A stretch of 45,817 nucleotides of DNA from Methylobacter sp. (GTDB taxonomy: Bacteria; Pseudomonadota; Gammaproteobacteria; Methylococcales; Methylomonadaceae), in the NCBI GenBank assembly GCA_030653175.1, contig JAURZV010000003.1:1-45817 (forward strand), read 5' to 3'. Each line of letters starts with the position of its first letter. The first letter of the stretch is position 1. Below, piece after piece: positions 1 through 45,817 of the stretch. The position numbers were made by a program, and so were the translations under genes. The notes under the pieces were generated by a model. It made no database searches. It worked only from the letters and a program-made list of their open reading frames with translations, and was not told the DNA's origin.

Positions 1-235
1 CTACGCTAACCCGACCTACAAACTCTTCAACCTCGGCCCGATCAAACGGCCAGCCCAACTCCCACCCACTCTCTGAATCATACAAAACCGGAATGCGCAG
101 GGCGTATTGTTCCTGCCACTGCCCCTGTTCGGCAATATCCACATAGTCAACGCCATCCTGCACACAGGCATTAATAATAATCTCCGCCTGTTCGCAAAGA
201 TGGCAGCCGGAGGTGCCAAACAGCATTAAACGCAT
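1..235 (-). CDS. Glutaredoxin-like thiol-disulfide protein, C-terminus cut by window edge
   Basis: Read leftward from an ATG at 235, the frame stays open to base 1 and gives about 78 residues starting MRLMLFGTSGCHLCEQAE. The CxxC pair (GCHLC, residues 10-14) at the end of a first beta strand, followed by a helix, and the later IPVLYD segment (cis-proline position) match the small glutaredoxin/DUF836 family of redox proteins. The start lies one base past the metH stop (237-239), so translation is probably coupled and the two genes form one leftward transcript. The last visible codons read into a palindromic repeat (bases 1-19, also seen near 13190), so the C-terminus may be repeat-derived. No substrate can be named. 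It might help reduce the methionine synthase system, but that is inference from position only. Confidence 0.72.
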   Translation of the reverse strand, partial: MRLMLFGTSGCHLCEQAEIIINACVQDGVDYVDIAEQGQWQEQYALRIPVLYDSESGWELGWPFDRAEVEEFVGRVSV

Positions 236-236
236 A

Positions 237-3200
237 TCAATGGTGCAAATGCGCCGCCAGCCAGCGCTCGGCCACTTCTTCGGCGATGCCTTTACGTCTG
301 GCGTAATCTTGCAGCTGGTCTTTATCTATCTTGCCGACATTAAAATACTGCGACTCGGGATGGGAAAAATACCAGCCGCTTACCGCTGATGCCGGGTACA
401 TGGCATAACTTTCGGTCAGCTCTATGCTGGTATGTTCGGTCACATTGAGCAGCTCAAACAGCTTGCCTTTCTCGGTATGATCGGGGCACGCAGGGTAACC
501 GGGCGCCGGGCGTATGCCTTGATATGCTTCGTTGATTAACTGATCGGCCTCGTGAGTTTCATCTTTGGCATAGCCCCAATACTCTTTCCTGACCACTTGG
601 TGCATATATTCTGCAAACGCTTCGGCCAATCTGTCGGCCAGCGCTTTGAGCATGATCGAACTGTAATCATCATTATCCAGTTCAAATTCATGCAGTTTTT
701 GCTCTATGCCGATGCCGGTCGTGACCGCAAAAGCGCCGATATAGTCGGCTTTGCCGCTGTCAATCGGGGCGATAAAATCGGACAGGCAATAATTGGGCCT
801 GCCCGGCGCTTTGACGTTCTGTTGACGCAAATGATGCAGGGTTTCCTTTTTCCGGGCGCGAGTGTCATCGGTGTACACCGCAACATCATCGCCGTCGCTG
901 TTGGCCGGGAAGAACCCGACTACGGCACGGGCGGTCACCCATTCTTCGCTGATGATTTTTTTCAGCATGTCCTGTGCATCTTCAAACAGCTTTCTGGCCT
1001 CAACGCCGATGACTTTATCATCGAGTATTTTGGGATAACTTCCGGCCATTTCCCAGGTTTGGAAAAACGGCGACCAGTCGATATACCAGACCAGCGTATC
1101 CAATGGAAAATGATCGATGACCTTGATGCCCAGAAATGACGGTTTAACCGGCTCGTAGTTACCCCAGTTGAATTTATTGCGCCGGGCTTCTTCTAAAGGA
1201 TGTTGTTTGGTTTTGGCTTCCCGGCCTTTGTGCCGTTCCCTGACTTCCTCGTATTCTTCCCGTACGCTGTTAACAAACTCATCCTTTAACTCGGCGCTCA
1301 GCAAGTTGCTGGCTACGCCGACGCCGCGCGACGCATCGGTCACGTAAACAATCGGGCCGTCGTAATTCGGGGCGATTTTAACTGCGGTATGTGCGCGCGA
1401 GGTTGTCGCGCCGCCTATCATCAATGGAATGGTAAAACCCTGGCGCTGCATTTCTTTGGCGACATGCACCATTTCATCCAGTGACGGGGTAATCAGGCCG
1501 CTTAAGCCGATAATGTCGACATTTTGCAAGCGCGCGGTTTGTAAAATCTTTTCGGCGGGCACCATCACGCCCATATCAATCACGTCATAGTTATTGCATT
1601 GCAAGACCACTCCGACGATATTCTTGCCGATATCATGCACATCGCCTTTTACCGTCGCCATCAGGATTTTGCCGTTGGTTTGCCGCTCGCCTGCCGCTTT
1701 GTCGGCTTCCATAAACGGCATCAAATAAGCCACGGCCTTTTTCATCACCCGCGCCGATTTGACCACTTGCGGCAGGAACATTTTGCCCGCGCCGAACAGG
1801 TCGCCGACCACGTTCATGCCGTCCATTAACGCGCCTTCGATAACATGCAAAGGCCGTTCGGCTTCCAGTCTTGCCTGTTCGGTATCTTCGTCGATGTAAT
1901 CGGTAATGCCTTTTACCAGCGCATGTTCCAGACGCTTGGTGACCGGCCAGCTGCGCCATTCCAGATCCTGCTCTTTTCCAACGCTGCTGCTGCCGTCGCC
2001 GCGATATTTGTCGGCAAGTTCCAGCAATTTATCGGTGCCGCTGCCGTCGTGAGTATTTAATATGACCGCTTCAACCGCATCGCGCAGATCTTTGGGTATA
2101 TCCTCATAAATCGCCAACTGCCCGGCATTGACGATGCCCATATCCATACCGGCCTGAATGGCATGGTATAAAAATACCGCATGGATCGCTTCCCGCACCG
2201 GGTTATTGCCCCGAAACGAAAACGATACGTTGGAAACGCCGCCGGAAATCAGCGCGTAAGGCAAGGTGCGCTTGATCTCTTGGGTGGCTTCAATAAAATC
2301 CAGGCCGTAATTGTTGTGTTCGTCAATGCCGGTGGCAACGGCGAATATATTGGGATCGAAAATAATATCTTCGGGCGGAAAACCGACTTGTTCGGTGAGA
2401 ATCTTGTAAGCCCGCTGACATATTTCGACTTTCCGGGCCTTGGTATCCGCCTGCCCTTCTTCATCAAAAGCCATCACAATAACTGCCGCACCGTAGCGAC
2501 GTACCAGTTTGGCATGCTCGATAAACGCTGCTTCGCCTTCCTTAAGCGAAATGGAATTCACCACGCCTTTGCCCTGAATGCATTTAAGTCCGGCTTCCAG
2601 AATTTCCCATTTGGATGAATCCAGCATGATCGGCACTTTGGCGATGTCCGGCTCGGATGCAATCAGCATCAAAAAGCGCACCATCGCTTCCTTGGACTCC
2701 AACATGCCTTCGTCCATATTGATGTCGATAATTTGCGCGCCGTTTTCAACTTGCTGTTTGGCTACATCCAGCGCCGCTTCAAAATCGCCTTCAATAACCA
2801 ACCGCTTGAACGCCGCCGAACCGGTAACGTTGGTGCGCTCGCCGACATTGACGAATAACGAATCAGGCCCGATGTTCATCGGTTCGAGTCCTGATAATCG
2901 ACACTGTTTGGGTATCTCGGGGACTATTCTGGGGCTGTATTTTTGTACGGCCTCGACTATCGCTTTGATATTCGCAGGCGACGTTCCGCAACATCCGCCG
3001 ATAATATTCAGGTAGCCGTTTTTCGCCCAATCCGCCAACTCTTCGGCCATCGCTTCGGGCGTTTCGTCGTATTCTCCGAACTCGTTAGGCAAGCCCGCAT
3101 TGGGGTGGGCGGAAATATGCGTGTCGGCAATAGACGATAATTCGGCGATATATTGGCGCAGTTCTGTCGCGCCTAGCGCGCAGTTAAAGCCGAAAGAGAT

Positions 3201-3917
3201 CGGTTCAACATGCTTTAGCGAATTCCAGAAGGCGGCAACGGTTTGCCCGGAAAGCGTTCTACCGGATGCATCGGTAATGGTACCGGAAATCATCACCGGC
3301 AGTTTGTAGCCGATCTGTTCAAAATATTGTTCAACCGCAAAAATGGCGGCTTTGGCATTCAGGGTGTCGAAAACGGTTTCAATCAGGATGATATCCGCGC
3401 CGCCGTCAATCAGGCCTTGGGTGGCTTCCGTGTAGGCAAGAACTAAGTCGTCAAAGAAAATATTGCGAAAGCCCGGATCGTTAACATCGGGCGACATGGA
3501 GGCTGTACGGTTGGTTGGACCTAATACGCCCGCTACAAACCGCGGTTTTTCCGGTGTCTTTTGGGTGTATTCGTCAGCCGCCTGTCTTGCCACACGCGCC
3601 GCCGCAACATTGATTTCATACGCCAGCGATTCCATTTTGTAATCGGCCATCGCGATGCTGGTCGCATTGAAGGTATTGGTTTCAACAATGTCGGAGCCGA
3701 CTTCAAAATAGGCGCTATGAATCGCTTTAATGATGTCCGGCTGGGTTAGCGACAAAAGATCGTTATTCCCCTTAAGATCGACATCCCACTGCGCAAAACG
3801 CTGACCACGATAGTCTTTTTCTTCCAATTTGTAGCTTTGGATCATCGTGCCCATCGCACCATCGAGAAATAAAATGCGCTGGGATAATTGCTGCTTTAAT
3901 AATTCTGTTTTGCTCAT
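237..3917 (-). CDS. metH: Cobalamin-dependent methionine synthase MetH
   Basis: Transfers the methyl group of 5-methyl-tetrahydrofolate to homocysteine through cobalamin, in the cytoplasm. From the ATG at 3917 the product is 1226 residues, almost the length of E. coli MetH (1227), and its start [11 protein letters not shown] aligns with that protein. A further in-frame ATG at 3956 would add 13 residues; neither start has a clear Shine-Dalgarno. Domains in order: homocysteine-binding barrel with zinc ligands near C246 and C309/C310 ([15 protein letters not shown]); pterin-binding barrel ([13 protein letters not shown], about 355-620); cap and B12 domain with the cobalt-binding histidine in [10 protein letters not shown] (about 758); C-terminal S-adenosylmethionine reactivation domain ([15 protein letters not shown]). 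It is complete with no missing key residues. A glutaredoxin-like gene follows directly. I saw no cobalamin riboswitch in the roughly 90 bp before the divergent DUF2970 gene. Confidence 0.97.
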
Positions 3918-4011
3918 AGGAAAGGTCAAGGGGTTATTGGTTTTGGATATAATCATTGCTTAAAACGTAATCAAGCACTATTATTTTTCACTATTTTTGC
4001 CGGAGGTGAGC

Positions 4012-4203
4012 ATGTCAAAACCAACGATTACTCAAGTCATAAAGAGTGTTCTAGCCGCTGCCATTGGAGTGCAAAGCGACGATAACAGGCAAAAGGACTT
4101 CGCACAGGGATCTCTTTCAACGTATGTTATTGCAGGATTAATTTTTACTGTGCTTTTCGTTTCCGGCCTCGTCTTTCTTGTTTCTATTATTTTAGGCAAG
4201 TAG
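4012..4203 (+). CDS. DUF2970 family small inner-membrane protein
   Basis: A 63-residue protein. The ATG at 4012 is preceded by a strong Shine-Dalgarno, GGAGGTG at 4002-4008; an upstream in-frame ATG at 3997 lies before that site and is not favoured. The N-terminal half (ITQVIKSVLAAAIGVQSDDN, then RQKDF) is the typical DUF2970 segment with its GVQS and DF positions. The C-terminal half, about residues 36-61 (YVIAGLIFTVLFVSGLVFLV), is one transmembrane helix. The family has no known function. The gene is divergent from metH and ends just before a bidirectional terminator, so it is probably monocistronic. Confidence 0.85.
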   Translation: MSKPTITQVIKSVLAAAIGVQSDDNRQKDFAQGSLSTYVIAGLIFTVLFVSGLVFLVSIILGK

Positions 4204-4247
4204 TATTTAAAAATCAGAATCTATAACCTAAAAAACAATACAGCCAT

Positions 4248-4281
4248 AAAAAAAGCCCAAGCATCACTTGGGCTTTTTTTA
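4248..4281. terminator. Bidirectional intrinsic terminator
   Basis: A-rich flank, stem AAGCCCAAG / CTTGGGCTT with a short loop, then a run of seven T. The element is symmetric, so it can end transcription of the DUF2970 gene from the left and of the leftward gene at 4298-4729 from the right. Confidence 0.88.
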
Positions 4282-4297
4282 TAACCAACCTTATGCC

Positions 4298-4729
4298 TTA
4301 CTTTTCGGACGATGTTTTGAAACTTTGTTTTATGCTTTGAAACATTTCTTTAATATCGCCAAATAAATTGCCAATTGTAATTGGCTCCTTGGTAATAAAT
4401 TTTACCCGAATCAGCGCCGCCGCTAAAACACCAACGATTGACGGCATCAGTTCCAAGTACAATGAAAGCAGAACGCCCCCAAACCCCTGAAAACCGCCTT
4501 CATTTTTCCTATCGCCAATACTGGTTAAATCACGCTCGTAGTCACTACCACCCTCACCGCCTCGTATTGACTCCAAAATATAAAGATTGATATCGATAAA
4601 TCCTAACTGCACTACAAAAAAGGCAACCGCCCCAATCGCGACCCACATCATTACATTACTCGTCTTTGCTCTCATAGCCGACTGGTAAATCCAGAGAGCT
4701 ACAAAAATCATTACAATGCCACCTATCAT
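4298..4729 (-). CDS. Hypothetical membrane protein, 143 residues
   Basis: I do not recognise this family. The start at 4729 has a good Shine-Dalgarno (AAGGA, about 8 bases upstream). Hydrophobic segments near residues 2-16 (GGIVMIFVALWIYQS), 27-45 (MMWVAIGAVAFFVVQLGFI) and 83-106 (GVLLSLYLELMPSIVGVLAA) suggest three membrane helices. Between the second and third lies a polar, glycine-rich stretch (about 53-80, ESIRGGEGG...DRKNEGGF). The C-terminal tail is charged (KEMFQSIKQSFKTSSEK). It lies 20 bases downstream of the secreted-protein gene at 4750-5133, and the two are probably cotranscribed. Function unknown. Confidence 0.7.
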   Translation of the reverse strand: MIGGIVMIFVALWIYQSAMRAKTSNVMMWVAIGAVAFFVVQLGFIDINLYILESIRGGEGGSDYERDLTSIGDRKNEGGFQGFGGVLLSLYLELMPSIVGVLAAALIRVKFITKEPITIGNLFGDIKEMFQSIKQSFKTSSEK

Positions 4730-4749
4730 AGCTATATCCTTTTTTTAAA

Positions 4750-5133
4750 TTATTTTTTTGTTAGAAAGAAGAAATATGCACACTTTAATATCATGTTTGG
4801 ACCCTCTTTTTCAATCACTTTGCAGGATTCATATTTTTCTCGTCCAGGAGCTACCTGCTTTTTAATTTCCCCATTTTCGACGGAATACTTAATGGCAATC
4901 TTCAACTCACTGATTCGTCCAGCGACATCTGATGCCGTTGACATAAGGATTCCATCCGGTCTAAAGTCCCATTCCTGTGTTATGGCCTTTTTTTGGCCGG
5001 TTAACGTAACTGCTTCATCATGAAGATTCCATTTCCCTAAAATTTCAGAATTATCTTTTAGTTGAACGTCAGCATTTGCCGATAACGTAAAGAAAATTGC
5101 GACCAGTGGTAATATTTTAACGCATCTATTCAT
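4750..5133 (-). CDS. Small secreted hypothetical protein
   Basis: About 127 residues with an N-terminal signal peptide: basic NRCVK, hydrophobic ILPLVAIFFTLS, cleavage probably after ANA. The mature part begins DVQLKDNSEILGKWNLHDE and continues with short strand-like pieces (AITQEWDFRPDGILMST), as in small lipocalin-like or META-type periplasmic proteins. Two ATGs lie side by side at 5136 and 5133; the second is better spaced (6 bases) from the Shine-Dalgarno AAGGA at 5140-5144. Two cysteines remain, one in the signal peptide and one near the end (LKCAYFF) besides ESCKV. I do not recognise a specific family. It is probably an operon with the downstream membrane protein at 4298-4729. Confidence 0.68.
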   Translation of the reverse strand: MNRCVKILPLVAIFFTLSANADVQLKDNSEILGKWNLHDEAVTLTGQKKAITQEWDFRPDGILMSTASDVAGRISELKIAIKYSVENGEIKKQVAPGREKYESCKVIEKEGPNMILKCAYFFFLTKK

Positions 5134-5265
5134 CATAATTCCTTATCTCAAAATGTATCAGCACTCAAAAATAGATTTTAAACTATACCACACCGGCTAT
5201 CGAGCAATAAATTTCAACCGGGAACAATAGTTACATCTCATCAAAAAAACACGCAACAATAAGCC

Positions 5266-5293
5266 TTGACTTTAACTTTCCCTAAAGTATTAT
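5266..5293 (+). promoter_or_regulatory. Sigma70-type promoter for the 43-residue peptide gene
   Basis: A -35 box TTGACT at 5266-5271 and a -10 box TATTAT at 5288-5293 are separated by 16 bases. The pair lies 67 bases before the start codon at 5360. Five of six positions match consensus in each box. Confidence 0.6.
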
Positions 5294-5359
5294 GCTCATT
5301 CCGTTTGCTATGTAATTAGCAATATTTCTAAAAATACAAAATTATAGGTAGGACATCCC

Positions 5360-5491
5360 ATGGGAGCGATCTTAGATATCACCGAAATGTTAAAAGAACC
5401 AGCTGGTATGGTCGGCGCGGTTGTAGTTATAGCCGCTGGCTACTTCCTCGTAAAGTGGGTATTCGCCGAGCACCCAGACGACGAAAAATAA
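5360..5491 (+). CDS. 43-residue single-span membrane peptide
   Basis: ATG at 5360, TAA at 5489-5491. A Shine-Dalgarno (AGGTAGGAC) sits about 6 bases upstream. The peptide starts MGAILDITEMLKEPAG, continues with a hydrophobic helix of about 20 residues (MVGAVVVIAAGYFLVKWVF), and ends in the acidic tail AEHPDDEK. It therefore looks like one transmembrane helix with a short charged tail on each side. A good promoter lies upstream and a strong terminator downstream, so it forms its own transcription unit. I do not recognise a family. It could be an accessory subunit of a membrane complex or a regulatory membrane peptide; neither is shown by the sequence. Confidence 0.72.
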   Translation: MGAILDITEMLKEPAGMVGAVVVIAAGYFLVKWVFAEHPDDEK

Positions 5492-5518
5492 GTCTTTAAC
5501 CGATTTAATCTTAACTTA

Positions 5519-5562
5519 GGCCGCTCACTTCAACTCTTTATGAGTTGAGTGCGGCCTTTGTT
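5519..5562 (+). terminator. Intrinsic terminator after the 43-residue peptide gene
   Basis: A long stem, GGCCGC...CAACTC pairing with GAGTTG...GCGGCC, with a TTTAT loop and a small internal bulge, is followed by the T-rich TTTGTTTTG. It lies 28 bases past the stop. Confidence 0.85.
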
Positions 5563-5639
5563 TTGTCTGCACATTTCAATACATAAACCCCACATTTCTT
5601 ATATAATTTATACATCTTCCCGATTTTTCGAATCATGAA

Positions 5640-7532
5640 ATGTATAAACTTATATCCAGTAAAATTTTAGAACTTCATTCCAAACAAGCTCCTGCTACCG
5701 GCATAGGCTTATTCCGGATTCTTTACGGCTTAATCACTCTACAGGAAATCATTTTCCTGCTGTATTTTAATCATTTAATTTTCGACCCTATTCCCTATAT
5801 AGACGTCGAATTTCCGATGATTCCTTTCTTCTTGTGTATTTGGGGTGTTATTGCCGCTTTTATTGTGGTTGGTTACCGCTACCAATTTGCAATGACCTGC
5901 AATTACATTATCTGGATTATTTTTGTTAATTTCACCCCCATGCAACGGGATTTTGATGGCGGCTTTGATTTATTCATGATCGGAGCAGGATTTTTTCTAC
6001 TTTTTATGCCTGGAGACCGGGCATTTTCAATAGACAATCTTCGACATAAGCTTAGCACCCCTTTTACTCATTACAGCGCCTACCCGAAACCAACCGTTTC
6101 AACTCTTGCCTACACCCTGCCCGTTGCTATTTGTCTCGGCTTTCTCTACTTTGACTCAGCCATACACAAAATGTTTGCCGAACACTGGCGCAACGGCCTT
6201 GGCACTTGGCTGCCCGCAACGCAGCCTTATTATGTTTCAGCCATCGATATGTCGTATTTTCTGAACAATAAGTTTTTGCAAAACATTCTTGGCTATACCG
6301 TCTTAATTTTCCAATTTACCTTTATCTTCTTTTTTGCCCAGCGCCGGTTACGCACAGTCTATTTATTGGTCGGCCTCTGGCTTCATCTTGGCATTACCTT
6401 ATCTTTTAATATTTATCCTTTTGGCTTGGGGATGCTCAGCTTTTATACATTACTCGTCCCTTTTAAGTGGTGGCGCTGCATTGGCCGACTGGTCACGGCA
6501 AAACAGCCGTCTCTTACCGTATTTTATGACCAGCTGTGCCCTTTATGTAATCGCACCGTCCTGATCCTTAATCATTTCGACATATTCAGCTGCATAGATT
6601 TTAAAAACGCTCAGGAACATGCCGCACACTACCCGGCGCTTGCTTCCATCAACAATGAAACCTTGTTAACCGACTTATACGCGCTGGATCGCGCTGGTCG
6701 CATTTATGCGGGTGTTGACACTTATGCCCGGATCTTTATAAAAATGCGTTATTTATTTCCTATCGGCATTATTTTGAGCCTTCCGGGAATTCATCAATTT
6801 GCCTTAAAAAAATACCGGTCTATTGCCGATACACGCAATCGCATCCCATGCACATCTGCTTGCCTTCTGCCACAAGCCCTGCCGGACACCACTCTCTATC
6901 ATCAATTTTTTGAAGGTGTTGCCACACAAAAACCGCATGCCTTTTCCAGGAAGCTTTCAAAAATATTACTAGCACTAATCGTTTTGCAATTAAACAGCTC
7001 CATTCATTACGGCCTTTTTTACAGACTCAATGCCGACAGCCCTCGAAATCCCATCTCACAAGCCAGCAACACCATTTTAATGGCCTCACAGACCTTCCTA
7101 GGCATTACCCCTCATGCGCTTTATCTGCACGACCATTTTACAGGCTACGATCATATTTTCGCGATCACTTACACCGACCAGAATGGCACTGAGCACTGGC
7201 TGCCTTTTGTCAATGAACAAGGTCGTCTTCTTGCCCCCAACTGGGGTCGCGTCCATTCCATGTGGGCCAATATTGCCGTTACGCCAAACATTGACAACAA
7301 ACGTTTACATAAATTCATCATGAAAGTCACCGCTTTCTGGGGAGTAGATTGTGGTTTAAATCTTGAAAACGTTGTTTTCAACATAAAACTTAAAAAAATC
7401 AATGCACCTTCTTACTGGGTTTATGATCAATTGCACAAAAATTTCACTTCCCCTTGGACCACTATCGGAACGGCAAAATGGATCGACAACCGGATTTATT
7501 TTGATTTGCCTGACAACATCAATCAGCTTTAA
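5640..7532 (+). CDS. HTTM membrane protein fused to a DUF393 (DCC) thiol-oxidoreductase domain
   Basis: A 630-residue fusion. Residues about 1-280 hold several hydrophobic helices of the HTTM (vitamin-K-dependent gamma-carboxylase-like) type, with an early FRILYGLITLQEIIFLLYF and a later conserved histidine region (DSAIHKMFAEHWRNGLGTWL). At about 290 begins a DUF393/DCC domain with the hallmark VFYDQLCPLCNRT, carrying the CxxC near residues 300 and 303. A further hydrophobic segment near 450 precedes a soluble C-terminal part of about 160 residues that I do not recognise. HTTM-DCC fusions are known in bacteria, but their substrate is unknown. The start at 5640 has no clear Shine-Dalgarno. The gene stands alone between two small-peptide genes. 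The third domain makes it longer than a simple HTTM-DCC pair. Confidence 0.82.
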   Translation: MYKLISSKILELHSKQAPATGIGLFRILYGLITLQEIIFLLYFNHLIFDPIPYIDVEFPMIPFFLCIWGVIAAFIVVGYRYQFAMTCNYIIWIIFVNFTPMQRDFDGGFDLFMIGAGFFLLFMPGDRAFSIDNLRHKLSTPFTHYSAYPKPTVSTLAYTLPVAICLGFLYFDSAIHKMFAEHWRNGLGTWLPATQPYYVSAIDMSYFLNNKFLQNILGYTVLIFQFTFIFFFAQRRLRTVYLLVGLWLHLGITLSFNIYPFGLGMLSFYTLLVPFKWWRCIGRLVTAKQPSLTVFYDQLCPLCNRTVLILNHFDIFSCIDFKNAQEHAAHYPALASINNETLLTDLYALDRAGRIYAGVDTYARIFIKMRYLFPIGIILSLPGIHQFALKKYRSIADTRNRIPCTSACLLPQALPDTTLYHQFFEGVATQKPHAFSRKLSKILLALIVLQLNSSIHYGLFYRLNADSPRNPISQASNTILMASQTFLGITPHALYLHDHFTGYDHIFAITYTDQNGTEHWLPFVNEQGRLLAPNWGRVHSMWANIAVTPNIDNKRLHKFIMKVTAFWGVDCGLNLENVVFNIKLKKINAPSYWVYDQLHKNFTSPWTTIGTAKWIDNRIYFDLPDNINQL

Positions 7533-7561
7533 CTGAGCGGATAATTATTCAATTTTTATTA

Positions 7562-7590
7562 TTGCATCATCATTCCAGTCATGATATAAA
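7562..7590 (+). promoter_or_regulatory. Possible promoter of the small lipoprotein gene
   Basis: A -10 box TATAAA at 7585-7590 is preceded, at a 17-base spacing, by TTGCAT at 7562-7567. The -35 box is weak (three of six). Confidence 0.4.
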
Positions 7591-7658
7591 ATGCCTGTGC
7601 TTTAATTTAATGGCGCAAATTAATAAAAATAATTGAAACCCCTTTGGAGGATATTCGT

Positions 7659-7772
7659 ATGAATAAAATTTTATCTCTTATAGCTATGGCATTAATGATT
7701 GTTGGCTTATCTGGCTGCCTGGATGATCCAGATAAGTCTGCACAAAAAGTTTCTAGTTCTATTCAACTATAA
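7659..7772 (+). CDS. 37-residue lipoprotein
   Basis: ATG at 7659 with GGAGG eight bases upstream; TAA at 7770-7772. The peptide begins MNKILSLIAMALMIVGLSGC, a classic lipoprotein signal peptide with lipobox LSGC, so Cys20 would be lipidated. The mature part is only 18 residues (LDDPDKSAQKVSSSIQL after the cysteine). The aspartates at +3/+4 of the mature protein do not match the strict +2 inner-membrane retention rule, so an outer-membrane location is more likely. A terminator follows at once. Entericidin-like peptides have this size, but no specific similarity is visible. Confidence 0.7.
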   Translation: MNKILSLIAMALMIVGLSGCLDDPDKSAQKVSSSIQL

Positions 7773-7792
7773 ATAGAACTCTTGGCAGTACC

Positions 7793-7822
7793 AAAAAACC
7801 CAGCTTATAGCTGGGTTTTTTG
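7793..7822 (+). terminator. Intrinsic terminator after the small lipoprotein gene
   Basis: An A-run, stem CCCAGCT / AGCTGGG with a TAT loop, then six T. It is symmetric and could act in both directions. The 190 bases from here to trkH hold nothing else I can support. Confidence 0.88.
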
Positions 7823-8013
7823 TTTTTACCAGCCTTACTTTTACTTGCAAAATACAAGCGCGAACTTACCAGCCAACTCACCCTCAATCCTCATATCGGC
7901 CGCAACTCTCATCCAACTTTTGTTAAAGTTTGCTATAAATTTCTTTTAGCTTTCAATACAAAAAAAGCGTGGAAGCATCTTTAAAAGTTCCGCCACACTC
8001 ACTCAGACGCAGA

Positions 8014-9471
8014 TTATTTTCTCCAGAATTCCGGTACAAATAAAATAACAATGGAAAATATCTGTACCCGGCCCAACAGCATCGCAAAGGTACAAATACC
8101 CGTTTGGATGTCGCTCAGACTGGCGTAATTGGTCGCAGGCCCCACTTGATTGAGACCCGGGCCGGCATTGTTAAAACAGGCGATAATAGCCGAAAAAGCG
8201 CTTATAAAATCCATACCACTCAGCAGCAGCATGAATACCAGAATGACGATGCTAATGAAATACAGAAAAATAAATCCGGTCACAGAGGCAACAATTTTAT
8301 TACTCACCACGGTGTCGCCGATTTTCATGGGTTTAACCGCAAAAGGATGAATGAACTTGAATAATTCCAGACGCGCCTGCTTCATCAGGATGATGGTGCG
8401 AATCATCCGAATACCGCCGCCGGTGGAACCGGAAGAAGCCGAAACACAACTTAAAAACAACATCCACATCGGCACAAAGATAGGCCATTGATTAAAATCC
8501 TGGGTAGCATAGCCGCAATCGGTAGCGATGGTAACCAGATTAAACGTTGCATGGCGTAACGCGGTAAAAAAATCAGGATAAGTGCCGGCATGCCATAGCA
8601 CCGATGCAGCTATCAGGCAACTCCCCAACACCAAAGCGAGGAAAGCCCTTGCTTCCCTGTCATCGACATAGGGGTTGAAGGAGCGTTTCCGGAGAGCCAC
8701 AAAATGAGTGGCAAAATTGATCGCCGCCAGTAATTGAAAGACAGTTAACACCATCTCAATAGATAGCGAATTGAAAAATCCGACACTACTATCATGAGTA
8801 GAAAAACCGCCTAAACTCATCGCGGAAAAAGCGTGGCAAATGGCATCAAACCAATTCATGCCTGCCAAACGCAAAGCCACAATGCAGGCCAGAGTTATGC
8901 CCGCATAGACCAACCATAAAGCTTTCGCGGTTTGGGCTATGCGCGGCGGCAAGTCCGACTCCTTGACTGTTCCCGGCGATTCCGCAATATACAACTGCAT
9001 GCCGCCGATACCCAGAATGGGCAAAATAGCGACCGCAAATATAATGATGCCCATCCCCGCTATCCAACATAATTCATGCCTCCACAAATTAATCGACATC
9101 GGCAACTGATCAATACCGCTGAATATGGTCGCGCCGGTCGTAGTAAGGCCGGAAACAGTCTCGAAATAAGCGTCGATAAAGCTGAGTTCAGGCAGATACA
9201 TCATCAGCGGCAAGGTGCAAAACACGGGTATTATTGACCAGGTAATCGCTACCAATAAAAAGCCTGTTTGCCGCGTCACCTTTTTTGGTATGCGTAGCGT
9301 CGGAATAAACATCAACGCACCCAGCAACATAGTAATCAAAGAGCCTTGATAAAAAGCACTGGTGGCGCCGTCATCAGCTATAGAAGAGGTCAACAAACAA
9401 GTGGCCATTAAGCCGCTAAACCCTATGGTGACTAAACCGAAAATATTGATGATAGTAAAGATGACATTCAT
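8014..9471 (-). CDS. trkH: Trk-type potassium uptake channel subunit TrkH
   Basis: A 485-residue inner-membrane K+ transporter subunit of the TrkH/KtrB family, about the family's usual length. The four pore-loop repeats can be followed: TTTGATIFSG, SLGGFSTHD, ATDCGYATQDF and the last, FNNAGPGLNQVGP. Each supplies a selectivity-filter glycine, and membrane helices fill the rest. It lies about 100 bases downstream of trkA on the same strand, so the regulatory NAD-binding subunit and the channel are probably cotranscribed. The gap between them holds an inverted repeat of GGCGAAAGG type. The start ATG at 9471 is the only good candidate. No defect seen. Confidence 0.95.
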   Translation of the reverse strand: MNVIFTIINIFGLVTIGFSGLMATCLLTSSIADDGATSAFYQGSLITMLLGALMFIPTLRIPKKVTRQTGFLLVAITWSIIPVFCTLPLMMYLPELSFIDAYFETVSGLTTTGATIFSGIDQLPMSINLWRHELCWIAGMGIIIFAVAILPILGIGGMQLYIAESPGTVKESDLPPRIAQTAKALWLVYAGITLACIVALRLAGMNWFDAICHAFSAMSLGGFSTHDSSVGFFNSLSIEMVLTVFQLLAAINFATHFVALRKRSFNPYVDDREARAFLALVLGSCLIAASVLWHAGTYPDFFTALRHATFNLVTIATDCGYATQDFNQWPIFVPMWMLFLSCVSASSGSTGGGIRMIRTIILMKQARLELFKFIHPFAVKPMKIGDTVVSNKIVASVTGFIFLYFISIVILVFMLLLSGMDFISAFSAIIACFNNAGPGLNQVGPATNYASLSDIQTGICTFAMLLGRVQIFSIVILFVPEFWRK

Positions 9472-9485
9472 GGGATTAGATTCAA

Positions 9486-9570
9486 GGCGAAAGGTTCAAG
9501 ACCAAGGGCAGAAGGCTAAAAACTAAAAGCTAAGATTTTTTCGCCTTTAGCCCTTAGCCTTTCGCCTGCC
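9486..9570. repeat. Inverted intergenic repeat between trkA and trkH
   Basis: GGCGAAAGG at the left pairs with CCTTTCGCC at the right, with further imperfect pairing (GGGC...GCCC, GCTAA...TTAGC). A similar sequence lies at 10968-11035. On the leftward transcript it would fold into a long hairpin between trkA and trkH and could moderate trkH expression. Confidence 0.6.
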
Positions 9571-9575
9571 CTTAA

Positions 9576-10937
9576 TTAAAGAGGCTGGAATTTTTTCTCG
9601 ATGTTTACGACCAATTTTTTATCCATCGCGAACATCACCACATGATCACCTTCTTCAAATACCGTCTCATGGTGAATCGAAATGACTTGCTGGTTGCGAA
9701 TCAGCGCCCCCATCACAATGCCTTCAGGGAAATTAATAGAATCCACCCGAAACCCGACGACGGAATTCAGATCGTTACTTTGGTGTGCAATAGCCTCGAT
9801 AGCCTCAGCGGTACCGCCGCATAGCGAACTGACTTGCGCCACGTCACCGCGGCGTACATGTTTTAAGATACTGCCGAGCGTCTCCTGATTGGGCAGCACT
9901 GCAACATCAATTCCTGTTCCAGGCAAAAGCTTGCTGTACGAAACATGGTTGAGCAAACAGATAGCCTTGCGCGCGCCCAAACTTTTTGCCAAAGAGGCGG
10001 AAACGATATTAACGCCGTCATTTTCAGTAATCGCACAAAACAAATCGGTACTATCGATAGACTCATCAAGCAACATCGCTTCATCGGCGCAATCGCCTAA
10101 AAGCACCACGGCATGATCAAGATCATTGGCTATCTTATGAGCGCGCCTGGGATCTTTTTCAATGATTTTTACTTGGTGGTCTTTTTCCAGCGCCAACGCT
10201 AAACGCTTGCCGACATGACCGCCACCGGCAATGATAATTCGTTTTAACGGAGCCTCCAGCTTGTTCAATTCCTTCAATACTCGACGTACCTCTTCACGAG
10301 GCGCCACAAAAAAAACTTCGTCGCCCGTTTCAATAACGGCCTCACCGTTTACTATCATCGGAATACCTTGCCGAAAAATAGCCGCCACGCGAATTTTACC
10401 GCCGACCAGGCGTTCTTTCAGGGTTTTGATTTTTTTGCCTGTTAAGGAACCGTCTGCCACCACTTTGACCGAAAAAAGGCGTACCAGCCCGTCAGCAAAA
10501 TCGGAAATATGCTGAACGCCGGGGAACTCGATTAAATTACGGATAGCCTCCATAACGATTTGTTCCGGGCTGATAACAATGTCCACCGGAATACCGTTCG
10601 GGCCGAACAATTGCGGGTTGTTCAGATAATCGACAGCACGCACCCGTGCAATCGTTTTCGGCCGGCTGTAAAGCGCATTGATGATCACACACGCCAGCAT
10701 ATTGGTCTCGTCGCTGTCGGTAACCGCGATAATCATATCGGCAGTCCGGGCTCCGGCCTGTTCGAGCACCCTCGGATGCGCCGCGTTACCGGCAACCGTG
10801 GCAATATCGAAACGCTCTTTTAATGCGTCAAGCAACTCCGTCCTGAAATCAACGACCACAATATCGTTCTCCTCGCTTGCCAGCGCCCCGGCAACCGATG
10901 AACCGGTAACACCGGCTCCAAGAATAAGTATTTTCAT
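9576..10937 (-). CDS. trkA: Trk potassium transport regulatory protein TrkA
   Basis: A 453-residue cytoplasmic NAD-binding subunit gating the TrkH channel, close to the 458 residues of E. coli TrkA. Two RCK modules are clear: the first starts MKILILGAGVTGSSVAGALA with the acidic strand end DIVVVD; the second starts near residue 234 (RIIIAGGGHVGKRLALALE, then VKIIEKDPRRA). Each is followed by a TrkA-C subdomain. The gene lies upstream of trkH in the same direction. Its upstream region holds an inverted repeat that may end the mtkAB transcript, so trkAH is probably a separate unit. Confidence 0.95.
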   Translation of the reverse strand: MKILILGAGVTGSSVAGALASEENDIVVVDFRTELLDALKERFDIATVAGNAAHPRVLEQAGARTADMIIAVTDSDETNMLACVIINALYSRPKTIARVRAVDYLNNPQLFGPNGIPVDIVISPEQIVMEAIRNLIEFPGVQHISDFADGLVRLFSVKVVADGSLTGKKIKTLKERLVGGKIRVAAIFRQGIPMIVNGEAVIETGDEVFFVAPREEVRRVLKELNKLEAPLKRIIIAGGGHVGKRLALALEKDHQVKIIEKDPRRAHKIANDLDHAVVLLGDCADEAMLLDESIDSTDLFCAITENDGVNIVSASLAKSLGARKAICLLNHVSYSKLLPGTGIDVAVLPNQETLGSILKHVRRGDVAQVSSLCGGTAEAIEAIAHQSNDLNSVVGFRVDSINFPEGIVMGALIRNQQVISIHHETVFEEGDHVVMFAMDKKLVVNIEKKFQPL

Positions 10938-10967
10938 TTACGCCCTATGGGTATTAAAAAAATAAAA

Positions 10968-11035
10968 GCAGGCAAAAGGCGAAAGACAAAAGGTGAAAAA
11001 ACCTTGTGCCCTTCGCCCTTCGCCTTTCGCCTTTT
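10968..11035 (-). terminator. Hairpin repeat downstream of mtkB, possible terminator
   Basis: AAAGGCGAAAG at 10976-10985 pairs with CTTTCGCCTTT at about 11023-11033. On the leftward strand it comes 13 bases after the mtkB stop and resembles the repeat between trkA and trkH. It is a plausible transcript end for mcl-mtkA-mtkB, but the T-run after the stem is poor, so it may be only a repeat. Confidence 0.4.
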
Positions 11036-11047
11036 TGTATCTTTCGC

Positions 11048-11935
11048 TTACATACCGGCCAACACTGCCGCCACCGTTTCGCCCATGGCCGCCGGTGTCG
11101 GGCAGATGGTGACTCCCAACTCTTTCAGTATAGCTACTTTTTCGGCGGCGCTTTCACCCGCCGATGAAATAATCGCACCGGCATGACCCATGCGTCGACC
11201 TTCCGGTGCAGTTAAACCGGCGATATAGGCGATTACCGGTTTACTCATGTGTTCTTTGGCGAAAATTCCGGCTTCAACTTCCTGTGGGCCGCCGATTTCA
11301 CCAATCATGACAACCACTTTGGTTTCCGGATCGGCTTCAAATTTTTCCAAAATATCACGGTGCGAACTGCCGTTGATGGGGTCGCCGCCAATACCGACAG
11401 AGGTTGAAATACCTATATTTAAGCGTTTCATCTGGTCTGCGGCTTCATAGCCCAGCGTGCCTGAACGACCGACGATGCCGACATTGCCCTGCATGTAAAT
11501 GTGTCCCGGCATAATACCCAACATGGCTCGACCCGGACTGATAGTACCCGCGCAGTTGGGACCGGTCAGTATCATTCTTTGATCTAACGGAAAACGACGC
11601 AGGAAATTTTTAACCGTCATCATGTCCTGGGTCGGAATACCGTCGGTAATCGCCACACAATATTTAATGCCCGCATCGGCGGCTTCCATGATCGAATCGG
11701 CGGCAAAGGCAGGAGGAACAAAAATAATGCTGGCTTCAGCTCCAACTTGGTGTACGGCTTCTTTTACGGTATTAAAAACCGGCAGGCCTAAATGGGTTTG
11801 GTCGCCTTTGCCGGGGGTGATGCCGCCGACTACGTTAGAACCATAATTAATCATGTCCTGAGCGTGAAAACTGCCGATTTTTCCGGTAAAGCCCTGAACA
11901 ATAATGCGTGTTGTTTCATCAATTAAAATAGCCAT
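11048..11935 (-). CDS. mtkB: Malate--CoA ligase (malate thiokinase) alpha subunit
   Basis: With MtkA it makes malyl-CoA from malate, CoA and ATP, the entry to the C4-cleavage half of the serine cycle. The 295-residue product has the succinyl-CoA synthetase alpha fold: CoA-binding Rossmann start ([19 protein letters not shown]), [20 protein letters not shown]-like [10 protein letters not shown], and the phospho-histidine region [12 protein letters not shown] near residue 255. The call of malate rather than succinate ligase rests on the neighbours mtkA and mcl. The start is preceded by GGGAG, which lies at the edge of the palindromic repeat that ends mtkA. The mtkA stop is 2 bases away, so translation is tightly coupled. 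Confidence 0.93.
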
Positions 11936-11937
11936 TT

Positions 11938-13152
11938 TTATGCTCCCTGTAGGGGCGGCCGGCCGGTCGCCCCTACTACGTGTGTAACCGCTTCATTGCG
12001 CGCTTGCACCGCTTTTTCAGCCGCTTCGGCCAACGTTTCCGCGGTAATAATAGGCAAGCCGCTTGCTGCGATAATACGGCGGCCTTCTTCAACGTTAGTG
12101 CCTGACAATCTGACAATCAACGGTATTTTCATATCGATTTTCTTGACCGCTTCAACAACGCCCTCGGCAATCCAGTCGCAACGGTTGATACCGGCGAAAA
12201 TATTAACCAGCATGGCTTTTACGTTCTTATCGGCCAACACCAACCGAAAGGCTTTTTCGGTACGTTCCGCCGATGCGCCGCCGCCTACGTCGAGGAAGTT
12301 GGCAGGCTCGCCGCCGGCCAGTTTAATCATGTCCATGGTAGCCATCGCCAAACCCGCGCCGTTAATCATGCAGCCGATGTCCCCATCCAGGCCGACATAA
12401 CTCAAACCACGGTCGGCAGCCGCCATTTCTCTGGGATCTTCCTGGGTTTTATCGCGCAGTTCGGAAATTTTTTGCTGACGGAACAAGGCGTTGTCGTCAA
12501 AGCCCATTTTGGCGTCCAGCGCGACCAACTCATTACTACGGGTGACCACCAACGGATTGATTTCCAGCATGCCGGCATCAAGTTCACGCAGGGCGCGATA
12601 GCATCCCCTGATAGTTTTAACCGCATGACTCAACAGTTCAGGATCCAAACCCAATGCAAAGGCCATTTCACGCGCCTGATAGTCTTGCAGGCCCACTGCA
12701 GGTTCGATATAAATTTTGGTAATGGCATCGGGATTGTTTTCGGCCAGTTCCTCGATTTCCATGCCGCCTTGAGCGGAACCGACCATGACAATACGCTCTG
12801 AACTGCGGTCAACCAAAAAACAAAAATACAATTCCTTGGCGATATCGGTTCCGGCTTCGACATACAATCTGCCGCACACTTTACCTGCCGGGCCGGTTTG
12901 ATGAGTGACCAGTCTTTTGCCTAATAACGCTTCTGCCGCCGCTTCAACTTCATCGTGCGTTTTGCAGATTTTAATACCGCCCGCTTTACCGCGCGCACCG
13001 GAATGAATCTGTGCCTTTACCGCCCAAACATGTCCGCCGATGTCTCTGGCGCGTTGCACGGCTTCTTCCGGGCTGTAGGCCATACCGCCTTCGGCGATTT
13101 TAACGCCATAACCGCTTAAAATTTCTTTCGCCTGATACTCATGAATATCCAC
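11938..13152 (-). CDS. mtkA: Malate--CoA ligase (malate thiokinase) beta subunit
   Basis: The ATP-grasp subunit partner of MtkB. It starts with GTG at 13152 ([12 protein letters not shown]), five bases after AGGAG; this start matches the family N-terminus. Visible motifs: [14 protein letters not shown], the LEINPLVV and [14 protein letters not shown] segments of ATP-grasp, and the CoA-ligase loop [13 protein letters not shown] plus FLDVGGGAS. The length is 404 residues; known MtkA proteins are near 390. The extra tail ([13 protein letters not shown]) is encoded by a palindromic intergenic repeat at 11949-11976 that runs into the stop codon. Everything before about residue 390 looks intact, so the enzyme should work. 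It is part of the mcl-mtkA-mtkB operon. Confidence 0.94.
11949..11976. repeat. Palindromic repeat inside the 3' end of mtkA
   Basis: GTAGGGGCG...CGCCCCTAC, a near-perfect 28-base palindrome. It has the same outline as the repeats at 27503-27526 and 30807-30824. Here it is translated as the last residues of MtkA and abuts the mtkB ribosome binding site. Confidence 0.8.
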
Positions 13153-13175
13153 AGCATCTCCTATTTGTGTGTTGT

Positions 13176-13205
13176 GTAGGCCGGGTTAGCGTAGCGTAAC
13201 CCGAC
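13176..13205. repeat. Palindromic intergenic repeat between mcl and mtkA
   Basis: GTAGG...CGGGTTAGCG followed by CGTAACCCGAC: inverted arms around a short centre. Related copies lie at 14192-14215 and at the left window edge (1-19). On the leftward transcript it sits between the mcl stop and the mtkA ribosome binding site. Confidence 0.75.
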
Positions 13206-13210
13206 ATTTT

Positions 13211-14161
13211 CTATTGATTTTTTGCGGCGATAGCTTCGGCAGCTCTGACCACGTTATTCGCCATTTTTTCCGATGCTGCATCAATTAACCGACCGTCTAA
13301 TGCTGCTGCGCCTTTACCTTGCGCTGCCGCTTCTTTCAAAGCGACCAGAATGCGTTTTGCCTTATCAACTTCAGCCGCCGGGGGAGTGAATATTTCATTG
13401 GCTAATTCCACTTGTGACGGATGTATCGCCCATTTACCTTCACAACCTAAAGCCGCCGCTCGCCTTCCGGCCATTTTGTAACCTTCGGGATCTTTAATAT
13501 CGCCAAAAGGACCGTCAATAGGGCGCAAGCCGTAAGCTCGACACGCAACCGTCATCCGGCTGATCGCAAAATGCCATTGGTCGCCGGGATAATCAGCATT
13601 TAAACCGCCGATGTTCGTGGTTCTGGCACGGTTGCTTGCGGCGTAATCGGCCACACCGAAATGCAGAGCCTCAAGACGGCCCGACGCGCCATTGCGGGCA
13701 ATATCTTCAACATTAGCCATGCCCAACGCAGTTTCAATCAAGGCTTCAATGCCGATTTTGTTTTTCAGCCCCTGCTGCATTTCCAACTGGTTAAGCATGG
13801 CTTCAACCATATAAACATCAGCATAAATACCCACTTTAGGAATCAAAACCGTGTCCAGCTTTGCACCGCACTGCTCAACCAGATCCACCACGTCACGCAC
13901 CATGTACTGAGTGTCCAGACCGTTGATGCGCACTGAAACGGTTACGCCGTGTCCTTTCCAGTCCAGGTCATTAATCGCTTCAATAATGTTCTTTCTGGCT
14001 TGTAATTTGTCATCCGGGGCAACGGCATCCTCAAGATCCAGAAAAATAAAATCAGCGCCACTTCTCATCGCTTTTTCAAACATTTCAGGGCTAGAACCCG
14101 GAACGGCTAATTCACAGCGTTGAACTCGTTGAACTGACGCTGCATATAAAGTGTGGCTCAT
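13211..14161 (-). CDS. mcl: Malyl-CoA lyase
   Basis: Cleaves malyl-CoA to acetyl-CoA and glyoxylate, the last step of the serine cycle. The 316-residue product belongs to the CitE/HpcH family: FIFLDLEDAVAPDDK (metal/substrate acidic site, about 37-50), a conserved arginine in VSVRINGLDT, IPKVGIYADVYMVEAML, and the magnesium-binding glutamate in IGIEALIETALGMANV (about 138). The IHPSQVELANEIF segment near the end is also a family signature. The start at 14161 has AGGA eight bases upstream. It is first in the leftward operon mcl-mtkA-mtkB, and the 360-bp region upstream is shared with the divergent sga-hpr unit. Confidence 0.95.
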   Translation of the reverse strand: MSHTLYAASVQRVQRCELAVPGSSPEMFEKAMRSGADFIFLDLEDAVAPDDKLQARKNIIEAINDLDWKGHGVTVSVRINGLDTQYMVRDVVDLVEQCGAKLDTVLIPKVGIYADVYMVEAMLNQLEMQQGLKNKIGIEALIETALGMANVEDIARNGASGRLEALHFGVADYAASNRARTTNIGGLNADYPGDQWHFAISRMTVACRAYGLRPIDGPFGDIKDPEGYKMAGRRAAALGCEGKWAIHPSQVELANEIFTPPAAEVDKAKRILVALKEAAAQGKGAAALDGRLIDAASEKMANNVVRAAEAIAAKNQ

Positions 14162-14520
14162 TTGTGCTTTCCTAATTTCATTGTTGTAAATCCGATCAGG
14201 TTAGCGTAACCCGACATTTTGCGGCTACCGTGACCAGCGCGGGTACGCTAGGCAAACCCGAACTACGCAGCTTAAGCCGAACTTAAATTAACCGCACATT
14301 TTACTTCGAGAGGTCTCAAAGTCAATTTTTAAAGCTTCCGCTCCTGCTCACGCCCCTTACCTACATCCCTGTAGGCACCGCGTGTTTTTCGGCTCAAGCC
14401 CCAATCTACCCTTGCCGATTTTTAGCGGCTATGTCATTATTGCCCGTTTTTGGACGTTGGCTTTTTCAATGTCCAAGCTGCGTTAATCACTCAACTATTA
14501 CTTATTAAAGAGGCAATGCA
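14162..14520. promoter_or_regulatory. Divergent control region between mcl and sga (359 bp)
   Basis: It holds no gene. It must carry the start signals for the leftward mcl-mtkAB and rightward sga-hpr transcripts. Visible contents: a palindromic repeat (GGTTAGCGTAACCCGAC, about 14199-14215), a related arm with GGGTACGC and AACCCGAAC (14249-14272), and CTACATCCCTGTAG (14362-14375), a short dyad. I could not pick convincing -35/-10 boxes. The dyads are candidates for a serine-cycle regulator site, but repeats are an equally good explanation. Confidence 0.4.
14192..14215. repeat. Second copy of the GGTTAGCGTAACC repeat
   Basis: TCCGATCAGGTTAGCG and TAACCCGAC form an imperfect palindrome like that at 13176-13205. 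It lies just upstream of mcl. Confidence 0.65.
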
Positions 14521-15693
14521 ATGGCTGGTCGTAACCACCTATATATTCCGGGCCCTACCAATGTGCCAAATGAAATTCTGAACGCTATGCATGTCAACAT
14601 GGAAGACCATCGCTCTCCTGTGTTCCCGAAACTGCTGACACCTCTTTTACAAGATCTGAAAAAAATCTTTAAAACAGAAACCGGGCAAGCCTTTATTTTT
14701 CCTGCAACCGGCACCGCAGGCTGGGAAGTGGCGCTGACCAACACCTTAAATCCGGGTGACAAGGTTTTAATCTATCGATTCGGTCAATTCAGCCATTTAT
14801 GGGCTGAAATGGCAAAACGCCTGGGCTTCAATGTCGAAATTCATCAGGAAGTCTGGGGCAAAGGTATTCCTTTGGACAGAATGGAAACGCGTTTAAAAGA
14901 AGACACCAACCACGAAATCAAAGCCGTTTTGGCGACGCATAACGAAACCGCTACCGGCGTTACCAGCGATATCGGCGGTGTTCGTAAAGCACTGAACGCG
15001 GCAAATCACCCTGCACTGTTATTCGTTGACGGCGTCAGCTCTATTGCAAGCCTCGACTTTCGCATGGACGAATGGGGCGTTGACGGCGCAATCAGCGGCT
15101 CACAAAAAGGCTTTATGATGCCCGCCGGCGGTGCGTTTCTGGCATTCAGCCAAAAAGCATTAAAAGCCGTTGAAACTTCAACCTATCCGCGTTGTTTCCT
15201 GGACTTAAAAGACCAGATGAACACCAACAAAGACGGCTACACACCCTACACACCGGCGTTACCTATTCTATACGGCTTGCGCAAAGCGTTAGACCTGTTG
15301 CAGGAAGAAGGCCTGGAAAATGTTTTCGCGCGTCATCACCGCTTGGCAGAAGGCGTTCGTAAAGCCGTTGCCGCGTGGGGATTAACAACCTGCGCTCAAC
15401 CCGGTTTCGAATCGGACACAGTGACCGCGATTGTTGTCCCCGCAGACAAAGATGCCAGAGATGTGATCAGCACCGCTTTTAGCAAATACGACATTTCTTT
15501 AGGCGCCGGTTTATCCGAACTTGCCGGTAAAGCTTTCCGTATCGGCCACGTCGGCGATATGAACGACGTTTCCATGCTGGGCGCTATCGCAGGCGTTGAA
15601 ATGGCGATGCTGGACAATGGCTTTGATTTCAATCCGGGTGCCGGCGTTGCGGCGGCGATTGAATACTATCGTTCAACTGCAACACAACGATAA
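14521..15693 (+). CDS. sga: Serine--glyoxylate aminotransferase
   Basis: Moves the amino group of serine to glyoxylate, giving hydroxypyruvate and glycine, and so closes the glyoxylate arm of the serine cycle. The 390-residue PLP enzyme belongs to class V aminotransferases. It has the substrate start IPGPTNVP, the PATGTAGWEVALTN cofactor phosphate region (61-74), the PLP aspartate in LLFVDGVSSI (D170), and the Schiff-base lysine in SGSQKGFMMPAG (K196). AGAGG lies seven bases before the ATG. hpr follows 157 bases later on the same strand, separated by an inverted repeat, and probably shares the promoter. Confidence 0.95.
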   Translation: MAGRNHLYIPGPTNVPNEILNAMHVNMEDHRSPVFPKLLTPLLQDLKKIFKTETGQAFIFPATGTAGWEVALTNTLNPGDKVLIYRFGQFSHLWAEMAKRLGFNVEIHQEVWGKGIPLDRMETRLKEDTNHEIKAVLATHNETATGVTSDIGGVRKALNAANHPALLFVDGVSSIASLDFRMDEWGVDGAISGSQKGFMMPAGGAFLAFSQKALKAVETSTYPRCFLDLKDQMNTNKDGYTPYTPALPILYGLRKALDLLQEEGLENVFARHHRLAEGVRKAVAAWGLTTCAQPGFESDTVTAIVVPADKDARDVISTAFSKYDISLGAGLSELAGKAFRIGHVGDMNDVSMLGAIAGVEMAMLDNGFDFNPGAGVAAAIEYYRSTATQR

Positions 15694-15699
15694 AAAATA

Positions 15700-15787
15700 G
15701 AACGCTGATGACGCTGATAATTAAGATTAAATAAGATTTTTCTTGAATAATCCGCGTTCATCATATTCATCTGCGTCATCCGCGTTC
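15700..15787. repeat. Inverted repeat between sga and hpr
   Basis: GAACGCTGATGACGCTGAT at the left pairs with ATCTGCGTCATCCGCGTTC at the right, around an A+T-rich centre of about 50 bases. This is a REP/MITE-like intergenic element. On the transcript it would form a long hairpin and could set the sga:hpr ratio. Confidence 0.7.
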
Positions 15788-15850
15788 CATTACAAATTTA
15801 ACAAATGCTGAATCCTTAACTTAACGGCATTGCCCTTATGAGGATAACCC

Positions 15851-16822
15851 ATGAGCAAACCCAAAGTCTTTGTTACCCGCAAGTGGCCTGCCTCCGTCGA
15901 AGCAAAACTCAAAGCCCTTTACGACGTCACTTTAAACGAAGATGACCGGCCTTTAAGCGCAGACGAATTCAGATCCGCGCTGCAAAATTACGATGCCGTT
16001 TGTCCGACCGTTTGCGACTCATTCCCTGCCGACGTAATCAACGTCGAAAACAAACGCTGCAAAATTCTGGGCAACTTCGGCGTAGGCTACAACCATATCG
16101 ACATTAACGCCGCCAAGGCGCAAGGCTTGGTTGTGAGCAACACCCCCGGCGTATTGACGCACAGCACCGCCGATATTGCGATGACCTTGTTGCTGATGTC
16201 CGCACGTCGCGGCGCGGAAGGCGACCGTCTGGTTCGCGCCAAACAATGGCAAGGCTGGTGCCCGACGCACATGCTGAGCAGCGATGTAACCGGCGCAACC
16301 TTAGGCCTGATCGGCTTCGGCCGTATCGCACAAGCCATGGCGAAAAAAGCCCATCACGGCTTCGGCATGAAAATCGTCTATTTCAAACCCAGTCCGGCCG
16401 ACGAATATGTCACCGACGATCTTAACGCGACCCGTTGCGAGTCCATAGAAGACCTGCTGCAAGTAGCCGATTTTGTTTCGCTGCACTGCCCCGGCGGCGC
16501 CGCAACCCGGCATTTAATCAACGCCGACATGATCAACCTGATGAAACCGTCAGCGCACTTAATCAACACCGCCAGAGGCGATGTCGTCGACAGCGCCGCG
16601 CTGATAGCCGCGCTCAAAAACAAACGGATTGCCGGTGCCGGTCTTGATGTGTATGAAGGAGAGCCGAATGTACACGAAGGCTTCCTGACCCTGGATAATG
16701 TATCGCTACTGCCGCACTTGGGCAGCGCCACATTAGGGACACGTACCGCAATGGGCGAAAAGGTGTTAGCCAATCTGGCCGCATTCTTTGCCGGGGATCA
16801 TCTTCCTGATCGGGTTATTTGA
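15851..16822 (+). CDS. hpr: Hydroxypyruvate reductase (glycerate dehydrogenase)
   Basis: Reduces hydroxypyruvate to D-glycerate with NAD(P)H in the serine cycle. The 323-residue protein is a D-isomer-specific 2-hydroxyacid dehydrogenase. It has the cofactor loop LGLIGFGRIAQAMA (151-164) and the catalytic triad R242 (NTARGDVVD), E271 (DVYEGEP) and H289 (LLPHLGSAT), at the same spacing (29 and 18 residues) as in characterised glycerate dehydrogenases. GAGGATAA precedes the ATG. It is the second gene of sga-hpr. An 88-bp MITE-like inverted repeat begins 22 bases past the stop. Confidence 0.95.
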   Translation: MSKPKVFVTRKWPASVEAKLKALYDVTLNEDDRPLSADEFRSALQNYDAVCPTVCDSFPADVINVENKRCKILGNFGVGYNHIDINAAKAQGLVVSNTPGVLTHSTADIAMTLLLMSARRGAEGDRLVRAKQWQGWCPTHMLSSDVTGATLGLIGFGRIAQAMAKKAHHGFGMKIVYFKPSPADEYVTDDLNATRCESIEDLLQVADFVSLHCPGGAATRHLINADMINLMKPSAHLINTARGDVVDSAALIAALKNKRIAGAGLDVYEGEPNVHEGFLTLDNVSLLPHLGSATLGTRTAMGEKVLANLAAFFAGDHLPDRVI

Positions 16823-16844
16823 CAAACACCACTACGACTACAGT

Positions 16845-16932
16845 GTAGGGCGTGCCATGCGCGCCTTCTCCGTGACTTGGAATATTATCTACACTCAATC
16901 TTAACTGTTTTGGCGCACGCGGCACGCCCTAC
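16845..16932. repeat. MITE-like element with GTAGGGCGTGCC ends
   Basis: GTAGGGCGTGCC at the left end and GGCACGCCCTAC at the right end are perfect inverted arms, followed inward by a second imperfect pair (GCGCGCC / GGCGCAC). It is 88 bases long with an A+T-rich middle and no coding capacity. Confidence 0.8.
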
Positions 16933-17027
16933 GCTAAGTTCATTCCGGCGAATGACTGCCCAATTCTGACAAAATTGTAATCTTCCCGTCATGCTGCTGT
17001 TTGGAATGGACTGTTAACATTCCAAAC

Positions 17028-18446
17028 ATGCAACGACTCATCCATCTGACACTATTTACCCTGTTGAGCCTTTCGCTCACCGGGTGCGCTCGTTTTGAGA
17101 ATCATCCGCTGAATCCCGCCGACTCTGCGGCTCGCATCGAAGCGCGCACCCTGTCTAGTGCGGGACTGCGGAACTTTATCAATAGCGTGGTTGCAAACAA
17201 AACCGGATGGCCTTCCAAAGCCTGGGATATTGATCGGCTAACGCTGGCGGCGATTTATTACCATCCTGATCTTGCACTGGCTCGCGCCCAAGCTGAAACA
17301 ATGGATGCCGCCGCCACGACGGCAGCTCAACGACCCAATCCCAGCGTCAATATTTCTCCGACCTGGATAAGCAACCTGGCGACAGCGGCAGTTCCCTGGA
17401 TTGCGGCCAGTTACATCAGTATTCCCATCGAAACCGCAGGTAAACGTGATTTTCGCATAGCTAAAGCGGAGCATCTCACCGACGCGGCGCACTTGCGGGT
17501 AGCTGATGCGGCTTGGCTGGTACGCGGGCGGTTGCGTCTGACGATGCTGGAAGTCTATGCCGCACAGGAAGCAGAACGACTGCTTCAACAGCAACTCACT
17601 GTGCAACAGGCGATGGCCGAACGGCTGGAACAACAACTGACAGTGGGCGAAATCACCCGACCCGAAGTGACTCGATCGCATATTGCCTTAAACCAACTGA
17701 AACTGAACGCCAATGCGGCGCAAAAAAGAAGCGCCGAAAGCCGGGTGTTGCTGGCCGCTGCCATTGGCCTGCCGGTCGATGCGCTGACGGACATCGAACT
17801 CGATTTTGCGAATCTTTCCAGGCCTCCTGCATTAAACGGTATTCCAGTCCAAAACCTGAAAGAAACCGCGTTGCAGAAGCGTCCCGACGTATTGGCCGCG
17901 CTGGCGGATTACGATGCCGCTCAATCCGCTCTGCAACTGGAAATCGCCAACCAATATCCCAACATTCAGGCCAATCCCGGTTATACCTGGGAAACGGGTG
18001 AGCATCGCTGGGCTTTAGGCGCAACGGCGCTGTCTGTACCGATATTGCATCAAAACCAGGGGCCGATTGCCGAGGCCGAGGCCAGACGCCATGAGCTTGC
18101 TGTGCGTTTCGAGGCTTTGCAAATGCGTATTCTTGGCGATATTGATCGCGCCCATGCCGGCTTGGCGGCGGTACTCGCCAAGTGGCTGGCTGCCGAACAG
18201 CAAATGCACATTCAGCAGCAGAACCTGTATTCAGCTGAAGCCTTGTTCCAGGCCGGGGAAACCGACCGTCTGGCCCTGCTCGGCGCGCAACTGGAAAATG
18301 CTGTTGCCGAGCGCGCTCATTTGGATGTGTTGGTCGAGACCCAACAAGCGCTCAATGCACTGGAAGATACCTTGCGCTATCCCATTGCTTCCACACTCAC
18401 CGCGACATTAATTTCCGATTCCGCAATCAGGAAAACTCCCCAATGA
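17028..18446 (+). CDS. Outer-membrane efflux lipoprotein (TolC/CusC family)
   Basis: The outer-membrane channel of a tripartite efflux system. From the ATG at 17028 the protein has 472 residues and a lipoprotein signal (LTLFTLLSLSLTGC). The in-frame ATG at 17001 would put nine polar residues before it and is not favoured. The rest is the alpha-helical repeat of outer-membrane efflux proteins, with long amphipathic helices rich in A, Q and E (EAERLLQQQLTVQQAMAERL) and the repeat signature RPDVLAALADYDAAQSALQLE near residue 290. The adaptor and RND pump follow on the same strand, so the three form one unit. No substrate can be read from the channel itself. Confidence 0.88.
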   Translation: MQRLIHLTLFTLLSLSLTGCARFENHPLNPADSAARIEARTLSSAGLRNFINSVVANKTGWPSKAWDIDRLTLAAIYYHPDLALARAQAETMDAAATTAAQRPNPSVNISPTWISNLATAAVPWIAASYISIPIETAGKRDFRIAKAEHLTDAAHLRVADAAWLVRGRLRLTMLEVYAAQEAERLLQQQLTVQQAMAERLEQQLTVGEITRPEVTRSHIALNQLKLNANAAQKRSAESRVLLAAAIGLPVDALTDIELDFANLSRPPALNGIPVQNLKETALQKRPDVLAALADYDAAQSALQLEIANQYPNIQANPGYTWETGEHRWALGATALSVPILHQNQGPIAEAEARRHELAVRFEALQMRILGDIDRAHAGLAAVLAKWLAAEQQMHIQQQNLYSAEALFQAGETDRLALLGAQLENAVAERAHLDVLVETQQALNALEDTLRYPIASTLTATLISDSAIRKTPQ

Positions 18447-18522
18447 AACCGGTTATTCGGCCAAAAATGGCGGTATCAAATCTTCTGATTTTTAAACGAT
18501 TTTTTGTGGATTACCTGTATTA

Positions 18523-19560
18523 ATGAAAAACTACAAAATCGCAATACTGACCGCCTTCATAGTTTGGTGTAACACAGCTGTTTGGGCTGAAGAGCCGGAA
18601 CTTGCAACCGAAGTGGCCGTGCAGACAGGCAAAATCACCAAGACCACTTTATATCGTTATGTCATGGCTTACGGCACGGTTGAACCGGAACCTGCGAGGG
18701 ATGGCAAACCACCGGCCAGTTCGAAAATTGCCGCGTCGATGATGGGTATCCTCACGCAAATCCACTGCGAGGAAGGCCGGCAAGTTAAAAAAGGAGACTT
18801 ATTGTTCGAGCTGGATACGCGCAGCGCCGACGCCCTGATTGCCAAAGCCGAAGTAGCCGTCGAATTCGCACAAAAGAATTTTGCGCGCAAACAGCAACTC
18901 AATGCTACCGATAACATCTCCCGCAAACTCTATGACGAAGCGGAACAGCTGCTGCAAACCGCCCGCAAGGATTTGCTCAACGCTAAGACACAGAAAGATT
19001 TGTTGCAAATCAAGGCACCTTTATCCGGCACCGTGGCGGCCATCCATTTTAAAGTCGGCGAAGCGGTGAGCCTGAATACGATATTGGCGGACTTGATCGA
19101 CCTGGATCGTCTGGACATTGCTATCCATATACCCAGCCAGGAAGCGGCTATGCTCCGATTGGGACAACCGGTAGAAATCAGCGCTGGTTCACAGATTCAA
19201 CAAGGGAAACTGATTTTTATCAGCCCTCAGGTCGATCCGCTCACCGATACCGTGTTGGTTCGGGCTGCTCTAAGCAAGGACTCCGGCTTCCGGCCCGGCC
19301 AATTCGTCAGTGTGCGCATCGTCGTTGAAGAGCGTCCTGAGCGTTTGGCGGTTCCTATCGAAAGCGTGGTGACCAGGGATGGCACCAGTTTAATTGCCGT
19401 GGTTGATGGCGACAACGCCAAGCAAAAGATCATCGAACCGGGTTTACGCGACGGCAATCTCATTGAAGTATCTGGCGAAGGTTTACAGGAAGGCATGACT
19501 ATCGTGACCCAAGGCGTTTACGGCCTGCCGCCGGAGACACGTATACGGGTAGTAAAATAA
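18523..19560 (+). CDS. RND efflux periplasmic adaptor subunit (membrane fusion protein)
   Basis: Links the inner-membrane RND pump to the outer-membrane channel. The 345-residue protein has a cleavable signal peptide (cut probably after AVWA). It has a short lipoyl/barrel-sandwich half (GILTQIHCEEGRQVKKGDLL, about 74-93), a helical hairpin (about 105-155), the second lipoyl half (IKAPLSGTVAAIHFKVGEAV), and beta-barrel and membrane-proximal parts (RPGQFVSVRIVVEERPERL). It is on the short side for CusB-like adaptors. I see no methionine-rich N-terminal metal site like CusB's. It starts 76 bases after the channel gene. Confidence 0.88.
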   Translation: MKNYKIAILTAFIVWCNTAVWAEEPELATEVAVQTGKITKTTLYRYVMAYGTVEPEPARDGKPPASSKIAASMMGILTQIHCEEGRQVKKGDLLFELDTRSADALIAKAEVAVEFAQKNFARKQQLNATDNISRKLYDEAEQLLQTARKDLLNAKTQKDLLQIKAPLSGTVAAIHFKVGEAVSLNTILADLIDLDRLDIAIHIPSQEAAMLRLGQPVEISAGSQIQQGKLIFISPQVDPLTDTVLVRAALSKDSGFRPGQFVSVRIVVEERPERLAVPIESVVTRDGTSLIAVVDGDNAKQKIIEPGLRDGNLIEVSGEGLQEGMTIVTQGVYGLPPETRIRVVK

Positions 19561-19871
19561 TGCGCAACAGCATGCGTCAACCTAGGTCGGATTTTATTCA
19601 CCGCGAAGACGCAAAGGGCACGAAGAAAAAAATTTCGCGCCCCCTGTGTTCTCGGCAACGGCTACAAGCCTTGCTCTATCTCCTGCATCCATGTCGTTCG
19701 TGGCTATGTCATTGTCAAATGTGGGGACTACTGATAACTGGAGTACAGGCTTCGCCTGCAAGCGCAAGCACCAAAAGTAGGCGCTTTAGGCGAAGCTTGC
19801 ACTCCCGTTTTGCCTTCAATACTCAACGAGGGTAACGTCTTCGTGGTTGATTACTCACTCTGCATACGGTG
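19561..19871. repeat. Repeat mosaic between adaptor and RND pump genes (311 bp)
   Basis: No gene. From left to right: a piece like CGCGAAGACGCAAAGGGCACGAAG (19602-19625); a segment at 19642-19706 whose reverse complement matches 27419-27505 (CCACGAACGAC, GGATGCAGGAG, TTGCCGAGAACAC); then a palindrome with GGAGTACAGGCTTCGCC and GGCGAAGCTTGCACTCC arms. Inside that palindrome lies the 24-base core at 19770-19793 that is also found at 27453 and inside gck. The pump gene downstream has no clear ribosome binding site. Confidence 0.7.
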
Positions 19872-22800
19872 ATGTCCATGAATAAAGTGACCCACACTAC
19901 TACGTTCGGCTCTTTTGTGACTCGCCACGGCCTGGTCATTGCCTTTCTCTGCATCGCACTGTGTCTGGCCGGCGCCTATGCTGCACTGGGCATGCCTTCA
20001 TCAATCTTTCCCCAGACCAATTTCCCGCGCGTGGTCATCCTGATCGACAATGGCGTTATGCCAGCCAACGAGATGATGGCGACTATCACCCGCCCGGTCG
20101 AAGAGGCCATGAAAGATATTCCCGGTGTGCGCACCGTGCGCTCGAAAACCGGGCGCGGCGCGGCGGAAATCAACGTATTTTTCACCTGGCAAACGGATAT
20201 GGTACAGGCTGAGCTGTTCGTCCAGGGCAGGCTTGCGGTCGTGCAAAAAGCACTACCGGCTACTGCAAACCCGGCAGTCTGGCGGCTTACTTTTGCCGCC
20301 TTTCCGGTGGTCGGCCTGAGTCTGACCGGCACCACACATTCGCTCACCGAGCTTTGGGAAACGGCGCGTTACACTATTGGGCCCCGCTTGTTACGCATAC
20401 CCGGTGTGGCCCGCACCGGCATTGTCGGCGGACGCGCGCCGGAATATCACGTCATTGTCGATCCGTTACGCTTGCAAGCCGTAAATCTGAGCCTGGCTCA
20501 AGTCACCGATGCGCTGGTCAGGAACAACCTGATCGCACCGACCGGTATGCTGGAGGAAGACTATAAGCTTTACCTGACGGTGGTGGACGGCCGCGTTCGT
20601 ACTGTCGAAGAGATAGAAAACCTGACGGTCTCGGTATCCGGCAATACGCCGGTTGCCGGAGCTATACAACCGGTTGCAACCGGCGCTCATCCGATCCGTA
20701 TCAAGGATTTTGCGCGGGTTGAGCGCACCCAGGAACCGGCCTTCAACATCGTCACCGCAAACGGCGTCAATGCCGTCTTGCTCAATGTCTACAGCCAGCC
20801 GGACGGCAGCACCCTCGACATCGCCAAGCAACTGAAACAGGAACTCGAATCTTTAAAAAAAGCCTTGCCGCCGGGTATGCAGGCGTCGGTATTCTACGAT
20901 CAATCGCTGTTAGTGGGCGATTCCATCCGGAGCGTTTGGGAGGCCATCTTTTTAGGGCTGATCCTTTCCATCGTCATACTTTACGTTTTTTTAAAGAATT
21001 GGGGGGCGACTTTGATTGCAGCCACAGTCATTCCTGCCACGGTTTTGATTACCCTGCTTGCTCTGCGCGTCCTGGGGCTGGGTTTTAACCTGATGACCTT
21101 GGGCGGCATCGCTGCCGCCATTGGCCTGATTATCGATGATGCCATTGTAGTAGTGGAAGCTGTACACACCAAAATTTCCGCAGGCGAACAACGCCTGGCA
21201 GCGGTGCAGCAGGCATTGGCGGAAATTTTCCGGCCTTTGCTGGCTTCGACGCTGACCCCGGTGGTGGTGTTCATACCGCTGGCTTTTCTGGACGGTGTCG
21301 CAGGCTGCTTTTTCCGGGCCTTGGCCTTGACTATGGTTGTGTCGCTGCTGACCTCGCTGGTGTTAGCCGTCACGCTGATTCCGTCATTGGCAGCTTGGTG
21401 GATGCCGATAGCTAAGCATTTACCTCCCGGTTCTAAATCAAGTTGGCTAGAACGCCTGATTAAACGCTACGAAAAGATATTACGCACGGCACTCAACCGG
21501 GCGGGTAAAGTTTTGACCGGCTGCTTATTGATATTGGCGCTGGGAGTCTGGCTATATGGACAACTGGAAAGCGAGTTCCTGCCCTTTATGGATGAAGGCG
21601 GCTTCGTGCTTGATTACCGCGCCCCTTGGGGCACCAGCTTGGCTGAAACCGACCGGCAACTGCGCCAGGCCGAAACCATCCTGCGCGCCATGCCGGAGCT
21701 GGAAAGCTATTCGCGGCGCACCGGCGCCAGGCTGGCTTTGGGTATTTCTCAAGCGCACATGGGCGACTTTTTGGTCAAATTAAAACCGGAACGTCAGCGT
21801 AAAACCGACGAGGTCGTTGCCGACCTGCGCAAGCAGCTTCATGTTGCCTCCCCCGGACTGGAGTGGGAGTTTGCAGGCATACTTAATGACCTGATCGGCG
21901 ATTTGACCTGGTCGCCACGGCCTATAGAAATCAAACTGTTCTCCACCGATGTCGAGTGGCTCAAGCAAAAAGCCCCGCAAGTCGAAGCCGAACTTAAGAA
22001 AATTGAAGGCATCGTCGATACTTTCGACGGCCTGGAAACCACCGGCCCATCATTGAGTCTCCGGGTACGTGACAGCGATGCGCAACTCTTCGGCCTGACC
22101 GTTAACGATGTGGCATTGGCGGTCAGCACCGCCATGCTCGGGCAAAAAGCCTCCTACGTTTTGGAAGGCGACCGGGTCGTTAATATCCGCGTCAGAATGA
22201 ACACCGGCACGACCGGCCAGATCGCCAACCTGCGCGAATTGCCGTTGCGGTCTCTGGATGGCAGAACCGTGAAGCTGTCGCAAGTGGCGGACGCGGTTAC
22301 CGAACCGGGACAATTGGAACTGCACCGCGAAGACCTGCGGCAACTGGTGGCAGTTTCCGCCCGCTTGGAAAACCGCGACCTCGGCAGCGCCATAGAAGAA
22401 ATCAAGGCCAAACTCAGCCGGGATAAGACTTTGCCGCCGGGCGTGTTGGAATTCGGCGGGCTCTACCAGCAACAGCAGGAGTCTTTCCGCAACTTGCTGG
22501 TGGTGCTGCTGGCCTCGATATTCCTGGTATTCACCGTGTTGCTGGTCGAGTTCGGCTCATTTTACGAACCCATCGCCATTGTGTTCGGTTCCGTATTGGC
22601 CTTGTGCGGCACCGTCCTGGCCTGGTACCTGACCGGCACTTCGGTCAATATTGTTTCGTTGCTGGGCGCGATCATCGGCATCGGCGTGGTGGCGAAAAAC
22701 GGCATCCTGATGCTGGATTCGGTACACCGCTTCGAGTCGCAGGGCCAAAGTCTTGAAAATGCGCTGGTGGAATCGGGGCGGCGGCGTCTGCGTCCGGTGT

Positions 22801-22997
22801 TAATGACATCGCTGGCGGCGGCATTGGGGCTTTTACCCTTGGCATACGGCATCGGCGCAGGATCGGACATGCTTAAACCTTTGGCTATTGCGGTGATTGG
22901 CGCGCTGACGCTTTCCGTGCTACTGTCTCTGGTCGCCACGCCAACGGTTTATTTTGTGATGCGAACGTTCGCCGATAAAAAGAAGTTTTCAACTTAA
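19872..22997 (+). CDS. RND efflux pump, inner-membrane permease
   Basis: About 1041 residues, the usual size for a proton-driven RND pump. Starts possible at GTG 19869, ATG 19872 or ATG 19878; none has a good Shine-Dalgarno. Order: TM1 (GLVIAFLCIALCLAGAYAAL), porter domain with the first-loop FPQTNFPRVVIL, TM2-6 around 340-500, second porter half, TM8-12 to the end. TM4 carries the paired aspartates in GLIIDDAIVVVEAV, and TM10 the lysine in IGVVAKNGILML. The double aspartate is typical of HAE/multidrug-type pumps; metal pumps of the CusA/CzcA type normally have a D-x4-D arrangement in TM4. The substrate is therefore open, despite the CusRS-like regulators 700 bases downstream. Confidence 0.9.
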   Translation: MSMNKVTHTTTFGSFVTRHGLVIAFLCIALCLAGAYAALGMPSSIFPQTNFPRVVILIDNGVMPANEMMATITRPVEEAMKDIPGVRTVRSKTGRGAAEINVFFTWQTDMVQAELFVQGRLAVVQKALPATANPAVWRLTFAAFPVVGLSLTGTTHSLTELWETARYTIGPRLLRIPGVARTGIVGGRAPEYHVIVDPLRLQAVNLSLAQVTDALVRNNLIAPTGMLEEDYKLYLTVVDGRVRTVEEIENLTVSVSGNTPVAGAIQPVATGAHPIRIKDFARVERTQEPAFNIVTANGVNAVLLNVYSQPDGSTLDIAKQLKQELESLKKALPPGMQASVFYDQSLLVGDSIRSVWEAIFLGLILSIVILYVFLKNWGATLIAATVIPATVLITLLALRVLGLGFNLMTLGGIAAAIGLIIDDAIVVVEAVHTKISAGEQRLAAVQQALAEIFRPLLASTLTPVVVFIPLAFLDGVAGCFFRALALTMVVSLLTSLVLAVTLIPSLAAWWMPIAKHLPPGSKSSWLERLIKRYEKILRTALNRAGKVLTGCLLILALGVWLYGQLESEFLPFMDEGGFVLDYRAPWGTSLAETDRQLRQAETILRAMPELESYSRRTGARLALGISQAHMGDFLVKLKPERQRKTDEVVADLRKQLHVASPGLEWEFAGILNDLIGDLTWSPRPIEIKLFSTDVEWLKQKAPQVEAELKKIEGIVDTFDGLETTGPSLSLRVRDSDAQLFGLTVNDVALAVSTAMLGQKASYVLEGDRVVNIRVRMNTGTTGQIANLRELPLRSLDGRTVKLSQVADAVTEPGQLELHREDLRQLVAVSARLENRDLGSAIEEIKAKLSRDKTLPPGVLEFGGLYQQQQESFRNLLVVLLASIFLVFTVLLVEFGSFYEPIAIVFGSVLALCGTVLAWYLTGTSVNIVSLLGAIIGIGVVAKNGILMLDSVHRFESQGQSLENALVESGRRRLRPVLMTSLAAALGLLPLAYGIGAGSDMLKPLAIAVIGALTLSVLLSLVATPTVYFVMRTFADKKKFST

Positions 22998-23143
22998 CGT
23001 CGGACAGTTCCGTTGTTTTTAATCGTTATTACAGACAAATAGCCTGAAAGCGGTAAATGCTGCTGACGACTGATTTATAATCTGTGTACACTGAAGTTTC
23101 GTAACTATTCCCTACAACACCGAGCCTTTCATGGAGAGCTTAA

Positions 23144-23438
23144 ATGCGTCCTTCTCTAGCACTGCAAATCCACCGCGACGCCATCCGCGAAATCGCCCTG
23201 AGTCACCGGGTCAAAAATGTGCGGGTGTTTGGGTCGGTGCTGCACGGTGATGACACCGAAGATAGTGACCTGGATTTACTGGTCGATCCCACGCCGAAAA
23301 CCACGCTGATGGATATTGCCAAAATTCAGGTCGAAGGAAGTGGCTCAGTTGCTCAATATCACGGTCGATGTGTTGACGCCCAGAGCCCTACCCGACAAAT
23401 TTCGTGATCAAGTGATAAAAGAGGCGCAGCCGATATGA
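23144..23438 (+). pseudogene. MNT-type nucleotidyltransferase antitoxin, frameshifted
   Basis: The N-terminal 65 codons encode a minimal nucleotidyltransferase with the fold's motif GSVLHGDDTEDSDLDLLVD (G30, S31, D42, D44), as in MntA antitoxins that AMPylate HEPN toxins. Near 23336 one extra G shifts the frame. The uninterrupted frame from 23337 continues EVAQLLNITVDVLTPRALPD and ends at the TGA at 23436-23438, exactly overlapping the ATG of the HEPN remnant (ATGA). As written, the product ends wrongly at 23407. GGAGAGC precedes the ATG. The cause is either a true one-base insertion or a sequencing error. The catalytic half is intact. Confidence 0.75.
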
Positions 23439-23566
23439 GTAAAAAAGACAGACTGCGTATTCCCGATTATCTTGAGCACATTGTCATAGCGATTGAGCGG
23501 ATTCATCGCTATGTTGAAGACATGTCCGAAGTCGGCTTTCTTAACGATGAAAAAACTCAGGATTAG
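23435..23566 (+). pseudogene. Truncated HEPN (HepT-like, DUF86) toxin remnant
   Basis: The ATG overlaps the antitoxin stop by four bases. The 43 residues start MSKKDRLRIPDYLEHIVIAI and end at NDEKTQD. This is the first helix pair of a HepT-like HEPN protein, whose usual length is about 110 residues. The catalytic R-x4-6-H motif, which lies in the second half, is missing, so it cannot be an active RNase. The sequence beyond is a GTGGGAAC-type repeat (about 23600-23702), so the tail was probably lost with the arrival of that repeat. Confidence 0.72.
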
Positions 23567-23599
23567 GACTGATTCAGCTCCGCAATTCATCAAGCTTTT

Positions 23600-23702
23600 T
23601 GGTTTCCACGGACTCCGTGGGAACCCTGACGGCCCGCGCTACGGGCTGCCACGGGGCGCAGCGCGCCTCAACTGCATTCCCACGCGGCGCGTGGGAACGA
23701 GG
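23600..23702. repeat. REP-like repeat upstream of the response regulator gene
   Basis: TTTCCACGGACTCCGTGGGAA forms a dyad at the left. CATTCCCACGC and GCGTGGGAACGAG form another at the right, with a G+C-rich centre. The start of the response regulator gene lies 15 bases past it, so the promoter must be in or before the repeat. Confidence 0.6.
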
Positions 23703-23716
23703 AACCGAGTCCATTC

Positions 23717-24388
23717 ATGCGCATCCTGATTGTCGAAGACGAAAAGAAAACCGCCGCCTACTTGCACAAAGGGCTGACCGAGCAAGGCTTTATCGTCGAT
23801 GTCTGCATTGACGGCGAAGAGGGCTTGCTGCTCGCCACTACAATCGATTACGACCTGATCATTCTCGATGTCATGGTGCCGTTGCGCGATGGCTGGTCTG
23901 TACTCAAAGAGCTGCGGCGCGGCGGCAAGCAGACCCCGGTGCTGTTTCTGACGGCGCGCGACTCTATCGACGACCGGGTGAAAGGCTTGGAACTGGGCGC
24001 GGACGACTATCTGGTCAAGCCTTTCGCTTTCGTCGAATTGCTGGCGCGCATTCGCTCGATCCTCCGGCGCGGCCCCGCACGACAAGCGGAACATTTGGCT
24101 TTAGCCGATCTTGCGCTCGATCCTGTTCGTCACAAAGCGTTTCGTAACGGTCAGCGGCTGGATTTGTCGCCCAAGGAGTTCGCCTTGCTGTCGTTATTCC
24201 TGCAACGGCCTACGGAAGTGCTGTCGCGAACGCTGATCGCCGAGCAGGTTTGGGACGTCCATTTCGACAGCGACACCAATATCGTGGACGTGGCGGTGCG
24301 CCGCTTGCGGCAGAAGATAGACGACCCGTTTCCGCAAAAACTGTTGCATACCGTTCGGGGAGTCGGCTATGTCCTTGAAGAGCGCTAA
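23717..24388 (+). CDS. OmpR/CusR-type response regulator
   Basis: A 223-residue transcription factor with an N-terminal receiver domain. The acidic pair is E7/D8, the phospho-acceptor D51 (LIILDVMVP), the switch threonine in FLTARDS, and the lysine K101 (DDYLVKPF). The C-terminal half is a winged-helix DNA-binding domain ([15 protein letters not shown], then [15 protein letters not shown]). The best relatives by pattern are CusR/CopR/PcoR heavy-metal regulators. It overlaps the kinase gene by 20 bases. It probably controls the neighbouring efflux genes, which is inferred from position. Confidence 0.9.
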
Positions 24389-25751
24389 ACCCTGGTCGAT
24401 TACCGCCCGGCTCACGCTGCTTTACATCGTCTCGGCTTCGGTGATTCTGTTGGCTATCGGCTGGTATCTGCATCAGACTCTGGCCGAAACCCTGGCGCAG
24501 GACAACAGGCAGTTCCTGTTAAAAGAAATTCAGTTGTTGCGTACTGTATTGATGGAACAGCCGCCGAATCTGGGAAGACTGGCGGATGAACAAAGCGAAG
24601 GCATGGACTTACCGGTAGGTCGTTATTATTCCAGAATCCTGGATGAAAACGGGCACAGTCTGATCGAAACGCCGGGCATGGAAGCCTTGCCGACTGCAAT
24701 ACAGTTTTCGACACTTGCCGATAACGATGCCGCGGTGCAGAAAATTGCAGACGGACGAACGCTAATGCTGTTGACGTCGGGGAGCAAAACCGTCCCGCAG
24801 CAAACCATTCAAATTGCGCTCGACATTTCACACGAAGCGGCGCTCCTTGCCAAATACCGACGCAATCTTATCGGGGCGCTGTTTTTCGGCCTGCTGTTTT
24901 CAACGTTGGCCGCCATTTTTGTTGCCCGGCGGGGTTTGAGTCCTGTTGCTGAAATGACGCGGCATATAGAGGGCATCACCGCTGCTCAACTGGACGAACA
25001 ACTGGACCCGGCCACTATCCCCAGAGAACTGTCGAACCTGGCATCCGCTTTTAATGCAATGCTGCTGCGGCTGGCCAAGTCCTTCGCGCAGCTCAACCAG
25101 TTTTCCGCCGATCTGGCGCACGAACTGCGCACCCCGATCAATAACCTGATGGGCGAAACCGAGGTAGCCTTGTCCAGACCGAGGAACACCGACGAGTATC
25201 GTGAGATTCTCGAATCCAACCTCGAAGAATACGGACGACTGTCGCGAACTGTTGAAATCCTGCTGTTTTTAGCGCGAGCCGAAAACACCGGGATTCCATT
25301 GCGCACCACTCGCCTGGATGGCAGGGCGGAATTGGAAGCGGTTTGCAGTTACCATGAAGCACTGGCCGAGGAAAAAGGCATTCGCCTGGTCTGTCAGGGT
25401 CAGGGATTTCTTTATGTCGATGCGCAATTGTTCAAACGCGTCCTCAGCAACCTGTTGCTTAATGCCCTACAGCATACCCCGAACGGAGGAGAAATCCGCT
25501 TATCGCTGGATTCGGCTGACGACGGTTCGGCAAGCGTCAGCGTGCAAGACACAGGCTGTGGTATCGCGGCGGAATACCAGCCCAAGTTGTTTGACCGGTT
25601 TTATCGCGTAGACCCTGCACGTTCTACAGAAGGAACAGGACTGGGGCTCGCGATCGTCAAGTCCATCATGGATCTGCATGGTGGGTCAGTGGTTATTACT
25701 AGCGAACCAAACCGAGGGACTGTCGCAACGCTTTATTTCACACCGAAATAG
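24369..25751 (+). CDS. Heavy-metal-type sensor histidine kinase (CusS-like)
   Basis: A 460-residue membrane kinase. It has a first transmembrane helix ([20 protein letters not shown]), a periplasmic sensor region (about 33-165), and a second helix ([20 protein letters not shown]). HAMP follows, then the HisKA box [15 protein letters not shown] with phospho-histidine H251, then the ATPase boxes [14 protein letters not shown] (N), [10 protein letters not shown] (G1) and [11 protein letters not shown] (G2). The layout is that of CusS/CopS/PcoS. The periplasmic part has few histidine or methionine residues, so the sensed metal is uncertain. It pairs with the overlapping response regulator. Confidence 0.9.
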
Positions 25752-25776
25752 AAAGGATAACCAACAACCTAAAAAC

Positions 25777-25904
25777 GGTGATTTATCCACGAAAAGCACG
25801 AAAGACACGAAAAAAGCAGTCGAAAGAATCGTATTGTAGAGCTTTTCGTGCTTTTTGTGTCTTTCGTGGACGATTCTTTTGGTGGATTAATATTGAAAAT
25901 CACC
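25777..25904. repeat. Repeat copy A flanking fetAB (128 bp)
   Basis: It begins GGTGATTT and ends AAATCACC (inverted ends). The body holds CCACGAAAAGCACGAAAG and its reverse complement CTTTCGTGG, a long hairpin. A second copy in the same orientation is at 27545-27711; both share CGAAAGAATCGT and GTGGACGATTCTTTTGGT. Confidence 0.8.
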
Positions 25905-25940
25905 TTAGTGTTTTTCGTGAATCAACTGCTTTTTCTAGGA

Positions 25941-26732
25941 TCAAGGCTTATCAATCACTTCATCCCTCAACACATCAAACGCATTGAATGCAATATTCAG
26001 GCTGAGTTTCAAGTTGATGATGCAGGCGATGGTGGTGCTGGTGAAAATACAGATCATGATGGCGATTTGGTATTTCACCGCCAGCCACGGTTCGCTGCCG
26101 CCCAGGATTTGACCGGTCATCATGCCGGGCAAGGAGACCAGCCCCATGGTAGCCATACCGGCAATGGTCGGGTTGATCGCGGCTTTGACGGCATCCCGAA
26201 AATACGGACGCACCGCTTCCCAGCGCGTCGCACCCAGCATTAGAAAGGTTGCGTATTCGTTTTCGTTCTTGCGGAGCGCCGAATAAAAGCGTTCCAACGC
26301 GATGACGTTTCCTTGCAGACAGTTGCCGAGGATCATGCCCGCCAAAGGCACGATATATCGGGCGTCGTAAAAGTGAGTCGGCTGGATGACCAGAATCACC
26401 AGATAAGCGGTGGAGAACAGTATGCTGGATGCAATAGCCATAAAGGTAGCCAGTACGAAATAACGCGCTTTAAGTCCTGCGCGTCGCAGAATACTTAAAT
26501 CGGCGACTAACAACATCACCAATATCCACAAGCCGTTGAGCCAGGGATGGTTAAGATCGAACAGCATTTTCAGATAAATGCCAACCAGCGCTAACTGGAT
26601 GCTCATGCGCAGGATGCTGATGCCGATATCCCGGCTCATGCGCAAACCGATCAGCCGGAGCAGCAACCAGGGCAGCAAACAGAGGCCGTAGAGCAGCGCC
26701 ATCCGCGGCAGCTCGATATCAAGTGTTTCCAT
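25941..26732 (-). CDS. fetB: ABC exporter membrane subunit FetB (UPF0014/YbbM)
   Basis: A 263-residue inner-membrane protein of the YbbM family, the permease half of the FetAB system, which in E. coli promotes iron export under oxidative stress. About seven hydrophobic helices are visible, e.g. MALLYGLCLLPWLLLRLIGL and GLWILVMLLVADLSIL. The family signatures IVPLAGMILGNCLQGNVIAL and VSLPGMMTGQILGGSEPWLA are both present. It overlaps the upstream fetA by 14 bases, so translation is coupled. It reads toward repeat copy A. Confidence 0.92.
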   Translation of the reverse strand: METLDIELPRMALLYGLCLLPWLLLRLIGLRMSRDIGISILRMSIQLALVGIYLKMLFDLNHPWLNGLWILVMLLVADLSILRRAGLKARYFVLATFMAIASSILFSTAYLVILVIQPTHFYDARYIVPLAGMILGNCLQGNVIALERFYSALRKNENEYATFLMLGATRWEAVRPYFRDAVKAAINPTIAGMATMGLVSLPGMMTGQILGGSEPWLAVKYQIAIMICIFTSTTIACIINLKLSLNIAFNAFDVLRDEVIDKP

Positions 26733-27381
26733 TACGCGTTACCTGAGTCAATCGACCCGCTTCAAGTTCAAAAACAATGCCGCAACGCTCCAACCACTCA
26801 GGGTCGTGAGCTACCGAAAGAACAGTCAGATGCGGATCGGAAAAAACATCGAACACGGCTTGTTTGCTTTCCGCGTCCAATGCGCTGGTTACCTCGTCCA
26901 GCAGATACAGTTTTTTGCCCAATAACAGACCTCGAGCCAGCGCAATCCGCTGTTTTTCGCCCCCGGAAATACGGCTGCTTTCCTGGCGTAAAATGTCCGC
27001 AGGCAAATGCAGTCGTTGCAACACATCAATAAGTTGCGCTTCCGTAGGCCGATGATCGCGATGCGTTTTGAATTGAAAAGGCAGCAGCAGCGCTTCCCGC
27101 ACGCTTTCAGCGCCCAGCATCGGCTCTTGTCCAATGTAAGCGGTGCAGCTTCGAACGGTCTGAACGGATGATGGAGTTAGCGGTTTTTCCTGAAAGTAAA
27201 CTGTGCCTGACTTTACAGGGTGGAGTCCCAATAAAGTTCTCAGGATACTGCTTTTACCGGAGCCGGATTTGCCGCATAACACAGCCTTTTCTCCGGAAAA
27301 TAGCGTAAAGCTGATATCGGATAGAATCGTTTTTTCGTGGACAATGACCGATACGCGGTCGAATCGAATGATAGGGGACAT
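26719..27381 (-). CDS. fetA: ABC exporter ATP-binding subunit FetA (YbbL)
   Basis: A 220-residue ATPase with Walker A GKSGSGKSS (37-45), Q-loop AYIGQEPML, signature ISGGEKQR (138-145), Walker B KLYLLDEV (157-164) and switch histidine in SVAHDPEW. It energises FetB. The pair sits between two direct copies of a 130-170 bp repeat. Iron is the known substrate in E. coli; here it is inferred. Confidence 0.92.
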   Translation of the reverse strand: MSPIIRFDRVSVIVHEKTILSDISFTLFSGEKAVLCGKSGSGKSSILRTLLGLHPVKSGTVYFQEKPLTPSSVQTVRSCTAYIGQEPMLGAESVREALLLPFQFKTHRDHRPTEAQLIDVLQRLHLPADILRQESSRISGGEKQRIALARGLLLGKKLYLLDEVTSALDAESKQAVFDVFSDPHLTVLSVAHDPEWLERCGIVFELEAGRLTQVTRNGNT

Positions 27382-27724
27382 TAAGTGATTATTCTAAATT
27401 AAATTCGCCGTGACGAAACCACGAACGACTGCATGGATGCAGGAGGTAGAGCACCAAAAGTAGGCGCTTTAGGCGACGCATGGAGCAGTTGCCGAGAACA
27501 CTGGGGTGACTTTTAGTCGCCCCTACAAGAGGAGCTTGGGTTAAGGTGATTCCCGAGAAAGAACATCCCATCAAGAATCTGATCCGTAAAAAAAAACAGG
27601 GTCCACGAAAGGCACGAAAAAATCAATCGAAAGAATCGTGTTATGGGGTTTTCGTGCTTTTCGTGTCTTTCGTGGACGATTCTTTTGGTAGATTCATTAT
27701 TGGAAATCACCTAAACTGCCCTTT
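27382..27724. repeat. Repeat-filled intergenic region between fetA and mdh (343 bp)
   Basis: No gene. At 27419-27505 lies a segment matching the reverse complement of 19642-19706, interrupted by the 24-base core at 27453-27476. At 27503-27526 comes a GGGGTGAC...GTCGCCCCTAC palindrome. At 27545-27711 is repeat copy B with GGTGATT / AATCACC ends. The fetA promoter must lie in here; I could not assign it. Confidence 0.75.
27545..27711. repeat. Repeat copy B flanking fetAB (167 bp)
   Basis: Same orientation, same ends (GGTGATT...AATCACC) and same central hairpin as copy A, but about 40 bases longer at the left. It ends 13 bases before the mdh stop codon. Confidence 0.75.
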
Positions 27725-28705
27725 TTATTTCAATAAATGCTTAACCGCCTCCCTTTCTTCTTTTAATTCAGCCTCGGTAATGCGCATTCTTTGTCGGCTG
27801 AAATCGTTAATCTCCAGGCCTCTTACAACATTAACCTCGCCGCCAACTACCGTTACCGGGAAAGAGTAAACCAACCCGGATTCAATGCCGTAATTGCCGT
27901 CCGATAACACAGCCATGCTCACCCAGTCGCCTGGTTCGGTACCCAGAGCCCAGGTTTTCATCTGGCCTATCGCCGCATTTGCAGCCGATGCGGCGCTGGA
28001 TTGCCCTCTGGCTTTAATGATTTCCGCTCCCCGCTGCTGAACGATGGGAATAAATTTATTAACGTACCAATCGTTATCAACCAAAGACAAGGCATCCTGT
28101 CCCTTGACCTTGGCATGATGGATGTCCGGGTACTGCGTAGTCGAATGATTGCCCCAAACAGTCATGTTTTTTACATCAATCGGCAAAACGCCGCATTTTT
28201 CAGCCAATTGGCTTAGCGCCCGATTATGATCCAACCGTGTCATTGCGGAAAAATTCTCCGGCCTTAAATCCGGAGCATTGCTCAACGCAATCAGGGCATT
28301 GGTGTTGGCCGGATTACCCGTCACCAAGATCTTTACCTTTCTGTTTGCGACGTCATTCAAGGCTTTACCTTGAACCGCAAAAATCTCTGCGTTCACCTCC
28401 AATAAATCCTTGCGCTCCATGCCCGGCCCTCTTGGCCGCGCGCCAACCAAAAATGCATAGTCAACATTCTTGAAGGCCACTTTGGGATCGTCTGTGACTT
28501 CAATGCGATGCAGCAAGGGGAAAGCGCAATCCTTTAACTCCATTACCACGCCTTGCAAGGCGCTCATTGCCGGGGTTATTTCAAGCAAATGCAACACGAT
28601 CGGCTGGTCGGCCCCCAGCAACGCGCCGGCGGCCAATCGAAACAGCAAAGAATAACTGATTTGGCCTGCGGCGCCGGTTACAGCAATGTGAACGGGTGTT
28701 TTCAT
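27725..28705 (-). CDS. mdh: Malate dehydrogenase
   Basis: Interconverts oxaloacetate and malate with NAD(H). In the serine cycle it supplies malate to MtkAB. The 326-residue product has the NAD loop [16 protein letters not shown] (10-25), substrate arginines in [12 protein letters not shown] (about 90-100), the catalytic pair RLDHNRA (D159) and [10 protein letters not shown] (H187). It belongs to the cytosolic-type MDH group common in proteobacteria without the mitochondrial-type enzyme. It is divergent from mtdA across a 306-base region. Confidence 0.96.
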
Positions 28706-29011
28706 CTGTTTTTCCTTTGATTTTTATATTTTTTCCTAAGCTTATTCGATACAGCTACCAAAATAATCGGAAAATATTGCAACTAAATCCATTCCCGATA
28801 ACGCACAACAACCGCAGCACCAATCCATTTTTACAGATAATAACGAAGATAAGCCTCTACAAGCAAGCATATCAAAAAAACATGCCTGAGATTCAAGCCG
28901 TGCCTAAACAGGAAGCAGGCTAAATAAGGCAGTGTTTTGTTTATTGAGTATAATATGCCGGTTTAATAATCGTATTCATGCATACTAGCCAAACCCACTA
29001 CGAGTAAGTTA
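28706..29011. promoter_or_regulatory. Divergent control region mdh/mtdA (306 bp)
   Basis: No credible gene. The region is A+T-rich. A perfect -10 box TATAAT at 28949-28954 lies 58 bases before mtdA, but no good -35 stands at 16-18 bases, so an activator may be needed. Nothing similar was found for the mdh direction. Confidence 0.4.
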
Positions 29012-29869
29012 ATGAAAAAACTGCTATTCCAATTCGATACAGACACTCATCCTTCAGTTTTCGATACTGTTGTAGCCTATGATGGCGGTGCAGATCATGT
29101 CATCGGACACGGAGGATTGACACCTGAAAACATTACGGCTCTGGTAGAAGGCACGATGTTTACCCGTGCGCCCAAAGACAAGAAAAATACAGCCATTTTT
29201 GTTGGCGGCAGTGACATGATCGCCGGTCAGGCATTATTTGTTGCCGTGCAAAAACACTTTTTTCCAGGCTTTCAGGTGTCAGTCATGCTCGACAGTAACG
29301 GCAGCAATACCACAGCCGCCGCCGCTGTTGCAAAACTTGCGTCCAGCGGCACTCTGGCCGGTAAAAAAGCCGTGGTACTGGCCGGTACCGGCCCGGTAGG
29401 TCAACGTGCTGCGGCGATGCTGGCAAAGGAAGGCGCAGAGGTATCATTGACCGCCCGTAAAATGGAGCGTGCCGTTCAAGCCTGCGACAACATGAAAGCG
29501 CGCTTTGGCGTCAACCTGACTCCTGTTGAAGCATTCGATAACGATGCCCGCGCCAAGGCCATTGAACATGCAAACATCGTTTTTGCTACCGGCGCGGCAG
29601 GAGTAGAACTGCTCTCGGCCGATCAATGGCAGCATAACACCCATATCGAAATGATGGCCGATGCCAACGCCACGCCTCCCATAGGCATCGGCGGAACAGA
29701 TGTAATGGACAAAGGCAACCTGCGCAACGGCAAAATCATCTGGGGCGCTATCGGTTTTGGATCGCTAAAACTGGCCTTACACCGCGCCTGTATCGCAAAG
29801 CTGTTTGAAGACAACAAGCAGGTTTTCGATGCCGAAAATATCTTTGCCTTGGCTAAGGAAATGGCATAA
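29012..29869 (+). CDS. mtdA: NADP-dependent methylene-H4MPT/methylene-H4F dehydrogenase MtdA
   Basis: Oxidises or reduces methylene-tetrahydrofolate (and methylene-H4MPT) with NADP, at the branch between formaldehyde oxidation and serine-cycle assimilation. The 285 residues follow the MtdA pattern: start KKLLFQFDTDTHPSVFDTVV, the GHGGLTPENITALVEGTMFTR substrate strand, GGSDMIAGQA, and the Rossmann stretch AVVLAGTGPVGQRAAAMLA at about residue 120. MtdA is a marker of methylotrophs. Its usual neighbour fch (cyclohydrolase) is not here; gck follows 18 bases later. Confidence 0.95.
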   Translation: MKKLLFQFDTDTHPSVFDTVVAYDGGADHVIGHGGLTPENITALVEGTMFTRAPKDKKNTAIFVGGSDMIAGQALFVAVQKHFFPGFQVSVMLDSNGSNTTAAAAVAKLASSGTLAGKKAVVLAGTGPVGQRAAAMLAKEGAEVSLTARKMERAVQACDNMKARFGVNLTPVEAFDNDARAKAIEHANIVFATGAAGVELLSADQWQHNTHIEMMADANATPPIGIGGTDVMDKGNLRNGKIIWGAIGFGSLKLALHRACIAKLFEDNKQVFDAENIFALAKEMA

Positions 29870-29887
29870 ACAGCGACAGAATCTGAC

Positions 29888-31249
29888 ATGAGCGATTTAG
29901 CAGATCAAGCCGACTCGGCATCGATAAGACAAGATGCCGTCAGCATTTTTCAGGCAGGCATAGCGGCGGCTGATCCTTATCAGGCTGTTAAACGCCACCT
30001 TGTCCCGGAACTGCTTGGCAGTTGCTCAAAAGTCCATCTTATTGCTTTCGGCAAGGCCGCCTGCGCGATGGCACAGGCGGCGCAGGAAATCATTCCTGCC
30101 GGGATGCTGGCGGGCAGAGGCATAGCCGTTACCAATTATGAAAATGTTAGACATATCGACAATGTTGACGTGATCGGCGCAGCGCATCCCTTGCCCGATG
30201 CAAACGGTCTTAAAGCGGCGCAAATCATTGCTGATCGGGTTCAACATGCTCAAGAACATGAACTGGTGCTGGTACTGGTGAGCGGCGGCGGCTCGGCGCT
30301 GATCCCCTACCCTGCCGGACAGATTACCTTGCAGGAAAAGATTGCCGCCACCGACCTGCTGTTGGCCTCCGGTGCGACCATCAACCAGATTAACTGTGTA
30401 CGCAAGCATTTGTCGCGACTAAAAGGCGGCGGCCTGGCCCGAATGGCTGCGCCCGCCCATTTGCATGCGCTCATTTTATCCGATGTGTTGGGCGATGATC
30501 TAAGCTCCATTGCCAGCGGCCCCACCGTAACCGACAACACCACTTATGCCGACGCCATTGAAGTTTTTAAAACCAAAGGCATTTGGGAGCAGGTGCCCGC
30601 CAATGTCCGGCAGCATTTGGAACAAGGCGAGCTGGGCCATATTGCCGAAACACCCAAACCGGGCGACAACATTTTTAACAACACCGGATATACCTTGGTC
30701 GGCAGCAACACCATCAGCGTCAATGCGATGCTGGATGCCGCCCAGAAGCTGGGTTACGAGACCGAACTCTACAGCAATCATTTATGCGGCGAGGCCAGGA
30801 CTGTGGGGGCGACTTTAGTCGCCCAGTGTGTCGAAGGGCGACTACCAAAAGTAGGTGCTTTAGGCGAAGTCTCCCGACAAAACAAACCCATAGCCCTGTT
30901 GGCGGGCGGCGAAACCACGGTCACCTTAAAAGGCAACGGGCGCGGCGGCCGCAACCAGGAAATGGCGCTGACTTTTGCTATTGCCGCAGAGCAATACGGC
31001 CTAACCGGCAACTGGGCATTCCTTAGCGGCGGCACCGACGGCCGCGACGGCCCCACCGATGCGGCCGGCGGCATCGTCGACCGAAACACGATACAACGCA
31101 TGACTCAAGCAGGCGTAAATCCGATCGAGCTACTTGAAAATAACGATTCGTACACCGCTTTAAAATCGTCTGACGACTTAGTGAATACCGGCGCGACAGG
31201 CACCAATGTCGCCGATCTGCAAATATTGCTGATCCAGCCTGAACCTTAA
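29888..31249 (+). CDS. gck: Glycerate 2-kinase (MOFRL family) with a repeat-derived internal segment
   Basis: Phosphorylates D-glycerate to 2-phosphoglycerate in the serine cycle. The 453 residues show the GckA family: GKAACAMAQAAQEIIP, the nucleotide loop LVLVSGGGSALI (about 120-131), SDVLGDDLSSIASGPT, and the C-terminal MOFRL region with LAGGETTVTLKGNGRGGRNQEMAL and GTDGRDGPTDAAGG. Between GEARTVG and KPIALLAGG, about residues 306-330, the DNA is a palindrome (30807-30824) plus a copy of the 24-base repeat core (30844-30867). So some 20-25 residues there are repeat-derived, in a region that is a variable surface stretch in relatives. The frame is kept, and all motifs on both sides are intact. 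Confidence 0.94.
   Translation: MSDLADQADSASIRQDAVSIFQAGIAAADPYQAVKRHLVPELLGSCSKVHLIAFGKAACAMAQAAQEIIPAGMLAGRGIAVTNYENVRHIDNVDVIGAAHPLPDANGLKAAQIIADRVQHAQEHELVLVLVSGGGSALIPYPAGQITLQEKIAATDLLLASGATINQINCVRKHLSRLKGGGLARMAAPAHLHALILSDVLGDDLSSIASGPTVTDNTTYADAIEVFKTKGIWEQVPANVRQHLEQGELGHIAETPKPGDNIFNNTGYTLVGSNTISVNAMLDAAQKLGYETELYSNHLCGEARTVGATLVAQCVEGRLPKVGALGEVSRQNKPIALLAGGETTVTLKGNGRGGRNQEMALTFAIAAEQYGLTGNWAFLSGGTDGRDGPTDAAGGIVDRNTIQRMTQAGVNPIELLENNDSYTALKSSDDLVNTGATGTNVADLQILLIQPEP
30807..30867. repeat. Palindromic repeat and 24-base core inside gck
   Basis: GGGCGAC TTTA GTCGCCC (30807-30824) is a perfect hairpin. After 19 bases comes ACCAAAAGTAGG...TTTAGGCGA (30844-30867), one base different from the copies at 19770-19793 and 27453-27476. 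The other two copies are intergenic; this one is translated. Confidence 0.85.
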
Positions 31250-31274
31250 ATAAATATTAATCCAGGAGAACACC

Positions 31275-32528
<1,254 letters not shown>

Positions 32529-32544
32529 TGGGTAGCGGGTAGGT

Positions 32545-32574
32545 CGGGCAACTGCTTTTTGTTGCCCGACATTT
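32545..32574 (+). terminator. Hairpin after glyA, possible terminator or repeat
   Basis: GTCGGGCAAC and GTTGCCCGAC are perfect inverted arms around a T-rich loop, followed by ATTTTGG. The weak T-run suggests a repeat that may also slow or end transcription between glyA and the genes before ftfL. Confidence 0.5.
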
Positions 32575-32718
32575 TGGAACATGGAATTGTCGGACGCAAA
32601 CAGCATGCCTGACAAGGCTGTTTATTCCAAGACGAATATCAGTGATGAAATTATGGCGAGGTTGGATTAATTAGTGTTCTAGCCGCAACCAAATACATTT
32701 AAGTGTTTAGCACAAAAG

Positions 32719-33246
32719 ATGAATAACGAAACAATATCTGTGATTGACGTTGCCAAGAATTTTGGCAAACGTAGTCAATCAATCTTTAAAATCATAGGAA
32801 AACTAGGTATTGAAACGGTAAAGGAGAAAAGTAATGGTTTATCAAGAGGTCAGGCGATTGCATACATAATAAACGATGATTATGCTAGGGTAAAAGAATA
32901 TTTGGCTGGAACCATCAATAACTCCGAGGTCTCTGTTACTCAACTTGATATAGGCGGCGTATTTTATTTAATACAGCTAGAACCTGAGCATGACCCCGGT
33001 AGGTACAAACTTGGATTTGCTACAAATATTGAAGAAAGACTCCGCACACATAAAACGGCGGCACCATTCTCTAAGGTGCTGAAAACGTGGCCGTGTAAAT
33101 TGCTTTGGGAAAAGACTGCTATTGAGAGCGCCTCTCAAAATTGTGTTCGACTTCACACAGAGGTATTCCGTTCTGAGTCAATAGATGAAGTGCAATCACG
33201 CTGTGAGCAATTCTTTAAACTCATGCCAAAAATTAAACCAAAATAA
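32719..33246 (+). CDS. GIY-YIG-like (T5orf172-type) protein with N-terminal helix-turn-helix-like part
   Basis: 175 residues. Residues 80-120 (GVFYLIQLEP, GRYKLGFATNIEERLRTHK, then PFSKVLKTWPCK) follow the pattern of the T5orf172/MUG113 branch of GIY-YIG nucleases: a tyrosine-containing strand, K-x-G, N-x-x-x-R-L-x-x-H. The N-terminal 60 residues (VIDVAKNFGKRSQSIFKIIGKLGIE) look like a small DNA-binding helix bundle. It is A+T-richer than its neighbours and sits alone between glyA and ftfL, so it was probably acquired. The target and role are unknown; the second YIG tyrosine is replaced (KLGF), so activity is uncertain. Confidence 0.6.
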   Translation: MNNETISVIDVAKNFGKRSQSIFKIIGKLGIETVKEKSNGLSRGQAIAYIINDDYARVKEYLAGTINNSEVSVTQLDIGGVFYLIQLEPEHDPGRYKLGFATNIEERLRTHKTAAPFSKVLKTWPCKLLWEKTAIESASQNCVRLHTEVFRSESIDEVQSRCEQFFKLMPKIKPK

Positions 33247-33255
33247 ATAAGGGCT

Positions 33256-33334
33256 GTAGGTTGGGCTGAATGCAATGAAGCCCAACAGAAATAGACAAGA
33301 AAAACGTTGGGCTTCGTACCTCAGCCCAACCTAC
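33256..33334. repeat. MITE with GTAGGTTGGGCTGA ends (79 bp)
   Basis: GTAGGTTGGGCTGA at the left and TCAGCCCAACCTAC at the right are perfect inverted arms. A second nested pair, GAAGCCCAAC / GTTGGGCTTC, lies inside. Elements with these ends are widespread in gammaproteobacteria. Confidence 0.88.
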
Positions 33335-33378
33335 AAGCTCAACCACACGGATCCAAAGATTTGAACAGGAGCACTAAG

Positions 33379-33591
33379 ATGACACCTTCTATTCAAGAAA
33401 TAACCGCAAAATTCAGCGCACTCCCTGAACCTATGCAACAAGAGGTGTTCGATTTTATTGAGTTCATGCAAGCCAAAGTTGCTCGCCAAGCATTACCGTC
33501 CAAACATGAACCTGCCTTGTTAAGCGAGCAAGCATTAGCAGCCGACTGGAATCGGCCTGAAGAGGATGAGGCATGGGCGAGTTATCAGTAG
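33379..33591 (+). CDS. DUF2281-type antitoxin, apparently without its toxin
   Basis: 70 residues from the ATG at 33379, preceded by AGGAG. The in-frame ATG at 33307 lies inside the MITE and is rejected. The start MTPSIQEITAKFSALPEPMQ, then QEVFDFIEFMQAK, and the W-rich tail (LAADWNRPEEDEAWASYQ) match DUF2281/VapB-like antitoxins, which normally overlap a PemK/MazF- or PIN-type toxin. An overlapping ATG at 33572 reads MGELSVVAPYLQ but soon runs into ftfL without a toxin motif, so the toxin seems lost. Confidence 0.75.
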   Translation: MTPSIQEITAKFSALPEPMQQEVFDFIEFMQAKVARQALPSKHEPALLSEQALAADWNRPEEDEAWASYQ

Positions 33592-33651
33592 TAGCCCCAT
33601 ACCTACAAATACTAAATACCAAAATTCAACCAACTTTCTTAAAAATAAACA

Positions 33652-35325
33652 ATGTCAGACATAGAAATCGCCCAACAAGCCAACATGAAACCGATCATCC
33701 GCTTGGTTAAAGAACAATACGGCATCGACGCCGAACACCTTGACCCTTACGGTCATTACAAAGCCAAGATGTCGCTGGAATACGTGGACAGCCTGTCCGA
33801 TAAACAAGACGGCAAACTGATTCTGGTTACCGCAATCAGCCCTACCCCGGCCGGCGAAGGCAAGACCACCACCACCGTCGGCTTGGGCGATGCGATGAAC
33901 CTCATCGGCAAAAAAACCATGATGTGCCTGCGCGAGCCTTCATTAGGCCCCTGCTTTGGCGTAAAAGGCGGCGCGGCGGGCGGCGGTTACTCGCAAGTGG
34001 TGCCGATGGAAGACATCAACCTGCATTTTACCGGCGATTTTCACGCGATCGGCGTGGCGCACAATCTGCTGTCGGCGTTGATCGACAACCATATCAATCA
34101 CGGCAACGATCTGGACATCGACCCACGGCGCATCCAATGGAAACGCGTTGTCGACATGAACGACCGTGCGCTGCGCAACATCGTGGTCGGCATGGGCGGC
34201 CCAGCCAACGGCTATTTGCGTGAAGACGGTTACGACATCGTGGTCGCATCCGAAGTCATGGCGATTTTATGTCTGGCTACCAGCCGGGCAGACCTTAAAG
34301 AACGTCTGGGCCGCATCGTGATCGGCTATAAATCCGACAAGGTAACGCCGGTTTATGCCCGCGACCTGAATGCGCAAGGTTCCATGGCGGCCTTGTTGAA
34401 AGATGCAATAAAACCCAATCTGGTACAAACACTGGAAAACAATATCGCGATTATTCACGGCGGGCCGTTCGCCAATATCGCCCACGGCTGCAACACCGTA
34501 ACTGCCACTAAAACCGCGCTGAAACTGGCCGATTATGTGGTGACCGAGGCGGGTTTCGGGGCTGATTTGGGCGCTGAGAAATTTCTCGACATTAAATGCC
34601 GCATAGCCGGACTCAAGCCCTCTGCGGTAGTGCTGGTCGCTACGGTAAGAGCGCTTAAATTCCACGGCGGCGTGGCTAAGGAGGCGTTAAACCAGGAAAA
34701 TCTGGCGGCCCTGGAACAGGGTTTTACCAATCTTGAGCGTCATTACCACAACATCACCCACCATTACGGCCTGCCTTGTGTGGTGTGCATTAACCATTTC
34801 ACTTTTGATTCCGACGCAGAAATCGCTTTGCTGAAGAAAAAATGCGAAGCCTTGGGCGCAAAATGCATGGTTTCCAAACATTGGGCGGAAGGCGGCGCCG
34901 GTGCGGAAGAACTGGCCGGAGAAATTATCAATATCGCCGATAACCGCGAACCCGGATTTAACTACGTCTACGATGAAAACCTGAGCCTCTGGGAAAAAAT
35001 CGAAGCCATTGCCACCAAGCTGTACGGTGCAGGCAGTGTCACCGCAAGCCCTAAAGTGAAGGCGCAACTGGCCACATGGGATGCCGATTACGGCAAGTTC
35101 CCCATTTGCATGGCAAAAACCCAAATGTCATTTTCAACCAACCCTAATGCCAAAGGCGCGCCATCCGGGCATGTCGTTGAAATCAGCGATGTCCGGCTGG
35201 CAAACGGCGCCGGCTTTATTGTAGCGATTGCGGGCGATATGATGACCATGCCCGGCTTACCTAAAGTGCCTGCTGCGGAAAGAATTGATATTGATAATAA
35301 CGGCAAAATCACCGGCTTATTCTAA
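33652..35325 (+). CDS. ftfL: Formate--tetrahydrofolate ligase
   Basis: Joins formate to tetrahydrofolate with ATP; in methylotrophs it brings formate-derived C1 units into the serine cycle. The 557-residue product has the N-terminal region [14 protein letters not shown], the P-loop [15 protein letters not shown] (66-80), [19 protein letters not shown], and [22 protein letters not shown]. All are hallmarks of the family, at the usual length. The ATG at 33652 has no clear Shine-Dalgarno. It is the last gene of the second serine-cycle block, and an intrinsic terminator follows. Confidence 0.97.
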
Positions 35326-35333
35326 AACTACAA

Positions 35334-35364
35334 AGGGGTTCGATATATTGAACCCCTGCTTTTA
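35334..35364 (+). terminator. Intrinsic terminator after ftfL
   Basis: AGGGGTTC and GAACCCCT arms with a GATATATT loop, then GCTTTT. It lies 9 bases past the stop. Confidence 0.8.
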
Positions 35365-35478
35365 CTCTTTCACCCAAAACACCAAAATTTCGACCCGTTG
35401 GCGTCATGTGGACACCGCAACTTAAATTGTTCAGACCTATTTCGTTCCTACCCTGACCGCAGTATGCTAATCCCATTC

Positions 35479-35573
35479 GGAGTTCAAAGCTGGCTTTGAA
35501 CTATTTACACGTACAAGGCCGGCCTTGTACTCCGGTGAACACGAAGCTTTACCTTGGCTCATCTTCGTGAACT
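35479..35573. repeat. Cluster of three palindromes downstream of ftfL
   Basis: The 388-base gap 35326-35713 has no gene. It carries AGTTCAAAGC/TGGCTTTGAACT (35479-35502), GTACAAGGCC/GGCCTTGTAC (35511-35530), and GAACACGAAG...CTTCGTGAAC (35537-35573). A -10-like TATAAT at 35676-35681 may serve the next gene. Confidence 0.65.
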
Positions 35574-35713
35574 TCGCGTCCCGTCAACCACGCTGCCTTC
35601 CCCAGATTTCCCTGCTCTCGCCGAACCGTCAGCAGTAACCGAATCAACACTCATAAGTCAAACCTTATTCTCCTGTATAATGTTTAGCCAATCTTTTAGA
35701 ACTTATCGCGTTT

Positions 35714-36522
35714 ATGTATAGATATGAAGGCCGGGTTATCTACGAAAGTCACGATGATGACGGCATTTTAGAAGTTGTCGAGAGTGACGGCGTAAGGTCG
35801 CTGCACTTCGGCTCGTTTCCCCGGCAGAGCAGTATGCTGCTGGCCGATCCGGATACACTGTATCTGAATTATGTGCGAGCCATGACCAGCTGGATGTTAT
35901 TCAAACCCACGCTTGATGACGAGGCTTTGATTATCGGCTTGGGTGGCGGCTCATTAACCAAGCATCTGCTGCATCATTTCCCGGAATGCCGCTTAAGAGC
36001 CGTAGAATACAGGGAGAACGTGGTCAAAATTGCACGCAGTCATTTCGGTCTGCCCCTCGATCCGCGCCTGAAAGTAATAATCGATGACGGTGCGAAATAT
36101 GTACGCCAACGAACCGAAAGCCAAAGCGAACAATACAGCCTGATGTTTATCGATGCGTTCGACCATGAAGGCATGGCGGCATCAATCAGTAATCATTCGT
36201 TTTTTGATGCCTGCAAGGCCTTACTGAAAAAAGACGGCATGCTGATCATCAATCTTTGGGGCGGCGCCAGCAACCCCCTATTCCAGCAGGTTGCCCTGTG
36301 GCTGGGAAGTACTTTTGACTGGAGAATCCTGTTTCTCCCGGTTAAAGGCCGTGGCAATATTATCGGATTGGCCTTCAATAAAGAGGCTCCGTTTCATTCC
36401 ATGAAAGATTTGAGAACCAGAGCCATCATTCTTGAGCAACTTTACCAGATCGAATTTATCTCTTATTTAAAAGAGATAGCCAAACACAATTCCAGCGTCA
36501 TCAACAACTCGATACAAAAATA

Positions 36523-36523
<1 letters not shown>
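35714..36523 (+). CDS. Spermidine-synthase-like aminopropyltransferase/methyltransferase-fold protein
   Basis: 269 residues of the spermine/spermidine synthase fold. A short N-terminal beta part ([18 protein letters not shown]) is followed by the nucleotide loop [20 protein letters not shown] (about 74-93), an acidic strand end (RAVEYREN), [10 protein letters not shown] and [11 protein letters not shown]. These are the positions of the decarboxy-SAM site. It is somewhat short and the polyamine-side residues are not obvious, so true spermidine synthase activity is not certain. Its TAA shares a base with the ATG of the next gene (ygiQ), so translation is coupled. Confidence 0.8.
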
Positions 36524-38685
<2,162 letters not shown>

Positions 38686-38720
38686 TCCTTAAAAGGACTA
38701 GGCAAAGCAAAATTATTGTG

Positions 38721-38726
38721 TATAAT
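38721..38726 (+). promoter_or_regulatory. -10 box of tRNA-Thr
   Basis: A perfect TATAAT lies 12 bases before the mature tRNA end, in an A+T-rich context. The -35 is not clear. Confidence 0.5.
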
Positions 38727-38738
38727 ACCCGCTTCTTA

Positions 38739-38814
38739 GCTGGTGTAGCTCAGTCGGTAGAGCAGCTGATTTGTAATCAGCCGGTCGCGGGTTCGATTCC
38801 CATCGCCAGCTCCA
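38739..38814 (+). tRNA. tRNA-Thr (anticodon UGU)
   Basis: 76 bases with an encoded CCA. Acceptor GCTGGTG pairs with CGCCAGC (one G-U). It has D arm GCTC...GAGC, anticodon stem GCTGA/TCAGC with loop TTTGTAA (anticodon TGT), and T arm GCGGGTTCGATTCCCAT. It reads ACA and related threonine codons. It is a monocistronic unit with its own terminator. Confidence 0.96.
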
Positions 38815-38822
38815 AGAACATC

Positions 38823-38855
38823 AAGGCCTTAGGTGCAAATCTAAGGCCTTTTTTA
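38823..38855 (+). terminator. Intrinsic terminator after tRNA-Thr
   Basis: AAGGCCTTAG and CTAAGGCCTT arms, loop GTGCAAAT, then six T including the stem end. Confidence 0.9.
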
Positions 38856-38897
38856 TTGCCTGTTATTTTTTAATAACCAAGGTTTCGGAGTTCGTTT

Positions 38898-39302
38898 TTA
38901 CCCGCATAGCAGTTGCTCATCCTTGATTTCCAAAGCCTTGAGCCTTAGCGTCCTGGCGTCAAGTTGGAGGACTTGCAAACATCACCGTGGCAACTGCATC
39001 ACCCATTACCGCTTTCAAGCCCTCCAAAGCGCCGGTAATCACTGCGCGAAAAACCTGCCACAGTTTGCCTGCAAAACTGATGTCGGTGCTATTGCTGCAC
39101 ATGGCCTGCAGCACCCCGGCAATATAGTAGCCGAAGCTGGTAAAGCGACATTTGAAATGCCCTCACCCTAGCCCACTCCCGAATGGAGAGGGGACTTTGT
39201 TGCTTTACCAACTTCGGCTACTATATCGATTAATACGCCCTTTGCGTTTAGAAAATCCAGGGTTAGCGCTGGTAGTTCTGTAATTTTTGAGGCACGATTC
39301 AT
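38898..39302 (-). pseudogene. Small gene split by a MITE and by a frameshift
   Basis: From the ATG at 39302 the frame reads MNRASKITELPALTLDFLN, then AKGVLIDI, and enters a 99-bp inverted-repeat element. After the element (removing it and one TA copy restores the frame) it continues IAGVLQAMCSNSTDISFAG, then KLWQVFRAVITGALEGLKAV. Near 38972 it meets a stop (SPPT*). Removing one A there lets it run on as LQLDARTLRLKALEIKDEQ to a TAA at 38898-38900. So about 100 residues once existed. I do not recognise the family; the central part looks like an amphipathic or membrane-associated helix. As it stands it cannot be made. Confidence 0.65.
39125..39223. mobile_element. MITE, 99 bp, TA target duplication
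   Basis: The ends are TAGTAGCCGAAG at 39125 and the reverse complement at 39212-39223; with inner bases the arms match over about 22 positions with one mismatch (GCTGGTAAAGC vs GTTGGTAAAGC). TA flanks it on both sides, as for IS630/Tc1-type elements. The interior has CCCTCACCC...GAGAGGGG. No coding capacity. Confidence 0.8.
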
Positions 39303-39415
39303 TGAGCGCCCTATTCGAGTTTGGTTTGGTCTTCAAGTAACCGTAATTATACTCTTGTAGGGTGGCTTATTATTTATTTATCAATGTGTTGCTGCATTTC
39401 CTGAACTCCGAAACT

Positions 39416-41647
39416 TTAGTTGGAAGAAACGTTTCCAGGGTGTAGCAACCTCAATCCGTTTGCAACGACCAATAAAGAAGCTCCCGTATCGGCCGCAATG
39501 GCTTCCCATAATGTTGCAAGCCCTGCAAAAGCTAATAGTGCAAAAGCAGCTTTGATAGTAAGTGCGAAAACAATATTTTGCCGGATAATCGCCAGTGTTC
39601 TTTTGGAATGACCGATTAACCAAGGGAGCTTGGAGAGATCGTCGCCCATTAATGCAATATCCGCGACTTCTATCGCCGCATCCGAACCTAACACGCCCAT
39701 GGCAATACCCAAATTGGCCCGCCCCAGTGCCGGCGCATCATTAATGCCATCACCGATCATCGCAACCTGCCTGTATTTTTCGATCATTTGACTGACGATC
39801 TCAACTTTATCGGCCGGCAACAATTCAGCATGCACTTCATCAATACCGATTTGAGCCGCGATGTTATTAGCCGTAACCCAATTATCACCGGTCAACATCA
39901 CCAGGTGTTTGATTCCCTTTTGTCTGAGGGATTGTAAAATCGATTTGATTTGAGCACGAGGCTGATCACTGATGGCAATCAGGCCGCAAATGTGTCGGTC
40001 ATTGCCGATCGCGATAACGGTTTGGCCGGTCTGTTCAAGTGCAATCGCTTTTTCACTGATTTCAGGAACTTCCTGACTACGCTCTAATAGATAACGACGC
40101 GATCCCAGCCAGAAATCAGTGCCGTTAAATAGTCCGGTTACACCTTTACCAGGCAGAACCGTCACCTCGTCAGCGCCGGCAACACTGATACCCCGGTTTT
40201 CCGTGTATTTTAAAATGGCTTTCGCCAGCGGATGATTGCTTCGCGCTTCCAGTGCCGCAGCACGACTCAACAGTTCTTCTTCGCTATGACCATTAAAAGG
40301 GTAAACTCCAGTGACTATTGGATCACCGCAAGTCAGCGTACCGGTTTTATCAAAGGCAATAGCATTAATACTGGCCGGTGCTTCAATATAAATGCCGCCT
40401 TTGATCAGAATACCTTGTCGAGCTGCACTGGCCAATGCCGCGACAATACTGACCGGTGTTGAAATGACCAGCGCACAAGGGCAGGCAATCACCAGTAACA
40501 CCAAGGCACGGTAGAACCACTCGTTCCAGATTCCCTCTAAAAACAATGGCGGAATGATAAACACGGCCAGTGCCAAGATCATCACTACCGGGGTATAAAT
40601 GCGGGCAAACTTTTCCACCCATTGCTCGGCTTCCGCTCGCTTGCTATGGGCTTCTCCAACCAGGCGAATGATATGCGCCAAGGTGGTATCCGAGGCGATT
40701 TTTGAGGAATTGATCTCCAGTGTTCCTTCACCATTGATACTTCCGGCAAACACTTCGTCGCCAACTTGCTTGGCAACCGGCATGCTTTCACCGGTAATCG
40801 GCGCCTGATTGACCGAACTGAAGCCGCTAATCACATCGCCATCCAAGGGGATTTTATCGCCCGGCGCTACTACAAAACGGCTGCCGATACTGACTTCTGC
40901 GGCAGGTACCCTGTGTTCCTGTCCGGTTTCATCCTTGATCGTAACCGTTGAAGGCGCTAAATCCAGTAACGCTTCTACCGCATGACGGGCACGACCAATA
41001 CTCCAGCTTTCAATTGCCAGGGACAGGGAAAATAAAAAACTCACGGTTGCTGCTTCAAACCACTCATCAATGAATAGGGCACCGATGACAGCAACCATCA
41101 TCAACAAATTCATATCGGCACGCAATCGTTTCAACGCATAAAAAGCTTTAACCATCACATGCCGAGCACCGAAAACAACCGCCAGACCAAACGCGATTTT
41201 TTCAGGTAAAGGCATCGCTTGCTGAGTATGTGCGTTAAATAAGCTAGTGAGATATTCATTGATAACCTCCCAGTGTAGTGACCAATTTTCAGGGTGGCTG
41301 AGAACAGTTTGCGCATCACTAAACCCACCGGCCATAGCGATATGAATCAACATGCCGACAATGATAAACAAACCGCTGAGTGTGGTATAAATGGTCTTCG
41401 AACGGTGAAGCTGTTTTACATCAGTTTGCGCCTGACCTGTTTGCCAGCGAGTTGCTTTCATCCCGGTTGCGGCAACCGCTTTAATGATGGTTTTTTCAGT
41501 CACCGGCTCGGCGTCAGACAACAGTGTCATTCGCCCGTTTAAAACATCAAACGCCAACCTGTCGCCGCCCCCCACTATCGGGCCTATCGCGCTTTTTAAG
41601 GTTGCGACTTCTTCAGCGCAGTCCAGACCTTCGATCTTGAAAGCCAT
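39416..41647 (-). other. Module 3 of the ATPase frame: Zn/Cd/Pb-type (ZntA-like) pump
   Basis: It starts MAFKIEGLDCAEEVATLK, a normal ZntA-type N-terminus, from an ATG at 41647. The TM motif is ACPCALVISTP, the P1B-2 form. Membrane helices, TGESMP, DKTGTLTCG, SNHPLAKA and GDGINDAP are all present, and the C-terminus ends LLHPGNVSSN. As a separate protein it would have 743 residues, the family's usual length. Confidence 0.8.
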
Positions 41648-44600
41648 GCTACTCGTAGGTGTTGATGCGACTGATCGAGTGAGACCAGGTTTCTCTCCTG
41701 CACAACAATCCACGTAGGCCAAAAGACGCAAGGCATTGATCACGACGACGAGGGTCGAGCCTTCATGTATCAATACCGCCAGGCCGATCCCCGCCCAGCC
41801 AAACAACGTGGCGGGAATCAGCAATACCACCACGCCCAGCGACACCCACAGATTCTGGCGGATGATGCGCCTCGATGCGCGGCTCAAGGCCACGGCAAAG
41901 GGCAGTTTGCTCAGATCGTCGGCCATCAGCGCCACGTCGGCGGTTTCCAGCGCCACGTCGGTGCCGGCGCCGCCCATGGCGATGCCGACCGGGGCGCGCG
42001 CCATGGCCGGGGCATCGTTGACGCCGTCGCCGACCATGGCCACCTGGCCGTAACGCTGCCCAAGTTCCTCCATGGCCTTGACCTTGTCTTCCGGCAACAG
42101 GCCCGCTTTCACTTCGTCCAGGCCAACCGCGTCGGCGATGGCGCGGCCCACGCGTTCATTGTCCCCGGTGAGCATGATGGTCTTGCGGATGCCGAGTTGA
42201 TGCAGTCGCGCCAGCACCTGCTTCACTGCTTCACGCGGGGTGTCGGCCAAAGCCACGACGCCGAGAAACTGCCCGTCGGCCTGTATCAGCATGATGGTTT
42301 TGCCTTCCGTCTGGAGGCGCAATGCGTGCTGCTGAATCACCTCGGGGATGGGCTCGCCGTCAAACAACTTGGCGTTACCGATGGCTATTTTTTGCCCGTC
42401 AAATTCGGCGCGCAGTCCTTTTCCGGTAACGGCTTCAACCTCCCCGGCTTCATCCCAGATTAAACCGCGCCCCTTCGCCTCCGCCACAACCGCCTGTGCC
42501 AGGGGATGGGCGCTGCGGCTTTCCACGGCGGCTGCAACGGTCAGTAGATGTGCCTCGTCTCCGCTAACCGCGACGACATCGGTCACCTTGGGCTTGCCGA
42601 TGGTCAAGGTGCCGGTCTTATCGAAGGCGATCGCCGTTAGCACGCCGAGATTTTCCAGATGCACACCGCCCTTGATCAGCACACCGCCGCGCGCGGCGCG
42701 CGCAATGCCGGACAGCACCGCCGACGGGGTGGCGATGGCCAGCGCGCAAGGGGAAGCCGCCACCAGTACCGCCATGGCGCGGTAAAAGGCTTCGGCAAAT
42801 GGGAAACCAAACAGCGGTGGAAGCGCGATGAGCAACCCGGCACCCACCAACACGACGGGCACGAAGATCCGCTCGAAGCGGTCGGTGAATCTCTGGGTAG
42901 GAGATTTCTGCGTCTGCGCTTCGGCCACCATCTCCACCATGCGCGCCAGCGTGCTCTCCCGCGCCAGCTTGGTCACCTCGACGACCAGCGCGCCCTCGCC
43001 GTTGACCGTAGCGGCGAATACCTTGTCGCCAGGCTGTTTGTCCACCGGCATGGATTCGCCGGTGACCGGAGCCTGGTCCACCGCCGAGTTGCCCGACGCC
43101 ACCTGGCCGTCGGCGGGGATGCGCTGGCCGGGCTTGACGATCACCCGGTCGCCGCGCTGCAATTCTTCCACCCGCACCTCGATCTCAGCGCCATCCCGCT
43201 GCACGATGGCGGTCTTGGGGGCCAGTTCCGCCAGCGCCTCGATGGCCTTGCGAGCACGGTCCATGGCCATGTGTTCCAGTGCATGACCCAGGCTGAACAG
43301 GAACAGCAGCAGCGCGCCTTCTTCCCAGGCGCCGAGCGCCGCCGCGCCGGCCGCCGCGACAATCATCAGGATGTCGATGTCAAAGCTGCGGCTGCGCAAA
43401 CTCTGCCAGGCATCGCGCAGGGTGTAGAAACCGCCTGCCGCGTACGCACCCAACAAAAGGCCGAGCGCCAGATCGCGCGGTGCGCCGGCGAGGCCTGCAA
43501 GCCAGCCGGCCAGCAACAGCAAGCCGGCAACCCCGCTAAAAATAAGCTCGCGATGCTCGGCGAACCATCCGGCCTCGCGGCCTTCTTCCAGCACGGCATA
43601 GCCGAGCGCCTGGATGCGCCGGACAATCGCCGGGCGTTCGATTTTCTCGCTGTCGAATTCCAGGCGCAGGCGCTCGGCGGCGTAGCTCACCGAAGCTTCC
43701 AGCACGCCGTCCGTGCGTTGCAGGGCATGCTCGATCACCGTGGCGCAGGTGGGGCAATCCATGCCGTCGATGCGCAGGTTCTCGTGACGGTAGCGGTTGC
43801 CGAGCTTGGCACCGGCCGCTTGCGCCAGCTCGCGCACCCGGCTCACGCTGAACTGCTGCGGGTCGTAGTGCAGGCAAAGGCGGGCGATCCCGTCTTCGCG
43901 GACCAGATGTACCTTTTCCAACCCTTCGGCCTGCAGCAATTCAGTCAGCCGTCCTACGCAGGCGTCGCGCTCATCGGCGACATCCGGCAAGACCAGGGAC
44001 AAGTCCAGTTTAAGTTTTTCAGCCATGGTGCTGCTCCTTGCAGAACCCGTTGACTTTTTGTTTGCACCTAAGGGATTCAAGTCCCCATCAATCCGAATGC
44101 GCAGCAATTTCGCCGAATTCACAAACACCAGAACATCCGGCCCCAGATGCAGGAGGGCGGCTTCGATAGGACCAATCCAGCCCATCAGCGCCGCCGTGAT
44201 ACCCAACACATGGACTACGCCAACGCCCACAAATAAATTCTCTTGAATCGTGCGATAAGCGCGTCGGGCAATGGCACGAGCACTGACGATTTTAGATAAG
44301 TCATCCGTCATCAGCACTATATCGGCAGCTTCCAGCGCGGCCTGGGTGCCGCCACCGCCCATCGCAATGCCTACATCCGCCCGTGCCAGTGCCGGCGCAT
44401 CGTTGATGCCGTCACCGATCATTGCTACGCGATGCCCTTGCTTTTTTAACTCTTCGATCGCTGCTACTTTGTCTTCCGGCATCAAGTTGGCGCGCACCTC
44501 GTCCACGCCTAATTCCGTGGCCACCGCTCGTGCGGTGGCCTCATTGTCGCCGGTCAACATCACGATGCGCTTGACGCCAGTCCGTTTCAATTTCTCCAGC

Positions 44601-45817
44601 GCTTCGCGCGCACCCGGCCGTAACACATCGGCGATAAAGATGACCCCTGCAAATTGTCCATCAACGGCCACATGAACCGGTGTTTGTCCTCCGTCTTCAA
44701 TGGCCGCGGCAAGCGTTACGCCGTTTTCACGCAGCAAAGCCGCATTGCCGACCAGCACGGCGCGACCCGAGACGGTTGCTATCACGCCCCGACCTTGCAT
44801 CTGTTCATATTGGTCCGGCTCCGGCACGGCGATCTGTTTAAGCGTTGCGTAATCCACAACGGCTTTGGCCAGCGGATGCGCCGAACGGCGGTCGGCGGCG
44901 GCTGCCAGACTCAACAGTTCCATTTCAGTAAATCGTGAATCGCGTGCCTCCACGCGAACCACTTCAGCCTTGTTCGCGGTCAGCGTTCCGGTTTTGTCGA
45001 AGACCATCACATCCGCTTTGGCCAGCGACTCCAGATACAGGCCGCCCTTGACCAAAATACCGCTTCGGGCAGCACGCGCAATGGCGGCGATCATCACCAA
45101 GGGCGTCGCCAGTCCCAGTTCGGCAGGCGAGGTAAAAATCAGCAACGTGACGATGGTTCGCACGTCGCCCGTGACCATGTAAACCGCGATGAGAAATACA
45201 AAAACGACCGGAATTAGCCACGCGGCCACTTTGTCGGCGAGTTTTTGCACGGGAGCCTGCGCCGCTTCGGCGTTTTCAACCAGCCCGATGATGCGGGCAA
45301 AGGTAGTGTCGCTACCGACTTTTTCTGTCTGAATATCGACTGCGCCCGATGCGACGATGGTGCCGGCAAAAACGCTCGCGCCGATACTCTTGTCCTTGGG
45401 AAGGCTTTCGCCGGTGATGGGCGCTTCGTTGATCGATGCGGCACCGCCTACGATGCTGCCGTCCACCGGAATTTTTTCGCCGGCACGCACCAGGACGACA
45501 TCGCCGGTTCGCAGTTGCTCGACCGGAACCACGCGTTCACCGTCCGCGCCGCGCATCAGCGCGACTTGCGGCACCGAGCCGATCAGGGTCTTGATGGAAG
45601 CCCGTGCGCGATCCATATTCAAGTCGGCAATGAACTCCGCAATGAGAATAATCACCATCAGCACGGCGCCGGCGACCGTCTCGCCGCCAAACACCGCGAC
45701 CAGGGTGGCCACGGTAACAAAAATCTCGGTGCCGACCTTGCGTTCGCGTATCAGGTCGATCAAGCCGGTTTTTACCAGCGGGTATAAACCAATAGCGACG
45801 GCCAGCCACAGGATTTG
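39416..45817 (-). CDS. Three P1B-type heavy-metal ATPases in one reading frame, N-terminus beyond window
   Basis: One frame of more than 2130 codons, open to the right edge (the visible text begins QILWLAVAIGLYPLVKTG). Residues are counted here from codon TTG at 45763. Module 1 (to about 579): TGES, TM motif TSPAELGLATP, DKTGTLT (about 254), SAHPLAKA, GDGINDAP. Module 2 (580-1372): HMA domain GMDCPTC (about 667), SPCALAIATP (about 1002), DKTGTLT (about 1046), GDGVNDAP. Module 3 (1373-2115): degenerate HMA GLDCAEE, CPCALVISTP (about 1757), DKTGTLT (about 1802), GDGINDAP. So three complete P1B pumps are joined without stops. Single P1B pumps are 650-900 residues. An internal ATG with a good Shine-Dalgarno precedes module 2, and a likely one precedes module 3, so three proteins may be made instead of, or besides, one. 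Module 2 is clearly G+C-richer than module 3. Confidence 0.85.
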   Translation of the reverse strand, partial: QILWLAVAIGLYPLVKTGLIDLIRERKVGTEIFVTVATLVAVFGGETVAGAVLMVIILIAEFIADLNMDRARASIKTLIGSVPQVALMRGADGERVVPVEQLRTGDVVLVRAGEKIPVDGSIVGGAASINEAPITGESLPKDKSIGASVFAGTIVASGAVDIQTEKVGSDTTFARIIGLVENAEAAQAPVQKLADKVAAWLIPVVFVFLIAVYMVTGDVRTIVTLLIFTSPAELGLATPLVMIAAIARAARSGILVKGGLYLESLAKADVMVFDKTGTLTANKAEVVRVEARDSRFTEMELLSLAAAADRRSAHPLAKAVVDYATLKQIAVPEPDQYEQMQGRGVIATVSGRAVLVGNAALLRENGVTLAAAIEDGGQTPVHVAVDGQFAGVIFIADVLRPGAREALEKLKRTGVKRIVMLTGDNEATARAVATELGVDEVRANLMPEDKVAAIEELKKQGHRVAMIGDGINDAPALARADVGIAMGGGGTQAALEAADIVLMTDDLSKIVSARAIARRAYRTIQENLFVGVGVVHVLGITAALMGWIGPIEAALLHLGPDVLVFVNSAKLLRIRIDGDLNPLGANKKSTGSARSSTMAEKLKLDLSLVLPDVADERDACVGRLTELLQAEGLEKVHLVREDGIARLCLHYDPQQFSVSRVRELAQAAGAKLGNRYRHENLRIDGMDCPTCATVIEHALQRTDGVLEASVSYAAERLRLEFDSEKIERPAIVRRIQALGYAVLEEGREAGWFAEHRELIFSGVAGLLLLAGWLAGLAGAPRDLALGLLLGAYAAGGFYTLRDAWQSLRSRSFDIDILMIVAAAGAAALGAWEEGALLLFLFSLGHALEHMAMDRARKAIEALAELAPKTAIVQRDGAEIEVRVEELQRGDRVIVKPGQRIPADGQVASGNSAVDQAPVTGESMPVDKQPGDKVFAATVNGEGALVVEVTKLARESTLARMVEMVAEAQTQKSPTQRFTDRFERIFVPVVLVGAGLLIALPPLFGFPFAEAFYRAMAVLVAASPCALAIATPSAVLSGIARAARGGVLIKGGVHLENLGVLTAIAFDKTGTLTIGKPKVTDVVAVSGDEAHLLTVAAAVESRSAHPLAQAVVAEAKGRGLIWDEAGEVEAVTGKGLRAEFDGQKIAIGNAKLFDGEPIPEVIQQHALRLQTEGKTIMLIQADGQFLGVVALADTPREAVKQVLARLHQLGIRKTIMLTGDNERVGRAIADAVGLDEVKAGLLPEDKVKAMEELGQRYGQVAMVGDGVNDAPAMARAPVGIAMGGAGTDVALETADVALMADDLSKLPFAVALSRASRRIIRQNLWVSLGVVVLLIPATLFGWAGIGLAVLIHEGSTLVVVINALRLLAYVDCCAGEKPGLTRSVASTPTSSMAFKIEGLDCAEEVATLKSAIGPIVGGGDRLAFDVLNGRMTLLSDAEPVTEKTIIKAVAATGMKATRWQTGQAQTDVKQLHRSKTIYTTLSGLFIIVGMLIHIAMAGGFSDAQTVLSHPENWSLHWEVINEYLTSLFNAHTQQAMPLPEKIAFGLAVVFGARHVMVKAFYALKRLRADMNLLMMVAVIGALFIDEWFEAATVSFLFSLSLAIESWSIGRARHAVEALLDLAPSTVTIKDETGQEHRVPAAEVSIGSRFVVAPGDKIPLDGDVISGFSSVNQAPITGESMPVAKQVGDEVFAGSINGEGTLEINSSKIASDTTLAHIIRLVGEAHSKRAEAEQWVEKFARIYTPVVMILALAVFIIPPLFLEGIWNEWFYRALVLLVIACPCALVISTPVSIVAALASAARQGILIKGGIYIEAPASINAIAFDKTGTLTCGDPIVTGVYPFNGHSEEELLSRAAALEARSNHPLAKAILKYTENRGISVAGADEVTVLPGKGVTGLFNGTDFWLGSRRYLLERSQEVPEISEKAIALEQTGQTVIAIGNDRHICGLIAISDQPRAQIKSILQSLRQKGIKHLVMLTGDNWVTANNIAAQIGIDEVHAELLPADKVEIVSQMIEKYRQVAMIGDGINDAPALGRANLGIAMGVLGSDAAIEVADIALMGDDLSKLPWLIGHSKRTLAIIRQNIVFALTIKAAFALLAFAGLATLWEAIAADTGASLLVVANGLRLLHPGNVSSN
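41648..44026 (-). other. Module 2 of the ATPase frame: SPC-type P1B pump
   Basis: It begins with MAEKLKLDLSL at an ATG at 44026, a ferredoxin-like first domain and an HMA domain (GMDCPTCATVIEHAL). The TM motif is ASPCALAIATP, the SPC form of P1B-4 pumps (Co/Fe type). It carries all catalytic motifs over about 793 residues. The DNA is conspicuously G+C-rich, with long antisense open frames as a by-product. Confidence 0.78.
44024..44039 (-). promoter_or_regulatory. Internal ribosome binding site before module 2
   Basis: AAGGAG (44034-44039, reverse strand) lies seven bases before the ATG at 44026. This is the best ribosome binding site in the whole ATPase frame, and it suggests that module 2 can start on its own. 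Confidence 0.65.
44027..45817 (-). other. Module 1 of the ATPase frame: pump with a SPA motif, incomplete at window edge
   Basis: The visible part has the actuator (VDGSIVGGAASINEAPITGE), TM motif FTSPAELGLATP without the metal-binding cysteines, DKTGTLTANK, GDGINDAPALARADVG and two last helices. It ends in the linker LNPLGANKKSTGSARSST, which runs straight into module 2. Its metal is uncertain. Confidence 0.75.

Follow-up and report, generated by a model that had tools for sequence, protein, structure and literature searches.

P-type metal pumps are, to our knowledge, normally organized as one pump per polypeptide chain. In this study, we ask whether a locus in a Methylobacter genome encodes three such pumps in one chain, or whether it consists of three adjacent genes that no longer carry the stops between them. 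The window, by which we mean the whole stretch of DNA that was analyzed, is the entire contig C92 (45,817 bp) of an assembly of 4.0 Mb in 109 contigs, and the fusion described here is known from this single genome and single assembly. On the minus strand of the window, positions 39416–45817 form a single open frame, recorded in the list of open reading frames with 2133 codons and no stop (225.9 kDa), whose 5′ end is open at the window edge. Each catalytic motif occurs three times in this frame: TGES at residues 135, 919, and 1675, DKTGT at 274, 1066, and 1823, HPL at 314, 1104, and 1862, and GDGxND at 468, 1263, and 2022. The Pfam domains E1-E2_ATPase and Hydrolase likewise match three stretches apiece. 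Each of the three modules, called M1, M2, and M3 in the order of translation, carries the TGES, DKTGT, HP, and GDGxND motifs of the P1B-type ATPase superfamily, and no stop codon or damaged motif was found among the 2133 codons. Judged directly and without computation, a frame of this length with three motif sets is not a product of chance. Both the only PF00403 HMA match in the whole frame (residues 681–740) and the only CxxC motif lie within M2.

The sequence-only reading of this DNA had proposed three complete P1B ATPases in one uninterrupted frame, still open at the window edge, with borders near 44030 and 41650 and with about 24 helices if translated whole. The open reading frame, the motifs, and the Pfam matches bear out the first of these claims, and the frame does run off the window edge, which is also the end of the contig. 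The two borders coincide with the initial Met of M2 (44026) and with an internal Met of M3 (41647), and the helix number agrees with our models of M1 and M3 when the same is assumed for M2.

The missing 5′ end and the three modules

Using the upstream portion of the M1 gene of a relative as query, we located the missing start elsewhere in the same genome, on contig C105, whose end shares an exact 141-bp overlap with the end of C92. Joining the two contigs places the start ATG 54 codons further up, with GGAG before it and an in-frame stop upstream, and extends the frame to 2187 aa (an estimated ~232 kDa); the first 54 residues of M1 are those on C105. Upstream of M1, C105 carries, in order, genes that match the outer-membrane efflux (OEP), HlyD/CusB-type, AcrB-type RND, and MgtC families, and then, just ahead of M1, a short and broken piece that repeats the start of M2 (L135, 9833–10057). 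We call the efflux set czcCBA-like after annotated Methylomonas plasmids. The broken M2 copy points to past recombination in the island. Since the contig ends inside M1 with an exact overlap, the assembler met a branch there, and a second copy, or a strain with another M1 context, may exist.

M1 (44084–45817, minus strand) is a P1B-type pump without an HMA domain, as indicated by its motifs, its orthologues, and its structural model, with TSPAE in TM4 and HLGPD(X)5N in TM6. According to PMC8880997 and PMC10800456, P1B-4 pumps are recognized by SPC in TM4 together with HEG(G/S)T(X)5N in TM6. At these places M1 reads FTSPAELGLAT and HLGPDVLVFVN, so that SPC is absent, and in TM6 the His, Gly, and Asn are kept whereas the Glu and Thr are replaced. 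The best PDB sequence match of M1 is 7QBZ, the structure of the P1B-4 pump sCoaT; when the AlphaFold model was compared with the PDB by Foldseek, P1B pumps were closest, with the copper pump 4bbj first, then 4umw, and 7QBZ third. The model has a mean pLDDT of 79.6; within the window it shows seven helices, and its tail next to the junction (residues 576–596, pLDDT < 50) is disordered. The eighth helix would lie within the residues on C105. Orthologues of M1 in five related loci (L036, L042, L056, L152, and L167) are 93–97% identical, and TSPAE is also found in L036, L042, L056, L160, and L161, which together with M1 form a conserved P1B group with TSPAE/HLGPD in place of SPC/HEGxT. Both motifs are kept in plasmid orthologues of Cupriavidus and Shinella at ~71% DNA identity, and they are therefore a conserved variant rather than damage. 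One of these plasmid orthologues adjoins a CzcE-family gene. The cargo of M1 is presumably some divalent metal.

M2 (41714–44026, minus strand, ATG at 44026) is, by Pfam and motifs, a P1B-4-like pump with one HMA domain (DCPTC). It resembles sCoaT (7QBZ) in having SPC, in AASPCALAIAT, and HEGST(X)5N, in IHEGSTLVVVIN. It differs in carrying a classical HMA domain, the PF00403 match mentioned above, which sCoaT and many other P1B-4 pumps lack according to PMC8880997. Eight helices are assumed for M2, and in the AlphaFold model that spans the junction with M3, the M2 part (residues 1–100) has a pLDDT below 50. CzcP and CtpC are also members of P1B-4; a search for CzcP on plasmid pMOL30 had no bearing on the fusion.

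M3 (39416–41706, minus strand) is a ZntA-like P1B-2 pump (GLDCAEE, CPC, and ADTGAS) by its motifs, its model, and its plasmid homologue. It shows CPC in TM4 (VIACPCALVIST) and Asp in TM6 (AADTGASLLVVAN), the two features by which PMC10800456 defines P1B-2 and which M3 shares with the ZntA-type exporters of Zn, Cd, and Pb. It differs from them in being the third part of one chain, with its own start lost, and in having GLDCAEE, without the second Cys, where P1B-2 pumps have an N-terminal GXXCXXC. The AlphaFold model of M3 has eight helices and an HMA-like domain, and the whole protein scores above the NCBIfam ZntA-type cut-offs. The nearest plasmid relatives of M3 belong to Methylomonas; with one separate Methylomonas plasmid gene it shares 83% DNA identity, and the close separate ZntA-type genes on such plasmids stand beside RND efflux genes.

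The junctions between the modules

The sequence-only reading had left a choice between one giant pump and three genes without stops. The three different pumps in one frame are confirmed, but the choice itself is too simple, as the two junctions are built differently: between M1 and M2 a stop has been lost and the start of M2 is intact, whereas M2 and M3 are joined in frame and the start and leader of M3 are gone. In-frame stops at the junctions of relatives had been named as counter-evidence; such stops are present in the relatives that we read and absent in this genome.

Junction 1 (44027–44083, minus strand) is, by comparison with relatives, a former noncoding leader that is now read as coding. 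One such relative is L036, in which M1 and, up to the end of its contig, the first 315 residues of M2 are colinear with the window at 90.8% DNA identity. In L036, M1 closes with an in-frame TGA 70 nt ahead of the M2 ATG, and the leader contains the Shine-Dalgarno-like AAGGAG that stands in the window 7 nt before the M2 ATG (44034–44039, minus strand). Because L036 also has the same order of M2 5′ fragment, M1, and M2, the neighborhood of M1 and M2 was inherited and not made here. L167 (genome G268) has almost the same bases as the window following M1, but its TGA is preceded by one base fewer. The ancestral TGA of M1 is still present in the window, out of frame, at 44076–44078. Among the ten M1 3′ ends read (the window, L002, L036, L042, L056, L152, L160, L161, L167, and L168, leaving out the plasmid orthologue H83), the stop is kept in eight and lost in the window and in L002. 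Taken together, the alignments indicate that the M1–M2 fusion is due to a one-base length change before the stop of M1, plus changes in the leader, and that junction 1 hangs on a single base. For a random leader of the same composition, the chance of being both open and in frame is about 0.14, so that this junction could easily be an accident and is no argument for selection. As both the Shine-Dalgarno sequence and the ATG of M2 are intact, M2 need not depend on M1.

The junction-1 region was matched in three of the 237 family genomes (E ≤ 1e-30), namely the genome under study, G473, and G472, and the other genomes of the same genus gave no match at this threshold. The contig of G472 is that of L002. 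A further junction-1 search around G426 covered six genomes. In L002/L153 (~466–560, a single assembly), a different one-base change removes the stop of M1 and adds ~23 further codons, and the run-on frame terminates shortly after the beginning of the following gene, which matches the sodium/bile acid symporter family (PF01758). The similarity of the tRNA flank to the linker of junction 1 (I5) was judged to be chance.

At junction 2 (41706–41714, minus strand), where homology ends, both the stop of M2 and the start of M3 are absent. Homology to most M2 genes stops at ~41714, with a few matches extending up to seven bases more, and at 41706 the similarity to M3 of L002 sets in. The stop of M2 lies 2 to 12 codons beyond this point in the five other M2 ends compared, and the M3 genes of L002, L155, and L156 carry a short N-terminal extension, of which neither the start nor the leader is present in the window. 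Only the last residues of M2 and the first ten or so residues of M3 have been lost. The internal Met of M3 is Met in L002 and L156 and Ile in L155, and it has no good Shine-Dalgarno sequence; a separate start for M3 seems unlikely. Since the stop of M2 and the natural start and leader of M3 are gone, M3 could hardly be made apart from M2.

The start region of M3 was found in 31 of the 237 family genomes (E ≤ 1e-20), and the 32 M3 copies listed besides that of the window are all in frames of 410–857 aa. A stop-free and full-length junction 2 was seen only in the genome under study, both among the best matches, as listed, in 369 class genomes, of which 212 gave some match, and in 398 genomes of the phylum (11 matching at E ≤ 1e-25, in 13 rows). 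In a plasmid collection with 2126 matching records, none reaches 80% cover of the junction-2 query. The class genome G119 has a match over 183 of the 217 residues, which is interrupted by two TGA stops.

These data bear directly on the possibility that the fused frame is an artefact of assembly or sequencing, in which M1 would really end at its ancestral stop and M2 and M3 might be separate genes of a misassembled multi-copy island. The contig break inside M1 with its exact overlap, a sign of a graph branch, would fit this explanation, as would the truncated second M2 start upstream of M1 and the dependence of junction 1 on one base. However, junction 2 lies ~4 kb inside the contig and joins two nearly complete genes in frame, the leader at junction 1 keeps the Shine-Dalgarno sequence of M2, and no second close copy was seen among the own-genome matches, one set of which came from a search with an M1 5′ stretch only. 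Moreover, the loss of the M1 stop in L002 occurred in a different methanotroph assembly, although that too is a single one. We consider an artefact unlikely, yet it deserves to be taken seriously. We favor, and with some reserve regard as probable, a lineage-specific fusion of recent origin within a metal-resistance island that has been shuffled. It would yield an M2–M3 double pump and, probably, the triple chain as well.

Relatives, other fusions, and the origin of the modules

In the relatives examined, as the sequence-only reading had suggested checking, the modules are separate genes. Among 66 related loci in genome contigs, which were collected with six peptide seeds (one from M1, three from M2, and two from M3, so that relatives of M1 and M3 are undersampled), there is no frame with two DKTGT motifs, and four loci have none. 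A tblastn search of plasmids with the whole protein returned 1660 records at 80% cover among the 5000 best-scoring; this is not evidence of triples, because in the best 40 of the 5000 it is one place of ~2.1–2.9 kb that is matched by all three modules. A conserved triple-pump family was rejected, as no second example appeared in the related loci, in the genomes of the family, class, and phylum, or on plasmids. The fusion thus appears to be lineage-specific as far as these searches reach. A literature search, conducted mostly outside subscription papers, found no report of a tandem P1B pump, in line with the earlier remark that no triple P1B pump had been described, and a review of P-type ATPases (PMC10654040) does not mention fused or tandem pumps.

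The GC content is 0.584 in M1, 0.646 in M2, and 0.491 in M3, compared with 0.502 in positions 1–38700 of the window. Recent duplication of one pump was rejected, since subtypes, GC content, and nearest relatives differ between the modules. A phage or viral origin was also rejected: IMG/VR gave one locus with M1 (36%) and 18 loci with M2, of which L095 stands at 91% and the other 17 at 34–51%, and every one of 135 phage records is below 60% identity.

On the chromosomal side, the nine window proteins scanned include methionine synthase and formate-tetrahydrofolate ligase, and the genome, which most likely is that of a methanotroph, has a strong match to the AMO/PmoA family. A tRNA-Thr gene (TGT; 38739–38814, plus strand) separates the chromosomal block of methylotrophy genes from the 3′ end of the frame. 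An imperfect palindrome of ~104 bp (39122–39226) is situated between this tRNA gene and the frame. It is a dispersed genomic repeat with 66 matches listed in at least 38 other places of the genome, which is MITE- or REP-like. A 19-nt inverted repeat (89%; 38875–38893 and 39403–39421) flanks the stretch from the tRNA to the frame, and its right arm covers the stop of M3.

With regard to other transporter fusions, we found frames of 1672–1677 aa, in L088 (2071–7101, minus strand) and L089 (2555–7570, minus strand), in which a complete P2A-type Ca-ATPase continues into a CopA-type P1B-1 pump. The junction is stop-free in 3 of the 237 family genomes, in three genera and at 79% identity, with one copy at G544:C1:1866259-1866747; domains were scanned in L088 and L089 only. 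In several other genomes the two halves are in separate frames. This may be a conserved double pump, and it indicates that fusions of two P-type pumps have persisted in this family. The window frame is similar in that complete P-type pumps follow one another without a stop between them. It differs in consisting of three P1B modules in one genome, whereas the other fusion combines P2A with P1B-1 at an unrelated junction in three genera. Moreover, in genome G473 (L152, 5382–8366, plus strand), an EamA-type transporter is fused in frame to M1 in a protein of 995 aa. Here the same M1 gene, 93% identical, has been fused to a neighboring membrane protein, but the partner is at the N-terminus of M1 and the M1 stop is kept.

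It could be argued from such examples that the triple pump is adaptive, the fusion being kept by selection for equal amounts, close packing, and overlapping metal ranges of the pumps. The persistence of P-type fusions in the family, the EamA fusion in another genome, and the catalytic motifs and low dN/dS of all three modules would be in agreement with this. Between the window and its relatives, dN/dS is 0.057–0.138 for M1 (six relatives), 0.102–0.124 for M2 (five relatives, one over 315 codons only), and 0.089–0.131 for M3 (three relatives), the same as among the relatives themselves (0.055–0.140). The modules look conserved, although these values mostly reflect the time before the fusion. 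However, the triple fusion is present in one genome only, other genomes of the same genus lack a match to the M1–M2 junction, and nothing shows selection on the fused state. We therefore regard an adaptive origin as improbable. It is most likely that the fusion arose by chance and is tolerated, and that it is not an evolved machine. The M2 gene of L056, a related locus, is frame-shifted. That the island is decaying, with the fused frame as a chance intermediate without a working product, might be read from this gene and from the broken M2 start directly upstream of M1, but it is very improbable given 2133 codons without damaged motif or stop and dN/dS values as low as among relatives.

How the frame may have arisen and what it may produce

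In the explanation that we favor, the locus is a metal-resistance island next to the tRNA-Thr gene that contains the czcCBA-like RND set, the MgtC-type gene, the broken M2 start, and three P1B genes of different origin. A one-base length change and changes in the leader have bypassed the stop of M1, so that M1 reads on into M2. M2 and M3 have been joined in frame with the loss of the M2 stop and of the start and leader of M3. All three pump genes would share one mRNA. Ribosomes that start at M1 would make the full chain of 2187 aa with three pumps, and those that start at the Shine-Dalgarno sequence of M2 would make an M2–M3 double pump of 1536 aa.

Known P1B topology suggests that with eight helices per module, as assumed for M2, both ends of each pump and every junction would be cytoplasmic, and the joins are therefore topologically possible. 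Each module would retain a phosphorylation cycle and a metal path of its own and would send divalent metals into the periplasm, from where they may be passed on to the Czc-type system. The predicted metal ranges are Zn/Cd/Co-like for M2 and Zn/Cd/Pb-like for M3. The strongest form of this proposal, a ~232-kDa chain of ~24 helices with three working pumps, made alongside the internally started M2–M3 protein and having a carboxylate-containing SPAE/HLGPD site in M1, is possible but remains tentative, and we lean against it. If it is true, the chain would be a natural multi-metal export array in which the carboxylate site of M1 replaces a cysteine site.

What is new here is probably the arrangement, three known pump types in one frame, seen once and with a traceable and probably accidental origin. 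A natural three-pump chain would provide a test of how tethered pumps function, of whether free cytoplasmic ends are needed in regulation, and of how large multi-pump chains are inserted into the membrane. Should the fusion exist at the DNA level only, with M2 translated from its own start, the locus would be a plain record of the birth of a gene fusion by stop loss and deletion. Considered together with the Ca-ATPase–CopA and EamA–M1 proteins, it suggests that methanotroph metal islands repeatedly fuse neighboring transporter genes. We also observed a CopA-type pump with an N-terminally fused HD domain in L091 (3671–7324, minus strand; 1218 aa), in which the domains were scanned, and frames of similar length in L092 and in G477.
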